Of a stretch of DNA of 64,000 bases, positions 1-64,000 are shown one piece after another. Numbering within the stretch: position 1 is the stretch's first letter; each line of letters starts with the position of its first letter. The notes under the pieces are model-generated. The model had not been told where the DNA came from. It searched no databases and saw only the letters and a list, made by a program, of their open reading frames with translations. This DNA comes from Deltaproteobacteria bacterium (GTDB lineage Bacteria > Myxococcota_A > UBA9160 > UBA4427), in contig JAJDAN010000083.1 in NCBI GenBank assembly GCA_029261855.1, positions 1-64,000 on the forward strand, written 5' to 3'. Made by a program: the position numbers and the translations under genes.

Positions 1-53
1 TCCGTGTCAGCACCGGCCGGCGCGCCCTGGAGCGCCGGCCCCACCGCGCACCG

Positions 54-372
54 GCGCGGGTTCGTGTGACAGGCTGTCCTGCCTGGGGGGGGGGGGGGGG
101 TGGGGCCTGCTCCTCCCTGGGCGGCGCTGCTTTCCCTTTGCCGGGTCTTCGTCATGCCATACGTCGTCACAGGCCCCACCCACACCCCACCCCTCGCGAC
201 TGAGTTGGCGGCGCGGGATCGTGGGACGGGATTTCTTGCCAGGGGGCGGAGTGTGGTCAGGGCCTGCTCCTCCCTGGGCGGCGCTGTTTTCCCTTTGCCG
301 GGTCTTCGTCATGCCATACGTCGTCACAGGCCCTACCCACACCCCACCCCTCGTGACTGGGTTGGCGGCGCG
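54..372. repeat. Two-copy imperfect tandem repeat, 157-bp unit
   Basis: Unit 1 starts at 54 and unit 2 at 211. The right-hand 113 bp of each (103-215 and 260-372) differ at only four positions; the left part of each unit is more diverged. A run of 16 G lies at 85-100 in unit 1. Open frames exist on both strands but are proline/arginine-rich, with no recognisable domain, and are best read as repeat by-products. The array may continue left of the window. I see no gene in 1-448. Confidence 0.75.
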
Positions 373-413
373 CGTGGGCGAGCGTTGGCGGCGCGCGTGG
401 GCGAGCGTTGGCG
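362..413. repeat. 23-bp short tandem repeat before thiL
   Basis: Two identical 23-bp copies (362-384 and 385-407) beginning TTGGCGGCGCG are followed by a partial third (408-413). The array overlaps the end of the 157-bp repeat and ends 35 bp before the proposed thiL start, so it lies in the thiL leader or promoter region. Confidence 0.7.
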
Positions 414-448
414 GGGCGTGTGGGGTCGTTGCTGGTAGGTTGTGGGTT

Positions 449-1402
449 GTGCGGACTCTTTCGGATGTTGGGGAGTTTGGGTTCATCGAGCTCATTCGGG
501 GCTGGTTGGGGACGGCTTCGTCTTCGCGGGTGATCCTGGGGCCCGGCGACGACGCGGCGGTGCTTCGGCCTCCGGATGGGTGTGATCTCGTGGTGAGTAC
601 GGACTCGCTGGTCGAGGACGTGCACTTCCGTTTCTCGACGCAGTCGGCGCGGCTCGTGGGTCGTCGGGCGATGGTCGCGAACCTGTCGGATCTGGCGGCC
701 ATGGGGGCGCGGCCGCTCGGTTGCGTGGCGGCGCTGTGTGCGCCCGGTTCTCTCGAGCTTCGTCTCGCACGCGGGCTCGTGCAGGGGCTGCTCGAAGAGG
801 CGGGTGCTCATGCTTGTCCGCTGGTGGGCGGGAATCTCGCTTCCTCGAGACAAACGAGCGTGACGATCACGGTGTTCGGGTCGGTGGCCCGTGGGCGCGA
901 CCTGCGGCGACATCGCGTGCGCGCCGGCGATCGCGTCTTCGTGACGGGCACCCTGGGTGGGCAGGCGCTGGCGGTCTCGCGTGCAGAGACCGAGGGACGG
1001 CCGATCCGGCTGCTCCCCACGCCGCGACTCCGGGCCGGGCAGGCGCTTGCCAGGCTGTCCGGCGTGGGCGGCTGCATCGACGTGTCGGATGGTCTCGTGG
1101 CCGATCTGTCGCACCTGCTCGAGGGCAGTGATCTCGGCTTGCAGCTCGAAGCGGACAGCGTCCCGACCCCGGCTGGCTTCGCGGCGGCCTGCAGGAAGCG
1201 CGGCCTCGACCCTTTGCGTCTGGCGCTCGCTGGAGGCGAGGACTACGAAATCGCATTCACCCTGCGTCCCCAGGCCGCGCGCCGACACGGCGTCCAGGCG
1301 CTCGGGAAACGCCTCGGGGTACCCGTCTCGGAAGTGGGACGCGTCGTCGGATCCGGGGGCATCCAGGGCGTCCCCGAGCACCTGGGCTGGACCCACTTCT
1401 AG
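449..1402 (+). CDS. thiL: Thiamine-monophosphate kinase
   Basis: ThiL phosphorylates thiamine monophosphate to thiamine diphosphate with ATP, the last step of cytoplasmic thiamine cofactor synthesis. The 317-residue product has the family's usual length and order of motifs: GEFGFIELI at the N-terminus, metal/ATP-binding GPGDDAAVL, DSLVEDVHF, the AIRS-type segment GDRVFVTGTLGG, CIDVSDGLVADL and GGEDYEIAF near the end. The frame is open upstream into the repeat region, so the start is a choice: GTG at 449 gives the ThiL-like N-terminus and has a weak purine stretch (GGTAGG) about 10 nt upstream. The first ~100 bp are G/T-rich, unlike the C-rich gene body, so the repeat array may have eroded or supplied the 5' end. 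It stands alone, 93 bp before the chemotaxis operon. Confidence 0.9.
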   Translation: MRTLSDVGEFGFIELIRGWLGTASSSRVILGPGDDAAVLRPPDGCDLVVSTDSLVEDVHFRFSTQSARLVGRRAMVANLSDLAAMGARPLGCVAALCAPGSLELRLARGLVQGLLEEAGAHACPLVGGNLASSRQTSVTITVFGSVARGRDLRRHRVRAGDRVFVTGTLGGQALAVSRAETEGRPIRLLPTPRLRAGQALARLSGVGGCIDVSDGLVADLSHLLEGSDLGLQLEADSVPTPAGFAAACRKRGLDPLRLALAGGEDYEIAFTLRPQAARRHGVQALGKRLGVPVSEVGRVVGSGGIQGVPEHLGWTHF

Positions 1403-1495
1403 GCGGCTCCTGGCCGGTCTCAGGTTCCGGAAGTTCCTGCGATTCCGCGGGGATGCCCCATCAAGGCCACGGGCGCGCGGACCGATAGGCCAGAG

Positions 1496-2806
1496 GTGCG
1501 AATCGCGCTGACCCACAAGTTCGTGTTCGGATCGCTGATCGTGGCCGGAGCCTCGATCGCGCTACCGGAATTCTTGCGTCACCGGGGCGTCGACTTCCCC
1601 GCGTGGGGCGCCTTGTTCGTTGCGATGGGTGTCGGCGGCGTGTTCGGCTTCCTCGGCTCGCGCGTTCTCGGTCAGAAGTTCGAGCGCCTGCTCGAACTGA
1701 CGCGCCAGATTCGCGGCGGCAACCTGCGGGCCGACCTGCCGGATCTTCGAAAGCCGCGACTTCCCGACGAGACCGACGATCTGTCCGACAGCCTGCGCGA
1801 CATGCTGGCGGACCTGCGCAAGATGGTGGGTAGCGTGCAGCGGACCGGCGCCAGCGTGACGACGGCCGCGCGGGATCTCACCCGATCCATCCACAACGTG
1901 CGGACCGGCAACGAAGGCATCTCGTCGACGGTGGAAGAGATCGCGGGCAGCGTCGAGAACGAGCAGGAGATGCTCGGCAATGCGGCGCACCTCATCCAGG
2001 AGATCGCCAGCGAGATCGAGCTGAACGCCGGTCGCGCGCGCGAGGCCTTCGGCTTCGCCGCGGAAGCCAACCAGAAGGCGGGTACCGGCGTCGAAGTCGC
2101 GCGGCTGGCCATCGAGAAGATGCGCACGGTCTTCGAACGGGTCGAGCAGGCCGGCGGCAAGGTCTTCGATCTCGAGTCCAAGACCAGCCACGTCCACCAG
2201 ATCACCGAGATCATCACGAGCGTCGCGCACCGGACGAACCTTCTCTCCCTCAACGCATCCATCGAGGCGGCCCGCGCAGGCGAGGCGGGTCGTGGCTTCT
2301 CGGTGGTGGCCGACGAGATCCGCAAGCTGTCCGAGAACGTGGGGCGCAGCGCAGACGAGATCTCGAAGTTGATCCACGAGATCCAGTCCGACACCGGAGA
2401 GGTGGCCGACGAGATGCGCCAGTCGAGCCAGGTGATCGGCGAGGGTCGTGAGGACGTCAATACGATCGCCTCTTCGCTGGAGCAGATCAGCATGGCCGTG
2501 CGCGAGGCGGCGACGCGGTCCGAAGAGATCTTCCACGGCGCCGACAGTCAAGCCGTGAGCACCGAACGCATGGTGACTTCCATGGACGAGATCTCGAAGG
2601 TCGCCAAGGGCAACGCCGCGGCCATCGAGGAGGTCTCCTGCACGGCGCGCTCCCAGCTCGAAGCCGTCACCGCCACGCTCGACAGCTCCGAAGCGCTGAC
2701 CCAGCTGGCGGACGAGATGCGAGGTTCGCTGGGCAGCTTCCGCACGGAAGTCGGGGACGAGCCGGATCCCGACGACGCGCGCAAGACCGGAGGCGCCTCG
2801 TCATGA
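1496..2806 (+). CDS. Methyl-accepting chemotaxis protein without a periplasmic domain
   Basis: 436-residue chemoreceptor. Two hydrophobic segments (about residues 8-26 and 34-55) are separated by only a short loop, so there is no ligand-binding ectodomain. A HAMP-like linker follows (about 56-110), then a long coiled-coil signalling domain. The hairpin tip carries the conserved [20 protein letters not shown] (about residues 255-274), which docks CheA and CheW. Sensing is therefore probably of membrane state, energy or an intracellular cue. Start is GTG at 1496 with AGAGG directly upstream; the Shine-Dalgarno spacing is poor. Its stop overlaps the CheW-like gene (ATGA), and it opens a CheW-CheY-CheA-CheC operon. 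Confidence 0.9.
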
Positions 2807-3384
2807 GCGGCCTACGCATTCCCGCGGCGGACGCGGAGCGTCTCTTGACCTTCGAAGTCGAGTCCGCGGTGTACGCGCTGCCCATCGCCGAGGTGCACGA
2901 GGTGGCCGAGGCCCAGCGCATCTGCTGTGTGCCGACCATCAGTCGCAACCTGGTAGGGATCATGAACTGGCACGGAGACGCATTGCCCGTCGTGTCGGCG
3001 CCGCTGCTGCTCCAGGTGCGGGAGGAAGACCTTCCCCTCGAGCCGGAAGCGGGCGCCGAAGCGGATCCGGACCGGGAACCGGGAATGGACGAGGACCTGG
3101 AGCGCACAGGTCAGCCCGCAGCCGAGACGCGTCCGCGTCCCGAGGCGGGCATGCGTTCCCTGGTGGGCCAGCACGTCCTCGTGGTGTCGGGGCGCGACGA
3201 TGAGGCGGCCCAACTCGGCATCCCCATCGACCGCGTGATCGGGTTGGTCGACGGCGCCCGTCGCAGACGTGGGGGCGGGCGGCTGGTCGTAGAGCGGCGG
3301 TCCGTCGACGGCCGCGTGGTGAGTGTTCTGGATCCGCGTCGTTTGGTGACGCGGGCGAGTGAGGTGATCGCGCGCGTCGCCTAG
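2803..3384 (+). CDS. cheW: CheW-like coupling protein with acidic insertion
   Basis: CheW-domain adaptor (193 residues) that links chemoreceptors to CheA. The N-terminal half has the CheW pattern ([20 protein letters not shown], then [14 protein letters not shown]) and the C-terminal half resumes at about residue 120 with [10 protein letters not shown] and [10 protein letters not shown]. Between them, about residues 72-118, lies an acidic, proline-rich low-complexity insertion absent from standard ~160-residue CheW proteins, probably a flexible surface loop. ATG at 2803 overlaps the MCP stop, indicating translational coupling. Confidence 0.85.
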
Positions 3385-3444
3385 GGCGGGTGACGGGTGC
3401 GTTTCGCGAACCGAGACGCAAGTAGGGAAGGAACGGGGGAGACC

Positions 3445-3822
3445 ATGAAGGCACGAGTTCTGATCGCAGACGACGCCTCCTTCATGCGCCAGATGATCCG
3501 GGAGATCATCGAGCCGGAAGGATATGAGGTCGTGGGTGAGGCCACCGACGGCATGGAGGCCGTGGAGCAGTACGAGCAGCTGCACCCGGACCTGGTCACG
3601 ATGGACATCGTGATGCCGAAGCGCTCCGGGATCGATGCCGTGAAGGGCATCCTGGAGAAGACGCCGGACGCACAGGTGGTGATGTGCAGTGCGCTGGGAC
3701 AGGAGACCCTCGTGATGGAGGCGCTCCAGGCCGGGGCCAAGGACTTCATCGTGAAGCCCTTCAAGCCCGACAACGTGCTCTCGACGCTCGCGAAGGTCCT
3801 CGAGAAGAAGTCCGAGGACTGA
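3445..3822 (+). CDS. cheY: Chemotaxis response regulator CheY
   Basis: Single receiver domain, 125 residues. All catalytic residues are present: acidic pair D9-D10, phospho-acceptor D54 (VTMDIVMPK), S82 and K104 (FIVKPFKP). No output domain, so it should act by protein contact, as in CheY, after phosphorylation by CheA. ATG at 3445 is preceded by a purine-rich Shine-Dalgarno (GGAAGGAACGGGGGAGA); the open frame upstream to 3397 lacks homology and is not used. It lies between the CheW-like gene and the CheA P1 reading frame, 14 nt before the latter. Confidence 0.93.
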   Translation: MKARVLIADDASFMRQMIREIIEPEGYEVVGEATDGMEAVEQYEQLHPDLVTMDIVMPKRSGIDAVKGILEKTPDAQVVMCSALGQETLVMEALQAGAKDFIVKPFKPDNVLSTLAKVLEKKSED

Positions 3823-3836
3823 TCTTGGGCCTCGAC

Positions 3837-4232
3837 ATGGCCAAATACCGCAGGCTGTTCCTGGAGGAGGCCGCCGAGCACCTCTCCGAGATCAGTACTG
3901 CGTTGCTCGCGCTCGAGAAGGACCGCGGAGCCAGCGAGGGGATCGACGTGATCTTCCGTATGGCCCATTCCATCAAGTCGATGGCGGCCTCCCTCGAGTA
4001 CGGGTCGATCGCCGACCTGGCGCACGCGCTCGAGGACCGCATGGAAGGTGTGCGGGCGCGTGGCTGCATCGATGACGGCGCCGAACTGGCGTCGTTGTTC
4101 CGGGGCCTCGAAGGCCTGGAAGCCATGGTCGCCGTCGTGCGCGAGACCGGCGAGGCGCCGCCTCCCCAGGTCGAACTCGTCGAGTCCATGCGCGCCGAAT
4201 CCGAGTCGCTCAAAAAAAAAGCCCTGAGCTAG
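3837..4232 (+). CDS. cheA: CheA P1 (Hpt) domain, zero-frame part of split CheA
   Basis: 131-residue histidine-phosphotransfer domain: FLEEAAEHLSEIS, then the phospho-acceptor H44 in MAHSIKSMAASLEYG. This is the P1 domain of CheA, normally fused to the kinase. Here the zero frame ends at TAG 4230-4232, just after a run of nine A (4212-4220) encoding KKK. The kinase core lies in the -1 frame directly downstream. A -1 shift at the A tract would yield one 568-residue protein: P1, Ala/Pro linker, P3-P4-P5, with no obvious P2. ATG 3837 is chosen; TTG 3825 in the same frame is possible. Without shifting, this frame makes a free P1 that could serve as phosphate sink or relay. A homopolymer sequencing error remains the alternative. 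Confidence 0.85.
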   Translation: MAKYRRLFLEEAAEHLSEISTALLALEKDRGASEGIDVIFRMAHSIKSMAASLEYGSIADLAHALEDRMEGVRARGCIDDGAELASLFRGLEGLEAMVAVVRETGEAPPPQVELVESMRAESESLKKKALS

Positions 4233-4260
4233 CCGGCCGACCCGAAGTCGGCTTGCTAGC
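4214..4260 (+). promoter_or_regulatory. Candidate programmed -1 frameshift signal in cheA
   Basis: A_AAA_AAA slippery heptamer at 4214-4220, in register with the zero frame, inside a nine-A run (4212-4220). After a 7-nt spacer (4221-4227) a stem-loop begins: GCTAGC 4228-4233 pairs with 4255-4260 and GCCGAC 4236-4241 pairs with GTCGGC 4247-4252, with a 2x2 internal loop and a 5-nt apical loop. The zero-frame stop TAG (4230-4232) sits in the 5' arm. The -1 frame is open from upstream of the A run straight into the CheA kinase. Spacer length and architecture match known bacterial -1 sites; the same nine-A tract could alternatively cause RNA-polymerase slippage, as reported for Thermus dnaX. No strong upstream Shine-Dalgarno stimulator is seen. 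Confidence 0.65.
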
Positions 4261-5542
4261 CGCCGCCGACGAGGTGCCGGCGGCCGTCGCCCCCGAGGTG
4301 CCGGCGGCCGAGCCCCCGGTACCCGGCCAGTCCGAGAGCACGGCGCCCAGCCCCGGGCCGAGCCCGGCCGCCAGTGGCACACCGGCTCCCCCCGGCTTGC
4401 AGGCGTCGGTGCGGGTGCGCACCGAGACCCTCGATCGCTTCCTGGGTGCCGTTGGCGAGGTGATCCTCAGCTCGAGCCAACTGCGGACGCTGGCGGGCGA
4501 GGAGCAGATGGGAGCCGATCTGTCCGCGGGCTTCGACGCCGTCGAGCGACGCGTGACCGAGCTCCAGCGCCGGGTGCTCGACCTGCGCACCACGCCGCTG
4601 CTGCGTGTGATGGAAACCCTTCCGCGCACCGCCAGGCAGCTGGCCGAGCAGCTGGGCAAGCGCGTCGAAGTCGAGCTGCTCGGTGCCGAGCTGGACCTGG
4701 ACCGGTCGATCCTCGACCGACTGAACGAGCCACTGCTGCACGTAGTGCGCAACGCCGTCGACCACGGCATCGAGTCTCCTGAACAGAGACGCGCCGCCGG
4801 CAAGGACGAAGCCGGGCACCTGATCATCGCCGCGCGTCGCGAGAAGGACTCCATCGTCATCGACGTCAGCGACGACGGCGCAGGCATCGATCTCGAGGCC
4901 GTTCGCGACCGGGCCATCGAGGCCGGCCTGCTGCATCCGGGGCTGGCGGAAGACCTGCCACCGGCGGAGGTCGCCGCGCTGATCTTCCGGCCCGGCGTCT
5001 CGACCGCCAAGCGGGTGTCCGCGGTCTCGGGACGCGGGGTCGGCATGGACGCCGTCAAGGCCACCATCGAGTCGTTGGGCGGCGTCGTCGAGCTGCGTAG
5101 CGAACGCGGCAAGGGGACGACCACCAGTGTCGTGGTCCCCATCACCGCGGCCGTGCAACGTGTGCTGCTGTGCGAGGTGTCTGGCGAGCGTGTGGCGCTG
5201 CCGATCACGAAGGTCGAGCGCATCCTGGAGGTGCCCGCCGCGGATGTCGAACGCAGCGGTCCGGAGAGCTTCGCGTTGATCGACGACGAGCCGATCCTGG
5301 TGATCGACCTGGCCGAGGCGCTGGCGGTGCCGGCGCCCCCGCCGGGCGACCGGGTTCCGCTCGTGGTGGTCGACATCCGCGGAGAGCCCGTCGCCGTCCG
5401 GGTCGAGCGCTTCGCCGGCCAGCAAGAGATCTACGTCAAGCCCGTCCCCGAGCTGTTGGCCGGGGTCAAGCTGCTAGCGGGTTTCACGGTGCTGGGAGAT
5501 GGAAGTCCCGTCTTCCTCCTGGACCTCAATCATCTCGCCTGA
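4253..5542 (+). CDS. cheA: CheA kinase core (P3-P4-P5), -1 frame part of split CheA
   Basis: About 429 residues. An Ala/Pro-rich linker (first ~45) is followed by the P3 dimerisation helices (TETLDRFLGAVGEVILSSSQ), then the P4 ATPase with intact N box (HVVRNAVDHGIES), G1 (DDGAGID), and G2 (GRGVGMDAVKATIESLGG), and finally the P5 CheW-like regulatory domain (VQRVLLCEVSGERVALPITK). It lacks the phosphorylated P1 histidine, which is encoded in the preceding frame. The listed start (TTG 4253) is only the first possible initiator downstream of the A9 tract; no Shine-Dalgarno precedes it, and the frame is open upstream through the A9 tract. Synthesis by frameshifting from the P1 frame is therefore more likely than independent initiation. 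Confidence 0.88.
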   Translation: MLAAADEVPAAVAPEVPAAEPPVPGQSESTAPSPGPSPAASGTPAPPGLQASVRVRTETLDRFLGAVGEVILSSSQLRTLAGEEQMGADLSAGFDAVERRVTELQRRVLDLRTTPLLRVMETLPRTARQLAEQLGKRVEVELLGAELDLDRSILDRLNEPLLHVVRNAVDHGIESPEQRRAAGKDEAGHLIIAARREKDSIVIDVSDDGAGIDLEAVRDRAIEAGLLHPGLAEDLPPAEVAALIFRPGVSTAKRVSAVSGRGVGMDAVKATIESLGGVVELRSERGKGTTTSVVVPITAAVQRVLLCEVSGERVALPITKVERILEVPAADVERSGPESFALIDDEPILVIDLAEALAVPAPPPGDRVPLVVVDIRGEPVAVRVERFAGQQEIYVKPVPELLAGVKLLAGFTVLGDGSPVFLLDLNHLA

Positions 5543-5563
5543 GCTTCTTTCGGGGTGGACTTC

Positions 5564-6109
5564 ATGACGACACACGACCGACAAGCCGATCGCACCCGGG
5601 AGCTGGCCAGCGTTGGCGCCGGCCATGCCGCGAGCGCGTTCGCGCAGCTCGTGGGACGCGAGATCCAGATGCGCGCGCCCGAGCTCCTGAACGACCCCAA
5701 GTGGCCGTTCTCCGTGGCGGACGACTGGAGCTCGGGAGTCTTCTTCGAGCTCGAGGGATGTCTCGATGCGGTCGTCGCCATCCTGTTCCGGGAACCGGTC
5801 CGCGACGAGGTGGTGCGAACGATGCTGGGGGATCCGACGGGCGAGCTGTCCCGCGAGAGCGTCGAGGCCGTGATCATGGAGCTTGGCAACATCCTCGTCT
5901 CGCGAGTGGCGTCCGCCATCGCGGACACGCTCGACGAGCGTCTGCTGCCGTCCATCCCCGTGCTCGCCCTCGGCGACGCCGCCGAGCAGCTGTCGGCTCT
6001 CTGTGAACAGCTCGGCGTCGACTCGTCCGTGCGCGTGGAAAGCGAGTTCGCCGATCGCGAGGGCGAGCTGGGCGGCTTGCTGGTGATGATTCCCGGCGGT
6101 CGCCAGTAG
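5564..6109 (+). CDS. cheC: CheC-like chemotaxis phosphatase
   Basis: 181-residue CheC/CheX-type protein that probably dephosphorylates CheY-P. The N-terminus has the CheC helix pattern (ASVGAGHAASAFAQLVGREI), and the signature E-x-x-N occurs in VIMELGNILVSRVASAIADT. A second copy of this active-site motif, as in two-site CheC proteins, is not evident. ATG 5564 is preferred over GTG 5555 because GGGGTGG lies 5 nt upstream. Last gene of the che operon, 21 nt after the cheA stop. No cheB, cheR or cheD is present here, so receptor adaptation would need genes elsewhere. Confidence 0.75.
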   Translation: MTTHDRQADRTRELASVGAGHAASAFAQLVGREIQMRAPELLNDPKWPFSVADDWSSGVFFELEGCLDAVVAILFREPVRDEVVRTMLGDPTGELSRESVEAVIMELGNILVSRVASAIADTLDERLLPSIPVLALGDAAEQLSALCEQLGVDSSVRVESEFADREGELGGLLVMIPGGRQ

Positions 6110-6132
6110 GGCGCGCGCCGAGTGGCTGGGAT

Positions 6133-6993
6133 TCAGTCCAGCAGCTCGATGGCGTCGTCGGTCCGGACCTCGCCGGCCGTCTCGACGCGCCCGTACACGC
6201 CCAGATTGCCCTTGGCGTGCTTGACGAGCGACCGCATCACCGTGGGGTCCTTCGGCAGATCGCTGAAGCCGTGGGTGGTCATCACGCAACGGGGGCACTC
6301 GACCGTCAGCTCGATGACGGCGCTGCCGATGCGGATCCGCTTCTTCCGCCAGGCGAGTTCGGGGAAGGGGCCGGCGTCCGGCACGTCTACCACCAGGTTT
6401 GGCCGGAAGCGTCGGACGTCGAAGCGCGAATCCGGGGCCAGGCCCTGCATGTGGGCGAGTGACTGCCGGCTCAGGATCAGCAGCGGGAACGCGTCGAAGT
6501 AGGTGCCGGGCGGGGACTCGAACTCCAGTACCTCGGGCGGAAAGATCGTGAGGTCCGGGAGCGGTTCGTCCTTCGCGCGCCCGAACAGAGCGCGCATCTC
6601 TTGCTCGAAGTCCTCGTGGGTGGGAGCGCCTCTGCGGTAGTGGTCGAGCGCGTCGGCGGGCAGCAGCGGCCACAGGCTGACCTCGTGGCCGATCGCCTTG
6701 CCGATACGCGCCCCAGCGTCCGCGTCGGTGGTGGAGAGCGCAGATCCGTCGGGCAGTGTGATCACGGCGGCGCTCGAGCCCTGGTCTTGCGGCGGCTTCT
6801 CGTAGTGGGCCGACAGCTCCATGAGCCCCGGCAGCTTCTTGCCGCCTCGGATCCCGCCGCGCACCTCGTCGCGAACCGCCCAGGCCCGGTCGCCGGGGAG
6901 CCCGCGCTCGGTCAGCTTCGTCGACGCGAGGGTTTCCCCGATGAGACTCTTCACGGGGTAGCGGTGGATCGCCGTCACCTGACCGATCGCCAT
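6133..6993 (-). CDS. MOSC domain protein (YcbX/mARC-like)
   Basis: 286 residues: an N-terminal beta-barrel domain (AIHRYPVKSLIGE, then GLPGDRAWAVRDE) followed by a C-terminal MOSC domain with the conserved cysteine in ECPRCVMTTHGFSDLPKDP. This arrangement is found in YcbX and mitochondrial amidoxime-reducing components, which bind molybdenum cofactor and reduce N-hydroxylated compounds. No C-terminal 2Fe-2S ferredoxin domain is present, so an external electron donor would be required. Start ATG at 6993 has a perfect AGGAGG 10 nt upstream. Divergent from larB across 123 bp. Confidence 0.85.
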   Translation of the reverse strand: MAIGQVTAIHRYPVKSLIGETLASTKLTERGLPGDRAWAVRDEVRGGIRGGKKLPGLMELSAHYEKPPQDQGSSAAVITLPDGSALSTTDADAGARIGKAIGHEVSLWPLLPADALDHYRRGAPTHEDFEQEMRALFGRAKDEPLPDLTIFPPEVLEFESPPGTYFDAFPLLILSRQSLAHMQGLAPDSRFDVRRFRPNLVVDVPDAGPFPELAWRKKRIRIGSAVIELTVECPRCVMTTHGFSDLPKDPTVMRSLVKHAKGNLGVYGRVETAGEVRTDDAIELLD

Positions 6994-7116
6994 GGTCTTC
7001 GTTCCTCCTGGACCGGGACGTTGGCGCAGGTCCCCACGCTTCGCGAACGCCTCTGGCCTCGCGACCGGGGCTGGGCGATCCTGCCCCGCGATGACTCGTC
7101 CCCCCGGAGCCTCCGC

Positions 7117-7866
7117 GTGAATCGAGACCGGATCCTCGAGCTGCTGCGCAGCGTCGAGCGCGGCGACGTGGACGCGAACGACGCCTTCGAGAAGCTCGCC
7201 CACTATCCCTTCCTGGATACGCCCCACGCGCGTCTCGATACCCACCGCGGTCTGCGCCAGGGCCAGGCCGAGGTGATCTTCGGGCCCGGCAAGACCGTCG
7301 CGCAGATCGTCGAGATCGTCGCCGCTCTCGCCACCACCGGGGAGCCCGCACTGGTGACGCGCGTCGAGCCCGACATCGCCGATCAGGTGCTGGCCGAGCT
7401 CCCGGCGGGCGACTACGACGCGGTGGCCCGAGTGCTCTGGTACGGCCCGGCCGAGGTTTCGATCACCGGCAAGGGCACCATCGCCGTGGTGACCGCGGGC
7501 ACCGCCGATCTTCCCGTCGCTGCCGAGGCGGCCGCAGTCGCGCGGCGCCTGGGGAACAAGGTCGAGCTGCTCCAGGACGTCGGTGTCGCCGGAGTCCATC
7601 GCCTGCTGGCGTCGGTGGAGCTGCTGCGCGCGGCCCGGGTGCTGATCGTCGTGGCGGGTATGGAAGGCGCGTTGCCCTCGGTGGTGGGGGGACTCGTCGA
7701 CAAGCCCGTCATCGCAGTTCCGACGAGCGTTGGCTACGGGGCCTCTCTCGGCGGCCTCGCAGCGCTGCTCGGCATGCTGACGAGCTGTGCGTCGAACGTC
7801 ACGGTCGTCAACATCGACAACGGCTTCGGGGCGGCGAACGTCGCCAGCCTGATCAACCGGCTGTAG
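7117..7866 (+). CDS. larB: Nickel-pincer cofactor synthesis carboxylase LarB
   Basis: 249 residues. LarB carboxylates the pyridinium ring of nicotinic acid adenine dinucleotide and hydrolyses its phosphoanhydride, the first step towards the nickel-pincer nucleotide of lactate racemase-type enzymes. The C-terminal PurE-like domain carries VTAGTADLPVAAEAA and ends SVGYGASLGGLAALLGMLTS. The N-terminal helical region contains RDRILELLRSVERGDVD and FGPGKTVAQIVEIV. GTG 7117 with GGAG 7 nt upstream gives the family's usual length; the frame is open further upstream without homology. larC follows after 10 nt; larA and larE are not in the window. Confidence 0.92.
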   Translation: MNRDRILELLRSVERGDVDANDAFEKLAHYPFLDTPHARLDTHRGLRQGQAEVIFGPGKTVAQIVEIVAALATTGEPALVTRVEPDIADQVLAELPAGDYDAVARVLWYGPAEVSITGKGTIAVVTAGTADLPVAAEAAAVARRLGNKVELLQDVGVAGVHRLLASVELLRAARVLIVVAGMEGALPSVVGGLVDKPVIAVPTSVGYGASLGGLAALLGMLTSCASNVTVVNIDNGFGAANVASLINRL

Positions 7867-7876
7867 GGTCGAGAAC

Positions 7877-9220
7877 GTGGCACCCCGACGTCCTGCACCG
7901 CACGCGCATCTCCTGCATCTCGAGCCCTTCTCGGGGATCGCCGGTGACATGCTCCTCGCGGCGCTGCTCGACCTGGGCCTGCCGCGCCGCGAGCTCGAAG
8001 CGGGCCTCGCCGGTTTGGGGCTCGAGTTCAAGCTGCGCGTGAAGAAGGTGCAGCGCGGCGCGCTGGCGGCCCGACACCTGGACGTGCTGGTGCCCCGGCC
8101 CGTCGCGCGTGGATCGAAGAAGAAGGCGCGGAAGAAGAAGACGTCCAACAAGAAGACCCACGTGGTCGCCGGGCACGCCCATGGCGCCGGGGGACACGGT
8201 CATCACGCGCATGACGACCACACGCACGCGGCAGACTCCCACTCCCACGCTCAAGCCCATCACCACCATGGCCGCAGCTACGCGTCGATCGTGAAGCTGC
8301 TGGCGAAGGCGAAGCTCTCGCCGGTGGTGCGCGACCGGGCCCTGGCCACCTTCGAGGTGCTGGGGAGATCGGAGGCGGGTATCCACGGCGTGGCCCTCGA
8401 CGACGTGCAGTTCCACGAAGTGGGCGCCGTCGACGCCATCGTCGATATCACGGGGGCTGCCGTTGGGCTGACGGCTCTGGGCGTCACGCGGGTGACCTGC
8501 ACGCCGGTCGCACTGGGGCACGGCACCGTGGAGACCGCCCACGGCCGACTGCCGCTGCCTGCGCCCGCGACGCTCGACCTGCTGCGCGGTATCCCGACGG
8601 TGCCGGCGAACGTCGCCTGGGAAACCGTGACGCCGACCGGCGCGGCGCTCTTGCGCACCTGGGTCGACGAGTATCGCCAGCTGCCTGCGATGACGCCTGT
8701 GGCCATCGGATACGGGGCCGGTGGCGACCGGATCGGCCCCATGCCCAACGTCCTGCGCGCGACCCTCGGAAGCGAAGGCGGTCCGGACTGGGACCGCATC
8801 GTCTCGCTCGAGACCAATCTCGACGATCTCGTTCCGGAGCACTTCGATCACGTGATGGAGCGGCTCTTCGAGGCGGGCGCTCTCGACGTCTCGATCCAGA
8901 ACGTGCAGATGAAGAAGAACCGGCCGGGCTTCCTGCTGCGGGTGCTGGCGCGCCCGGCACAGCGCCAGGAGCTGGCGGGCATTCTCTTCCACGAATCCAG
9001 TGCCATCGGCGTGCGCACCCAGGAATGGGACCGCCTGGTGTTGCCGCGCCGGACCCAGAAGGTGTCGACACCCTACGGCCGCATCACCGTGAAGATCGCC
9101 GAGCTGCCGGGCGGCGAGAGGACGATCTCGGCCGAGTACGACGACTGCAAGCGCGCAGCCCGCGCGAAGGGTGTGCCGCTGCGGGACGTGATCCGGGCGG
9201 CCGAGGACGCAGCGCGTTGA
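7877..9220 (+). CDS. larC: Nickel insertion protein LarC with Lys/His-rich insertion
   Basis: 447-residue CTP-dependent cyclometallase that inserts nickel into the pincer cofactor. N-terminal LEPFSGIAGDMLLAALLDLG is typical, the central region has DDVQFHEVGAVDAIVDI, and the C-terminal LarC2 part has LETNLDDLVPEHFDHVMERL. In Lactobacillus, LarC needs a programmed frameshift; here it is one continuous frame. Residues 81-93 are lysine-rich and 95-131 contain 15 histidines, a likely nickel-storage segment. GTG 7877 start, 10 nt after larB. The last 12 bp around the stop (9211-9222) recur at 9226-9237. Confidence 0.93.
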   Translation: MAPRRPAPHAHLLHLEPFSGIAGDMLLAALLDLGLPRRELEAGLAGLGLEFKLRVKKVQRGALAARHLDVLVPRPVARGSKKKARKKKTSNKKTHVVAGHAHGAGGHGHHAHDDHTHAADSHSHAQAHHHHGRSYASIVKLLAKAKLSPVVRDRALATFEVLGRSEAGIHGVALDDVQFHEVGAVDAIVDITGAAVGLTALGVTRVTCTPVALGHGTVETAHGRLPLPAPATLDLLRGIPTVPANVAWETVTPTGAALLRTWVDEYRQLPAMTPVAIGYGAGGDRIGPMPNVLRATLGSEGGPDWDRIVSLETNLDDLVPEHFDHVMERLFEAGALDVSIQNVQMKKNRPGFLLRVLARPAQRQELAGILFHESSAIGVRTQEWDRLVLPRRTQKVSTPYGRITVKIAELPGGERTISAEYDDCKRAARAKGVPLRDVIRAAEDAAR

Positions 9221-9245
9221 GGAGGAGCGCGTTGAGGCGAGCGCC

Positions 9246-10019
9246 GTGACGAGCGCCGAGGTCGATGCGAACCCCTTCGAGCTCGCGCCCGTCGGTGGGG
9301 ACGGCCGTACGGCTGCACTCTGCCTGCACGGTCTGACGGGCACGCCCTACGAGGTCCGGCCGGTGGCCGAAGCGCTGGCCGCGCGCGGAATCCGGGCGCG
9401 CGGGCCGGCGCTACCGGGTCACTGCACGACACCCGAGGACTTGCGGCGCGTGTCCCACCGGGAGTGGCTCGCCGCCGCGCGGGACGAGATCCGGAAGCTG
9501 CGCAGCGAGCACGAACGCGTCTGTCTGGCCGGGGTCTCCATGGGCGGCGTCGTGGGCCTTTCGCTCGCCAGCGAAGGACTCGTGGATGCACTGACGGTGA
9601 TCGGCGCGCCCCTGCGGCTTCAGGGAGGCGTCATGCTGCGGCTGTTGCCGCTGGTGATGCACTTCCACCGCTACTCCCCCAAGCGCGAGGGCTCGGACAT
9701 CCAGGACCCCGTCGCGCGGGATCGGCACCCGGGCTATGACCGCATTCCCCTGCGCAGCGTCTACGAGCTGACGAAGTTGCAGCGCCAGGTGGAAGGCCGG
9801 CTGATGCGGATCACCGCTCCCATCCTGGTCGCTCAGGGGGCGCACGACAGCACCGCGAGCCTGCGCGACGCACATCGCATCGCCGCCGGCGTGTCGAGCG
9901 ACGACCGCCGGCTCTTTGTCGGAGAACACTCGGGCCACGTGGTGACCGTCGATCACGACGGTCCGCGTCTGTGCGGCGCGATCGCGTCGTTCTTCGAGAG
10001 CGCCGGGCCGGTCCGCTGA
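9246..10019 (+). CDS. Alpha/beta-hydrolase, carboxylesterase/monoacylglycerol lipase type
   Basis: 257 residues with the alpha/beta-hydrolase fold: oxyanion motif LCLHGLTGTPYEVRP, nucleophile serine in GVSMGG (about residue 99), acid in AQGAHDSTAS and histidine in GEHSGHVVTVD. No signal peptide, so cytosolic. It most resembles Est30-type carboxylesterases acting on short- to medium-chain esters; the natural substrate is unknown. GTG 9246 lies 25 nt after larC, in a stretch with a duplicated larC tail, so it may be co-transcribed without a functional link. Its stop precedes the 34-bp repeat array. Confidence 0.8.
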   Translation: MTSAEVDANPFELAPVGGDGRTAALCLHGLTGTPYEVRPVAEALAARGIRARGPALPGHCTTPEDLRRVSHREWLAAARDEIRKLRSEHERVCLAGVSMGGVVGLSLASEGLVDALTVIGAPLRLQGGVMLRLLPLVMHFHRYSPKREGSDIQDPVARDRHPGYDRIPLRSVYELTKLQRQVEGRLMRITAPILVAQGAHDSTASLRDAHRIAAGVSSDDRRLFVGEHSGHVVTVDHDGPRLCGAIASFFESAGPVR

Positions 10020-10034
10020 CGCCCGGTCGCCAGC

Positions 10035-10164
10035 GCGTAGCGATCAGGTTCTTCAGTCGGTCGCTAGAGCGTAGCGATCAGGTTCTTCAGTCGGTCGCTA
10101 GAGCGTAGCGATCGGGTTCTTCAGTCGGTCGCTAGAGCGTAGCGATCAGGTTCTTCAGTCGGTC
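10035..10164. repeat. 34-bp tandem repeat duplicating the 3' end of the monooxygenase gene
   Basis: Four copies with period 34 begin at 10035, 10069, 10103 and 10137 (GCGTAGCGATCAGGTTCTTC...). The last copy is the final 28 bp of the minus-strand monooxygenase coding sequence, so the other three are duplicated gene tails beyond its stop codon. Copy 3 has one A-to-G change. The array fills the gap between convergent genes. Confidence 0.9.
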
Positions 10165-11178
10165 AAGAGTGGCGATGCGTTCCTTGCGGGTGTCACCGAC
10201 GAGCCCGACGTTCAGCGCGTTCACCCCGGACTCGCGATATTCCTGCAGGCGATCGCGCACGAATCCTTCCGGTCCGATCAGCGACGTCTCGTCGAGGAAT
10301 GCCTCGGGGATCGCGGCGGCGGCCTCGGCCTTCTTGCCGTCCAGATACAGATCCTGGATCTGCTTGGCCTCGCGCCCGTAGCCGTAGCTCGCGAAGACGT
10401 CGTTGTAGAAGTTCTTGCCCCGGGCGCCCATGCCCCCGATGTAGAGCGCGGCCATCGGCCTGGCGCGGTCGCGCAGAGGCTCGAGTCCTTCTCCGATGCC
10501 GACGCCCCCGCCCGCGAAGATCTGCAGGGGCGGACGTTCCGGTGCGCGCTTCGCGAAGCCCTTCTCGAGGGCGGCGCCCCAGCGCAGCTTCGCCTTGGTG
10601 GGGTGGTAGAAGACCGGCAGCCAGCCGTCGGCCAGCTCGGCGGTCATCGCGACGCTCTTGGGTGTGAGCGAGGCCACGGCGATCGGGATGTCGTCGCGCA
10701 CGGGATGCGTGATCAGCTTGAGGGGCTTGCCGAGCCCGAGGCCCTGGTCCGCCGGCAGCGGGATCGCGTACTTCGCGCCCTGGTGGACGACTCGCTCGCG
10801 CTTCCAGACCTGGCGACAGATCTCGATGATCTCGCGCAGGCGCGCAACGGGAGCGTCGTAGGGGACGCCGTGGAAGCCTTCGATCACCTGCGGGCCGCTG
10901 GCTCCCAGCCCCAGCATGCAACGTCCGCCGGAAAGGGCGTCGACCCCCGCCGCGGTCATGGCGAGCAGGGTGGGGGTGCGGGTGAAGAGTGGCAGGATGC
11001 CCGACGCGATCTCCACGCGGTCGGTGACGGCGGCCAGGTAGCCCATCAGGGACACCCCGTCGAAGCCGTAGGCTTCGGCGACCCACACCGTGTCGATGCC
11101 CGCCCGCTCGAGCTCCTGGACTTCGGCGACGGTCTCTTCGAAGCCGCCCGCGTAACCCAGCTGCGTCGAGATCTTCAC
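10132..11178 (-). CDS. Luciferase-like (LLM class) F420-dependent monooxygenase/reductase
   Basis: 348-residue TIM-barrel protein of the bacterial luciferase-like superfamily, closest in style to F420-dependent oxidoreductases: KISTQLGYAGGFEETV start, IDTVWVAEAYGFDGVSLMGY, IASGILPLFTRTP and LGLGASGPQVIEGFHGVPYD. These enzymes use reduced flavin or F420 for hydride transfer or monooxygenation; the substrate cannot be inferred. GTG 11178 overlaps the amidohydrolase stop (GTGA), so the two are translationally coupled and may act in one catabolic route. The final codons are duplicated three more times downstream. Confidence 0.85.
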   Translation of the reverse strand: MKISTQLGYAGGFEETVAEVQELERAGIDTVWVAEAYGFDGVSLMGYLAAVTDRVEIASGILPLFTRTPTLLAMTAAGVDALSGGRCMLGLGASGPQVIEGFHGVPYDAPVARLREIIEICRQVWKRERVVHQGAKYAIPLPADQGLGLGKPLKLITHPVRDDIPIAVASLTPKSVAMTAELADGWLPVFYHPTKAKLRWGAALEKGFAKRAPERPPLQIFAGGGVGIGEGLEPLRDRARPMAALYIGGMGARGKNFYNDVFASYGYGREAKQIQDLYLDGKKAEAAAAIPEAFLDETSLIGPEGFVRDRLQEYRESGVNALNVGLVGDTRKERIATLDRLKNLIATL

Positions 11179-12932
11179 TGGCTGGCTCGCACCAGCCGTC
11201 CAGGTCGCGCGCTCGTGTCCACGTCCCGGTTTCGGGTGCGCACCCCGTTCACGAAGGTCGCGAGGTAACCGCTCGCACCCTGCAGGATGCGGCTGCCGCC
11301 GGCCGGGAGGTCGTTGTGCACCTCGAGCCCGCCGAGCTTCAAGTTGTCGAAGTCGATGACGTTGATGTCCGCCCGCTTGCCGACCTCCAGGCTGCCGCGG
11401 TCCGGCAGGCCGTACAGCTCGGCGTTGTTGCGGGTCATCTTCTGGACGATGAACTCGAGGGGCAGGCGCTCGCCGCGTTGCCGGTCCCGCGCCCAGTGCA
11501 CCAGCGAATAGGTCGGCGCCACCGCGTCGAAGATCAGGTTGACGTGAGCGCCCGCGTCCGAGAGACCCTGGATGGTGTTCGGGTCCAGGAGCATGGTGCG
11601 GATCGCGTCGTGGTTGAACGCCAGGTAGTTCGAGCCGAGCAGGATCGCGAACGACCGCCCCTCGTCTTCGAGCAGGAAGTCGTACATCAGCTCCTGGATG
11701 TCCAGCTTCTCGGCTGCCGCGCGAGCCCCCAGCATCTGGCTGGGATCGGGCTCGTAGTCGATGGGCGTCGTGATCTTGAACATGAACGGCGCCGTGTCCC
11801 GCAGCAACCCGTGGATGTTCGCCATGGCGCCGGCGTCGTCGACGGGGACGTCCGGGTCGGCCAGGATCGCCGCGCGCGTCTCGGGCTTGCGCATCTCGCG
11901 CACGCGTTCGGCGAGGGGCAGGTCGGCGAGCTTCAGATACGTCACCCGGCGCTGGAACATGTGGTAGGTCTGCAGCCCCGTGACGAAGCCGATGGGCCGC
12001 GCCGCGATCTGGGGTCGCAGATCGAGGCCCTGGGCGTTCTGCTCGGCGCTGCCCGCGAGGTAGTGCTCCCAGGTGTTCGGGAATTCCGGGATCTGCACGG
12101 TCGTGAAGGTCACGGGACGACCGCATTCGCGACCGATGGCCTTGATGAGCTCGAATTCCTCTTCCAGCGAGTACTTCTCTCCCCCGAGCTGCTCGAGACT
12201 GCCGATGGTGCTGGCCGGGATCAGCTCGAAGACACCGGACCCGGCGCGCTTCATGGCGCGGGCGAAGGCCAGCAGCTCGTCGACCTCGGCGAATGTGCCC
12301 GGCACGGGATCGCCGCCGATCGACCGGTGGCCGATCGTGCGCGACGTACTGAAGCCGAGGGCACCGGCGCGCAGCGCTTCTTCGACGAGCTGCGACATGC
12401 GATCGAGGTCGTCCGCGGTGGGCGCCTCATTGTCGCGGCCGCGTTGGCCCATCACGTAGCTGCGCAGCGCACCGTGAGCGAGTTGCGCACCGATGTCGAG
12501 GGTGTACTCGCGCGTCGCGAGGAAGTCGAGGTACTCGGGGAAGGTCTCCCAGGCGCCCCAGGGCATCCCCTCGAAGAGGGCCGTGCCGGGGATGTCCTCG
12601 ACGCCTTCCATCAGCTCGATGAGATCCTTCTCGCCGCCCTTGGGAACGGGTGCGAAACCGACGCCGCAGTTGCCCATCACGACGGTCGTCACGCCGTGGG
12701 AGGCCGACGGATCCATCTGATCGTCCCAGGTGACCTGGCCGTCGTAGTGGGTGTGGACGTCGACCCAGCCCGGGGTGGCGATGGCGCCGTCGGCGTCGAC
12801 GACCTCGCGCGCCGGCTCGTCGACCCGACCGATCGCGACGATGCGACCGTCGCGAACACCGATGTCTCCGGTCTCGGGCGGTGCGCCGGTGCCGTCGACG
12901 ATTCTTGCGGACTGGATGAGGGTATCGAGCAT
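11175..12932 (-). CDS. Amidohydrolase, N-acyl-D-amino-acid deacylase family
   Basis: 585-residue metal-dependent hydrolase. The N-terminal small beta domain (SARIVDGTGAPPETGDIGV) is followed by the metal-binding DVHTHYDGQ, HGVTTVVMGNCGVGFAPV, the late DAGAHVN motif and the C-terminal KMTRNNAELYGLPDRGSLEVG closure of the urease-like fold. Family members remove acyl groups from D-amino acids or open cyclic amides. No signal peptide. ATG 12932 has GGAGG (GAAGGAGGCC) just upstream. It precedes and overlaps the monooxygenase gene, suggesting joint breakdown of an N-acylated or lactam substrate; that is inference. Confidence 0.85.
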   Translation of the reverse strand: MLDTLIQSARIVDGTGAPPETGDIGVRDGRIVAIGRVDEPAREVVDADGAIATPGWVDVHTHYDGQVTWDDQMDPSASHGVTTVVMGNCGVGFAPVPKGGEKDLIELMEGVEDIPGTALFEGMPWGAWETFPEYLDFLATREYTLDIGAQLAHGALRSYVMGQRGRDNEAPTADDLDRMSQLVEEALRAGALGFSTSRTIGHRSIGGDPVPGTFAEVDELLAFARAMKRAGSGVFELIPASTIGSLEQLGGEKYSLEEEFELIKAIGRECGRPVTFTTVQIPEFPNTWEHYLAGSAEQNAQGLDLRPQIAARPIGFVTGLQTYHMFQRRVTYLKLADLPLAERVREMRKPETRAAILADPDVPVDDAGAMANIHGLLRDTAPFMFKITTPIDYEPDPSQMLGARAAAEKLDIQELMYDFLLEDEGRSFAILLGSNYLAFNHDAIRTMLLDPNTIQGLSDAGAHVNLIFDAVAPTYSLVHWARDRQRGERLPLEFIVQKMTRNNAELYGLPDRGSLEVGKRADINVIDFDNLKLGGLEVHNDLPAGGSRILQGASGYLATFVNGVRTRNRDVDTSARPGRLVRASQ

Positions 12933-13055
12933 GCTGGGGCCTCCTTCGCGCCAGCGGCAGACGGTAGCGAGCCCGGCCGAGGCTGGCGCGGGAGTAGAGC
13001 TCAGGGCCCCGTTGCTCGTCGGCCTGGCCTTCGATGTCCCTGCGCGCGCCGAGCT

Positions 13056-14423
13056 TCAGATCGAGGGGACCGGCGTCTCCGGGTGGAGGTTGCGCAGGTA
13101 CTCGATCAGGACGGGCTCGTTGGCGTCTGGGAACGCGTTGAAGCGCAGCCCGACGCCGGGCCGGGCCTGACGCCCGATGTTCGCGCGGTAGAGGATCTCG
13201 GCCTCGACCCGGACGTTCGCGCCGATCTCGGGCAACGCGAGCTGACAATCGCGCAGGGAATGCTCGGGCAGCTCGTCCTCCGTCGAGAGGAACATTCCGC
13301 CGCGGCCGATCGAATCCGTGAGCAGTGGGTCGGCGCGACCCTGGATCCGAACCGGAAGGCGCCAGGGGTAACGGGTGAAGCGTCGCCGCCGCGGGCTGGT
13401 GACGATCTTGGAGAGGCGCTCGGCGATGCGCGCGATGTCGATCGGATAGACGAGGTAGCCGGCGGCGCCCATCCGGCGCGCGGCTTCCCGACGGTCGTCG
13501 CGCTTGTGTGAATCGACCAGGATCACCGGCACCTCTTCGATGCCGGGTACCTGGCGCAGGGATTGGATCAGGTCGATGCCTTCCGAGCGTCCCAGGCTGA
13601 CGTCCGCCAGCACCAGCTCGGGCGAGCAACGATCGAAGGTGTGGATGGCTTCGCGCTCGCCGGAGGCCGTCTCGACCACGTAGCCGCGCAGACGCAGGGA
13701 TTCGATGCAGGCGCGCTCACGCGTCGCATTGGGACCGACGACGAGCACCGTCGGACGCCGCTCGCCCGCGGGCTGGGGCTCGGCCAGGGGTTCGTCGTGC
13801 AGCGCTTCGAGTCGGTTCTGTTGGGCCAGTCGCGAATCCAGCCGCGCGAGCTCTTCGAGGCGGTTCGAGACCTGGATCTCGAGGTCGACACCGCTGTCGA
13901 TTCGGCGGTCGATGTTGAGCACGCGATCGTCGGCGCGCCGGATCGCGATGCCCGACAGCGGGCCGCGAGAGGGCAGGATGACCCGGTAGCCGTCGATCAT
14001 GCGCGCACGCACGTCGTCCGCCTCACCGGCGATGGGAAACGCCACGATCGAGCGGTCCTCTTCGGTGCGACAACGCGCACCGATGGCGCGCAGCCAGCGT
14101 TCGACGTCGTCGATCTGAGCCACGTGACGCTGCCAGGCCAGATGAATGCGTGCTTCGATGGCCGTGGCGTCCCGGCAGTCGTGGATCCGGAGGATGGGAA
14201 GCTGGAAGAGGGCGCGGGGGCGCACGCATTTCGCGCGGTCGTTGCCGACGCTGGCGAAGGTGACTTCTTCGATGCGGATCGGTTGGCTGGTCGTGTCGAA
14301 GCGGGTGCGCTGGAGGCGCATGCGAGCGATGACGCAACGGCCGCCGGGTAGAGGTTCGACCTCGATCCCCATGGCGGTCAGGCGACGCGTCACCGTTTCC
14401 TGTGTCGCTTCACGCGCGGACAT
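13056..14423 (-). CDS. Degenerate receiver plus PilZ domain regulator
   Basis: 455 residues. An uncharacterised N-terminal ~210-residue region precedes a receiver-like domain (starting RRPTVLVVGPNATRERACIE) and a C-terminal PilZ domain (RRRRFTRYPWRLPVRI, then DSIGRGGMFLSTED), which can bind cyclic di-GMP. The receiver keeps the phospho-acceptor aspartate (LVLADVSLG) and a serine (VDSHK), but the acidic pair is GPN and the conserved KP lysine is Tyr (YLVYPID), so phosphorylation is doubtful. ATG 14423 is chosen; ATG 14477 in the same frame would add 18 residues and neither start has a good Shine-Dalgarno. Monocistronic, between the amidohydrolase and groEL. Confidence 0.75.
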   Translation of the reverse strand: MSAREATQETVTRRLTAMGIEVEPLPGGRCVIARMRLQRTRFDTTSQPIRIEEVTFASVGNDRAKCVRPRALFQLPILRIHDCRDATAIEARIHLAWQRHVAQIDDVERWLRAIGARCRTEEDRSIVAFPIAGEADDVRARMIDGYRVILPSRGPLSGIAIRRADDRVLNIDRRIDSGVDLEIQVSNRLEELARLDSRLAQQNRLEALHDEPLAEPQPAGERRPTVLVVGPNATRERACIESLRLRGYVVETASGEREAIHTFDRCSPELVLADVSLGRSEGIDLIQSLRQVPGIEEVPVILVDSHKRDDRREAARRMGAAGYLVYPIDIARIAERLSKIVTSPRRRRFTRYPWRLPVRIQGRADPLLTDSIGRGGMFLSTEDELPEHSLRDCQLALPEIGANVRVEAEILYRANIGRQARPGVGLRFNAFPDANEPVLIEYLRNLHPETPVPSI

Positions 14424-14627
14424 GTTCGGTTTCTGGCGGGCTCCCGCAGGCCCGGGCTGCATCTGCCCGAGACACAATGGTTTTCGGCACTTTCGCCCCG
14501 CCGCTTTACCTCGATTCCTGCGGGGATCGCGAGCCGAGGGAAGACCGGTCCGCGAGTAGGGTGTTCCCCCGGTCCGGGGACCGGCAGCTCGTGTGTCGCC
14601 GGTGGAATCGGGGCATGCGCAAACAGA

Positions 14628-14658
14628 ACGGGCCCTGGAGCAAAGCTCCAGGGCCCGT
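14628..14658 (-). terminator. Hairpin terminator downstream of groEL
   Basis: A perfect 14-bp stem (14628-14641 with 14645-14658) and an AAA/TTT loop start 55 bp beyond the groEL stop. On the minus strand the stem is followed by TCTGTTTGCG, a weak T-tract, so it is a plausible intrinsic terminator for groESL. The rest of the gap 14424-14713 shows nothing gene-like. Confidence 0.7.
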
Positions 14659-14713
14659 CGATCTCACGCAGGTGTCTTCGTACCCGGGGCCAGGGCCCCG
14701 GAGACGGAGGCGC

Positions 14714-16867
<2,154 letters not shown>

Positions 16868-16914
16868 CTATGCCTTCAGGACACGCGAACGAGACGGATT
16901 GGAGGCAGGCACCC

Positions 16915-17505
16915 ATGAAGGGAACCCGTTCCGAAACCCTCCCCCCCGCATCCACCCGAGAGCTGTTCGGAGAGCTGGTCAGCGAGGCGAGCTCCGAGCT
17001 CGGCCGGCAGCCCAGCCCCCTGGCATCGAGCTACCTGGTCGATCTGCTCGACGCCCGGGTCCGCGCCGCGCCGCCGGTCGTGGGGCCGGATGCCCCGCCC
17101 GAGACCCTCGCCGAGTCCCTGGTCGAAGCGCTGCTCGCGGACGGCTCGGCCCGGCTCGCGCGCCTTCGCGCCCTGGGCGACCGGGCGCTCTTCGACGCTG
17201 GTTTCTTCGGGGCGAGGCTCAAGCGCAGCACCGTCGGCGTGTCCTACTACCGGGACATCGGGTCGAGCGCCTACCTGCGGGTGTCGCACGGGACGGGTTC
17301 GCCGCTATTCCACGAGCTCGCCAACGGCTTCGCGGCCTTCGTCGAGGTACTGGCCGAGGTGGGTGAGCGGGCCCGGGGACGCCAGTCCGTGGATCTCCTG
17401 GGCCTCTACGCCCGTTACCAGGAGACGGGAAGCACCCGCGACCGGGCACGCCTGGCGCGCCACGGCTTGATCGTCCCCACTGCGGGCACGGACCGGATGC
17501 AGTGA
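16915..17505 (+). CDS. Uncharacterised protein, first of a coupled pair
   Basis: 196 residues, not recognised. It looks soluble and partly helical, rich in Ala, Arg and Leu. Notable segments are STRELFGELVSEASSELG near the N-terminus, SYYRDIGSSAYLRVSHGTGS in the middle and LLGLYARYQETGSTRDRARL near the end. No signal peptide or membrane segment. ATG 16915 has GGAGG 9 nt upstream; ATG 16870 is an in-frame alternative. The stop overlaps the next gene (GTGA), so the two products probably form one functional unit. Confidence 0.7.
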   Translation: MKGTRSETLPPASTRELFGELVSEASSELGRQPSPLASSYLVDLLDARVRAAPPVVGPDAPPETLAESLVEALLADGSARLARLRALGDRALFDAGFFGARLKRSTVGVSYYRDIGSSAYLRVSHGTGSPLFHELANGFAAFVEVLAEVGERARGRQSVDLLGLYARYQETGSTRDRARLARHGLIVPTAGTDRMQ

Positions 17506-18095
17506 GTCCGGGGGTCGCCGAAGCCAGCGAGCGCGTCGGCCAGTTCGCGGGCTGGCTGGCGTCGTTGTATGCGCTCGAACTCGACTTCACGGCAGAGCAC
17601 TTCGTGCTCGACCTCTCGGCGGACGACGCGCGCGAGCTACTGCCCGAAGGTTGCATCAGTGGCCTCGTGGTGATCGAGCAGGCGGACACCCTCGAGATCG
17701 GTCTGCATCTGGCGCCCGACGATCGCGAGCGGGAAGGGACGGTCCTCGAGGAGACCAGCCACCTCGTCTGTCTTGCCTGGCACGCGTCCCGAGAGCTTCC
17801 GGTTTCGCCGCTGATCCTCGAGCTGCAGGCCGAGGTGGACCGCTTCGCGTTCGCGCGGCTGAGGCGAGACGGCGTGCCGCGCCGCGCCCTGGCTCACTTC
17901 GAGGACTTCCACTTCGCGCCGGAGCTGTCGCGCGAGCTGCGCGGGCGTTACGAGTTGGCCCACGCCCGTGCTCGGGCCTACTGCCTGGGTCTCGAACGCC
18001 GCTTCCCGAGCACGCGACACGCGCCCGGGCTCCTGGCCGAGCTGCGCCGCTTCTACCGGGCTTCCCCGGACGCAAAGCTCAGCGCTGCAGCCTGA
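17502..18095 (+). CDS. Uncharacterised protein, second of a coupled pair
   Basis: 197 residues, not recognised. Segments worth searching: FTAEHFVLDLSADDARELLP, LEETSHLVCLAWHASRELPV and AHFEDFHFAPELSRELRGRY. It carries several His/Glu pairs (EETSH, HFEDFHF), but the spacing does not match a metalloprotease motif I can name. No signal peptide. GTG 17502 overlaps the preceding stop, so translation is coupled. The tetR operator begins 32 bp downstream, so transcription units probably change there. Confidence 0.7.
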   Translation: MSPGVAEASERVGQFAGWLASLYALELDFTAEHFVLDLSADDARELLPEGCISGLVVIEQADTLEIGLHLAPDDREREGTVLEETSHLVCLAWHASRELPVSPLILELQAEVDRFAFARLRRDGVPRRALAHFEDFHFAPELSRELRGRYELAHARARAYCLGLERRFPSTRHAPGLLAELRRFYRASPDAKLSAAA

Positions 18096-18127
18096 AGGCC
18101 CGGGGCCGCGCAGGGCCAGAGAACGAG

Positions 18128-18163
18128 GGCGGTAATATACCGGCTGGCCGGTATATTACCGCC
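18128..18163 (+). promoter_or_regulatory. Perfect 17-bp inverted-repeat operator/promoter abutting the tetR start
   Basis: Arms 18128-18144 and 18147-18163 (GGCGGTAATATACCGGC and its exact complement) are separated by TG. The A/T core, rare in this sequence, offers a -10-like TATATT at 18152-18157, 6 nt before ATG 18164, so the mRNA would be leaderless or nearly so. No Shine-Dalgarno is possible. A TetR-family dimer typically binds such a palindrome, so negative autoregulation is the natural reading. Confidence 0.85.
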
Positions 18164-18787
18164 ATGTCGACCAGCCCCCGTGGCAGAGGCCGCCCGCCGA
18201 AGGATGGCGGCCCGGACATTCGCGAAGCGATCCTCGAGGCGGCCACCGAGCTCTTCGCCGAGCGCGGCTACGCGGCGACCCCGGTCAATGCCGTGTGCGA
18301 CCTCGCTGGCGTCGGCAAGCCCGCTGTCTACTGGCACTTCGAGAGCAAGCAGGGGCTGTTGGCGGCGGTGCTCGAGCGGCTGGACGAGCGTTGGAAGGCG
18401 CCGGGTGAGCTGCCCCCGGTCGACGACCCGGACGCTCCCACCGCCGGCCTCGACCGCATGATCGCGGTCTGGCGCGGCCGCGTCCTCGAGGCACCCAACG
18501 AGCTGCTGCTCCCCATGACCCTGCAGCTCGAGCCGGGGAGCGAGGAGACCGCGCGGGTCATCGGGAAGATGTGGCGTGACTCCGAGGAGCGCTTCGCCCA
18601 GGGCGTGCGCGATGCGGTCGGCCGCGATCTCCCGGATCTCGATCTGGTCGGCCACACGGCGATCATCCTCATGCAGGGCGCCATGCACCGGTACAACGTC
18701 GATCACGATGTCGAGCAGCTCGACCGCATGCTCGCCGACCTCCGGCGCACCATCCTGCTGGTGATCGGCGATCGTATGGCGGCTTGA
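18164..18787 (+). CDS. TetR-family transcriptional regulator
   Basis: 207 residues. N-terminal TetR helix-turn-helix: REAILEAATELFAERGYAAT, then VCDLAGVGKPAVYWHFESKQ. The C-terminal ligand domain does not suggest a ligand. The gene begins directly after a perfect palindrome, so it very probably represses itself; no other copy of the palindrome was noticed in the window, so further targets are unknown. ATG 18164 is the only start compatible with the palindrome being outside the gene. Confidence 0.92.
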   Translation: MSTSPRGRGRPPKDGGPDIREAILEAATELFAERGYAATPVNAVCDLAGVGKPAVYWHFESKQGLLAAVLERLDERWKAPGELPPVDDPDAPTAGLDRMIAVWRGRVLEAPNELLLPMTLQLEPGSEETARVIGKMWRDSEERFAQGVRDAVGRDLPDLDLVGHTAIILMQGAMHRYNVDHDVEQLDRMLADLRRTILLVIGDRMAA

Positions 18788-18833
18788 CTTTCGTCTTCTT
18801 TTCGCGAAGCTGCCTGCTCGAGGAGGACCCGCT

Positions 18834-19454
18834 TTGGCGCTCACCCGACGGCAGCGTGAGATCTACGAGTTCATTCGCGACTTCGTGAGACGCAACGGCT
18901 ACTCGCCGAGTCTCGAGGAGATCGGCTCCCACTTCGGCTTGTCCTCGGTGGCCACCGTTCACAAGCACGTCTCCCACCTGGTTCAAAAGGGCTTCTTGCA
19001 GAAGGCCTGGAACCGCTCGCGGTCCGTGGAGCCGGTCGAGGACGTCGCCTCCGACGTCGCCGAGCTCGCCTCGCTGCCGCTGCTGGGCACCGTCGCCGCA
19101 GGCTCGCCGATCGAAGCCATCGAGGACGTCGGCGCGACCGAGCGCATCGCGGTGCCGCCGGACATGGTCCAGCGACCGGGCGAGACCTACGTGCTGCGCG
19201 TTCGCGGCGATTCGATGATCGACGAGCAGATCCGGGACGGCGACCTGGTCGTGGTCGAAAGTCGCCAGCAGGCGCGCAACGGCGAGACGGTCGTCGCTCT
19301 GGTCGGGGGGTCGGATGCCACCCTCAAGCGCTTCTACAAGCGCGGGGACCTCGTCAGGCTGGTTCCGGCCAACGAGCACATGGACCCGATCGAGGTCCAC
19401 GCCAGCGAAGTCGAGATCCGCGGCGTCCTCCGGGGTCTGCTGCGAACGTACTGA
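18834..19454 (+). CDS. lexA: SOS repressor LexA
   Basis: 206 residues. LexA represses DNA-damage genes and self-cleaves when RecA is activated. The winged-helix N-terminus ([20 protein letters not shown], then [15 protein letters not shown]) is followed by the cleavage site A89-G90 ([10 protein letters not shown]) and the catalytic dyad S127 (RGDSMID) and K165 (ATLKRFY). Start is TTG 18834 with GAGGAGG 6 nt upstream, giving the expected N-terminus. It follows tetR by 46 bp. TTGACT at about 18784-18789 may be a -35 box; no clear SOS box could be assigned. Confidence 0.97.
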
Positions 19455-19506
19455 CGCCGATCGTGGGTCGCGAGGACACGAGACGGTTTCGCTAGGATCG
19501 TCGGCC

Positions 19507-20097
19507 ATGGACGAAGACGACGTCTCGAACGCGCGCATCGGCGAGCTGATCACCTCCCTGCTCAAGGAGCTGGGCGAGGACCCGGGTCGGGATGGTCTCG
19601 TGAAGACTCCCGACCGCGTGGCCCGCGCCATGCGCTTCTTCACGAAGGGCTACGAGGAAGACCCCTCCGAAGTCCTCACCAAGGCGCTCTTCGACGTCGA
19701 GTACGACGAGATGGTGCTGGTCCGGGACATCGACTTCTACAGCCTGTGCGAACACCACATGGTGCCGTTCTTCGGACGCGTCCACGTGGCCTACATCCCG
19801 GATCGCAAGGTGCTCGGGTTGTCCAAGATTCCGCGTCTCGTCGAGATCTTCTCGCGCCGACTGCAGGTGCAGGAACGCCTGACGATGCAGGTCGCCCAGA
19901 CGCTCGAGGAAGTCCTGCAGCCGAAGGGGGTCGGTGTGGTCGTCGAGGCCAAGCACCTCTGCATGATGATGCGGGGCGTGCAGAAGCAGAACAGCTACGC
20001 GATCACCAGTTCGCTGCGCGGCGAGTTCGAGACCCAGTCGAAGACTCGCGCCGAGTTCATGGGCCTGCTGCAGCACCGAAGCGAAGGCTACGCCTGA
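19507..20097 (+). CDS. folE: GTP cyclohydrolase I
   Basis: 196 residues. FolE converts GTP to 7,8-dihydroneopterin triphosphate, entering folate and pterin synthesis. Zinc ligands are the cysteine and histidine of [11 protein letters not shown] and the later cysteine in [19 protein letters not shown] and [20 protein letters not shown] are family signatures, and [12 protein letters not shown] ends the core. Start ATG 19507 has no Shine-Dalgarno but is preceded by TAGGAT (19493-19498), a -10-like hexamer 8 nt upstream. Convergent with the PpiD-like gene across 52 bp. Confidence 0.97.
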
Positions 20098-20149
20098 GCC
20101 CCGCGCGTTCGCCCAGCGAGCGCTGTACCACGACAATGACGGATCGGGG

Positions 20150-21673
20150 CTAGGAGCCTTCGACGACCGTGTTGTCGATGCGGAGGGCGCCGGACGCGAG
20201 CAGCTCGCTGCGTCGCGATTCGATCCAGTTCTGGACGAACGCATTGCGCTTGGCCGACGCGAGTTGCTCGCGCTCGCCTTCGATGGCGGCGGAGAGCACT
20301 TCGGGCTCGGGCGCCTCGCGCTCCAGTAGCTGGATGAGAACGAGACGTCCACCGACGGTGAAGATGTCCGGTGACGTGGGCTTCTCGGGCGACAGCGCGA
20401 AGGCCGTCGACAGCAGCTCCTTCGATGCGCCGATTCCGACGACGAATCCATCGGGTCGACGCCGCACCATGCCGGTGCGGTCGATGGGCAGCTCGCGTTC
20501 GCGTGCGGCGTCCTCGAGGGTCTGACCTTCGCGGATGGCGGTCGCGAGTTCGTCGCTGATGCGGTCGGCGCGCTCTCGTGCCGCGCGCTGGGTGGCGCCC
20601 TCGCGCGCGAGCTGGTGGCGCACTTCTTCGAAGGGCTGTGCGCCGGCTTCGGTGCGCTCCTCGAGCAGCAGGATGTGAAGGCCGCGGTCGCTGCGCACGG
20701 CTTCGCTACGCCCGCCGACCTCGAGCGCCGCCGCCGTCTCGGCGAGTTCGGACGCGATGTCCGTGGCTTCGACGAAGCCGAGGTCTCCACCGGCCTCGCG
20801 GGTGGCGAGGTCGTCGGACAGCTCGCTTGCGACGGCGCCGAAGTCCTCGTCCGCGGCCAGCCGTTCGAGGGCCTGCCCCGCCCGGGATTGCGCGTCGGCG
20901 AGTTCCCCGGGGGTGGGGTCCGCGCCCAGCTCGAACAGGATGTGCCTCAGGCGCATCTTGGCGTCCGCGCGGTAGACGTCCTGGCGTTCTTCGTACAGGG
21001 CCCGCAGGGCGGGCTCGTTGGCGGCTGCGTACGCGGCGACGTCCTCGTCGGACACCTCCTCGCCCGGCGGAAGGGCCTCGGTGTCCAGCGCGACGTAGGC
21101 CAGTCGCACCTGCTCCAGGCGGTAGAGGGCGGTGGCGCGCGCCTCGCCTTCGCTGACCTCGCCCTGGGAGTACAACAGCTGGATCATCTTCTGGCCGAGC
21201 AGGGCCCTGCGCATGTACTCGATGTAGTTGCGCTGGTTGCCGTACTCGTACTCGACGAAGTTCGTGAAGCGCTCGGCGTCGAAGCGTCCGGCCTCATCCC
21301 GGAAGCCCGCGCTCTGGGCGATGACCTGTTGGATCTCGTCCTTGCCGACTCGCAGACCCAGCTGCTGAGCGTCATGCGCCAGGATGGCGCGGTCGACCAC
21401 TGCCCGGAGCGCCTGCGCGTCCAGGAAGCTGCGTCCCACCTTGCTGCTGAACTGGTCGCCGAGCTGCTCGCGGTAGGTCTCGGCCTGCTGGTTCCGGACG
21501 CGCAGGAAGTCGGGGACGGACATTCGCACGTCGCCCAGCTCGACCACGACGCCCTGGGAGGGACCGCCCTGCAGCGGCCCGCCGAGACCCATGAAGAACA
21601 CGAAGACACCGCCGATGAGCAGCACGAACAGGCCTGTGAGCCAGCGTTGGCCCTTGCGCATCGACTCCAGCAT
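20150..21673 (-). CDS. PpiD/SurA-like membrane-anchored peptidyl-prolyl isomerase
   Basis: 507 residues. One N-terminal membrane segment (about 11-30, LTGLFVLLIGGVFVFFMGLG) anchors a periplasmic chaperone: a SurA_N/PpiD-like helical domain (LGDVRMSVPDFLRVRNQQAE to about residue 190), then a parvulin rotamase (MRLRHILFELGADPTPGE to GGDLGFVEATDIASEL) and a helical C-terminal arm. This order is that of PpiD, the foldase at the SecYEG exit site. ATG 21673 has GAGGACGAGGA upstream; ATG 21661 (MRKGQRW) is possible. Monocistronic. Confidence 0.85.
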   Translation of the reverse strand: MLESMRKGQRWLTGLFVLLIGGVFVFFMGLGGPLQGGPSQGVVVELGDVRMSVPDFLRVRNQQAETYREQLGDQFSSKVGRSFLDAQALRAVVDRAILAHDAQQLGLRVGKDEIQQVIAQSAGFRDEAGRFDAERFTNFVEYEYGNQRNYIEYMRRALLGQKMIQLLYSQGEVSEGEARATALYRLEQVRLAYVALDTEALPPGEEVSDEDVAAYAAANEPALRALYEERQDVYRADAKMRLRHILFELGADPTPGELADAQSRAGQALERLAADEDFGAVASELSDDLATREAGGDLGFVEATDIASELAETAAALEVGGRSEAVRSDRGLHILLLEERTEAGAQPFEEVRHQLAREGATQRAARERADRISDELATAIREGQTLEDAARERELPIDRTGMVRRRPDGFVVGIGASKELLSTAFALSPEKPTSPDIFTVGGRLVLIQLLEREAPEPEVLSAAIEGEREQLASAKRNAFVQNWIESRRSELLASGALRIDNTVVEGS

Positions 21674-23053
<1,380 letters not shown>

Positions 23054-23070
23054 AAGGCCGTAGCCTTTCA

Positions 23071-23106
23071 GAGACCGTGCCCTGAAACCGGGCGAGTCCC
23101 GGTCTC
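23071..23106 (+). terminator. Nested stem-loop between mreB and mreC
   Basis: GAGACCG 23071-23077 pairs with CGGTCTC 23100-23106, and inside it GCCC 23079-23082 pairs with GGGC 23090-23093. It starts 18 bp after the mreB stop and lacks a T-tract, so it may be an attenuator or mRNA-stabilising element that keeps mreB expression above mreCD rather than a full terminator. Confidence 0.45.
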
Positions 23107-23166
23107 TCCCCCCGGAGGGCGCGCCAGAGCGGGTCGAGGGGCGCCTCAGGCGTCTCTGGGGGTCAT

Positions 23167-24072
23167 TTGCCGGATCTACTGAAGCGCATCGGCGCGCCGC
23201 TGACATTCGGCGTGCTCGCACTGCTGGCCGTCATCACGATGGTCTCGGACCGCCGTTCCCTCGCAGAGGGCGGTCGGGATCTGCCCTGGTGGCAGGCGGT
23301 CATGCTCGAGATCGCGGTCCCCATCCAGGACATCGTCGCGGCGCCCGTCGACGGCGTACGCGGGCTGTACCACGACTACGTCTCCCTGCTCGAGGTGCGC
23401 GAACAGAACGATCGCTTGCAGGTCCGCATCGCCGAGCTCGAAGAAGCGAACCTGCAGTACCGCGAGGCTCTGGTCGCGAGCGGTCACCTGCAGCAGATCG
23501 CCGCCATGCGCGACGAGTTCGAGATCCCGATGTTGCCGTCGGAAGTCGTGGGCCTCGACGTCAAGCCGTGGTTCCGTTCGGTGCTCGTAGACCGCGGGGC
23601 GGGGCACGGCGTGCGCGCAGGCAACCCGGTGATCACAGCCGAGGGTGTCGTCGGTCTCGTCACGGCGACGTCGCGTCACGCGGCCAAGACCATGCTGTTG
23701 CTCGACCGGCAGAGCGCGATCGACGGCATCGTCCAGCGCAGTCGTGCGCGCGGCATCGTGCGGGGACGCGGAACGGACCAGCTCGAGTTCGAGTTCGTGG
23801 TGCGGGGCGGCGACGTCGTGGTCGGTGACGTCGTCATCACGTCGGGGCTCGGGGGCGTGTATCCCAAGGGCCTACGCATTGGCGAAGTCGTGGAGATCTC
23901 CGATCCCGCCGGCGGCTTGTTGCAGACCGCGGACCTGCGACCCGCGGTGGACTTCGGCCGTCTCGAGCAGGTCTTCCTGATGATGCGCCGCGGACCGACG
24001 ATGGACCTGTTGTACGGCGACGACGGCCCCATCGAGTCGGCGAGCGCGACATCCGGGCGGCCCTCGTCGTGA
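23167..24072 (+). CDS. mreC: Rod-shape protein MreC
   Basis: 301 residues, bitopic. Membrane segment about 10-27, coiled coil about 74-110 (LEVREQNDRLQVRIAELEEA), then the periplasmic beta-domains (SVLVDRGAGHGVRAGNPVIT, GLVTATSRHAAKTMLLLDRQ, GDVVITSGLGGVYPKGLRIG). MreC scaffolds the elongasome between MreB and PBP2. Start TTG 23167 with a G-rich stretch upstream. The stop overlaps mreD (GTGA). Confidence 0.95.
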   Translation: MPDLLKRIGAPLTFGVLALLAVITMVSDRRSLAEGGRDLPWWQAVMLEIAVPIQDIVAAPVDGVRGLYHDYVSLLEVREQNDRLQVRIAELEEANLQYREALVASGHLQQIAAMRDEFEIPMLPSEVVGLDVKPWFRSVLVDRGAGHGVRAGNPVITAEGVVGLVTATSRHAAKTMLLLDRQSAIDGIVQRSRARGIVRGRGTDQLEFEFVVRGGDVVVGDVVITSGLGGVYPKGLRIGEVVEISDPAGGLLQTADLRPAVDFGRLEQVFLMMRRGPTMDLLYGDDGPIESASATSGRPSS

Positions 24073-24605
24073 AGCGCATCTCGACCTTGCTCGGTCTAGG
24101 AGTCGCCGCGATCGTGCTGCAGGGCGCGCTCGCGACGGTGGTGTCCCCGCCGTGGTGTCCCGATCTCGCGCTGCTCGTTCTGGTGGGCATCGGTCTGCGC
24201 TGGCGCGGTCTCGCACGCGGCCTGCTCCTGGCCGCGCTGCTCGGCTATTCGCGCGATCTGCTTTCCGGGTCGCTGCTCGGTGAGCACGCCTTGCTGTACC
24301 TGTTCACGTTCACCGGGACGGTGGTCGCGACCCGTCAGCTGAACCTGCGCGGTTCGTGGCCCCTGGCGGGCTTCGCTGCCGGCCTGACGGTCTTCTACGG
24401 GTTCGGGATGCTCGCGCTCACGGGCTTCTTCGTGGGCGGGGTCGATTTCCGCCTGAATTGGTTGGGGGCCGAGCTGGTACACGCCGGCGTGACGGGAATC
24501 TGCGCTCCCGCGGTCTCTGCGGTGGTCGGCTGGGCGTCGGACTGGGCGGACGACGATCCGGGACGACGCAGCCTCGGTCTCGACGCCATCCGGCGTCCCG
24601 CCTGA
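24069..24605 (+). CDS. mreD: Rod-shape protein MreD
   Basis: 178 residues, largely hydrophobic with about five membrane segments, as expected for MreD, the membrane partner of MreC. Its sequence is poorly conserved, so identification rests on topology, length and position between mreC and mrdA. GTG 24069 overlaps the mreC stop; its TGA shares one base with the mrdA ATG (TGATG). Confidence 0.9.
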   Translation: MKRISTLLGLGVAAIVLQGALATVVSPPWCPDLALLVLVGIGLRWRGLARGLLLAALLGYSRDLLSGSLLGEHALLYLFTFTGTVVATRQLNLRGSWPLAGFAAGLTVFYGFGMLALTGFFVGGVDFRLNWLGAELVHAGVTGICAPAVSAVVGWASDWADDDPGRRSLGLDAIRRPA

Positions 24606-26557
24606 TGCTGGGCGGCTACGGAGACGACAGACTGGGGTCCGTGGACTCGCCCCTGGGCGACGGCCGGCTGGGGCTCCTGGCCCTTCTGATCGGCGTGGCC
24701 TTCGCCGTGTTCCTCGTGCGTCTGTTCCAGCTCCAGATTCTGGAGGGTGCGGACCTGCGACAACGGTCGCAACAGAACTCCGTCCGGACCCTCGTCCTCG
24801 AGGCGCCGCGCGGGGCGATCCTGGATCGCGACGGCCGGGTGCTGGCGGCGAACCGGCCCGCGTACCGGGTGCAGGTGATCCCGAACGAGCTGCGCACCCC
24901 GGGTCGGACCTATGACGCCCTGGGGCAGCTGCTCGAGCGCGAGCCGGGCGAGCTGGCGGAACGCGTCGGCACACCCAGCGGTCGCGGGCGCTTCCAGCCC
25001 GTCGAACTCGACGGGGACATGGGCGAAGAGCTCCTGGCACGCGTCGAGGCGCATCGCTTCGCGATGCCGGGCGTCGTCACGGACATGCGTCCCCGCCGTC
25101 ACTACGTCGAGGCGCGGCGGGCCGCGCACCTGCTCGGGAGCATCGGCGAGATCCAGTCCACGCAGCTGCAGCAGGACCGCTTCGGCGCCTACCGGGCCGG
25201 CGAGATCGTCGGACAGACGGGCCTCGAGGCGCGGCTCGAGGAACACCTGCGCGGTCGCGCGGGCGGGCGCAACGTGATCGTCGACGTGGCGGGCCGCGAG
25301 ATGCGCGAGCTCGACAAGATCCAGCCGGCGCCCGGCGGTCGCGCCGTCCTGAACATCGACCTCGACCTGCAGCGGGCCGCCGAGGCCGCGTTCCTGTCGA
25401 ACGACCCGGAGAAGCCCGATTCCATGGGCGCGCTGGTGGCGCTCGACCCGCGCAATGGCGAGGTACTGGCGCTGGTCTCCGAGCCGGCCTACGACCCGAA
25501 CGATTTCGCGGGCGGCATCGACACGGACATCTGGCGGGGGCTGATCGGCGACGAGTGGGTGCCGTTGCAGAACCGGGCGATTGCGGGTCAGTACTCGCCG
25601 GGGTCCACCTTCAAGGCGATCGTCGCCGTCGCCGGCTTGTCCGAGGGCGACCTCGACCCCGAGGACGAGGTCTACTGCCCGGGCTACTACCGGCTGGGCC
25701 GCCGCACCTATCGCTGCTGGAAACGGTCCGGCCACGGCAGCGTCAACCTGGCCCAGGCGCTCGTCCATTCCTGCGACGTCTACTTCTACCAGCTCGGGGT
25801 CGCGCTCGGCATCGATCGCATCTCGCACTACGCGAGGGTGTTCGGTCTCGGAGAGCTGACCGGCATCGACCTGCCCGGCGAGAAGCCCGGGCTCGTCCCC
25901 ACGCGGGAATGGAAGGAACGCGTCAAGAAGGAGCCCTGGCAGAAGGGCGAGACCGTGTCCGTGGCGATCGGGCAGGGCGCCAATCTCGTCACGGCGGCGC
26001 AGCTGGCGGTCGCCTTCGCGGTGATCGCGAATGGGGGAACGCGCGTACAGCCCCGGATCCTGAAGCGACTCGAGACCTGGGACGGCGAGCTCGTGGAGGT
26101 CCCCGCGCCCGTCAAGAAGATCGAAGTCGGCATCTCGAAGGAGGTGCTCGCCACCGTCTCGCAGGCGCTGACGGCGGTCGTCCAGGAACCGCGGGGCACA
26201 GGTGGCCGCGCGCGGGTGCCCGGGGTCTCGGTCGCAGGCAAGACGGGAACCACCCAGGTCGTCAGTCTGGACCTCGTGAAGGACCTCGAGGACGACGAGA
26301 TCCCGCTGCGGTACCGCGACCACGCCATCTTTGCCGCGTACGCGCCCGCGGAGGCGGCGGAGATCGTGGTCGCCGTGATCGTGGAACACGCCGGTGCGGG
26401 CGGGGGGACCGCCGCCGCTCCCATCGCGCAGAAGGTGCTCGCGACCTACTTCGAGAAGAAGCGGAAGGCCGAGGAAAAGAAGCGGAAGGCCGAGCAGACC
26501 GTGGCCGAGGCGTCCGTCGAGACGCACCCCGAGGAGGACGATCGTGCTGCGAATTGA
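24605..26557 (+). CDS. mrdA: Penicillin-binding protein 2 (elongasome transpeptidase)
   Basis: 650 residues. One N-terminal membrane segment (about 24-43), a pedestal dimerisation domain beginning RGAILDRDGRVLAANRPAYR, then the transpeptidase domain with S334-T-F-K (YSPGSTFKAI), S389-C-D and K546-T-G (AGKTGTTQ). It cross-links lateral peptidoglycan with RodA. The C-terminus has a charged KKRKAEEKKRKAE tail typical of a cytosol-like or solvent-exposed linker. ATG 24605 shares a base with the mreD stop; rodA overlaps its end by 14 bp. Confidence 0.96.
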   Translation: MLGGYGDDRLGSVDSPLGDGRLGLLALLIGVAFAVFLVRLFQLQILEGADLRQRSQQNSVRTLVLEAPRGAILDRDGRVLAANRPAYRVQVIPNELRTPGRTYDALGQLLEREPGELAERVGTPSGRGRFQPVELDGDMGEELLARVEAHRFAMPGVVTDMRPRRHYVEARRAAHLLGSIGEIQSTQLQQDRFGAYRAGEIVGQTGLEARLEEHLRGRAGGRNVIVDVAGREMRELDKIQPAPGGRAVLNIDLDLQRAAEAAFLSNDPEKPDSMGALVALDPRNGEVLALVSEPAYDPNDFAGGIDTDIWRGLIGDEWVPLQNRAIAGQYSPGSTFKAIVAVAGLSEGDLDPEDEVYCPGYYRLGRRTYRCWKRSGHGSVNLAQALVHSCDVYFYQLGVALGIDRISHYARVFGLGELTGIDLPGEKPGLVPTREWKERVKKEPWQKGETVSVAIGQGANLVTAAQLAVAFAVIANGGTRVQPRILKRLETWDGELVEVPAPVKKIEVGISKEVLATVSQALTAVVQEPRGTGGRARVPGVSVAGKTGTTQVVSLDLVKDLEDDEIPLRYRDHAIFAAYAPAEAAEIVVAVIVEHAGAGGGTAAAPIAQKVLATYFEKKRKAEEKKRKAEQTVAEASVETHPEEDDRAAN

Positions 26558-27647
26558 CCGCCGATCGATCCAGAACTTCGACTGGGTGCTGCTCGCGATC
26601 GTGGCGATCCTGGTCTCTGCCGGGCTGGTGAATCTGATGTCGGCGACCCACGCCGGGGTCGAGTCGGGGACCAGCGACATCTTCCGCCGTCAGGTCCTTG
26701 CCGTCGGCGTGGCGTTCGCGGCGATGGTCGGCGTCTGCGTGATCGACTACCGCCGTCTCGCGCGTCTCGCCATGCCGCTCTACATCGGCAGCCTCGCCTT
26801 CATCGTCCTGCCGATCCTGGTGTCGCCGGCGAATCGCGGCGCCCAGGCCTGGCTCTTCGATGGACGCGTCCAGCCTTCCGAGTTCGCGAAGGTCGCCCTG
26901 ATCGTGGCGTTGGCGCGCTACTTCCAGCGGAATCCGCCCACCGAGATCACCCGGGTCACGCAGCTGGGCGTTCCCATCGCGATCATCGCGCTGCCCGTCG
27001 GCATCATCGCCTTGCAGAACGACGTCGGCGTGGCACTGCTCACCCTGCTGGTCGGCGTGACCTTCCTGCCCTTCGTCCGCATCCCGCTGCCGGCCTGGGC
27101 CGGGCTCGGTGCCGCCGGGCTGGCCGGGCTCCTCGCTTTCTGGAGCTACGGGCTCAAGGACTACCAGCGCACCCGCATCCTCGACTTCCTCGATCCGTCG
27201 CGAGACCCGCTCGCGTCGGGCTACCAGGCGATGCAGTCGCGGATCGCCGTAGGTTCCGGGGGGCTGTTCGGAACCGGCTGGATGGAGGGCAGCCAGACCC
27301 AGCTGCGCTTCCTCCCCACCCAGCATTCGGACTTCGTCTTCTCGGTGCTGGCCGAGGAGTGGGGCTTCGTGGGAAGCGCTCTGGTGCTGTCCCTCTACCT
27401 GATCCTGCTCCTCTGGGGGCTCTGGGTGGCGCGGAACGCCAAGGACGCCTTCGGGGCGATGCTGGCGGTCGGTGTGGTCGGGGCCCTCTTCTGGCCGGCG
27501 ACGATCAACGTCGCGATGGTCCTGGGCCTGGCGCCGGTGATCGGCGTGCCACTGCCGTTGTTCAGCTACGGCGGGTCGGCGCTGCTGTCGGCGGGCCTCC
27601 TCGTCGGGCTGCTCCTCAACGTATCCATGCGACGGTACGTCTTCTGA
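26544..27647 (+). CDS. rodA: SEDS peptidoglycan glycosyltransferase RodA
   Basis: 367 residues, about ten membrane segments. RodA polymerises lipid II strands in complex with PBP2. SEDS features: GAQAWLFDGRVQPSEFAKVA, ALQNDVGVALLTLLVGVTFL, the large loop containing DYQRTRILDFLDPSRDPLAS with GSGGLFGTGW, and C-terminal PTQHSDFVFSVLAEEWGFVG and GVPLPLFSYGGSALL. GTG 26544 has GAGGAGG 6 nt upstream, inside the mrdA coding end, so translation is coupled. Confidence 0.97.
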   Translation: MLRIDRRSIQNFDWVLLAIVAILVSAGLVNLMSATHAGVESGTSDIFRRQVLAVGVAFAAMVGVCVIDYRRLARLAMPLYIGSLAFIVLPILVSPANRGAQAWLFDGRVQPSEFAKVALIVALARYFQRNPPTEITRVTQLGVPIAIIALPVGIIALQNDVGVALLTLLVGVTFLPFVRIPLPAWAGLGAAGLAGLLAFWSYGLKDYQRTRILDFLDPSRDPLASGYQAMQSRIAVGSGGLFGTGWMEGSQTQLRFLPTQHSDFVFSVLAEEWGFVGSALVLSLYLILLLWGLWVARNAKDAFGAMLAVGVVGALFWPATINVAMVLGLAPVIGVPLPLFSYGGSALLSAGLLVGLLLNVSMRRYVF

Positions 27648-27674
27648 CCCGCAAGCCGTGATAGATTCCCGCCC

Positions 27675-28361
27675 ATGTCGGGCATCGCAGCGTTCTTCGA
27701 CATGGACAAGACCCTGATCGCCGAGAACTCGGCGTCGCTCTACATGCGTCATCGCTACGAGCTGGGGGAAGTGTCGACGCTGGAGCTCGCGCGCGGGCTC
27801 GGCGCGTACCTGCGATACAAGGTCGGGGCGCTCGACCTGAAGGCATGGACGAAGTCGATGATGCTCGAGTTCAAGGGGCGGGACGAATCCGAGCTCGCGG
27901 AAGAGGGCAAGCGTCTCTTCGACGCCCTGGTGCGCGAGACGATCTACCCGGAGGCGGCCGATCTAGTGGCCGAGCACCACGCACGCGGACACACCGTGGC
28001 CATCGTGAGCGGTGCGACCCGCTACATCGTCGAGCCGATGGCCAACTATCTCGGCGTGGCGCACATCCTGTACACACGCCTGGAAGTGGAGGGCGGCAAG
28101 CTGACGGGCCGTGTCGTCGAGCCGATCTGCTTCGACGAAGGCAAGATCTACTGGATCCAGCAGCTGATCGAAGACCAGGAAATCGACCTGGCCCGTTCCT
28201 ACTTCTACACCGACTCCGTCACCGACCTGCCGCTCCTCGACCTGGTCGGCCACCCGGTCGTCACCAACCCCGACCCCATGCTGTACCGAACCGCCGTAAA
28301 GCGACGCTGGCCCGTTCGCTTCTTCGACGCTCCGAACGCCGCTGGCACCGCATCTCCCTGA
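27675..28361 (+). CDS. HAD-IB family phosphatase (SerB-like)
   Basis: 228 residues. HAD motifs: FFDMDKTLI (nucleophile D9, acid D11), VSGATRY, the EGKIYWIQ lysine and DSVTDLPLLD. The helical cap after motif I makes it subclass IB, which includes phosphoserine phosphatase and lipid-phosphate phosphatases; the substrate is not clear. It follows rodA by 27 bp but has its own -10-like TAGATT (27662-27667) exactly 7 nt before ATG 27675 and no Shine-Dalgarno, so it may be a leaderless transcript. Confidence 0.85.
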   Translation: MSGIAAFFDMDKTLIAENSASLYMRHRYELGEVSTLELARGLGAYLRYKVGALDLKAWTKSMMLEFKGRDESELAEEGKRLFDALVRETIYPEAADLVAEHHARGHTVAIVSGATRYIVEPMANYLGVAHILYTRLEVEGGKLTGRVVEPICFDEGKIYWIQQLIEDQEIDLARSYFYTDSVTDLPLLDLVGHPVVTNPDPMLYRTAVKRRWPVRFFDAPNAAGTASP

Positions 28362-28383
28362 CCTTCTCCCTGCGGCCGTCCTC

Positions 28384-28401
28384 GCCGTACGGGGGTACGG
28401 C
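28384..28401. terminator. Short GC hairpin between convergent genes
   Basis: GCCGTAC 28384-28390 pairs with GTACGGC 28395-28401 around GGGG. Sits in the 119-bp gap between the convergent HAD gene and trxA. No T-tract on either side, so a bidirectional terminator role is only possible. Confidence 0.35.
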
Positions 28402-28480
28402 TGCGGGTGCCTCCGGTCCGAGGCTCAGAGATCTACGGCACCATCGACGTTCTCGCAGTCCCTCGCGAACCCGTCGCTGG

Positions 28481-28804
28481 TCAGAGGAGCTTCTGGGCCA
28501 TCTCTTCGAACGCGGCCTTCGGTCGGGCGCCCTGGAGCTGCTCGACGACCTGGCCATTCTGGAAGGCGAGGACCGTGGGGATGGCTCGCACGCCGTAGCG
28601 GCCCGGGGTCTGGGGGTTCTCGTCGATGTTCATCTTGAGAACCTTGATCTTGCCGTCGTAGTCCGCGGCGAGCTGCTTGATGATCGGAGAGATCGCGCGG
28701 CAGGGAGCGCACCACTCGGCCCAGAAGTCGAGTACCACGGGCTGGTCCGAATTCAGGACCTCGGCTTCGAAGTTGGCATCGGTGACGTCTGCGGTTTCGG
28801 CCAT
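28481..28804 (-). CDS. trxA: Thioredoxin
   Basis: 107 residues, single thioredoxin domain reducing cytoplasmic disulfides. The active site is WCAPC rather than the common WCGPC, within FWAEWCAPCRAISP; the cis-proline follows in RAIPTVLAFQNGQ. ATG 28804 has AGGAGA about 9 nt upstream. Divergent from gmhA. Confidence 0.95.
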   Translation of the reverse strand: MAETADVTDANFEAEVLNSDQPVVLDFWAEWCAPCRAISPIIKQLAADYDGKIKVLKMNIDENPQTPGRYGVRAIPTVLAFQNGQVVEQLQGARPKAAFEEMAQKLL

Positions 28805-28977
28805 GACGATCTGTCTCCTGCGCGTGAGTTGCGTTCGTCCGGAGTTTCTAGCCCGGATCGGCTGCGGTTGCTCGGGCCCGTTGGATGCCGTGGCGTTCGG
28901 GGGGGGTTCGGATCGGATTCCCTGGCTTTCCGCTCCCGACGGCCTGCGCCCCATGGCTTTCGCCTACAATCGGCGCG

Positions 28978-29589
28978 GTGAGCGATTCCCCGTCCATTGG
29001 TCGTGTGCGTGCGGCGCTCGAGGAGAGCGTGCGCGTCAAGCAGGCGCTGATCGAGAGCTGCGCGCCGGACATCGCGCAGGCCGCCGACGCGGCGGTCGCG
29101 ACCTTTCTGCGCGGCAACAAGGTGATCCTCTTCGGCAACGGGGGCTCGGCGTCCGACGCCCTCCACATCGCCTGCGAGTGGGTGGGCCGCTTCGTCGGAG
29201 ACCGCCAGGCGCTGCCGGCGATCGCCCTCGGTGCGAATCCCGCCGAGCTGACCTCCATCGCGAATGACTATGGCTACGACCACGTGTTCGCCCGGGGCGT
29301 CGAGGCCCACGGCCAGTCGGGGGATCTCGTGATCGCGCTCTCGACGTCCGGGAATTCGCCCAACGTACTCGCCGCAGTCGAGACCGCGCGCGCCCGAGGC
29401 CTCTTCACGATCGGGCTCACCGGGAGGGGCGGCGGCGAGCTGGCCGGCGCCGTCGACCTCGCGATTCGCGTGCCCTCGGACGAGACGCCCCGCATCCAGG
29501 AGGCCCACATCAGCATCGGTCACGCGCTCTGCGACGTCGTGGATGCCGCCCTCCAGGACCGGGCGGACGGAAGCGGGCCCGGCGCATGA
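28978..29589 (+). CDS. gmhA: D-sedoheptulose-7-phosphate isomerase
   Basis: 203 residues, SIS fold. GmhA starts ADP-heptose synthesis for lipopolysaccharide inner core. Signature segments: LFGNGGSASDALHIACEWVG, LTSIANDYGYDHVFARGVEA, STSGNSPNVLAAVETAR and ETPRIQEAHISIGHALCDVV. GTG 28978 gives the family's length; TACAAT (28965-28970) lies exactly 7 nt before it and there is no Shine-Dalgarno, suggesting a leaderless mRNA. The stop overlaps the next gene (ATGA). Confidence 0.9.
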   Translation: MSDSPSIGRVRAALEESVRVKQALIESCAPDIAQAADAAVATFLRGNKVILFGNGGSASDALHIACEWVGRFVGDRQALPAIALGANPAELTSIANDYGYDHVFARGVEAHGQSGDLVIALSTSGNSPNVLAAVETARARGLFTIGLTGRGGGELAGAVDLAIRVPSDETPRIQEAHISIGHALCDVVDAALQDRADGSGPGA

Positions 29590-30611
29590 GCCGGCCGCCC
29601 CGGCGCATCGATCGGTCGAAGCTGCGGACCGTGCCGGCGCGCCGGCGTGCCAGCAAGGTCCAGCTGCGGGACGAGGCGAAGCCGCATCGAGTTGGTGCTT
29701 CCTTGGCCGAGTTCCTGGACGAGCTGCCCGACATCCTCGGTGCTGCGGAGCTGCGCGCGGCCATCGACGCCTGGGTGCGTGCGACCCGTCAGGGCAAGAC
29801 CGTGTTGTTCGGCTTCGGCGCGCATCTGATCAAGGTGGGACTGGCGCCGGTCGTGGTCGACCTGCTCGAACGGGGCGCCATCGACGCGCTGATGATGAAC
29901 GGTGCCGGTTGCGTGCACGATCTCGAGCTGGCGATGATGGGTCGCACCAGCGAGGAGGTCGGCGAAGCCCTCGACGACGGAAGTTTCGGAATGGCGGGTG
30001 AGACCGCGGCGCGGCTCAACGCGGCCATCGCGCGGGGTGCAGCGGACGAGATCGGGATGGGGGCTGCCGTCGGCCGCGAGATCCAGGAAGGGCAGTACGC
30101 CCACAAGGACCGCTCGGTGCTGGCTGCCGCCTATCGTCTGGGTGTTCCGGTGACCGTCCACGTGGCCGTCGGGACGGACATCCACCACATGCACCCGGGT
30201 GCCGACGGCGCTGCGCTCGGCGCCACCAGCTACCGCGACTTCGAGACGCTCGCCGGGCTGGTCGGCACCCTCGAAGGTGGCGTGGTCTTCAACGTCGGTT
30301 CTGCGGTGATCCTGCCCGAGGTGTTCCTGAAGGCGCTCTCGTTGGCCCGTAACCTCGGCCACAAGGCGCGCCGCTTCACGGCGGTGAACCTCGACTTCAT
30401 GCGCCAGTACCGCCCCACGATGAACATCGTCGAGCGCCCGACGCGACCCGGCGGACGCGGCATCACCTTGATCGGCCATCACGAGATCACGGTGCCGCTG
30501 CTGGCGGCCGGTTACCTCGAGGCGTTGGCCGCCAAACCCGGGGACGCCGCGCGTCGTTCGCGCCGTTCGTCGCCCCCGAAGACCCGCGGCCGATCCCCCC
30601 GAAAGAAGTGA
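29586..30611 (+). CDS. Conserved-looking uncharacterised protein coupled to gmhA
   Basis: 341 residues; function not known to me. It reads like a nucleotide- or NAD-binding enzyme: FGFGAHLIKVGLAPVVVDLL, LMMNGAGCVHDLELAMMGRT, VHVAVGTDIHHMHPGADG, FNVGSAVILPEVFLKALSLA and GGRGITLIGHHEITVPLLAA. The histidines in GTDIHHMHP and GHHE could bind metal. The general pattern recalls deoxyhypusine-synthase-like Rossmann folds, but I could not match that family's catalytic lysine motif. The C-terminus is basic (PPKTRGRSPRKK). ATG 29586 overlaps the gmhA stop, so a sugar-phosphate or heptose role is the best guess. Confidence 0.6.
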   Translation: MSRPPRRIDRSKLRTVPARRRASKVQLRDEAKPHRVGASLAEFLDELPDILGAAELRAAIDAWVRATRQGKTVLFGFGAHLIKVGLAPVVVDLLERGAIDALMMNGAGCVHDLELAMMGRTSEEVGEALDDGSFGMAGETAARLNAAIARGAADEIGMGAAVGREIQEGQYAHKDRSVLAAAYRLGVPVTVHVAVGTDIHHMHPGADGAALGATSYRDFETLAGLVGTLEGGVVFNVGSAVILPEVFLKALSLARNLGHKARRFTAVNLDFMRQYRPTMNIVERPTRPGGRGITLIGHHEITVPLLAAGYLEALAAKPGDAARRSRRSSPPKTRGRSPRKK

Positions 30612-30627
30612 AGGACCTGCGCTGACC

Positions 30628-31167
30628 ATGGGCCGGATCACGCTCGTCGAAGGAGACATCACCGAGCAGGAGGTGGACGCCATCGTGAACGCGGCGAACA
30701 GCGCCCTCGTCCTGGGCGCGGGTGTCGCGGGTGCGATCCGTGCGCGGGGTGGCCCGAGCATCCAGGCCGAATGCGACGCCCATGGACCGATCGCTGTGGG
30801 AGAGGCCGCGATCACCGGGGCGGGCGACCTCCCGGCGCGCCACGTGATCCACGCCGCCGGCATGGCTCCGGGCGGCGAGGCTTCCGAGGAGAGCGTGCGC
30901 GCGTGTCTCCGGCACAGCCTCGTGCTCGCGCGCGAACACGGCTGTCGCACCCTGGCGGTGCCGGCCATCGGTGCTGGCATCGGGGGACTCTCGCTGCAGC
31001 GCTGTGCCGAGGTCTCGTTCGAGGAGGCTCGCGCCGCACTCGACGCCGACGACAGCCTCGAGGAGATCCGTTTCGTGCTGTTCGGCGAGCCGGCCTACCG
31101 GGTCTTCGAGATGACCCACGACGCGGCGCGAGTGCAGGCCCAGATGGAGCGGATGAAGCGGCGCTGA
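30628..31167 (+). CDS. Macro domain protein (ADP-ribose binding/hydrolysing)
   Basis: 179 residues, a single macro domain: VEGDITEQEVDAIVNAANSA, the GAGVAGAIRARGG loop and VPAIGAGIGGLSLQRCAEVS. Such proteins bind ADP-ribose and often remove it from proteins or deacetylate O-acetyl-ADP-ribose. The C-terminal helix (VQAQMERMKRR) is charged. ATG 30628 lies 17 nt after the preceding stop, so it is probably third in the gmhA operon. Confidence 0.88.
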   Translation: MGRITLVEGDITEQEVDAIVNAANSALVLGAGVAGAIRARGGPSIQAECDAHGPIAVGEAAITGAGDLPARHVIHAAGMAPGGEASEESVRACLRHSLVLAREHGCRTLAVPAIGAGIGGLSLQRCAEVSFEEARAALDADDSLEEIRFVLFGEPAYRVFEMTHDAARVQAQMERMKRR

Positions 31168-31231
31168 GCGCCTCGCCCCCGCCCCGAAGCTGCCGCCTGG
31201 CTGCCGCTTCGGTGGATCGGGCCTCAGCCTC

Positions 31232-31237
31232 TATAAT
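31232..31237 (+). promoter_or_regulatory. TATAAT -10 box for the heme operon
   Basis: An exact TATAAT, rare in this GC-rich sequence, lies 100 bp before the ccsA-like GTG. The expected -35 region is poor (TTCGGT at 18-nt spacing). It would give a leader of about 93 nt; the leader is C-rich and shows no riboswitch I recognise. Confidence 0.6.
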
Positions 31238-31336
31238 CCCGTCTCCCGCGGCATCTCTCGGCCCCGGACCCGCATCCAATCCCCTCGTCCCCCATCCACA
31301 CTCCTTCCACCCCCCTTCAGCAATGGGACCCCCGAC

Positions 31337-32128
31337 GTGGTCGAATTCCACCAGATCGCTGCTGCCCTGTATCTGGCAGCCGGAGTCGGCGCCTTGCTGG
31401 GTGTCGTGCTGCGAAATGGCCGCATCGAGCGCGGTGCCGCCTGGGGACTCGCCCTCGGGGTTGCCGTACAGGGCCTGGGGTTCGCGACCCTGCACCGGCT
31501 GCACAATGCGCCGGCGGTGACGGACCTGCCCATGGCGGTGTCCCTGATGACGTGGATGGGGGCGCTCTCACTACTCGCCCTGATGTGGCGACTGCGGATC
31601 CCGGCCCTGGCGGCGGTGATCGGCCCGGCCGCCTTCCTGGGCGCCTTCATGGCAGCCCTGCACATCGTCGACCGTCCCGAGGCGGGACTCGCGCAGTCTG
31701 GGTCCTGGCCTCACGTTCATGTGCTGCTCGGCAGCGCGGGGCTGGGCCTGCTCGGGCTGGCGGGCATCGCCGGGGTGTTCTTCCTGGCCGAGCACCGGCG
31801 GATCAAGGCGAAGCGCAACGTGCGCGGACGCGGGGTACTGCCGTCCCTGGAGGCTCTCGACCGGGTCAACGCCATCGCCCTGGCCGCCGGCTTCCCGCTG
31901 CTGACGCTCGGCCTGATGACCGGCGTGCTGTGGCTCCAGGAGGTGCACGGCGTGTTCTGGTTCGGGACCAGCCACGAAGTCTGGATGGTCATCGCCTGGG
32001 GGATCTACGCCGGTCTCTCGCTCGCGCGCTTCGTCGGCCACCAGGGTGCGCGTCAGGCCGCTGCCAGTGCGGTTGCGGGGTTGCTGTTCCTGATCTTCGC
32101 CGTCGTCGGCATCGGGGTGCTGGCGTGA
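31337..32128 (+). CDS. CcsA/HemX-type cytochrome c assembly membrane protein
   Basis: 263 residues with about eight membrane segments. It belongs to the CcsA/HemX (CytC_asm) superfamily: SWPHVHVLLGSAGLGLLGLA, then VLWLQEVHGVFWFGTSHEVW, with histidines near membrane ends that in relatives bind heme. The WWD motif of true CcsA is not seen, so HemX-like is the better label; HemX genes commonly neighbour hemA and influence its level. GTG 31337 start. Stop overlaps hemA (GTGA). Confidence 0.82.
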   Translation: MVEFHQIAAALYLAAGVGALLGVVLRNGRIERGAAWGLALGVAVQGLGFATLHRLHNAPAVTDLPMAVSLMTWMGALSLLALMWRLRIPALAAVIGPAAFLGAFMAALHIVDRPEAGLAQSGSWPHVHVLLGSAGLGLLGLAGIAGVFFLAEHRRIKAKRNVRGRGVLPSLEALDRVNAIALAAGFPLLTLGLMTGVLWLQEVHGVFWFGTSHEVWMVIAWGIYAGLSLARFVGHQGARQAAASAVAGLLFLIFAVVGIGVLA

Positions 32129-33531
32129 AGCTGTTGCTGCTGGGCATGAATCACCGGACGGCGCCGGTGGAGATCCGGGAACGCTTCGCGGTACCGGACC
32201 TGGTCCCCGTGCTGCACAAGCTGGCGGACGCCGAGGAGATCCAGGAGGTGGTGCTCGTCTCCACCTGCAACCGGGTCGAGGTGATCGCCACGACGCATCA
32301 GCCCGAGGCCGCGCGCCTGCGGCTCGGCGACTTCTTCGCACGCGGTGGTCTCGCGGCGAGTCCGGTCGAGGTCGAGGCCGAGCAGCTCTACGAGTTCTGG
32401 GACCGCGACGTGGTCCGCCACGTATTCCGGGTGGCGTCGTCCATGGACTCGATGGTGGTCGGCGAGCCGCAGATCCTCGGCCAGCTGAAGGACGCCTACC
32501 GGGACGCCGTGGAGGCGGGGACCTGCGGTCCCGTGTTGTCGCGTCTGTTCCAGCGCGGCTTCTCGACGGCGAAGCGCGTCAAGAACGAGACGCGCATCGC
32601 CGAACGCCCGGTGTCGGTCGCCAAGGTGGCGGTCGAGCTCGCCAGTCAGATCTTCGAGAGCCTCGACGACAAGCGGGCGCTGCTGATCGGCGCCGGCGAG
32701 ATGATCGAGGCGGCGATGGTGTCGCTGCAGCGCGAGGGACTGTCGGAGCTGAAGATCGCGAACCGGACGGTTGCCCACGCCGACGAGTTGGCGGCGCGCT
32801 TTGGCGGCACGGCCCACGGGCTCGACGAGCTGGACACGTTGCTGCAAGGGGCCGACGTGGTGCTGTCGTGCATCGCGTGCGACGAGCCGCTGCTCTCCCT
32901 CGACCGCATTCAGCGAGCGCTGCACGCACGCCAGAACCGCCCCTTCTTCCTGATCGACCTCGGGGTGCCCCGCAACATCGACCCGGCGGTGAACGATCTC
33001 GACACCGCCTACCTCTACGACGTCGACGATCTCCAGGACGTCGCGGCCGCGAACACCGAGGAACGCGAACGGGAGGCCCGCCGCGGGGAGCGGATCGTGC
33101 TCGAAGAAGAGCAGCGTTTCGACGGCTGGCTGGTGGCTCTACAGGCGGTGCCGGCGATCCGGCATCTGCGGGCCCGGGCGGAGGCCATCACAGCACAGGA
33201 AATGGGCCGCCACGCGGGAGCGCTGCAACTGAGCGACGCGCAGCTCGAAGGCGTCGAAGCCCTGACGCGTTCCATCGTCAACAAGATCCTGCACGCGCCG
33301 CTGTCGCGGCTGCGCGCCGAGACCGGCCGAGAGGAAGGGCTGGCGGTGCTCGAGGCGGCTCGCGAGCTCTTCGCCCTCGACGACGCCAGCGCGCCGGGTG
33401 GCCACATCGACGCGGAGCTGCAGGCGACGAGTTCGCCCGGTTCTCGCGACGAGCCCCACACCGAGCCCGGGGACGAGTCGGGCGAGGACGCGGGCAACGC
33501 GGAAGAATCGGAAGAGAGGCACGAGCGATGA
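32125..33531 (+). CDS. hemA: Glutamyl-tRNA reductase
   Basis: 468 residues. HemA reduces glutamyl-tRNA to glutamate-1-semialdehyde, the committed C5-pathway step to tetrapyrroles. LLLGMNHRTAPVEIRERFAV, the catalytic cysteine in STCNRVEV, DSMVVGEPQILGQLKDAY and NADPH-site LLIGAGEMIEAAM are canonical. About 45 C-terminal residues form an acidic, low-complexity tail ([20 protein letters not shown]) beyond the dimerisation domain. GTG 32125 overlaps the upstream stop; its own stop overlaps hemC (ATGA). Confidence 0.97.
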   Translation: MKLLLLGMNHRTAPVEIRERFAVPDLVPVLHKLADAEEIQEVVLVSTCNRVEVIATTHQPEAARLRLGDFFARGGLAASPVEVEAEQLYEFWDRDVVRHVFRVASSMDSMVVGEPQILGQLKDAYRDAVEAGTCGPVLSRLFQRGFSTAKRVKNETRIAERPVSVAKVAVELASQIFESLDDKRALLIGAGEMIEAAMVSLQREGLSELKIANRTVAHADELAARFGGTAHGLDELDTLLQGADVVLSCIACDEPLLSLDRIQRALHARQNRPFFLIDLGVPRNIDPAVNDLDTAYLYDVDDLQDVAAANTEEREREARRGERIVLEEEQRFDGWLVALQAVPAIRHLRARAEAITAQEMGRHAGALQLSDAQLEGVEALTRSIVNKILHAPLSRLRAETGREEGLAVLEAARELFALDDASAPGGHIDAELQATSSPGSRDEPHTEPGDESGEDAGNAEESEERHER

Positions 33532-34487
33532 GCGTCGTCAGGATTGCAACCCGGGGGAGCGATCTCGCGCTCGCCCAGGCCGACACCATGGCGGCCCGGA
33601 TCCGCGCCGAGCTCGGCTACGAGACCGAGCGCGTGGTGATCAAGACCACGGGCGACCGGGTGCAGGACGTGTCCCTGGCGCAGATCGGAGGCAAGGGGCT
33701 GTTCGTCAAGGAGATCGAGGAAGCCCTGCAGGACGGTCGTGCCGATCTCGCGGTCCACAGCGCCAAGGACCTGCCCGCCCACCGCGCCGAAGGGCTGGTG
33801 CTGGTGGCATTCCCGGAACGCGCCGATCCCCGGGACGCGCTCGTCGGTCGCGAAGCCGGAGCCACCCTCGCGAGCCTGCGCCCGGGCGCGCGGGTGGGAA
33901 CGGGCAGCGCGCGCCGCTGTGCGCAGCTGCTGGCGGCGCGACCGGATCTGGAAATCGTCCCGCTGCGGGGCAACGTGCCCACCCGCATCGCCAAGATCGA
34001 GATCGACGATCTCGACGCGGTCGTGTTGGCGTGCGCCGGGCTCGACCGCCTCGGTCTCGGCCACCGCATCAGCGAGCGGCTGGCGCCCGAGATCATGTTG
34101 CCGGCGGTGTGCCAGGGAACCCTCGCCCTCGAGGCGCGCGCGGACGACCGACTCGCCAAGGAGCTGGCGACTCTGTCGGACACGCGCACGGCAGTGACCG
34201 TGGCCGCCGAGCGGCCCTTCCTCGAGCGCCTGGAAGGGGACTGCACGGTGCCCCTGGCCGTCCATGCGGACTTCGTTTCCGGAACGGGCGCAGACGCCGG
34301 CGGGCTGCGGGTCCGCGGGTTGCTCGCGACACACGACGGCAGGCGCATCGCACGCGGGGAAGCGACGGGCGCGCCGGAAGAAGCCGGCCGTCTCGGTGCC
34401 GCCGTCGCCGAAGCCGTGCTCGCCGCGGGCGGCCAGGAGATCCTCGAGGCGCTGGCGGCCGGCCCCCCGACTGCGGGTTCATCGTGA
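33528..34487 (+). CDS. hemC: Hydroxymethylbilane synthase (porphobilinogen deaminase)
   Basis: 319 residues. HemC polymerises four porphobilinogens to hydroxymethylbilane. [49 protein letters not shown] and [20 protein letters not shown] are typical. The dipyrromethane-attaching cysteine is in [13 protein letters not shown], with Asp where most family members have Gly. ATG 33528 overlaps hemA; the stop overlaps the next gene (GTGA). Confidence 0.97.
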
Positions 34488-36067
34488 GCGGGCGGGTCGT
34501 GCTCGTCGGCGCCGGGCCCGGCGATCCCGACCTGATCACCGTGCGGGGCGCGGCGGCCCTCGCCGCCGCAGACGTGGTGCTCTACGACTCGCTCGCGACC
34601 AAGGAGCTGCTGGGGCTCGCGCCGGCCCATGCCGAGCGGGTCGACGTCGGCAAGCGCGGCCACGATGCGCCAACCCGCCCCCAGGACGAGATCAACGCAT
34701 TGATCGTCGAACACGCCCGGGCGGGGAAGGTGGTGGTGCGTCTCAAGGGCGGCGACCCGTTCGTGTTCGGCCGCGGCGGCGAGGAAGCCTCCGCCTGCGC
34801 GAAGGCCGGGATCCGCTGCGAGATCGTTCCGGGCGTCACGTCCGCGTTGGCGGCGCCCGCCTATGCGGGGATTCCGGTGACCGATCGCCGCCACGGGGCG
34901 TCGTTCGCCGTCGTGACCGGCCACAAGGATCCGGGCCGGCCCGCCGAGGAGACCCGTTGGGGGCAGCTCGGCGTCGCGGTCGACACCCTCGTGATCCTGA
35001 TGGGCATGCGCAATCTGGCGGACATCGTCGACAAGCTGGTGGCGGGGGGGCGCGACCCCGCCACACCGAGCGCTGCGGTGATGCGTGGCACCCTCGGTAC
35101 CCAGCGCGTCGTGGTCGCGCCGCTGCACGAGCTACCGGCCCGCGTCCGGGCGTCGGGCCTCGGGGCACCGGCCACGGTGGTGGTGGGAGACGTCGTGAAG
35201 CTACGGGACGAGATCGGTTGGTGGGAACGCGAGCCGCTGTTCGGGATGCGTGTGCTGGTCACCCGTGCCGCCGCGCAGAGTGCCGAGCTGGCGAGCGCGC
35301 TGCGGACCGCCGGCGCGGAGCCCGTGCTGATGCCCCTGATCGACCTGGTCGCACCCGACGACCCCGCGCGACTCACCGCACTGGACGAAGCACTCGAGAG
35401 TCTCGCGGACTACGACGGCCTGGTCTTCGCCAGCTCGAACGGGGTTCGCTTCCTGGCCGCAAGGGCGCGCGCGCGTACGGGGGATCTGTCCGCGTTTCGC
35501 GGCCAGGTGTTCTGCGTCGGTCAGAAGACCGCCGAGGCGGCGCTCGCGGTCGGCCTGCCGGTCCACCTGGTGGCGTCGGGACGGAGCGACGCCGAGGGGC
35601 TCCTCGCGCAGATCCTGCAGGCGGCGCCCGCGAAGGGGCGGAGCTTCCTGCTCCCCCGGTCGGACGTCGGACGCACCGTGATCGCCGACGGGCTCCGGGC
35701 GGCCGGTGCCCGGGTCGACAGCGTCGAGGCGTACCGCAACGTGCGCCCGGAGGTGGACGTCGCGGCCCTGCATCGGGACCTCGCCGCGGGCACCCTGGGT
35801 GCGCTCACCTTTACGAGCCCTTCGACTGTCGAGCACTTCGACGATCTGCTCCAGGACGACGCGGCCCGTCGCGCGGTCGGCGACTGCATCGTCGCTGCGG
35901 TGGGCACCACGACCGCGGCGGCCCTTCGCGCCCGGGGAATCGAGCCCGACGTCGTCCCGAAGCGCCCGGAGCCGCGCGCCCTGGTGGAAGCCCTGACCGC
36001 CCACGTGCGCGCCCTGCACGACGAGAATCACAGCGAGAACCGAGACGAGACCGGAGACGAGAGATGA
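34484..36067 (+). CDS. cobA-hemD: Uroporphyrinogen-III C-methyltransferase / synthase fusion (CobA-HemD)
   Basis: 527 residues, two enzymes in one chain. Residues 1-~245 are Cob[39 protein letters not shown] and [14 protein letters not shown]. Residues ~255-510 are Hem[38 protein letters not shown] and [16 protein letters not shown]. HemD cyclises hydroxymethylbilane to uroporphyrinogen III; CobA methylates it to precorrin-2 for siroheme or cobalamin. GTG 34484 overlaps hemC, and the stop overlaps hemB (ATGA). Confidence 0.96.
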
Positions 36068-37032
36068 GCTTTCCCATCCACCGCATGCGCCGCCTGCGCA
36101 AGACCGAGACCCTGCGCCGGATGACCCGGGAGACGCGACTGTCGCGGGACGATCTCGTGCTTCCCCTCTTCGTCGTCGAAGGCAGCGGCGTTCGCGAGCC
36201 CGTGTCCTCGATGCCGGGCGTGCATCGCTTCTCGGTGGATCAGGTGGTCGAGGAGACCAAGCGGGTCTTCGACCGTGGCGTACCGGCGGTGATCCTGTTC
36301 GGAATCCCGGACGCGAAGGACGCGGTGGGCTCCGGCGCCGACGCGGCGGACGGCATCGTGCAGCGGGCGGTCTCGGCGGTGAAGGGTGCGTTGCCCGAGC
36401 TGTGCGTCATGACCGACGTCTGCCTGTGCGAGTACACGGACCACGGGCATTGCGGGATCGTCGAGGGCGAGGAGGTCCGCAACGATGCGTCCGTCGCCCG
36501 GCTTGCCGAGACGGCGCTTTCGCACGCGCGTGCGGGCGCGGACGTGGTGGCGCCGTCGGACATGATGGACGGCCGGGTCGCGGCGATCCGCCGCATCCTC
36601 GACGAGCACGCCTTCGAAGACGTCCCCATCCTGTCCTACGCGGCGAAGTTCGCCAGCGCCTTCTACGGCCCGTTCCGGGACGCCGCCGAGAGCACGCCGC
36701 AGTTCGGCGATCGACGCGCCTACCAGATGGACCCGCCGAACCGGCGCGAGGCCCTGCGCGAGATGCGCCTCGATCTCGAAGAAGGCGCGGACGCCCTGAT
36801 GGTGAAGCCCGCGCTGCCCTATCTGGACATCCTGGCCGACGCCCGTCGCGAGTTCGACGTGCCTCTCGCCGCCTATCACGTGTCCGGCGAGTACTCGATG
36901 ATCCACGCCGCGGCCGAGCGCGGCTGGATCGACGGGGAGCGGGCCATGCACGAGGCGCTGATCGCCATCAAGCGCGCCGGGGCCGACTGGATCCTGAGCT
37001 ACGCGGCCGCGGACCTGGCGCCGTCTCTATAG
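36064..37032 (+). CDS. hemB: Delta-aminolevulinic acid dehydratase
   Basis: 322 residues. HemB condenses two 5-aminolevulinates to porphobilinogen. Active-site lysines lie in [20 protein letters not shown] and [15 protein letters not shown]. The zinc-site cysteines are present ([15 protein letters not shown]), so it is the zinc-dependent type. ATG 36064 overlaps cobA-hemD; it is the last gene of the heme operon (hemL and hemG are absent here). Confidence 0.98.
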
Positions 37033-37101
37033 CCGTTCGCTCGCTCAGGTCGGCTCTGCATCCTGCCGATTGAACGGGAACGAGGCAGTTGGAGGGCAGA
37101 C

Positions 37102-37278
37102 GTGGCCATCACCTGGAAGGTCGTGGAGCTCAGCTCCGTGACGGACGTAGAGATCGAAAAGGCCCTGAACGAGTGGACGGCCGCGGGCTGGACCCTCGAC
37201 AGCATCCAGTTCGCGATGCGCGATTCGTCCAAGCGGCCGAGCATGGCCTTCATCTCGTTCACCCGCGACGAGGGCTAG
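37102..37278 (+). CDS. Small DUF4177-like protein
   Basis: 58 residues, GTG start with GGAGG (37091-37095) 6 nt upstream. The chain MAITWKVVELSSVTDVEIEK ... ALNEWTAAGWTLDSIQFAMR resembles the short DUF4177 fold, whose hallmark is the N-x-x-x-x-x-GW pattern. Function unknown. The stop TAG 37276-37278 lies inside the left terminal repeat of the downstream MITE-like element, so the original C-terminus may have been altered by insertion. Confidence 0.75.
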   Translation: MAITWKVVELSSVTDVEIEKALNEWTAAGWTLDSIQFAMRDSSKRPSMAFISFTRDEG

Positions 37279-37442
37279 CAGGCTGCGGAAAAACTCGCTC
37301 CAGTCGCCGGGCACGCATCTTTCGCCCGGCCTCTGCGTTGCGAAACCTCGCTGTAGGGCAACTACAGCTTCAGCTCCGCGCCTTGATGCCGTGCGAAATC
37401 TGCGCACCGGGCTCGGTCCGGAGTTCTGCCGCAACCTGCTAG
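37275..37442. mobile_element. MITE-like element with 14-bp terminal inverted repeats
   Basis: 168 bp bounded by CTAGCAGGCTGCGG (37275-37288) and, inverted, CCGCAACCTGCTAG (37429-37442), 13 of 14 matching. Internally it can fold into at least two hairpins: CCGGGC/GCCCGG near 37300 and GCTGTAG-GGCAA-CTACAGC near 37355. No coding capacity. The terminal repeats supply the stop codons of both flanking convergent genes. Similar CAGGCTGYGGAAAAACT ends are common on small non-autonomous elements in proteobacteria (recollection, not a search). Confidence 0.65.
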
Positions 37443-38488
37443 AGCGCGGGGATCACGTCCGCGGCCAGCCGTTCGAGCGCGGCCTCGCGTTCGGACTGGG
37501 ACACGGCAGCGACCTGGGGACGCGCCACCAATAGATCCATTCCCAGGCGCTCGCGGTAGCGGGCGAGTCGGTCGTGCACTTCATTGCGGGTGCCGACCAC
37601 GGCCCGCTCGTCGACCCCCGCCTCGGCGGCCCGGGCGATGGCGGCCGGGACGCGCGCGCCCGATCGGGTCGCTCGCATCTCGCGCTCGAGGGCGCCGTAC
37701 ACCCGCGCGGCTTCGGTGTCCGATCCGGCGACATAGACCGTGCGCATGACCGGAACCACGAGCTGGCCGGCATCGACATCCGTCGGCAGGTTGGCACGGT
37801 GGAACGCCAGGTTCTCCTCGATCAGTGACAAGGGTTCGAGGGGAGACGCGAGATACGGCAGGCCGCGGTGAGAGGCCTGCAGCAAGCCCTTGCGACCGAA
37901 GGCGGCGACCGCGAGTGGCGGGTGGGGTCGTTGATGGGGAAGGGCCCGGTCGGCGTCCACGGGAGCCGCGCTGTCGAGCTCTTTGGCAAAAGGGGTGTCC
38001 GTCATGTCGACAGGCCGGCCCGCCCAGCGTGCGAGCATCAGGTCGAGGGCGGCATCGAAGCGGTCGCGTTTCGTCGTCGCGTCGATGCCGAAGGCCGCGA
38101 AGAGCGGCGCGCGAAAGCCGCGGCCGAGCCCCAGCAGTACCCGACCGCCGGAAAGCCGGTCGAGGACCGCGACCTCTTCGGCGACGCGCAGCGGCGGACG
38201 GATCGGTAGCAGCAAGGAGGTGGTTCCGAGTCGCAGTCGGCTGCTGCGGGCGGCGCATGCTGCCAGCATCAGGAGCGGCGAAGTCGCAACCCCGGGCGCG
38301 AAGTGCATCTCGGGGATCCAGACCGAATGCAGCCCCAGTGCCTCGGCCCGGTCGACCCAGCCGAGCGTACGCTGCCACTCGGTCGGGCTCGAGACGCCTC
38401 CCAGCGAGATCCCGAGGCCGAGTCCAGACGCCGGAAGGCCCCAGTCGCCGGGCGCGGTATTGCGCAGCGGCGCTTCGCCGAGTGCCAC
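37439..38488 (-). CDS. Luciferase-like (LLM class) flavin-dependent oxidoreductase
   Basis: 349 residues, TIM-barrel luciferase superfamily: GISLGGVSSPTEWQRTLGWV, LHSVWIPEMHFAPGVATSPL, LRLGTTSLLLPIRPPLRVAE and LLGLGRGFRAPLFAAFGID. Flavin- or F420-dependent; substrate unknown, and it is only distantly related to the other LLM gene in the window. GTG 38488 has GGAGAG 6 nt upstream and lies 13 nt after the UbiB-like stop. Its TAG falls in the MITE-like right terminal repeat, so the last residues may be element-derived. Confidence 0.8.
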   Translation of the reverse strand: MALGEAPLRNTAPGDWGLPASGLGLGISLGGVSSPTEWQRTLGWVDRAEALGLHSVWIPEMHFAPGVATSPLLMLAACAARSSRLRLGTTSLLLPIRPPLRVAEEVAVLDRLSGGRVLLGLGRGFRAPLFAAFGIDATTKRDRFDAALDLMLARWAGRPVDMTDTPFAKELDSAAPVDADRALPHQRPHPPLAVAAFGRKGLLQASHRGLPYLASPLEPLSLIEENLAFHRANLPTDVDAGQLVVPVMRTVYVAGSDTEAARVYGALEREMRATRSGARVPAAIARAAEAGVDERAVVGTRNEVHDRLARYRERLGMDLLVARPQVAAVSQSEREAALERLAADVIPAL

Positions 38489-38501
38489 CGGCGGCTCTCC
38501 G

Positions 38502-39896
38502 TTAGCTCGCGACCGACGGGGGGTCGGTCTGGGCTTCGGCATGGCCTTCGGTTTGTGCGTCCGGAGCCGCGGGCGTCGCATAACGCAACACGTAGGGCAG
38601 GATCGTCTGCATCATGTCGATGCGCGCATCGAGTGACTTGCCCAGGCCGGACAGCAACGCGATCACCCGCCCCAGCAGCACGACGTGGCTCGGCACCCGG
38701 ACGATCGGATTCTCGCGGATCAGGCGCGGCAGCTCCTCCTCGGCTTCTCGCGTCGCGTCGCGCTCCACCCAGGTCTGCTGGCGCAGTCGCACGGCGGTCG
38801 AGAGCACCACCTCGGCGATGTCGTGGAGGGCGTCGATCCCCCCGTCCCGCGTCTCGAAGCCGAGCTCGTGAAGCGCGCTTGCCATGCGCCGGGCGCTGCC
38901 CTCGATGAGGGCCGTGACCAGCTCGAGGATGCCGTGCCGGAAAGCGGCGGGGAGCTGCTTGGCGAGTCCGAAGTCGACGAAGACGAGCCGCGGCCCGCCG
39001 TCTTCGGCGGCGCCAGGCTGCACGATGAGGTTGCCCGGGTGGGGGTCGGCGTGGAAGAAGCCGTGCCCGAAGATCTGCTCGCAGTAGGCCTCGACCAGAG
39101 TCTTCATGATCTGGTTCGGGTCGATCCCGGCGGCGCGCAGCGCGGCGACGTCACTGATCTTGATCCCCGGCACGAACTCGCTCACCAGTACACGGCGCGT
39201 CGTGTATTCCCAGTGGACGTGCGGGACGTAGATGTCGCTGCGGTCGTCGTAGAAGCGGGCGACGGTCTCGGCGTTCTCCGCTTCGTTGACGAAGTTCAGC
39301 TCGAGGGGCATCTGCACACCCAGCTCGTCCACCAGGGGCATGAGGTCGAAGTCGCGCTCGAGCAGGCCGACGGCCTTGAAGAGGGCGCGCAGGTTCGACA
39401 GGTCCGAGCGGACGAGGCTCGCGATCTCGGGGTACTGCACCTTGACGGCCACGGTCTCGCCCGTGTGCAGCTCGGCGCGATGGACCTGGGCGAGGGACGC
39501 GGATGCGATGGGCTTCTCTTCGAAGCGCGCGAACGCTTCTTCCAGGGCCTGGTCCAGCTCGCGCTCGACGGTCTCGCGCACGACGGCAAACGACTTCGGC
39601 GGGACCCGGTCCTGCAGCCGGGACAGCACGGCGACGTACTCGGGAGGCAGGACGTCGGCGCGCGACCCGATGAATTGACAGCCCTTCAGGATCAGGCCGC
39701 GCAGCTCGATGGCCGCCTCGTAGATGGCGTGGGCCGACTCTTCGTTGAATGCGGACCAGCGCGCGTCCATGTCCCGGGGCGCCAGCCGACGGGCGACGAA
39801 CTGGTTCGCCTTGATGCCGAGGTAGATCCGACCGAAGGTGACTCCGATCCGGCGCGCTCGGAAGACTCTCTCAGCGAGGGACAGCCGGCGCGCCAC
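38502..39896 (-). CDS. ABC1/UbiB-family atypical kinase
   Basis: 464 residues. UbiB-family proteins are ATPases/kinases needed for ubiquinone or other prenyl-lipid handling. Motifs: KGCQFIGSRADVLPPEYVAV (the KxGQ region, here KGCQ), Ala-rich loop ASASLAQVHRAELHTGE, catalytic lysine VAVKVQYPEI, HGFFHADPHPGNLIVQPG and FVDFGLAKQLP. No clear C-terminal membrane anchors. Start GTG 39896, 5 nt after the membrane-protein stop, so co-transcribed. Confidence 0.88.
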   Translation of the reverse strand: MARRLSLAERVFRARRIGVTFGRIYLGIKANQFVARRLAPRDMDARWSAFNEESAHAIYEAAIELRGLILKGCQFIGSRADVLPPEYVAVLSRLQDRVPPKSFAVVRETVERELDQALEEAFARFEEKPIASASLAQVHRAELHTGETVAVKVQYPEIASLVRSDLSNLRALFKAVGLLERDFDLMPLVDELGVQMPLELNFVNEAENAETVARFYDDRSDIYVPHVHWEYTTRRVLVSEFVPGIKISDVAALRAAGIDPNQIMKTLVEAYCEQIFGHGFFHADPHPGNLIVQPGAAEDGGPRLVFVDFGLAKQLPAAFRHGILELVTALIEGSARRMASALHELGFETRDGGIDALHDIAEVVLSTAVRLRQQTWVERDATREAEEELPRLIRENPIVRVPSHVVLLGRVIALLSGLGKSLDARIDMMQTILPYVLRYATPAAPDAQTEGHAEAQTDPPSVAS

Positions 39897-39901
39897 CGTG
39901 C

Positions 39902-41329
39902 TCAGTCCTCGTCCTCGCCGTCATCTTCTTCCTCGTCGTCTTCCTCTTCGTCGTACTCGTCGTCTTCCTCTTCGTCGTATTCGTCTCGGTACTCGTCGGA
40001 TCCGTCGGGTTCGTTGCCCCACAGTGCCGGACGCGTGTCCGGGCAGGACCAGGCTTCCGTCGTCCGGTCGTCGCTGTCGGACTCCTCGGCATACTCGTCC
40101 TCGTACTCGCCCCCGCCGCCCGCGACCCAGGGCGGGTTGTAGGCGCACTGCACCCACTCCGTCGAGTTGAACTCGAGCACGTAGCCGCTGCCGAGCCCGC
40201 GATAATCGAACTCGATCGGCGGCAGGAGCCCGAGCTGGTAGAAGAAATCGAAGCCCACCCGCGGCTTCGGCAAGGCGTCGAGGTAGTTCTGCTCGGTGAG
40301 CTCCGTGAGCCGGTCGGGATACACACCTTCCTTGGCGTAGTACTGCGCGAGCGCGTTGGTCGCGATGCGGGCGCGGACGAATTTGTTGACCGTGTAGTCG
40401 GCGGCCGCCCACGCGCGTCCGGCGTAGATCGGGGCCAGGACCAGGGCGGCGCCGAGCGCGAAGGTTGCGGCGCGCTGCGCCAGCCGCGAGGTCCGGTCCC
40501 CGCCGCGGGTGATCGACGCCAGGCCCAGTGCCACGACCGTCAGGATCGTCATGACGACCAGCTCTCCAGGTTCCGTGTTCGAGAAGCGCTGGTGGAACCA
40601 GATCGCCGGGAACGCGCAGCCGACCAGCACCCCCAGCAGGACGACCCCGGTGCGCTTGCCCCATTGGCTGATGCCGGCGAGGCCGATGGCGAGCCCGAGA
40701 AGCGCTCCGACGATCGAGTAGGCACCCATCTCGAGTCCGAAGACCGTGATGGCGGGCCAGGGAGAGATGTTCGCGGGCAACGTCGCGTCGGTCCCGGTCG
40801 CGTTCCGCATCAGCGCGACGACTGCGAACGCCAGGGGCAGATAGATCAGCCAGCGCACCAGCGGGCCGCGGCGCAACCACGCAGCGGCGAGGGCGGGCGA
40901 CATGATCGCGCAGCCGATCGAGAGTCCGATCAGCATCAGCACGACGGACAGGCGCCAGTGGAAGTGCTCCCAGGTGGGGCTCGCGATGAGGGCGACAGCG
41001 CAGAAGGCCACGCTGGTGACGACGAGCGACACGGCAAGTGCTCGCGCGAGGGAGGAACGAGTGCCCAGGAATACCGCCGCTGCAAGCGCAATCGACGGTA
41101 GCGACAGGATGAGCACGCCCTGGGCCGGAACGTCGGTCCATCCACTCACGGTCGGGTTCAAGATCAGGAAGGAGGTCGGGTGCCACCACTCACTCGCCCA
41201 ACCCCCGGGTGCAGAACCAATCCCCCGGTAGAGAAACGCCGCGTAGCCGCCGAGCGCGACGAGTGCGATCCAACCGACGAAAGCCGGAAGGAGCGTCTTC
41301 TTCGCGATGTCCTCGCCGCCACTGCTCAT
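39902..41329 (-). CDS. Polytopic membrane protein with pseudopilin-like domain and polyacidic tail
   Basis: 475 residues, not assigned to a family. About nine or ten membrane segments occupy residues 1-~310. Next comes a domain resembling the globular part of type II secretion pseudopilins: ALAQYYAKEGVYPDRLTEL, TEQNYLDALPKPRVGFDFFY and GYVLEFN. The last ~50 residues are nearly all Asp/Glu with some Tyr (DEYDEEEDDEYDEEEDD), encoded by repetitive GAC/GAG DNA. ATG 41329 has GGAGGG about 10 nt upstream. Upstream partner of the UbiB-like gene. Confidence 0.65.
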   Translation of the reverse strand: MSSGGEDIAKKTLLPAFVGWIALVALGGYAAFLYRGIGSAPGGWASEWWHPTSFLILNPTVSGWTDVPAQGVLILSLPSIALAAAVFLGTRSSLARALAVSLVVTSVAFCAVALIASPTWEHFHWRLSVVLMLIGLSIGCAIMSPALAAAWLRRGPLVRWLIYLPLAFAVVALMRNATGTDATLPANISPWPAITVFGLEMGAYSIVGALLGLAIGLAGISQWGKRTGVVLLGVLVGCAFPAIWFHQRFSNTEPGELVVMTILTVVALGLASITRGGDRTSRLAQRAATFALGAALVLAPIYAGRAWAAADYTVNKFVRARIATNALAQYYAKEGVYPDRLTELTEQNYLDALPKPRVGFDFFYQLGLLPPIEFDYRGLGSGYVLEFNSTEWVQCAYNPPWVAGGGGEYEDEYAEESDSDDRTTEAWSCPDTRPALWGNEPDGSDEYRDEYDEEEDDEYDEEEDDEEEDDGEDED

Positions 41330-41394
41330 GTGCCGTGTCCCTCCGAATGGTCCCGCGTCGCAGCCCGGCTCGTCGTCGGGCGTGTGATCATCTT

Positions 41395-41799
41395 CTAGCG
41401 CTTCTTGGTGTCCGGCGGAGTGCCTTCTTCGTCGCGCGGGCCGAGCCGGAACTCGGCCTTCACCTCCACCGTCCGCCCGGAGAGCAGCTGGTCGGCGAGT
41501 TCGACCAGATCGACCTCGGCCAGTACGCGACCGAATTCTTCTGCGAGACGCTGGCTGAACTCCGCACGCGTGCGTTCGCTCTGCTCGGATACGAAGTCGA
41601 CCCACTCCCGAGGAACCGTGTCCCCGAGCGCTCCCCGGATCGCGGCCTCGGTGGTGAAGAGGCCCGACAGGCCCACGGCCATCATGCGCCGGAAGATGTC
41701 GGGGATCCCGCCCGTGCGGTCGTTGTCGTCACCGTCGCCCCCGATCGGCCAGGGGGGGTCCTCGTTTGCCTCGCTGGGGGTCTTCCCGTCTCGTGCCAC
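41395..41799 (-). CDS. Small soluble uncharacterised protein (possibly phasin-like)
   Basis: 134 residues. A charged, Gly/Asp-rich N-terminus is followed by amphipathic helices: FRRMMAVGLSGLFTTEAAIR, TVPREWVDFVSEQSERTRAE and LVELADQLLSGRTVEVKAEF. The all-helical pattern resembles phasin-type or membrane-surface proteins, but I cannot assign it. GTG 41799 with AGGAG 6-7 nt upstream is preferred to ATG 41883. First gene of the four-gene minus-strand operon ending at 37439. Confidence 0.65.
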   Translation of the reverse strand: MARDGKTPSEANEDPPWPIGGDGDDNDRTGGIPDIFRRMMAVGLSGLFTTEAAIRGALGDTVPREWVDFVSEQSERTRAEFSQRLAEEFGRVLAEVDLVELADQLLSGRTVEVKAEFRLGPRDEEGTPPDTKKR

Positions 41800-42024
41800 C
41801 CGTTGCTCCTGGGCCTCGAAATCACAGGCAGACCCGGGCATTCGGGCGCCCATCTGCGCGTGTGGGAAGGCCCAGCATATCACCGGTTCGGGTGGGAACC
41901 CGAGGGTGCCGCGGGGGCACCGACTACTGGCCAGGAAGCGATTCCGCCCCCCTCGGCCCCTTCTCGGCCAGGGGAGAGGGTGGTTTTTCCGTCATCCCGA
42001 GGGTGACATCCCCCGTGGACAGAA

Positions 42025-42053
42025 TTGATTCTCCCTCGGGGGTCCCTTACATT
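42025..42053 (+). promoter_or_regulatory. Sigma-70-like promoter of the usp gene
   Basis: TTGATT (42025-42030) and TACATT (42048-42053) are separated by 17 nt, the best vegetative promoter in the window. Predicted transcription start is near 42060, giving a ~54-nt leader with AGGGAG before ATG 42114. The rest of the 314-bp gap 41800-42113 shows nothing gene-like. Confidence 0.7.
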
Positions 42054-42113
42054 GGCCCGACGTCACGTGCCCCCGGGATCGCAGGCCGTCCCGTGGGCGA
42101 GGCAGGGAGCCCT

Positions 42114-42935
42114 ATGACCGAGTCGATCGTCGTAGCAACTGATGGTTCGGAAGGTGCGAGCGCCGCGGAGCGGTGCGGCATCGCCTTGGCGGCGAGGCTC
42201 TCGGCCCGCCTCTCCGGTGTATCCGTGGTGGAAGACCGCGACGTGAAGGCACCCGGGGGCGACGATCTGTCGGTTCCGGGCTTCCCGGACGGGGATCTCG
42301 CCGCGTACCACAAGGCTCGTGTCGACGCGGTTGCGCGGCGCTTCAGTGAGCGCGCCCGGGGCGAGAACGTGGAAGCCGGTTGCGACGTGGCGAGTGGTGC
42401 TGCCGACGATCGCATCGTCGAGCGAGGCCAGAACGCCGACCTGATCGTGCTGGGTCGCGACGGCAAGAGTTCTTCTGGACGCAGCATCCTGATCGGCGCG
42501 ACCGTCGACAGCGTGATCCGCAAGTCGACGGGATCGACCCTCGTCGTGCCCACGGGAGCGACCCTCGGTGGTCCGATCGTGCTGGGATTCGACGGATCTC
42601 CGGGATCGCGCGCAGCCGCGCATCTCGCGGTCGAGCTGGCCAACGGTCTCGGCGAAGCCGTCCACGTCTTCGTCGATTCGAAGGACAAGGGTCGCGCGGT
42701 GGCGCGCTTCGAAGAGGTCCGCCAGCTGGTCGGCGGCCTCCAGGTGCCGGTGCGCGAGACGTCGTCGACGCTCGGACGCCCGGACGTGAAGCTCGTCGAC
42801 ACGGCCCGCGAGGCGCGGGCCGGACTCATCGTCATCGGCGCCTACGGGCGCAATCGCATCAGCGACTACTTCATCGGCAGCAACGCGGCTTCCGTGGTGC
42901 GGACTTCGCCGGTGGGAGTCGTGCTGGCTCGTTAG
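42114..42935 (+). CDS. Tandem universal stress protein
   Basis: 273 residues with two UspA domains. Domain 1 (1-~142): ESIVVATDGSEGASAAERCG, then LIVLGRDGKSSSGRSILIGA. Domain 2 (~146-273): PIVLGFDGSPGSRAAAHLAV, then LIVIGAYGRNRISDYFIGSN. The G-x2-G-x9-G(S/T) ATP-binding loop is best kept in domain 2. Cytoplasmic stress-response nucleotide-binding protein; precise role unknown. ATG 42114 with AGGGAG upstream. Confidence 0.92.
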   Translation: MTESIVVATDGSEGASAAERCGIALAARLSARLSGVSVVEDRDVKAPGGDDLSVPGFPDGDLAAYHKARVDAVARRFSERARGENVEAGCDVASGAADDRIVERGQNADLIVLGRDGKSSSGRSILIGATVDSVIRKSTGSTLVVPTGATLGGPIVLGFDGSPGSRAAAHLAVELANGLGEAVHVFVDSKDKGRAVARFEEVRQLVGGLQVPVRETSSTLGRPDVKLVDTAREARAGLIVIGAYGRNRISDYFIGSNAASVVRTSPVGVVLAR

Positions 42936-43012
42936 TTCCCCTACTCGTCGTAGGCCGCCGGCGCTCGCCGGCTACTGCCGGCGGGCGCGCGACCGTCCCA
43001 TGGGGGGAGGCG

Positions 43013-43831
43013 GTGCACACCCTGGATCGAGATCGGGCTTCCCTCGCGGAGCTGCGTGTGCGCGCCGCCGAGACCCAGGACCTGGCCGGCTTGCGAAGGC
43101 TCTGTGGTCAGCTGCGCGGTGACCCGCGCCGGGGTGCCCACGGTCTCGCCGACAGCGTCGAGCGTCGTCTTCGCAAGCTGAACGCAGAAAAGCGACGGGT
43201 CGCGCGACTCTTCTCCCATCGCCGCGGACTGTTCGAACGAGGCTGTCGCCTGGTGGCGGGCGTCGATGAGGTCGGGGTCGGTCCGCTGGCCGGACCCGTA
43301 GTGGCCGCGGCGGTGATCCTGCCCGAGAACGTCGCGTTGCCGGGTCTCGACGATTCGAAGAAGCTGACCCGCAAGGCGCGCGAGACCCTCGACGTCGCCA
43401 TCCGCGCCCAGGCCCTGGCGGTGGGGATCGGTGCCGCCGAAGTGGCCGAGATCGACCGCGTCAACATCCTGCAGGCGACCCTCCAGGCCATGCGACGCGC
43501 GGTCGCGGCGCTCGGGGCCGTGCCGGATCATGTGCTGGTGGACGCCCGGACGATTCCCGGCGTACGGTCGGCGCAGACTGCGATCGTCGGAGGGGACGCG
43601 CTCGACGGCAGCATCGCGGCCGCATCGATCGTCGCCAAGGTGTATCGGGACGCGCTCATGCAGCAATACGACTCGCTCCACCCCGGCTACGGGCTGTGTC
43701 GTCACAAGGGCTACGGCACCGCCGAGCACCTGCAGGCGTTGCGCGACCTGGGTCCGTCGCCGATCCACCGGCACTCTTTCGAGCCGGTGCGGGCTGCGGC
43801 AGCGCGCGCGGTGAGCGCGCCCCCTCGGTGA
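43013..43831 (+). CDS. rnhB: Ribonuclease HII with N-terminal extension and GVG motif
   Basis: 272 residues. RNase HII nicks DNA at misincorporated ribonucleotides and degrades RNA/DNA hybrids. The catalytic aspartates/glutamate are in [26 protein letters not shown] and [34 protein letters not shown] is typical. The substrate-recognition motif is GVG instead of the usual GRG. About 65 N-terminal residues, helical and Arg-rich, precede the catalytic domain, as in some long RNase HII forms. GTG 43013 lies just after GGGGGGAGG (spacing short), so the start is uncertain. Stop overlaps truD (GTGA). Confidence 0.9.
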
Positions 43832-44825
43832 GTGCCGGGCGCTTCGAGACCCCCGACGACTTCGAGGTCGAAGAGGTCCCCGCCTACGAACCGTCGGGCG
43901 AGGGCGGTCATACCTTCCTGTGGATCGAGAAGCGCGAGGGAAACACCGAAGACGTGGCGCGCTGGTTGGCCCGAGAGGCGGGCGTCTCGGCTCGAGACGT
44001 CGGTTATGCGGGGCGCAAGGACCGCTTCGCGGTGACCCGTCAGTACTTCTCCGTCCCGGAACTCGAACCCGAGCGCGCGCTGGGGCTCGTCCTCGAGGGT
44101 GTGCGCGTCCTGCGCGCCGCGCAGCACCCCCACAAACTGCGAACGGGGCATCTGCGCGCGAACCGCTTCGCGCTGTGCGTGCACGGCGTGCCCGAGGACA
44201 CCCTCGCCCAAACGGACGAGATTGCGGACGGGCTGCGTCGGGTCGGGCTTCCGAACCGCTTCGGCGATCAACGCTTCGGGCGCGACGGCGACAATGTGGC
44301 GCGCGGGCGCAAGATCCTGGCCGGCGAGTCCCGGGGTGGCGATCGCCGACAGGCGCGTTTCCTGGTGTCGGCCCTGCAGGCGGCGGTCTTCAACGCCGTC
44401 CTCGAGACCCGGGCGCTGTCCCTCGACGCCGTCGAGGTCGGGGATCTCGCGCGCCGCACCGACTCGGGCGGGCTCTTCGTCGTCGAGGACGCGGAGCTCG
44501 ACAACGAGCGTGCGCGCCGCTTCGAGATCAGCGCGACCGGGCCGCTCTTCGGCACGCGCGCCGAGCAGCCGGGGGACGTCGTCCGGGCGCGGGAGGAAGC
44601 CTTGATGCGCGAATTCGGAATCGACCCGGAAGGCATCCGGCCGCCTCGGGGCGTGAGGCTGCGGGGAGGGCGCCGCCCCTTGCGTGTGCCGGTCCAGGAC
44701 CTTGTTCTCGCGCGCGAAGCAGGGGGGCTGCTCCGGATCCGGGTCGAGCTGCCCGCGGGCAGCTTCGCGACGGTCTTGTTGGAAGAGCTGTTGGGTGGCG
44801 TGCCCGAGCGGGTATCCTCGCGCCC

Positions 44826-44829
<4 letters not shown>
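43828..44829 (+). CDS. truD: tRNA pseudouridine(13) synthase TruD
   Basis: 333 residues. TruD makes pseudouridine 13 in tRNA-Glu. Catalytic D65 is in [55 protein letters not shown] and [20 protein letters not shown] are family blocks. Slightly short of E. coli TruD (349). GTG 43828 overlaps rnhB and the stop overlaps cysK (GTGA). Confidence 0.93.
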
Positions 44830-45785
<956 letters not shown>

Positions 45786-45789
45786 GCGC

Positions 45790-46341
45790 GTGCCCAGACA
45801 TCCCGAAGCGATCGTGCGCACCTTCAGGGACGCCGCGCCGCGGATCGATCCCAGCGCGTGGGTGGCGCCCGGCGCGGTGGTTGTGGGCGACGTCGAGATC
45901 GGACCCGACAGCAGCGTCTGGTACGGCGTCGTGCTGCGGGGAGACGTCCATCACATCCGGGTGGGTGCTCGCACCAACATCCAGGACGGATCGGTGGTGC
46001 ACGTCACGATGGATCGCTTTCCGGCGGTGATCGCCGACGAAGTGACTGTCGGACACCGAGCGGTCGTTCACGGCTGTCGTGTCGGCGAGGGCGCGCTCAT
46101 CGGCATCGGCGCCATCGTTCTCGACGGCGCCGAGGTCGGCGAGGAGGCGCTCGTCGGGGCCGGATCCGTGGTGACACCGGGAACGGTCGTCGCGCCACGC
46201 ACCCTGGTCGTCGGCACGCCGGCCAAGCCCGTGCGCGAGCTGACCGCGGACGAGCTGGCGCTGCAGCGCGAGCGGACGCTCATCTACGTGGAAACGGCGC
46301 GTCGCCACGCGAGATCGGTTGCGCGGGTCGATGAGCGCTGA
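45790..46341 (+). CDS. Gamma-carbonic anhydrase-like hexapeptide-repeat protein
   Basis: 183 residues, left-handed beta-helix of hexapeptide repeats. Metal ligands expected for gamma-class carbonic anhydrases are present (DGSVVHVT, TVGHRAVVHGC), with DSSVWYGVVLRGDVHHIRVG upstream. Could hydrate CO2 or be an inactive YrdA-type protein; many such genes sit beside unrelated metabolism. GTG 45790, 4 nt after cysK. Confidence 0.88.
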   Translation: MPRHPEAIVRTFRDAAPRIDPSAWVAPGAVVVGDVEIGPDSSVWYGVVLRGDVHHIRVGARTNIQDGSVVHVTMDRFPAVIADEVTVGHRAVVHGCRVGEGALIGIGAIVLDGAEVGEEALVGAGSVVTPGTVVAPRTLVVGTPAKPVRELTADELALQRERTLIYVETARRHARSVARVDER

Positions 46342-46383
46342 AGCGCGCTAGGGTCCCGAAGACGAGGCCAGCGGGGAACGACG

Positions 46384-47058
46384 ATGACGGATTCGCAGGC
46401 ACCGGGGGCCGCCCGGGACGAATCGCGGGAAGAGCGGAAGGCCCAGTCCAGGCGTCGCATCCTCGATTCGGCGCGGGAGGTCTTCTTCCGCGACGGCTTC
46501 ATGGCCGCGAACCTCGACGAGGTGGCGGAGAAGGCGGGTGTCGCCAAGGGCACGCTCTACCGCTACTTCGACAGCAAGGCCGATCTCTACGTCGCCGTTC
46601 TCGCGGACAACGGCAAGGTCTTCACCGAGCGCATGCGCGAGGCTGCCGCCCAGTCGGGTGGCGCGCCTGAAGCCCTGCGGACCCTGAGCCGCTTCTATCT
46701 CGACCACTGGCTCAGCCACCAGGAGTACTTCCAGATCTTCTGGGCCATCGACAACCAGAGCGTCATCGGGCAGCTGCCCCCGAGCGTGGTCGACGAAGTC
46801 TCGCGCTTGTGGGAAGAGAGTCTGTCGATCCTCGAAGGCGTCCTCGCGCAGGGTGTCGAGAGCGGCGAGCTGGTGCCGTGCGATACCTGGCGCATGTCGA
46901 ACATCCTGTGGACCGTGGCCAACGCCGTGATCCAGTCCGACAGCACCGACGCTCGCCGAAAGCTCCGGCGCGGCCCGCTGCAGGAGATGTACGACCAGAC
47001 CCTCGGTCTGATCATCGCGGGCCTGACGCCGCCCGGTCCGAATCAGCCGGGTTCTTGA
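46384..47058 (+). CDS. TetR-family transcriptional regulator
   Basis: 224 residues. DNA-binding part: RRRILDSAREVFFRDGFMAA, then VAEKAGVAKGTLYRYFDSKA. The ligand domain contains FQIFWAIDNQSVIGQLPPS, seen in several fatty-acid-linked TetR proteins; an acyl-CoA or lipid ligand would suit the acyl carrier protein next door but is unproven. ATG 46384, 42 bp after the carbonic anhydrase gene. Confidence 0.9.
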   Translation: MTDSQAPGAARDESREERKAQSRRRILDSAREVFFRDGFMAANLDEVAEKAGVAKGTLYRYFDSKADLYVAVLADNGKVFTERMREAAAQSGGAPEALRTLSRFYLDHWLSHQEYFQIFWAIDNQSVIGQLPPSVVDEVSRLWEESLSILEGVLAQGVESGELVPCDTWRMSNILWTVANAVIQSDSTDARRKLRRGPLQEMYDQTLGLIIAGLTPPGPNQPGS

Positions 47059-47153
47059 CAGTCCGGCCCGGAAGGGGAACTCTCCCGCGCGGCTGACCGA
47101 GAGTCACGCCATTGTTCGGCGCCGTCAGCCGGACATCCGGGGGGTATGAGTCG

Positions 47154-47405
47154 ATGAGCGAATCCGTTGCGGCGTTGAACGACAAGGTCCGCGGTCTGAT
47201 GGCCGAGCAGCTGGGTGTAGACCTGGCCGACATGAAGCCCGAGGCGAACATCCTCGACGACCTGGGAGCCGACTCTCTCGACGTGGTCGAGATGGTGATG
47301 GCCATCGAGGACGCGTTCGACATCGAGGTGCCCGACGAGGCCGCCGAGGCGATGCGCACGGTGGGCGACGTCGAGGCGTACGTCACGAAGCACCTGGCCG
47401 CCTAG
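47154..47405 (+). CDS. Acyl carrier protein
   Basis: 83 residues. Phosphopantetheine attachment serine is in DDLGADSLDVVEMVMAIED; the acidic helix II and overall length are those of a discrete acyl carrier protein. It stands apart from other fatty-acid genes, so it may be a housekeeping AcpP or a dedicated carrier. ATG 47154 with a G-rich stretch upstream. Confidence 0.95.
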   Translation: MSESVAALNDKVRGLMAEQLGVDLADMKPEANILDDLGADSLDVVEMVMAIEDAFDIEVPDEAAEAMRTVGDVEAYVTKHLAA

Positions 47406-47468
47406 TCCTCCGCTTCGTTCTCTGCCTGGTCCGCCGGCTGGATTCTCCGGCTGGCCCCGGTTCTCGGC

Positions 47469-47780
47469 TCAGGCCTTCGGCGATCGGAGGCCGGGCAGGA
47501 ACTCGAAGCGGGCTCCGACGGCGACCGTGACCAGGGCCAGGACGAGCGGGATGTACGCGTAGCCGGGGGCGAACGCCTTTTGCGCGACCTCGCGGGCGAT
47601 CTGTTCTTGTGCCGGTCCGGGCGGGACGTCCCGCAGTACGGGGATCAGGTCGGGCAGGATGAACAGGAACGCGTACAACACCGCGAACGCCGCCACGTAG
47701 AGCAGCGCCAACGTGAAGCTGGGCCGGAAGGGCGGTGCGCGCCGGCGGGCGCTGAGCGGATGGTCGGGCGGTAGGGACAC
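47469..47780 (-). CDS. Small two-helix membrane protein
   Basis: 103 residues, unknown function. Two membrane segments (about 22-44 and 78-94) flank a loop with RDVPPGPAQEQIAREVAQKA. GTG 47780 chosen for the first stretch with membrane-protein character; the longer upstream frame runs antisense through polA and is rejected. Divergent from polA, 42 bp apart. Confidence 0.65.
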   Translation of the reverse strand: MSLPPDHPLSARRRAPPFRPSFTLALLYVAAFAVLYAFLFILPDLIPVLRDVPPGPAQEQIAREVAQKAFAPGYAYIPLVLALVTVAVGARFEFLPGLRSPKA

Positions 47781-47822
47781 GGCGCAACGAGCGTAGCAGG
47801 GCGCTGTGATAGCCTCCGGCGC

Positions 47823-50537
47823 TTGGCAGCCTCCCCCTCCCGCAAGCTCGTCGTCATCGACGGCGCGAACGCCATCTACCGCGCGTTCTTTGCCATTCCG
47901 GGGCTGCGCGCGCCCGATGGAACGCCCACCAACGCGGCGCTCGGCTTCGCGACCATGCTCGCGAAGGTGCTGCGCGAGGAGGCCCCCGACCTGATTGCCG
48001 TCGCCTTCGATCCCCGAGGCGGCAGCTTCCGCAAGCGCGTCTTCGCGGACTACAAGGCGACGCGGGATTCCCAGCCCGAAGATCTCAGCATCCAGATGCC
48101 GCTGGTGCGCGAGATCATCGAGGCTTTCCGCATCCCGCTGCTCGAGGTCGAGGACTTCGAGGCCGACGATGTGATCGGGACCCTGGTCGCCCTGGCGCCG
48201 CCGGACATGGAGGTGACGATCCTCTCCACCGACAAGGACCTGATGCAGCTGGTCAGCGACCGCGTGACCCTGCTCGACGGCATCAAGGACCGCCGCTACG
48301 CGCCTGCCGACGTGGAGAAGCGCTTCGGCGTTCCGCCCGACAAGATGCTCGACCTGCGCGCCCTCGTGGGTGACCCCAGCGACAACATCCCCGGCGTGAA
48401 GGGGATCGGTGAGAAGGGCGCGGCCAAGCTCATCCTCGAGTGGGGCGATCTCGAGACCCTGCTCGACAATGCCGCGGACGTGAAGGCGAAGCGGGCGCGA
48501 GAGGCGCTGCTCGAGCAGCGCGAAGCGGCGGAGCTGTCGAAGCAGCTGGCAACGCTGCGCCAGGACGTGGCGCTCGCGTGCAGCCTCGATGACCTCGTGC
48601 GCCAGGAGCCCGACCGCACGACGTTGCGTGAGATCTACCAACGTCTCGGCTTCACCCGGCTGATCGCTTCACTCGACCAGGAGCCCGGCGCGGAGGGCGC
48701 GCCGGCGCCGGTAGCCCAGACCGAAATCGCGGTGCGGGTCGTCGCGTCCGTCGCCGACCTCGAGGACGCGGCCAAGACCCTCGCCGACGAGTCGACCCTG
48801 GCGTGCCTGGCGGTGGCCGGGGCCGGTAGCGCCGTCGACGCAGAGCTCGTCGGGCTGGCCTTCGCTTCCGGCGAGAGCGCGGCCGTCTATGTGGCCCTGG
48901 CCGGTGAGTCCGCGCAGCAAAGCCTGGGCGCTTCGGGGCTCGTCTTCGCCGACGCATTGCCCGTGCTGCAGTCGTTGTTCGACGGTTCTGGCGGCGAGCG
49001 TTCGTGGGTGGGCGCCGACGTCAAGCAGCTGCAGTCCCTCGCCGCGGAACGCGGCCTCGAGCTGCCGCTGCCGGGCTTCGACGTGCGACTGGCCGCGTTC
49101 CTGCTCGATCCAAACGCCCAGACCGACGTGGCGAACCTCGGTGCGCAGCATCTCGGTCGCTCGCTCGACACCTGGGAAGAGCTGGCGGGTCGCGGCGCCA
49201 AGGCAGTCGCCGCGGGCGAACTCGACGTGCCGGCGCTCTCGGCCTGGGCGGCGCGCCAGGTGTCTGCAGTGCGCGGGCTCGTGGCGAAGCTCACGCCGCG
49301 ACTCGAGCAGGACGGGTTGCTGCCTCTCTTCGAGGACGTGGAGATCCCGCTCACCCGGGTGCTGTCCCGGATGGAGCGAGCGGGGGTCCGGATCGACGAG
49401 GCGAAGCTCGAAGAGCTCGCCGGTCACTACAAGACAGAGCTGTCGCGGCTCGAGCAGCGGATCTACGAGGAGGCGGGCGAGGAGTTCCTCGTGAGCTCGC
49501 CCAAGCAGTTGCAGACGATCCTGTTCGAGAAGCTGAAGCTGCCTCCGCTCAAGAAGACGAAGACGGGCTACTCGACGGCGGAGAGCGTGCTCGAGCAGCT
49601 GGCGGTCGAGCACGAGCTGCCCGCGCTGATCCTCGGGTGGCGCCGGTTGTCGAAGCTGATGAGCACCTACATCGAGGCGCTGCCTCCGCTGGTCAGCGAC
49701 AAGACGGGCCGCATCCATCCGACCTTCAACCAGACGGGTGCCGCCACGGGACGTCTGTCCGCGACGAACCCGAACGTCCAGAACATCCCGATTCGCACCG
49801 AGGAAGGCGTCCGGGTGCGTGAGGCCTTCGTTGCGGCCGAAGGCTGCCAGCTGCTCTCCGCCGACTACTCTCAGGTCGAGCTGCGGGTGCTCGCCCACTA
49901 CTCCGGCGACGACAGCCTGGTCGACGCGTTCACGAAGGGCGAAGACATCCATCGCCGCACGGCGGCCGAGGTGGCGGGCATCGAGCCGGACGACGTCAGC
50001 GACGACCAGCGCGCCCGGGCCAAGGCCGTGAACTTCGGGATCATCTATGGATCCTCGGCCTTCGGGTTGGCGAACACCCTGAAGATCGCGGCGGCCGACG
50101 CCCAGCAGACGATCGACGCCTACTTCGCCCGCTATCAGGGAGTTCGTCGCTTCCTGGACGAGACCGTCGAAGTGGCGAAGGAGTCCGGCTATATCACGAC
50201 CCTGCTGGGGCGGCGTCGCTATCTCCCCGACCTCGCGTCGCGCAACCGTGTGCTCCGTCAGGCCGCGGAGCGGATGGCGGTGAACTCGGTCATCCAGGGG
50301 ACTGCCGCGGACCTGATCAAGAAGGCGATGGTCGACGTCGACGAGGCCCTGGCGGCGTCATCGCTGACGGCGCGGGTACTGCTCCAGGTGCACGACGAGC
50401 TCGTCTTCGAGGTGCCGAAGGCCGAGGTCGACGCCATCCGCACCCTGGCGCGCGAGACCATGCAGGACGTCTATCCGCTGCGGGTGCCGCTGGTGGTGGA
50501 CGTCGGTACCGGATCCAACTGGCGCGAGGCGCACTGA
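47823..50537 (+). CDS. polA: DNA polymerase I, proofreading motif lost
   Basis: 904 residues. Residues ~8-290 are the 5'-nuclease (LVVIDGANAIYRAFFA, FEADDVIGTLVALA, GDPSDNIPGVKGIGEKGAAK). Residues ~315-490 occupy the 3'-5' exonuclease position, but the catalytic DxE of the first motif is replaced (STLACLAVAGAGS), so proofreading is probably absent. Residues ~510-904 are the polymerase: motif A SADYSQVELRVLAHYSGD, motif B RAKAVNFGIIYGSSAFGLA, motif C LLQVHDELVFEVP. Start TTG 47823 has no Shine-Dalgarno; TAGCCT (47810-47815) lies exactly 7 nt upstream, suggesting a leaderless mRNA. Convergent with egtD. Confidence 0.97.
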   Translation: MAASPSRKLVVIDGANAIYRAFFAIPGLRAPDGTPTNAALGFATMLAKVLREEAPDLIAVAFDPRGGSFRKRVFADYKATRDSQPEDLSIQMPLVREIIEAFRIPLLEVEDFEADDVIGTLVALAPPDMEVTILSTDKDLMQLVSDRVTLLDGIKDRRYAPADVEKRFGVPPDKMLDLRALVGDPSDNIPGVKGIGEKGAAKLILEWGDLETLLDNAADVKAKRAREALLEQREAAELSKQLATLRQDVALACSLDDLVRQEPDRTTLREIYQRLGFTRLIASLDQEPGAEGAPAPVAQTEIAVRVVASVADLEDAAKTLADESTLACLAVAGAGSAVDAELVGLAFASGESAAVYVALAGESAQQSLGASGLVFADALPVLQSLFDGSGGERSWVGADVKQLQSLAAERGLELPLPGFDVRLAAFLLDPNAQTDVANLGAQHLGRSLDTWEELAGRGAKAVAAGELDVPALSAWAARQVSAVRGLVAKLTPRLEQDGLLPLFEDVEIPLTRVLSRMERAGVRIDEAKLEELAGHYKTELSRLEQRIYEEAGEEFLVSSPKQLQTILFEKLKLPPLKKTKTGYSTAESVLEQLAVEHELPALILGWRRLSKLMSTYIEALPPLVSDKTGRIHPTFNQTGAATGRLSATNPNVQNIPIRTEEGVRVREAFVAAEGCQLLSADYSQVELRVLAHYSGDDSLVDAFTKGEDIHRRTAAEVAGIEPDDVSDDQRARAKAVNFGIIYGSSAFGLANTLKIAAADAQQTIDAYFARYQGVRRFLDETVEVAKESGYITTLLGRRRYLPDLASRNRVLRQAAERMAVNSVIQGTAADLIKKAMVDVDEALAASSLTARVLLQVHDELVFEVPKAEVDAIRTLARETMQDVYPLRVPLVVDVGTGSNWREAH

Positions 50538-50580
50538 GGCGTTCGAAGCCCCTGGTTCGGACGCCCCGAGCCCGAAACCG

Positions 50581-51579
50581 CTAGGCCGGCGCCGGCGCGA
50601 ACAGGTTCAAGCTGTAGAGCCCGTCAGCGTCCAGCCAGCAGGTCTCCCGCTCCATCCCCGACGCACCGGCGAGCCAATCGATCTCATCGTGCGAGTACTT
50701 GTACGAGTTCTCGGTGTGGATCGTCTCGCCGGCGGCGAAGTCGACGTCGAGATCGAGGGCCTCGATGCGAACGCGCTGGTCCCGGCGGCTGACGAGATGA
50801 CTCTCGACCCGCCCGAGATCGTCGCGCCAGGTGGCGCGGTGTTCGAAGCCGGACAGATCGAAGTCCGCGTCGAGCTCCCGGTTGGTCCGCTCGAGCAGGT
50901 TGAGATCGAAGCGGGCGGTCACTCCCGCGGCGTCGTCGTACGCCTGCTCGAGGGTCGCTCGGTCCTTTCGCAGGTCGATCCCGATCAGCAGCCGGTCGTC
51001 GGACTCCATGCCTCCGCGAACCGCGCGCAGGAAGCGGGCCGCGCGCATGCGGTCGAGATTGCCCACGGAAGAACCCAGCCACAAAGTGAGCCGCGGTGAG
51101 GATTGGTGGGTGGCGAAGTGCTCGAGGCCGGACTCGTAGCGGCCGGCGAAGGCACGCACCTCGAGACGTGGGTAGGCGTCGAGCAGGCGCCGCGCGCTGC
51201 TCTCGAGCATCGTCTCCGAGATGTCGATGGGCGCGAACACGAGCCGACGGTGCTCGGCGAGGAAGGCCTCGATCAGCAAGCGCGTCTTCGACGCGCTGCC
51301 GCTTCCGAGCTCGACGAGGGTCGCCGGCGAGTCGAAGAGGCTCGCGATCTCGGCCGCGCGCTCTTCGAGGATGCTGCGCTCACAACGCGTCAGGTAGTAC
51401 TCGGGCAGCTCGCAGATCTCTTCGAACAGCTGCGAGCCGACCTCGTCGTAGAACCAGTGACAGGCGAGGCGCTTGGGGCTCGCCGCGAGACCCGCGGCGA
51501 CGTCGTCCCCGAAGCCTGCGGACGGTGGTTCTTCGGCGCTGATCAGCTGGAGACGTTCGCGCGCGGGGACGTTCTGCAT
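50581..51579 (-). CDS. egtD: L-histidine N(alpha)-methyltransferase EgtD-like
   Basis: 332 residues. EgtD trimethylates histidine to hercynine, the first step of ergothioneine synthesis. SAM-binding VELGSGSASKTRLLIEAFLA, APIDISETMLESSARR and LWLGSSVGNLDR, plus ENSYKYSHDEIDWLAGASG near the C-terminus, match the family. No egtB, C or E is nearby, so hercynine or a distant egtB would be needed. ATG 51579 is chosen; the frame extends to 51630. Confidence 0.85.
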   Translation of the reverse strand: MQNVPARERLQLISAEEPPSAGFGDDVAAGLAASPKRLACHWFYDEVGSQLFEEICELPEYYLTRCERSILEERAAEIASLFDSPATLVELGSGSASKTRLLIEAFLAEHRRLVFAPIDISETMLESSARRLLDAYPRLEVRAFAGRYESGLEHFATHQSSPRLTLWLGSSVGNLDRMRAARFLRAVRGGMESDDRLLIGIDLRKDRATLEQAYDDAAGVTARFDLNLLERTNRELDADFDLSGFEHRATWRDDLGRVESHLVSRRDQRVRIEALDLDVDFAAGETIHTENSYKYSHDEIDWLAGASGMERETCWLDADGLYSLNLFAPAPA

Positions 51580-51666
51580 GGTGCGGGAGGACCTCAGGCG
51601 GTTCGGGCTTCGATGACTGGGACAGCCCATCGGTTACCTCAATCCCGCTCGTGTGTCGTCCCGGCG

Positions 51667-52392
51667 TCAGGCTTCTGCTGACAGTCCCATGCCACGACGA
51701 AGCAGCATTCTCAGATCGGAGGCGCTTCCCCACAGGTCGTCACGATCGCCCTTGTTTCGAACCCAGTACGAGATGTGAGAGTTCAGGGTGCCGTGGAGCA
51801 GGCAGGCGTACGCGCGCGGATCGCCGCGCGGCAGCTCGTCGCGGTCCATCGCATCGAGGAACAGCTCGTCGAGACTGTCGTCCAGTTGCTTGCGCAGATG
51901 GACGCCGCGCGCGTTCGACGGCTCTCCGTGCCAGTCGAAATCGGGCGCCGCCTGACTGAGGAGCACGAAGAAGCCCCGGTACTTTTCGACGAGCTTCAGG
52001 GTCGCGTCGATATACGCATCCACGATCTGGCCCAGGGTCTCACCGCTGCGGATCGCCTCGCGGACGAGCTCGAGGACCTCATCTCCGCGCGTCGCGAGGA
52101 TCTCCTCGAAGAGCGCATCCTTGCCCTCGAAGACGTTGTAGAGGTTGCCCGCCGAGTACCCGGCGCGGGAGGCGATCTCGGCCATGGTGGCGCCGGTGAA
52201 GCCGCGCTCGGCGAAGACCTGCTCGGCGGTTTCGAGCAGGGCGATCCGGCGTGCGGCGCGGGCGCGAGCCCGGGGCTCGACGCCGTCGGCGCCGCGGCCG
52301 GGCGAATCGCCGCGGCTGGGCGAATCGCCGCTGGATTGAGCGCCGTGGCTGGGTGAAGAGGCGTCGGACTCGTGGAGGGGTGTGACCGCCAT
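51667..52392 (-). CDS. TetR-family transcriptional regulator
   Basis: 241 residues. A disordered Ser/Gly/Pro-rich N-terminus with a repeated GDSPSRGDSPGRG precedes the helix-turn-helix (ALLETAEQVFAERGFTGATM, AGYSAGNLYNVFEGKDALF). ATG 52392 has AGGAGAG 9 nt upstream. Ligand unknown; it lies 87 bp upstream of egtD on the same strand but need not regulate it. Confidence 0.9.
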   Translation of the reverse strand: MAVTPLHESDASSPSHGAQSSGDSPSRGDSPGRGADGVEPRARARAARRIALLETAEQVFAERGFTGATMAEIASRAGYSAGNLYNVFEGKDALFEEILATRGDEVLELVREAIRSGETLGQIVDAYIDATLKLVEKYRGFFVLLSQAAPDFDWHGEPSNARGVHLRKQLDDSLDELFLDAMDRDELPRGDPRAYACLLHGTLNSHISYWVRNKGDRDDLWGSASDLRMLLRRGMGLSAEA

Positions 52393-52532
52393 TCTGGAAG
52401 CTCTCCTGGGTGGAGGACGTGAACGGCGGATCAATTTAGTGAATGATTCTTCAGATGCAAATCGAGGCGAGGAATGGGCTCCCGAGAGCCTGTGTGGGCG
52501 TATTTCAGCGCAGTCAGGCTCGAAGGCGAGGA

Positions 52533-53096
52533 TCAGCCGAGCAGCTTGGCCTTGGCGACCGCGTACTCCTCGGCGCTGATGATCCCCTGTTCCTGAAGCT
52601 TGCTGAGCTTCTCCAGCTGGTCCGCCAGGCTGCGTCGTTCCTGGATCTCGAGCGGGAAGGACACGTCGGTGTCGAAGCCGGCCTCGGACTCCTCGGGGTC
52701 CAGCTCGTGGAACGCCAGCGGGTCCGAGTCGACGGGCTCGCTGGCCGGGGCCTGGGCCGGGCGGCGCAGGGACTCGACGATGCGAGATTCCGATGCGGGC
52801 TCGGACGGGGGCTCGGGCTGAGGGGCGGCATTGGGATTCGGGGCGCTGCGCGCCTGGAGGGCGGCGTGGGCCTCTCCGGGCTTGTTCCCGAGACGGGGGT
52901 TCACGGCGCGTGCGTGCCGCGTCTCCGCGCGATCGATGGCATGCCGACTGCCCATGAAGAACAGATACCCTCCGATCGGGTAGGTCAGGAGGCCGGCCCA
53001 GAACGCCTGCGGAGGCAGGACATCCATGGTGTTGCCCATCAGGGTCAAGACGCCCGTGAGCAGCAGCAAGAGGCCGGTGAAGCGCGGATTGTTCAT
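52533..53096 (-). CDS. Small membrane protein with C-terminal SHOCT domain
   Basis: 187 residues. Two membrane segments (about 5-24 and 30-49), a disordered Pro/Ser/Glu-rich middle (residues ~75-150), then a SHOCT domain (SLADQLEKLSKLQEQGIISA, EEYAVAKAKLLG). SHOCT ends are often oligomerisation or regulatory modules; function unknown. ATG 53096 with AAGGA 7 nt upstream. Confidence 0.8.
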   Translation of the reverse strand: MNNPRFTGLLLLLTGVLTLMGNTMDVLPPQAFWAGLLTYPIGGYLFFMGSRHAIDRAETRHARAVNPRLGNKPGEAHAALQARSAPNPNAAPQPEPPSEPASESRIVESLRRPAQAPASEPVDSDPLAFHELDPEESEAGFDTDVSFPLEIQERRSLADQLEKLSKLQEQGIISAEEYAVAKAKLLG

Positions 53097-53180
53097 GACA
53101 GATCCTTGTTCGCTCGGGTGCTCGCTCGAGCTCAGCGCCCTACATCGACCGGACGGCAAGGCCGACTTGAGCCCCCGGCC

Positions 53181-53699
53181 GTGAAGCTGCGCCTGCGGCC
53201 GGTCTCAGCACGGGACGAGGGCGCCTTCCTGTCGGCGACGCGTCGCAGCCGGGGGCTGCACCGCCCCTGGGTCGCTCCCCCGACCACGGTCCAGGGGTTT
53301 CACGACTTCCTCGAGGTCGGGCCCTCACGCGAACGCCTGCTGCTGTGGGGTCGTGACGGTCCCGCCGAGGAGCTGCTGGGATACTTCTCCCTGGGCGAGA
53401 TCGTGCGCGGATCCTTCAACAGCGCCTATCTCGGCTACTGGGGAGTGGTTCCCCACGCGGGAAGCGGCCTCATGGCGAGTGGAATGCGCCTGCTGCTCCG
53501 GCACGCGTTCACGGCGACGAGGCTGCATCGTGTCGAGGCGAACATCCAGCCGGATAACCGCGCCTCCATCGCGCTGGCGCACCGGGCCGGCTTCCGGAAA
53601 GAGGGCCTCTCGGCCCGCTATCTGAAGGTCGGCGGTCGCTGGCGCGACCACGAGCGCTGGGCGATGACCGTCGAGGACTGGCGCGGCCGCTCCCGCTAG
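53181..53699 (+). CDS. GNAT N-acetyltransferase, RimJ/RimL-like
   Basis: 172 residues. Acetyl-CoA-dependent acetyltransferase fold: LRPVSARDEGAFLSATRRS start, LGYFSLGEIVRGSFNSAYLG, GYWGVVPHAGSGLMASGMRL and the conserved RVEANIQPDNRASIALAHRA-GF segment, typical of ribosomal-protein alanine acetyltransferases. Substrate unproven. GTG 53181 start. Confidence 0.85.
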   Translation: MKLRLRPVSARDEGAFLSATRRSRGLHRPWVAPPTTVQGFHDFLEVGPSRERLLLWGRDGPAEELLGYFSLGEIVRGSFNSAYLGYWGVVPHAGSGLMASGMRLLLRHAFTATRLHRVEANIQPDNRASIALAHRAGFRKEGLSARYLKVGGRWRDHERWAMTVEDWRGRSR

Positions 53700-53723
53700 C
53701 GGTCGGAACCGGAAGCCCGACTG

Positions 53724-53918
53724 GCGGCAGGCGCGCAGCCGTCTGCCGCGTACGCTCCTAGCTGGCCGGCCCGCGGCGTCGCCGCGGGATCCCGGCTTGC
53801 GACGGAAGCCGAAATCCCAAGACTGCGTCTTGGGTCGGCCTCCTAGCTGCGGTCTACCGACCCTAGGCGTCGTCGCGCCCCGAGACTCCGTCTTGGGGCA
53901 CGCTCCTGGCCCCCCAGG
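53724..53918. repeat. Cluster of GC hairpins with CTCCTAGC-like tails
   Basis: The gap 53700-54057 holds no gene. It contains hairpins GCGGCAG/CTGCCGC (53724-53749), CCCGCGG/CCGCGGG (~53770-53788), CCCAAGA/TCTTGGG (~53817-53835) and CCCCGAGA/TCTTGGGG (~53878-53898); three are followed by CGCTCCTAGC, GCCTCCTAGC and CGCTCCTGGC respectively. This looks like a degenerate repeat of a hairpin-plus-tail module. GCAACTTTTTTC near 53931 could be the -35 of an ECF-type promoter for the next gene. Confidence 0.55.
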
Positions 53919-54057
53919 GACTCTGGCTTCGCAACTTTTTTCATCCTTCCGCGATTTCGGTTGCCCGTTCCGCGCCCGGATCTCGCTCACCCCTATGAGA
54001 GCGGCCACCGAAAACCTCCGGCCGACAGCCCCTAGGGAGGGGCGGAAGGAAACCCAG

Positions 54058-54669
54058 ATGGCATGCGCACCGATCGAGACCTACCAGCTTCCCGATGCAC
54101 CCGTCCGAGACTGGGACGACGAAGACATCGTTCAGGGCATCCTCTTCGGCCACGAGGCCTGCTTCGAGGTGCTGCACGACCGCTACCGCGGGCGGATCTA
54201 CGGCTTCGCGCTGAAGCGCCTCGGGGACCCCGCCGAGGCGGAGGACGTGGCCCAGGAGGTCTTCCTCCAGGTCCACCGGTCCCTCGCCTCCTACCAGGGC
54301 CGCTCGGCGCTCCTGACCTGGATGTTCGGCATCGCGCACAACCAGGTCTGCCGGCGCTTCCGGCGCAAGTCCGCGCCGCTGGTCTCGATCGACGACTCCG
54401 AGGCGATCGAGCTGCAGTCTCCGGATCCGGGACCGGATCGACGGGTCGAAGCGGCCCGGGTGCTGAGAAGCTGCGTCGAGGCCGTCGATTCCGAGCTGTC
54501 CGACGCGCAGCGGCAGGTCTTCTACCTGAAGTTCGCGGAGAACCGCTCGACGCGGAACATCGCGGACCACCTGGGCAAGTCGAGCCAGGCGGTAAAGATC
54601 AGCCTGTTCCGCTCGCGCAAGACCCTGAGCCAGCACACCCCGAACGTCGAGGCGGTGCTGAGCGCCTGA
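54058..54669 (+). CDS. ECF-family RNA polymerase sigma factor
   Basis: 203 residues. Region 2 (EACFEVLHDRYRGRIYGFAL, AEDVAQEVFLQVHRSLASY, WMFGIAHNQVCRRFRRK) and region 4 (LSDAQRQVFYLKFAENRSTR, HLGKSSQAVKISLFRSRK) are complete. No anti-sigma gene is adjacent. ATG 54058 with GGAAGGA upstream. ECF genes are often self-activated, and the upstream hairpin region would be the place. Confidence 0.92.
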   Translation: MACAPIETYQLPDAPVRDWDDEDIVQGILFGHEACFEVLHDRYRGRIYGFALKRLGDPAEAEDVAQEVFLQVHRSLASYQGRSALLTWMFGIAHNQVCRRFRRKSAPLVSIDDSEAIELQSPDPGPDRRVEAARVLRSCVEAVDSELSDAQRQVFYLKFAENRSTRNIADHLGKSSQAVKISLFRSRKTLSQHTPNVEAVLSA

Positions 54670-54697
54670 CGCCGGGCGCCCACTGCCCGGAATGGAG

Positions 54698-55276
54698 TCA
54701 GGCGAGGAATTCGCGAAGGCGGACGCGCGCGATCATGAAGTCCGCCTTCGCGGTTCGCTCGGAGACGCCCAGCTCCTTCGCGACCTCAGTGACGGTGAGA
54801 CCGCCGAAGACGCGCAGGGCGACCACGAGGGCCGCGCGTTCGTGCTTCTCCGCGAGTCGGTCGAGGGCCTCCTGTGCCGCCTGGTAGCCCGCCTCGTCGG
54901 CGTTCTGGGACGGGAAGACGTTCTCGTCGAGGGTCTCGCGGGTGGCGCCGCCGCCGCGCTTGGCTGCAGTTCGCGCCCGCGCGTGATCGATCAGGACGTT
55001 GCGCATGATGCCGGACGACACGGCGTAGAAGTGCTGCCGATCGGTCCACTCCCGCGGCTCCTCGGTGGCGAGCCGGACGTAGGCCTCGTTCAGGATGGCC
55101 GTCGCCGACAAGGTGCCGCCGGGGCTCTCACCCCGGTAGATGGCCTGGGCGCGCTTGCGGAGCTCGGGATAGACGAGGTCCCACAGGCGTTCGCCCGACA
55201 TGGGCGTCTCGTCCGGTGTTTCGGGAGCCCGGTTCAGCAGCTCGGTGATCTCGTGATCCCGCGGCACGGCCGACAT
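54698..55276 (-). CDS. ECF-family sigma factor of the TIGR02999-like type
   Basis: 192 residues. Matches the pattern of the ECF-like sigma factors common in Acidobacteria and deltaproteobacteria: VYPELRKRAQAIYRGESPGG, SATAILNEAYVRLA, QHFYAVSSGIMRNVLIDHAR and region 4 GLTVTEVAKELGVSERTAKA. Usually paired with serine/threonine kinases, none here. ATG 55276 is the clearest start, although the frame is open further upstream. Convergent with the other ECF gene across 28 bp. Confidence 0.88.
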   Translation of the reverse strand: MSAVPRDHEITELLNRAPETPDETPMSGERLWDLVYPELRKRAQAIYRGESPGGTLSATAILNEAYVRLATEEPREWTDRQHFYAVSSGIMRNVLIDHARARTAAKRGGGATRETLDENVFPSQNADEAGYQAAQEALDRLAEKHERAALVVALRVFGGLTVTEVAKELGVSERTAKADFMIARVRLREFLA

Positions 55277-55407
55277 TCTAGTCTGTCGTGGCCAAAGCGG
55301 CCCATCACCTGGCTCGTCCCGGGCGCCCCGTAGCGGGGTAGAATCCGGAGCCTTCTCGGTCCCTGATTGCTTCCCCATCCGCCAAAGCGCCGGAGCCTTC
55401 CGCCACC

Positions 55408-56946
55408 ATGGCCATCGTTCAGCCCCTCGAAACCGCACCCGGTGTCCGCCGCCGCCTCGAGCTGCGCAGCCCCTCGACTCTCGAGCCCATCGGCGAGATC
55501 GAAGTCCAGAACGCCGATGACGTTCGCGCGGCGCTCGAACGCGCCCGCAAGGCGCAGCCGGCATGGGCCGCGCTGCCCGTCGAGGAGCGTGCGCGAACCC
55601 TCGAGCGCGCCCTCAAGCTCGTGATCGAGCGACAGGACGAGATCATTGCGACCGTCATCGAGGAAACGGGCAAGGCCCAGGGCGAGGCCCTGTCCATGGA
55701 GATCTTCGCCAGCTGCGACGTCCTGTCGTACTACGCGAAGCGTGCGCCGAAGTTCCTGCGACCCGAGAAGCGTCGGCTGCACGGCATGCTGCGCTTCCTG
55801 AAGAAGCTGCAGGTGGTGTACCGGCCGCTGGGCGTCGTCGGTGTCATCACGCCCTGGAACGGCCCGTTCATCCTGTCGCTCAACCCCAGCGCCCAGGCAC
55901 TCGTGGCCGGCAACGCGGTGCTGCTGAAGCCGTCGGAGATCACGCCCCGCTCGGGCGCCCTGGCGGGTGAGATCCTGCGGGACGCCGGGCTACCCGACGG
56001 TGTGCTGCAGGTGCTGACGGGAGACGGCGAGACCGGCGCGGCGCTGTGCGAGGCGGGCGTCGACAAGATCTGCTTCACGGGCAGCGTTTCCACGGGTCGC
56101 AAGGTGGCGACGGCGTGCGCCAAGCAGCTGATCCCGTGCACCCTCGAGCTGGGCGGGAACGACCCGATGATCGTGTGCGCCGACGCCGACCTCGAGAGCG
56201 CCGCAGCGGGCGCCCTGGCCGGCGCCTACATGAACACCGGCCAGTACTGCTGTGGGACCGAGCGCGTCTACGTCGTGGACGAGGTCGCGGATGCCTTCAC
56301 GGACGCCGTGGTCGCGCGCGCCGCCGAGCTGCGCCAGGGAGCGAGCGGGGAGTTCGACGTCGGCGCGATCTTCTGGGACCGCCAGCTCGAGGTCATCGAC
56401 CGGCACATGGCGGACGCCGTCGAGCGGGGCGCGACCGTACGGGTGGGTGGCCGCCGCAACCCGGAGCTGGCCGGCCTGTACTACGAGCCGACGGTGCTCA
56501 CCGAGGTCGACCACGACATGCTGATCATGAAGGAAGAGACCTTCGGGCCGATCCTGCCGATCATGCGCGTGCGCGACGAGGAAGAGGCGCTGCGCCTCGC
56601 CAACGACACGCGCTACGGGCTGTCGGCCACGGTCTGGAGCAAGGACCCCTACCGCGCGAATGAGCTCGCGAAGCGCATCGAGGCCGGCGGCGTCTGTATC
56701 AACGACATGACGATGACCTACGGCTGTCCGGAGGCCCCGTTCGGCGGTCTCAAGGACAGCGGCGTCGGGCAGGTGAACGGCGAGCACGGTCTCAAGAGCT
56801 ACTGCCACGCCATGCCGATCATCACGGATCGCTTCGGCGGTCGGCAGGCGCGCGGCTTCTACCCGTACAACGCCAAGAAGGACGCCGGCCTGCGCCGGGT
56901 GATCCGGATGGTCTTCGACAGCCCCTTGCGTCGCTTCCTCGGCTGA
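55408..56946 (+). CDS. NAD(P)-dependent aldehyde dehydrogenase
   Basis: 512 residues. Oxidises an aldehyde to the acid. Motifs: VVGVITPWNGPFILSLNPSA, catalytic glutamate in TLELGGNDPMIVCADADLES, catalytic cysteine in NTGQYCCGTERVYV, and KEETFGPILPIMRV. The ~50 C-terminal residues (ARGFYPYNAKKDAGLRRVIR) exceed the usual end and may bind membranes. Probable -10 TAGAAT at 55339-55344. Substrate not inferred. Confidence 0.92.
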   Translation: MAIVQPLETAPGVRRRLELRSPSTLEPIGEIEVQNADDVRAALERARKAQPAWAALPVEERARTLERALKLVIERQDEIIATVIEETGKAQGEALSMEIFASCDVLSYYAKRAPKFLRPEKRRLHGMLRFLKKLQVVYRPLGVVGVITPWNGPFILSLNPSAQALVAGNAVLLKPSEITPRSGALAGEILRDAGLPDGVLQVLTGDGETGAALCEAGVDKICFTGSVSTGRKVATACAKQLIPCTLELGGNDPMIVCADADLESAAAGALAGAYMNTGQYCCGTERVYVVDEVADAFTDAVVARAAELRQGASGEFDVGAIFWDRQLEVIDRHMADAVERGATVRVGGRRNPELAGLYYEPTVLTEVDHDMLIMKEETFGPILPIMRVRDEEEALRLANDTRYGLSATVWSKDPYRANELAKRIEAGGVCINDMTMTYGCPEAPFGGLKDSGVGQVNGEHGLKSYCHAMPIITDRFGGRQARGFYPYNAKKDAGLRRVIRMVFDSPLRRFLG

Positions 56947-56988
56947 ACTCTTCCGTCTTCCCCTTCTTCCGTCCCTCCGTTCTTCTGG

Positions 56989-58146
56989 TCAGCCGCGGGT
57001 CGCGAGGCGGCGGAAGAGATCGGCGGGGAGCGCCGGATCCGCGCGCGGCTGCTTGGCGAGAGCGAGGTTCTCGTCGACGTGGTCGGGCTCGCGCATGCCA
57101 ACGACGACGGTGGTGACGCCGCGGGTACTGCGCGTGAACTGGAGCGCGGCCTGGGCGTCGCCCGACGTCTCGGGGAAGGCCTCGCGAATTTCCGGAGGCA
57201 GTCGACCCACCAGGCGACCGCCGTAGAGCGGCGCGCTCGTGAGCACCGCGGTGCCCGTGCCTTCCAGTTCTTCGAGGATCGCGTGGGACGCGCCGTCCGG
57301 ACCCAGCTGTGACGCCAGTCCTGCGCCTTCCCCCATCGCCAGGCCATACGGGAATTGCAGCGCACGCAGGTGATGGTCCGCGCTGCCCACGTCGAGAGCG
57401 GCTGCGAACACGTCCACCAGGGACAGGTGATCGCGGTCGGTGTGCGGGACCAGGAAGCCCGTCCAGGTGCAGAGTCCGTAGGCGCCGATCTTGCCGTCCT
57501 GGACCGCAGCTTCCAGTGCGCCGAAGGCGTCGCGCAGGGTGCGGCGGAAGCCGTCCGGCCCGAGGGCGCGCAGCATCAGCTCGGGTTCCTGCAGCAAGTA
57601 GAGGTCCAGGGTCTCGAGTCCCAGGTTGTCGCGGCTTCGGTCGATCTGGTCCAACAGGAAGGCCGGCGCCAGACAGATGCCGTTGGCGACGCTGTCCGGG
57701 TCGAGGAGGCCGGTGTCGATGTAGTCGCGTTGCAGCTGGTGCTGGGGGTGACCCAGGGTGAGGGCGTCGGCGTCGATGGCGAGCTCGCCGCCCTTCGTGA
57801 CGACGACCACCTCGTCCCGCGCGACGACGCCTTCGACCATGGCGCGACGGAAGGCCTTGCCCACCGCGCGTTCGCTCGTGTAGCTGCGGTCCGAAAGCGC
57901 AGTGTCGAGGACGTTGATGCCTTCCTCGAGGCACTGCCCGACGGCGGAGCGGTACATCAGGTCTTCGATGCCACCGGGCCTTCCGCGTCGGGTGCCGAGC
58001 GCCAGCGACGACAGGGTCAGGGCGTCGGGCCGCCGGAAGTGGCCGGGCAGCTGCGCGAAGCGCTCGGCGAAGCGCTTCGTGCCGGCGGGCGTCGCCCGTC
58101 CCGCTACGCGTCCAGCCGACGCGTCCGCCGCTTCTTCCTCGCCCAT
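56989..58146 (-). CDS. Aldo/keto reductase
   Basis: 385 residues, TIM-barrel NAD(P)H reductase. LSSLALGTRRGRPGGIEDLM, INVLDTALSDRSYTSERAVG (catalytic Tyr in the YTSER region), VVVVTKGGE (catalytic Lys) and GVTTVVVGMREPDHVDENLA. Longer than typical (~330) through a ~30-residue N-terminal region and an insertion near residues 120-150. ATG 58146 with AGAGGA upstream. Substrate unknown. Confidence 0.85.
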   Translation of the reverse strand: MGEEEAADASAGRVAGRATPAGTKRFAERFAQLPGHFRRPDALTLSSLALGTRRGRPGGIEDLMYRSAVGQCLEEGINVLDTALSDRSYTSERAVGKAFRRAMVEGVVARDEVVVVTKGGELAIDADALTLGHPQHQLQRDYIDTGLLDPDSVANGICLAPAFLLDQIDRSRDNLGLETLDLYLLQEPELMLRALGPDGFRRTLRDAFGALEAAVQDGKIGAYGLCTWTGFLVPHTDRDHLSLVDVFAAALDVGSADHHLRALQFPYGLAMGEGAGLASQLGPDGASHAILEELEGTGTAVLTSAPLYGGRLVGRLPPEIREAFPETSGDAQAALQFTRSTRGVTTVVVGMREPDHVDENLALAKQPRADPALPADLFRRLATRG

Positions 58147-58266
58147 CTTCCTCTCTGCCCCCGCGTCTTAAGCTACCGTCCGGAAGGCCGTGGCGTCCAG
58201 CCGCGTGCCGCACCCTTCTGCGTTCACCCCGAATTGCGCGGCTGCAATTCCTCCAGGAGCTCGAAG

Positions 58267-59037
58267 TTGAGCGATCTCTTCTCCATCGAAGGTAAGACGG
58301 CGCTCGTGACCGGTGGCAGCCGAGGTATCGGCTTGATGATCGCCCGGGGCTTCGTCGAAGCCGGGGCGCGCGTCTACATCAGCTCGCGCAAGGCGACGGT
58401 GTGCGACGAGGTCGCCGCCGAGCTCTCGAAGGTCGGCACCTGCGTGTCGTTGCCCGCCAACCTCTCGGACGAGGCCGAATGCCAGCGACTGGCGTCGGAG
58501 ATCGGCGCGCGCGAGTCGAAGCTCGACATCCTGGTCAACAACGCGGGTTCGAACTGGGGCGCCCCGTACGACGAGTTCCCGGCCGCCGCCTGGGACCGCG
58601 TCCTCGATCTCAACGTGAAGGGCGTGTTCTTCCTGACCCGAGCCCTCACGGGCCTGCTCGAAGCGGCAGCCAGCGACGACGACCCCGCACGGGTCATCAA
58701 CATCGGATCGATCGACGGCATCAAGGTGCCCATCCTCGACACCTGGGCCTACTCGTCGAGCAAGGCCGCCGTCCACCAGCTCACCCGTCACCTGGCGAAG
58801 ACCCTCAGCCCCAAGCGCATCACCGTCAACGCAGTGGCGCCCGGTCCGTTCCAGAGCCAGATGATGGCCGCGACCCTGGAGAGCTTCGGCGACCAGATCG
58901 CCGCCACGAACCCGCTCGGCCGCATCGGACGCCCGGACGACATGGCCGGCATCGCCATCTATCTGGCGTCCCGCGCCGGCGCCTACGTGAATGGCGCCAT
59001 CATCCCCGTCGACGGCGGCATTGCCAGCCTGACCTGA
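58267..59037 (+). CDS. Short-chain dehydrogenase/reductase
   Basis: 256 residues, classical SDR. Cofactor loop ALVTGGSRGIGLMIARGFVE, LVNNAGSNWGAPYDEFP, catalytic serine in NIGSIDGIKVP and YSSSKAAVHQLTR (Tyr, Lys). The C-terminus GAYVNGAIIPVDGGIA is typical. The GSRGIG pattern favours NADP. TTG 58267 has AGGAG 7 nt upstream. The stop overlaps an ATG (TGATG) that is in frame with the NYN gene. Confidence 0.92.
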   Translation: MSDLFSIEGKTALVTGGSRGIGLMIARGFVEAGARVYISSRKATVCDEVAAELSKVGTCVSLPANLSDEAECQRLASEIGARESKLDILVNNAGSNWGAPYDEFPAAAWDRVLDLNVKGVFFLTRALTGLLEAAASDDDPARVINIGSIDGIKVPILDTWAYSSSKAAVHQLTRHLAKTLSPKRITVNAVAPGPFQSQMMAATLESFGDQIAATNPLGRIGRPDDMAGIAIYLASRAGAYVNGAIIPVDGGIASLT

Positions 59038-59159
59038 TGGCCTCGCCTCGCGACGCGGTGCCTCTCGTCGACCCTTCCCAAGTCCCGTCCGATCCCGCCC
59101 AAACCCCATCCGACCCTTCCCAAGCGCTTCCCCCGCCAGCCCGATCTCAAGGAGCAGGA

Positions 59160-59960
59160 ATGTCAGACGAGCCGCTGATCGCCGTCTTCGTGGACTACGA
59201 GAACCTCGCCCTGGGCGTTCGCGACATGAGGGGGGCCGATTTTCAGATCCAGCTGATCCTGAAGCGGCTGCTCGAGAAGGGCCGCATCGTCTTCAAGCGT
59301 GCCTACTGCGACTGGAGCAACTACCGCAACGACGTGCGGGAGTTCCACGGCCAGGGCATCGAGATGATCGACATCCCCCGCAGCAAGATGAGCGGCAAGA
59401 ACAGCGCAGACATCCACATGGTCGTCGACGCCCTCGACCTCTGTTACTCGAAGCAGCACATCGACTTCTTCGCCCTGCTGACCGGCGATAGCGACTTCTC
59501 GCCCCTGGTGTCGAAGCTGAAGGAGAACAACAAGCGGGTGCTCGGTTGCGGGGTCAAGAACTCGACCTCGAATCTGCTCATCGCGAACTGCGACGAGTTC
59601 ATCTACTACGACGATCTCGTACGCGCCGCCTCGACGCCGCGCAAGAAGACCGCCCGCCGCAAGCCGAAGCCCGAAGGCGAGGGCAAGCCCAGCGCCAAGG
59701 CGAAGGAGTCGGACGACAAGAAGCAGGAAGGCGTCGATCAGCTGATGGAGATCGTCCGCAACCTCGCTCTAGACTACGACCCGCTCTGGGGCTCCATGGT
59801 CAAACAGACGATCCGCCGCGTGAACCCGGGCTTCAACGAGAGCTACTACGGCTACCAGAGCTTTGCTGAGCTGCTCAAGGAAGCCGAGGACGCGGGCTAC
59901 ATCGAGCTCGAGTACGACGCCAACCGCGGCAACTACAAGGTGGTCTGCTCGGGCGACTAG
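59160..59960 (+). CDS. NYN ribonuclease domain with C-terminal LOTUS-like domain
   Basis: 266 residues. N-terminal NYN (PIN-like) domain: IAVFVDYENLALGVRDMRG, MSGKNSADIHMVVDALDL and LLTGDSDFSPLVSKLKE, with the acidic metal site (D, D, D-S-D) intact. A Lys-rich linker (~160-185) leads to an OST-HTH/LOTUS-like domain (LWGSMVKQTIRRVNPGFNES, FAELLKEAEDAGYIELEY). Likely an RNA-processing nuclease. ATG 59160 has AAGGAG upstream; ATG 59037, overlapping the SDR stop in the same frame, would add 41 Pro/Ser-rich residues. Confidence 0.88.
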   Translation: MSDEPLIAVFVDYENLALGVRDMRGADFQIQLILKRLLEKGRIVFKRAYCDWSNYRNDVREFHGQGIEMIDIPRSKMSGKNSADIHMVVDALDLCYSKQHIDFFALLTGDSDFSPLVSKLKENNKRVLGCGVKNSTSNLLIANCDEFIYYDDLVRAASTPRKKTARRKPKPEGEGKPSAKAKESDDKKQEGVDQLMEIVRNLALDYDPLWGSMVKQTIRRVNPGFNESYYGYQSFAELLKEAEDAGYIELEYDANRGNYKVVCSGD

Positions 59961-59971
59961 CGCGGCGCGGG

Positions 59972-60499
59972 TCAGGCGAGTAGCGCGCCCTCGTGGGTGA
60001 GCAGCCAGCGCTTGTTGTCGAGTCCTCCCGCGTAGCCGCCGAGCTTGTTGTCGGCGTTGACCACCCGGTGGCACGGGATGACGATGCCGATGGGATTGCG
60101 GCTGTTGGCGGTGCCCACGGCCCGGGTGGCGTTGGGGTTGCCGATGGCTTCCGCGACGTCGCGGTAGCTGCGGGTCTGTCCGCAGGGGATGTCGCAGAGC
60201 GCCTTCCAGACCTGCTGCTGGAAGGGGGTGCCGCCCGGGTCGACGGCGATGTCGTCGAGGGCGTCGAGGCGTCCCGCGAAGTAGGCGCGCAGCCGGCTGG
60301 TCAGCCGCGCCGGATCGTCTGCTTCGGTGAAGCGCGGCGTCTCGAAGCGCGTCGCGAGCCGTTCGCGCATGCCCGCTGGGTCGAACTCGCGCGTGCCCGC
60401 TGGGCCGAAGAAGTCGAGCGCGCACAGGGTCTCTCCGTGTGCGACCAGCGTGATGGTGCCGACGGGTGATTCCAGCTGGTCGATTCGAAGCTCGGTCAT
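59972..60499 (-). CDS. ogt: Methylated-DNA-protein cysteine methyltransferase
   Basis: 175 residues. Repairs O6-methylguanine by transferring the methyl group to its own cysteine in GIVIPCHRVVNADNKLGGYA. The DNA-binding segment FQQQVWKALCDIPCGQTRSY and the arginine-finger region are present. ATG 60499 overlaps the end of ada-alkA by 4 bp (ATGA), forming an alkylation-repair operon. Confidence 0.95.
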   Translation of the reverse strand: MTELRIDQLESPVGTITLVAHGETLCALDFFGPAGTREFDPAGMRERLATRFETPRFTEADDPARLTSRLRAYFAGRLDALDDIAVDPGGTPFQQQVWKALCDIPCGQTRSYRDVAEAIGNPNATRAVGTANSRNPIGIVIPCHRVVNADNKLGGYAGGLDNKRWLLTHEGALLA

Positions 60500-62073
60500 C
60501 GGGTCTTCCTCCTGTTCTTGCTGGTGCTGTTCTCGCTCTTCCCGGGTGGGGTCTTTCCGGCGGGACGGTCGGGAATCTCGGGGGTCGTCCAGAGATGCAG
60601 TGCCGCGTAGGCGCGCCAGGGACGCCAGGCTTCGGCGCGCGCCCCCAGCTCACGCGCGGTCAGCGGTCCCGCTGCTCCGCCCACGACCTTGCGCAGCACG
60701 AGATCGCCGTGGGGGAAGGCGTCCGGCTCGCCGAGGGCACGCATGGCGATGTACTGAGCGGTCCATTCGCCGATGCCTGGAAGGGCACATAGCTTCGAGA
60801 CCGCGTCGTCGAGGGACGGTCCCGCGTCGAGATCGACCTCGCCCGTCCGTACGGCCCGGGACAAGCCGGCAATGGCGGCGCCCCGGGCCTTCGTCAGGCC
60901 CACGGCAGCCGCGTCGATCTTCTCGAGAACCTCGGGCCCCGGGAACAGCACCCTCGGCATCGCGGGGTCGGCGCAGCAGACGTCTTCCGGCAGCGGCGTG
61001 CCGTAGCTGTTCGCGATGCGGCCCGCGAGGGTGGTCGCCCCGCGCACGCTCACCTGCTGTCCGAGGATCGCGCGCACGGCGAGCTCGAAGCCGTTCCATG
61101 CCCCGGGAACCCGCAGCCCCGGGCGCGCGGCGACACGGCCGGCGAGATCCGGGTCTTCCCCCAGTTGGCGCGCGATGCGATCCGGGTCGGCGGCGAGATC
61201 GAAGACCCGGCGCAAGCGATCGCTCACCCGGATCAGCGGGGCCGGGCCGGACAGCCGCACGCGCGCCAGCAGATACGGCTCTGCTCGCTTCCCGTTTCCC
61301 GGGACCGGCTCGACCTGCACGATCCCGACGGCATCGTCGAGGCGCAGGGTCCGGGTGTAGCGCTCGGGGGTCACGCTCTCGACGCCGGGGATGGCCCGCA
61401 GCGACAGGAACCCGATCAGCGCATCCCAGTCGAACGGTGCGCGGAACGGGAGTCGCAGCTGCAGCACGGGCCGGCTCTCGCGTCCTCCCAGCGCGCGCTT
61501 CGCCCGTCGCGCGGGCTTGCGCAGCTCGCGCGGCGAGCGATCCCAGGTCTTGCGGACGGCGTCGTTGAAACGCCGGACGCTTGCGAAGCCCGACGCGAAT
61601 GCGATCTCCGCGACCTTGAGCTCGGTTTCGTCGAGCAGCTTCTTGGCGAACAACAGACGCCGGGTCTGCGCGACGGCGAGGGGAGACGCGCCGAGGTGCT
61701 CGAGGAAGAGCCGTCGCAGATGACGCGACCCGACCCCGAGACGGTCCGCGAGATCGTCGACGGAGCCCTCGTCGAGAGCGCCCTGTCCGATCAGCTGCAG
61801 GCCTCGGGCGACGGTCGTGGAGGTGCCGTTCCAGGCCGGAGTCCCGGGGGACGCCTCGGGTCGGCAGCGCAGGCACGGTCGGAAGCCCGCCTCCTGGGCG
61901 GCGGCCGCGCAAGCCACGAACACGCAGTTCTCCGGCCGCGGGGTGCGGGCCGGGCAAACCGGGCGGCAGTACACGCCGGTGGACGTGACGCCCACGAAGA
62001 AGCGGCCGTCGAAGCGGGCGTCCCGGGTCTCGAGGGCCCGGTAGCAGACGCTGGCGTCGAGGGATGCGGCCAT
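60496..62073 (-). CDS. Ada-AlkA fusion: adaptive-response regulator and 3-methyladenine glycosylase
   Basis: 525 residues. N-terminal Ada zinc domain with C36, C40, C67 and C70 (GVYCRPVCPARTP, FRPCLRCRPE), in which one cysteine accepts methyl from phosphotriesters. AraC-type HTH follows (GVGSRHLRRLFLEHLGASPL, EIAFASGFASVRRFNDAVRK). Residues ~205-500 are AlkA: NGFELAVRAILGQQVSVRGA, helix-hairpin-helix LCALPGIGEWTAQYIAMRAL and catalytic Asp in DAFPHGDL. It senses and repairs alkylation, and probably activates its own operon with ogt. Confidence 0.95.
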   Translation of the reverse strand: MAASLDASVCYRALETRDARFDGRFFVGVTSTGVYCRPVCPARTPRPENCVFVACAAAAQEAGFRPCLRCRPEASPGTPAWNGTSTTVARGLQLIGQGALDEGSVDDLADRLGVGSRHLRRLFLEHLGASPLAVAQTRRLLFAKKLLDETELKVAEIAFASGFASVRRFNDAVRKTWDRSPRELRKPARRAKRALGGRESRPVLQLRLPFRAPFDWDALIGFLSLRAIPGVESVTPERYTRTLRLDDAVGIVQVEPVPGNGKRAEPYLLARVRLSGPAPLIRVSDRLRRVFDLAADPDRIARQLGEDPDLAGRVAARPGLRVPGAWNGFELAVRAILGQQVSVRGATTLAGRIANSYGTPLPEDVCCADPAMPRVLFPGPEVLEKIDAAAVGLTKARGAAIAGLSRAVRTGEVDLDAGPSLDDAVSKLCALPGIGEWTAQYIAMRALGEPDAFPHGDLVLRKVVGGAAGPLTARELGARAEAWRPWRAYAALHLWTTPEIPDRPAGKTPPGKSENSTSKNRRKTR

Positions 62074-62201
62074 GGCGGGGGTATAGCCCGGCGCCGGGCG
62101 AGAACTGGCCGTTTTCGGACATGGCCGTCCCAGGCCCGCTTCCAGGGGTTCGCGGCGGCCCGGGTCTCAAGCCGCGATGCGTTGCGGGCGAAACCCCTTG
62201 T

Positions 62202-62567
62202 ATGTCCATTGCTCGCATGGTGTGTCACGTGGGTCTCGCGTTCTCGTTCGCGACGCTCGGGTCCTTGCCGGTCGCCGCCGACGACGCAGGCGATTGGTCG
62301 ACGCGCTTGCTCCAGGAGAAGGCGCGAATCGAACGCTTCCAGCAGCGTCTCGACGCGGCGAAATCCGCCTACGCCAAGGCCCTGGTGTCTCGGGACGCAC
62401 CCGAACAGCTGGGCGCGTTGCAGGACGAGCTACGCGCCTCCGCGGATTCGCTGGCGGATGCCGAGCGCGGCTTTCCCGCGCTCGTTCAGGCCGCGCGTGC
62501 CGATGGCGCTCCCGAGGAGATCTTGCGTCCTTATCGGTTCGCGTCTCCGCCCGCCGCGACGGAGTGA
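62202..62567 (+). CDS. Small secreted helical protein
   Basis: 121 residues, unknown. A signal peptide (about 1-26, ending LPVAADD) is followed by a charged, helical coiled-coil-like mature part (LQEKARIERFQQRLDAAKSA, LGALQDELRASADSLADAER). Periplasmic. ATG 62202; ATG 62217 is possible. 129 bp from the divergent ada-alkA start, so both promoters lie between. Confidence 0.65.
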   Translation: MSIARMVCHVGLAFSFATLGSLPVAADDAGDWSTRLLQEKARIERFQQRLDAAKSAYAKALVSRDAPEQLGALQDELRASADSLADAERGFPALVQAARADGAPEEILRPYRFASPPAATE

Positions 62568-62589
62568 CGCGACCGCTACTCTCGGCCGC

Positions 62590-63723
62590 ATGACCGAGAG
62601 AAGACGCTACGCGCTGCGCGAGCCCGCGCTCGACGACGCCATCGACGCCCTCGTCGCCCAGGCCGAAGAACACTTCGGTGAGATCGAAGGCAGCGAACTC
62701 GTCCGCCAGATGCTCGTGAGCGTGCTGGGGATGGCGCGTGAGGGCGTTCGGGTCGGCGACCTCAAGTTGCTCAACAGCACCATCAAGGAGCTGCGCCACG
62801 CGTTTCGGGTCTTCGAGCCCTACCGCGGTGTGCGCAAGGTGGCCGCGTTCGGTAGCGCACGCACCCGCGAGGACGATCCGGAATGGGGCCAGGCCGAGGC
62901 GTTCGCCGCGCGCATGTCCCAGGAAGGCTGGATGACGATCACGGGGGGCGGTGGCGGCATCATGGAAGCCGCCCAGCGCGGCGCGGGGCGCGACGCGTCC
63001 TTCGGTGTCAACATCCATCTGCCCTTCGAGCAGCAGCCGAATCCCATCATCGCGGGCGATCCCAAGCTGATCAACTTCCGGTACTTCTTCTCGCGCAAGG
63101 TCACCTTCGTGAAGGAGTCCCACGCCATCGCGCTCTTTCCGGGCGGCTTCGGGACCCACGACGAAGGTTTCGAGTCGTTGACCCTGATCCAGACCGGGAA
63201 GAGCGAGATGCTCCCCGTGGTGTTCATCGACGCACCCGGGGGCTCGTATTGGCGGGACTGGGAGGAGTACGTCCGCAGCCATCTCCACCGCAAACACATG
63301 ATCGGTGATGCGGATCTGTCGCTTTTCCGGGTGACCGACCGGGTCGAAGAGGCGGTGGAGGAGATCCTGGGCTTCTACCGGAACTACCACTCCAGCCGCT
63401 ACGTCGGCGACAAGCTCGTGATCCGGTTGTGCCACGCACTGAGCGAAGAGCAGATCGACACCCTCAACGTCGAGTTCGCGGACCTGCTCCGCCGCGGCCG
63501 CATCGAAGCCAGTCGCCCTGTCGGGCCCGAGGCCGACGAGGTGCCGGGCTTGGCTCGCATCGCCATGCACTTCGACCGTCGCTCGATCGGGCGGCTGCGG
63601 CAGCTGATCGATCGCGTGAACGGCTTCCTCGTCGAGCCGGTGACGCAACCCGACGCGAGTGATCGCGAAATCGTCGAGCTACCGCTGCCCGCCGACGCGC
63701 GGCGTCGTCGCGACGAGCTTTGA
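62590..63723 (+). CDS. LOG-family nucleotide-binding protein / nucleosidase
   Basis: 377 residues. A helical N-terminal ~80 residues precedes a Rossmann LOG domain: VRKVAAFGSARTREDDPEWG, MTITGGGGGIMEAAQRGAGR and the active-site PGGFGTHDEGFE. LOG-type enzymes hydrolyse nucleoside 5'-monophosphates to ribose phosphate and base. The C-terminal ~110 residues are extra and unassigned. TACTCT (62575-62580) is a weak -10 box 9 nt before ATG 62590; no Shine-Dalgarno. The last 17 bp around the stop recur at 63745-63761. Confidence 0.82.
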   Translation: MTERRRYALREPALDDAIDALVAQAEEHFGEIEGSELVRQMLVSVLGMAREGVRVGDLKLLNSTIKELRHAFRVFEPYRGVRKVAAFGSARTREDDPEWGQAEAFAARMSQEGWMTITGGGGGIMEAAQRGAGRDASFGVNIHLPFEQQPNPIIAGDPKLINFRYFFSRKVTFVKESHAIALFPGGFGTHDEGFESLTLIQTGKSEMLPVVFIDAPGGSYWRDWEEYVRSHLHRKHMIGDADLSLFRVTDRVEEAVEEILGFYRNYHSSRYVGDKLVIRLCHALSEEQIDTLNVEFADLLRRGRIEASRPVGPEADEVPGLARIAMHFDRRSIGRLRQLIDRVNGFLVEPVTQPDASDREIVELPLPADARRRRDEL

Positions 63724-63774
63724 TGGCCTTGCGACGAGGATGATGTCGCGACGAGCTCTGACGACCCGACGCGA

Positions 63775-64000
63775 TCAGACGACGAGCTTGGCGAGCAGCT
63801 CCTCGAACGCGCGGTCCGCGATGTCCTGCATCTCGGCGTCGGTGCGGTCCTGGATCGGGTGCTCGACGAACACCGCGGCGAGGTCGGCGCCCAGGGCTGC
63901 CTGCTGACGCTCGGCGCCGTCGCAGAATTCAACCGTCGCTACGTAGACCGTCGGCAGGCCGCGCAGCTCCATCTCGGACATGTCGTGCACACTGCACGAC
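63775..64000 (-). CDS. UGSC family (seleno)protein, 3' end only
   Basis: Partial; the 5' part lies beyond the right edge. The visible ~74 residues read SCSVHDMSEMELRGLPTVYV then ATVEFCDGAERQQAALGADL and end with an acidic helix (QDRTDAEMQDIADRAFEELL). The S-C-S-x-H-D start of the visible part matches the end of the UGSC signature, a cysteine/selenocysteine family of unknown reaction; the residue before it, where the U/C-G would be, is outside the window. GTG 63990 is probably an internal codon, not the start. Confidence 0.7.
   Translation of the reverse strand, partial: SCSVHDMSEMELRGLPTVYVATVEFCDGAERQQAALGADLAAVFVEHPIQDRTDAEMQDIADRAFEELLAKLVV

Follow-up and report, generated by a model that had tools for sequence, protein, structure and literature searches.

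A candidate recoded cheA gene, predicted to encode free P1 and full kinase, in an uncultured class of Myxococcota

To our knowledge, few bacterial cellular genes use programmed -1 frameshifting, and no chemotaxis or two-component kinase was found among the known ones in the literature searched. In Escherichia coli, two forms of CheA are made from one gene, CheA-long and CheA-short, the latter of which arises from an internal start and lacks the start of P1.

Several recoded genes resemble the cheA gene described here. Bacterial dnaX (in E. coli, a -1 frameshift with gamma and tau as products) shares with it an A-rich heptamer, a hairpin (in cheA, at clade level), an adjacent stop, two products (predicted for cheA) and the existence of both layouts, and dnaX is known in the normal layout and, in some species, in the reversed one (PMC5009743). 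A version of dnaX that works by polymerase slippage is found in Thermus, where the use of slippage has been connected with a pair of lysine tRNAs (PMC5009743). In the carboxysome gene csoS2 and in orfA/orfB of the IS3 family, the long product is likewise reached by a -1 shift and the short product ends just past the slip site. The tssM genes of Citrobacter rodentium and Yersinia have a poly-A run followed by a stop, two protein lengths and both layouts, and the polymerase slips there at A11 (PMC4256274). In chemotaxis itself, the CheA3/CheA4 pair of Rhodobacter sphaeroides resembles the present case in its separable P1, phosphorylated in trans, and theory ties the ratio of separate P1 and kinase to ultrasensitivity and bistability (PMC3591291).

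The cheA locus of the window

The stretch of DNA analysed here as a whole, called the window, is 64 kb long with a GC content of 69%. It contains a compact chemosensory operon with the following features.

1496..2806, + strand: MCP-type chemoreceptor (Pfam MCPsignal, E 3.7e-36; synteny)
2803..3384, + strand: CheW coupling protein (Pfam CheW, E 6e-13; synteny)
3445..3822, + strand: CheY-type response regulator (Pfam Response_reg, E 7.9e-31; synteny)
3837..4232, + strand: zero-frame ORF of cheA, with P1 (Hpt), the phospho-His motif and the C-terminus KKKALS before the stop (Pfam Hpt, E 2.9e-14)
4212..4220, + strand: A9 tract (sequence)
4214..4220, + strand: slippery heptamer A_AAA_AAA in zero-frame register (in register in 52/52 frameshifted orthologs)
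4220..5542, + strand: -1-frame ORF of cheA, with linker, P3 (dimerisation), P4 (ATPase) and P5 (CheW-like) (Pfam H-kinase_dim, HATPase_c, CheW)
4228..4260, + strand: stem-loop (6 bp + 7 bp), 7 nt past the heptamer, with the zero-frame stop inside (z -4.3; 4 pairs with compensatory changes relative to the sister genome L002)
4230..4232, + strand: zero-frame stop TAG, which arises from a rare Leu codon of the -1 frame (CTA) plus G (sequence; codon usage)
5555..6109, + strand: CheC/CheX-type phosphatase (Pfam CheC, E 4.3e-08; synteny)

The order MCP-CheW-CheY-CheA-CheC is common to nearly all loci of the class that are long enough to show it. FlhA is absent from the window's genome and was found in 19 of the 80 genomes of the order; therefore a non-flagellar output is likely, flagellar chemotaxis is disfavoured as the output, and control of flagella by this system is improbable in most hosts.

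The cheA gene lies in two frames, with P1 in the zero frame (3837-4232) and P3-P4-P5 in the -1 frame, which passes through the tract and continues to 5542. The P1 ORF ends with ...CTC AAA AAA AAA GCC CTG AGC TAG, the stop being at 4230-4232, while the -1 frame past the tract reads AGC CCT GAG CTA GCC... and meets no stop until 5542. That both parts are intact, as originally predicted, is confirmed by the Pfam domains, namely Hpt with its phospho-His motif in the first ORF and H-kinase_dim, HATPase_c and CheW in the second. Residues 1-104 of the P1 ORF align to the CheA P1 structures 2ld6 and 1tqg, and residues 52-426 of the -1-frame ORF to CheA 1b3q and 3ja6; Pfam and the structure alignments identified no P2 domain between P1 and P3 of this cheA.

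The heptamer was found in register within the A9 tract and followed by a 7-nt spacer, again as predicted. The two-part stem-loop also stood at its predicted site, with the zero-frame stop inside, and only its size had to be corrected from 12 bp to 13 bp: the RNA 3' of the spacer folds into 6 bp, a 1x1 bulge and 7 bp (-23.2 kcal/mol; z -4.3), which none of 200 shuffles equalled. Ten A would make one continuous frame, and eight, for which the same had been claimed, would not (AAA AAA AAG CCC TGA). In the whole window there are four overlapping A7 matches, three of them within the cheA tract, against 0.09 expected by chance. The sole other A7 run (16811-16817) lies in GAAAAAAATCGCGCC and is apparently intergenic. 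Elsewhere in the window, at 52-365, a tandem pair of a 157-nt unit (89% identical) is located upstream of a thiL-like gene.

Programmed -1 ribosomal frameshifting is the best explanation of this arrangement, with a probability of about 0.72 on the sequence comparisons given below. P1 would be translated in the zero frame by all ribosomes reaching the tract. Those that do not slip would stop three codons past it and release a free P1 (Hpt) protein of 131 residues, and the others would slip back one base on A_AAA_AAA, lysyl-tRNA(UUU) re-pairing in tandem from AAA to AAA, a step that the hairpin 7 nt downstream may aid in the window genus. The slipped ribosomes would then read into P3-P4-P5 and produce a full, P2-less CheA, whose predicted junction-spanning peptide in the window organism is KKKSPELAGRPEVG. 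We infer that the slippage is ribosomal, and likewise its efficiency.

Conservation of the split, the tract and the stop

Of the 80 genomes of the order, 64 have an ortholog, as do 72 of the 91 in the class; in a sample of 284 genomes of the phylum, no ortholog beyond the class was detected at E<=1e-80. The GenBank records of the relatives are assemblies of uncultured Myxococcota or "Deltaproteobacteria", one of them named isolate UBA9160, and we take their class to be the GTDB class UBA9160. Among the 66 loci in which both parts are readable, P3-P5 is in the -1 frame relative to P1 in 52, in the +1/-2 frame in three and in the same frame in 11. The set of named GenBank records, drawn for the most part from genomes already in the main set, has 43 loci in the -1 frame (A7 in 20, A8 in six, A9 in two, A10 in 15). 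One locus with a later break in P4 (L065, G079) was kept apart in scoring, and its tract region is also in the -1 relation, with A9; the named record of its contig (L137, DOUU01000491) was called -1, and the second interruption in P4 is perhaps an assembly gap. In an unrelated phylum, two cheA genes of Hydrogenothermaceae (L138, L139) are in frame, and an A8 tract lies between their P1 and P4.

All these sequences are metagenome-assembled, the site is a homopolymer and L065 is broken a second time, all of which would suit an error in the reads or the assembly, or a gene decayed to a pseudogene. Against this stand the same frame relation in 52 loci, from many assemblies and with differing tract lengths, the intact motifs of P1 and kinase, and a chromosome-level assembly among the GenBank records (CP070734, L102). 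Conservation over the 52 loci excludes sequencing error for the family, and an artefact or a pseudogene is so improbable that it can be set aside. The -1 frame relation, together with both predicted products, is conserved across dozens of species of one uncultured Myxococcota class. The conservation in 52/66 loci thus supports the original prediction that programmed -1 frameshifting or transcriptional slippage gives free P1 and full CheA, and full CheA is very probably made by recoding of some kind.

In the 52 loci in the -1 relation, the tract is A7 in 22, A8 in nine, A9 in four and A10 in 17, and A_AAA_AAA is in the zero-frame register in every one. The first A of the heptamer falls on a third codon position, where A otherwise stands in 7.6% of codons in these genes; it is supplied by CCA in 23 loci, although CCA makes up 5.6% of their Pro codons. 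The second slippery codon is AAA and never AAG, which can be explained by the presence of both tRNA-Lys(CUU) and tRNA-Lys(UUU), encoded together in the window's genome (L153, L154).

The tract lengths also bear on programmed transcriptional slippage, in which the polymerase adds or drops A's so that some mRNAs join P1 and P3-P5 and the same proteins result. The A9 and A10 tracts are as long as the runs on which bacterial polymerases slip (PMC1088944), and the two lysine tRNAs, by the argument made for Thermus dnaX (PMC5009743), leave room for it. At the A9-A10 tracts, the window's included, slippage of this kind is possible. As an account of the family it fares less well, because 31 of the 52 tracts are only A7-A8 and because a polymerase has no need of the ribosomal register that all 52 keep. 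Moreover, no A7 tract is in the register AAA_AAA_A, though four loci have an A8 able to decay to one.

The zero-frame stop also speaks for ribosomal frameshifting with two outputs. It comes no more than 18 nt after the tract in 43 of the 52 loci, whereas control positions gave means of 6.2 (deeper in the gene) and 6.9 (in the linker), and the highest count in 5000 draws for each was 16. In 44 loci the stop is no more than 24 nt away, and 34 of these make it through a -1-frame xTA codon (21 CTA, 12 GTA and one ATA), and one of the 12 GTA loci yields TAA as the zero-frame stop. CTA accounts for 1.5% of Leu codons and GTA for 3.0% of Val codons, yet these two create the stop in 33 of the 44, counts in which related loci share ancestry, hence the events are not independent. 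Because of the proximity of the stop and the use of rare CTA and GTA codons, the early zero-frame stop, and hence free P1, looks selected, and by these sequence patterns both free P1 and full CheA appear to be under selection.

A further possibility is that the CheA is truly split, P1 and P3-P5 being made separately through an internal start or stop-restart coupling and with no frameshift. The CheA3/CheA4 pair of R. sphaeroides shows that such a pair can be functional (PMC3591291), and in many loci P3 is preceded at some point by a GTG or ATG. However, 12 of the 52 loci lack any ATG, GTG or TTG in the P3-P5 frame between its preceding stop and P3, so that an independent start is ruled out for at least these 12, and 18 have no start codon after the tract. 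The starts that exist mostly have no Shine-Dalgarno match. In the window, where the -1 frame had been predicted to have no Shine-Dalgarno-supported start of its own, a scan agreed: the last upstream stop is at 4073, the first start codon thereafter is TTG at 4253, with no match, and those that follow have no good one. Separate synthesis would also leave the invariant in-register A tract unexplained, and we consider it very improbable.

Putative stimulators and exceptional loci

In the sister genome L002 the hairpin of the window keeps its spacer and shape, and at four pairs both partners have changed so that pairing is preserved. By sequence comparison, this exact hairpin is confined to the genus and is not universal. 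The expectation that orthologs would conserve the site therefore held for the tract, the register, the frame relation and the adjacent stop (52/66 loci), but for the hairpin only within the genus. Over all loci, the downstream fold exceeds controls in stability by a small margin (mean z of -0.68, compared with -0.04 to -0.28), and in many loci the spacer is 11-17 nt rather than 5-9 nt. Hairpins at 11 and 13 nt past the tract recur in two other groups, which supports a downstream structure there in part. In the hairpin of the g10 clade, 95% of cells are paired and the pairs are mostly invariant, and its covariation is only suggestive. A universal downstream hairpin was thus dropped in favour of clade-level ones.

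Shine-Dalgarno-like pairing is highest 4-10 nt upstream of the tract, and it is stronger at A7 and A8 tracts (-6.7 and -6.2 kcal/mol) than at A9 and A10 tracts (-1.9 and -3.9 kcal/mol). At the genus level the signal reaches p=0.04 (16/26 genera), and it is nearly absent in the window. A strong universal stimulator of this kind has moderate support at best.

These results divide between the two slippage mechanisms. The Shine-Dalgarno-like pairing before the tract and the hairpin shared by the window and L002 speak for -1 ribosomal frameshifting. The weakness of the Shine-Dalgarno signal at genus level, the non-universal structure and an A9 tract in the window that is long enough for polymerase slippage all count against it, and the weaker elements at A9/A10 loci favour the polymerase, although it would have no evident use for the hairpin conserved in the window's genus.

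The loci that depart from the -1 relation are of three kinds. In-frame cheA genes were found at 11 loci, 10 of them without any tract. Unbroken and tract-less genes of this sort, which had been named as evidence against recoding if present in close relatives, occur only in 10 less closely related genomes, all outside the window's family, and appear on the tree of cheA as scattered switches in a gene family that is mostly frameshifted. The tree requires at least eight frame-state changes in all. The eleventh locus, L045 (G058), is in frame and retains an A10 tract, with a stop in the -1 frame two codons past it; therefore it would give the same two products in an inverted layout that resembles dnaX, with the long product in frame and the short product reached by a shift. 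L059, from a congener, has no tract. In the third kind (L022, L042 and L058, from G037, G049 and G048), which forms one clade (100/96), P3-P5 is in the +1/-2 frame relative to P1. These three keep an A7 or A10 tract, with a TGA 4 nt past it, and in L042 and L058 the tract is preceded, at a distance of 5 nt, by a strong GGAGGG-like element. A simple -1 ribosomal shift leaves their frame relation unexplained, while polymerase slippage, through indels of either sign, reaches it more easily. Taken over the whole family, transcriptional slippage is unlikely, though a serious competitor, and programmed -1 ribosomal frameshifting continues to be preferred. On balance, the sequences tilt us towards a class-wide kinase in which recoding would set the ratio of free P1 to full kinase, both outputs being selected even in the inverted layout of L045 and with the changed direction of the +1/-2 clade.

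Significance and comparison with known systems

Because of what is known of split CheA systems (PMC3591291), free P1 may, by analogy, work next to the tethered kinase as a phosphorylatable shuttle or as a phosphate sink for CheY. Recoding would then fix the ratio of diffusible phospho-carrier to tethered kinase and so tune CheY output. If this is true, we know of no earlier case of a two-component kinase controlled by recoding, and nature would have provided a system in which to ask whether free P1 makes signalling switch-like. Standard gene calling reports such a locus as a lone Hpt protein and a truncated CheA or pseudogene, so the feature is easily overlooked, and published counts of "split CheA" may contain recoded cases. 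The family also offers a natural set, from A7 to A10, with and without stimulators, in frame, inverted and changed in direction, which suits the dissection of ribosomal from polymerase slippage.

The original prediction knew of no frameshift-regulated CheA; the part of the literature covered by our search likewise contained no recoded CheA and no recoded two-component kinase, and the accessible parts of the GeneTack survey and of the 2016 review mention neither CheA nor chemotaxis. Recoding at A-rich slippery sites is already known from dnaX, csoS2, IS elements and tssM; within the literature covered, the gene class and the proposed biological use are new. The dnaX of the window's genome has no A5+ or T5+ run at its locus that could form a second recoding site.

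The differences from each known system are as follows. In dnaX, the usual site is A_AAA_AAG with an upstream Shine-Dalgarno element, whereas that of cheA is A_AAA_AAA and its long product usually needs the shift. The csoS2 and IS3 orfA/orfB genes encode a structural protein and a transposase, in contrast to a signalling kinase. The tssM tract is A11, has no stimulators and acts at transcription, while the cheA tracts are kept in register and 31 are only A7-A8. CheA3 and CheA4 of R. sphaeroides come from two genes, CheA3 with a phosphatase region, whereas here there is one recoded gene and a full CheA is predicted as well. As with CheA-long and CheA-short of E. coli, two forms would come from one gene, but the short form here would be P1 alone.
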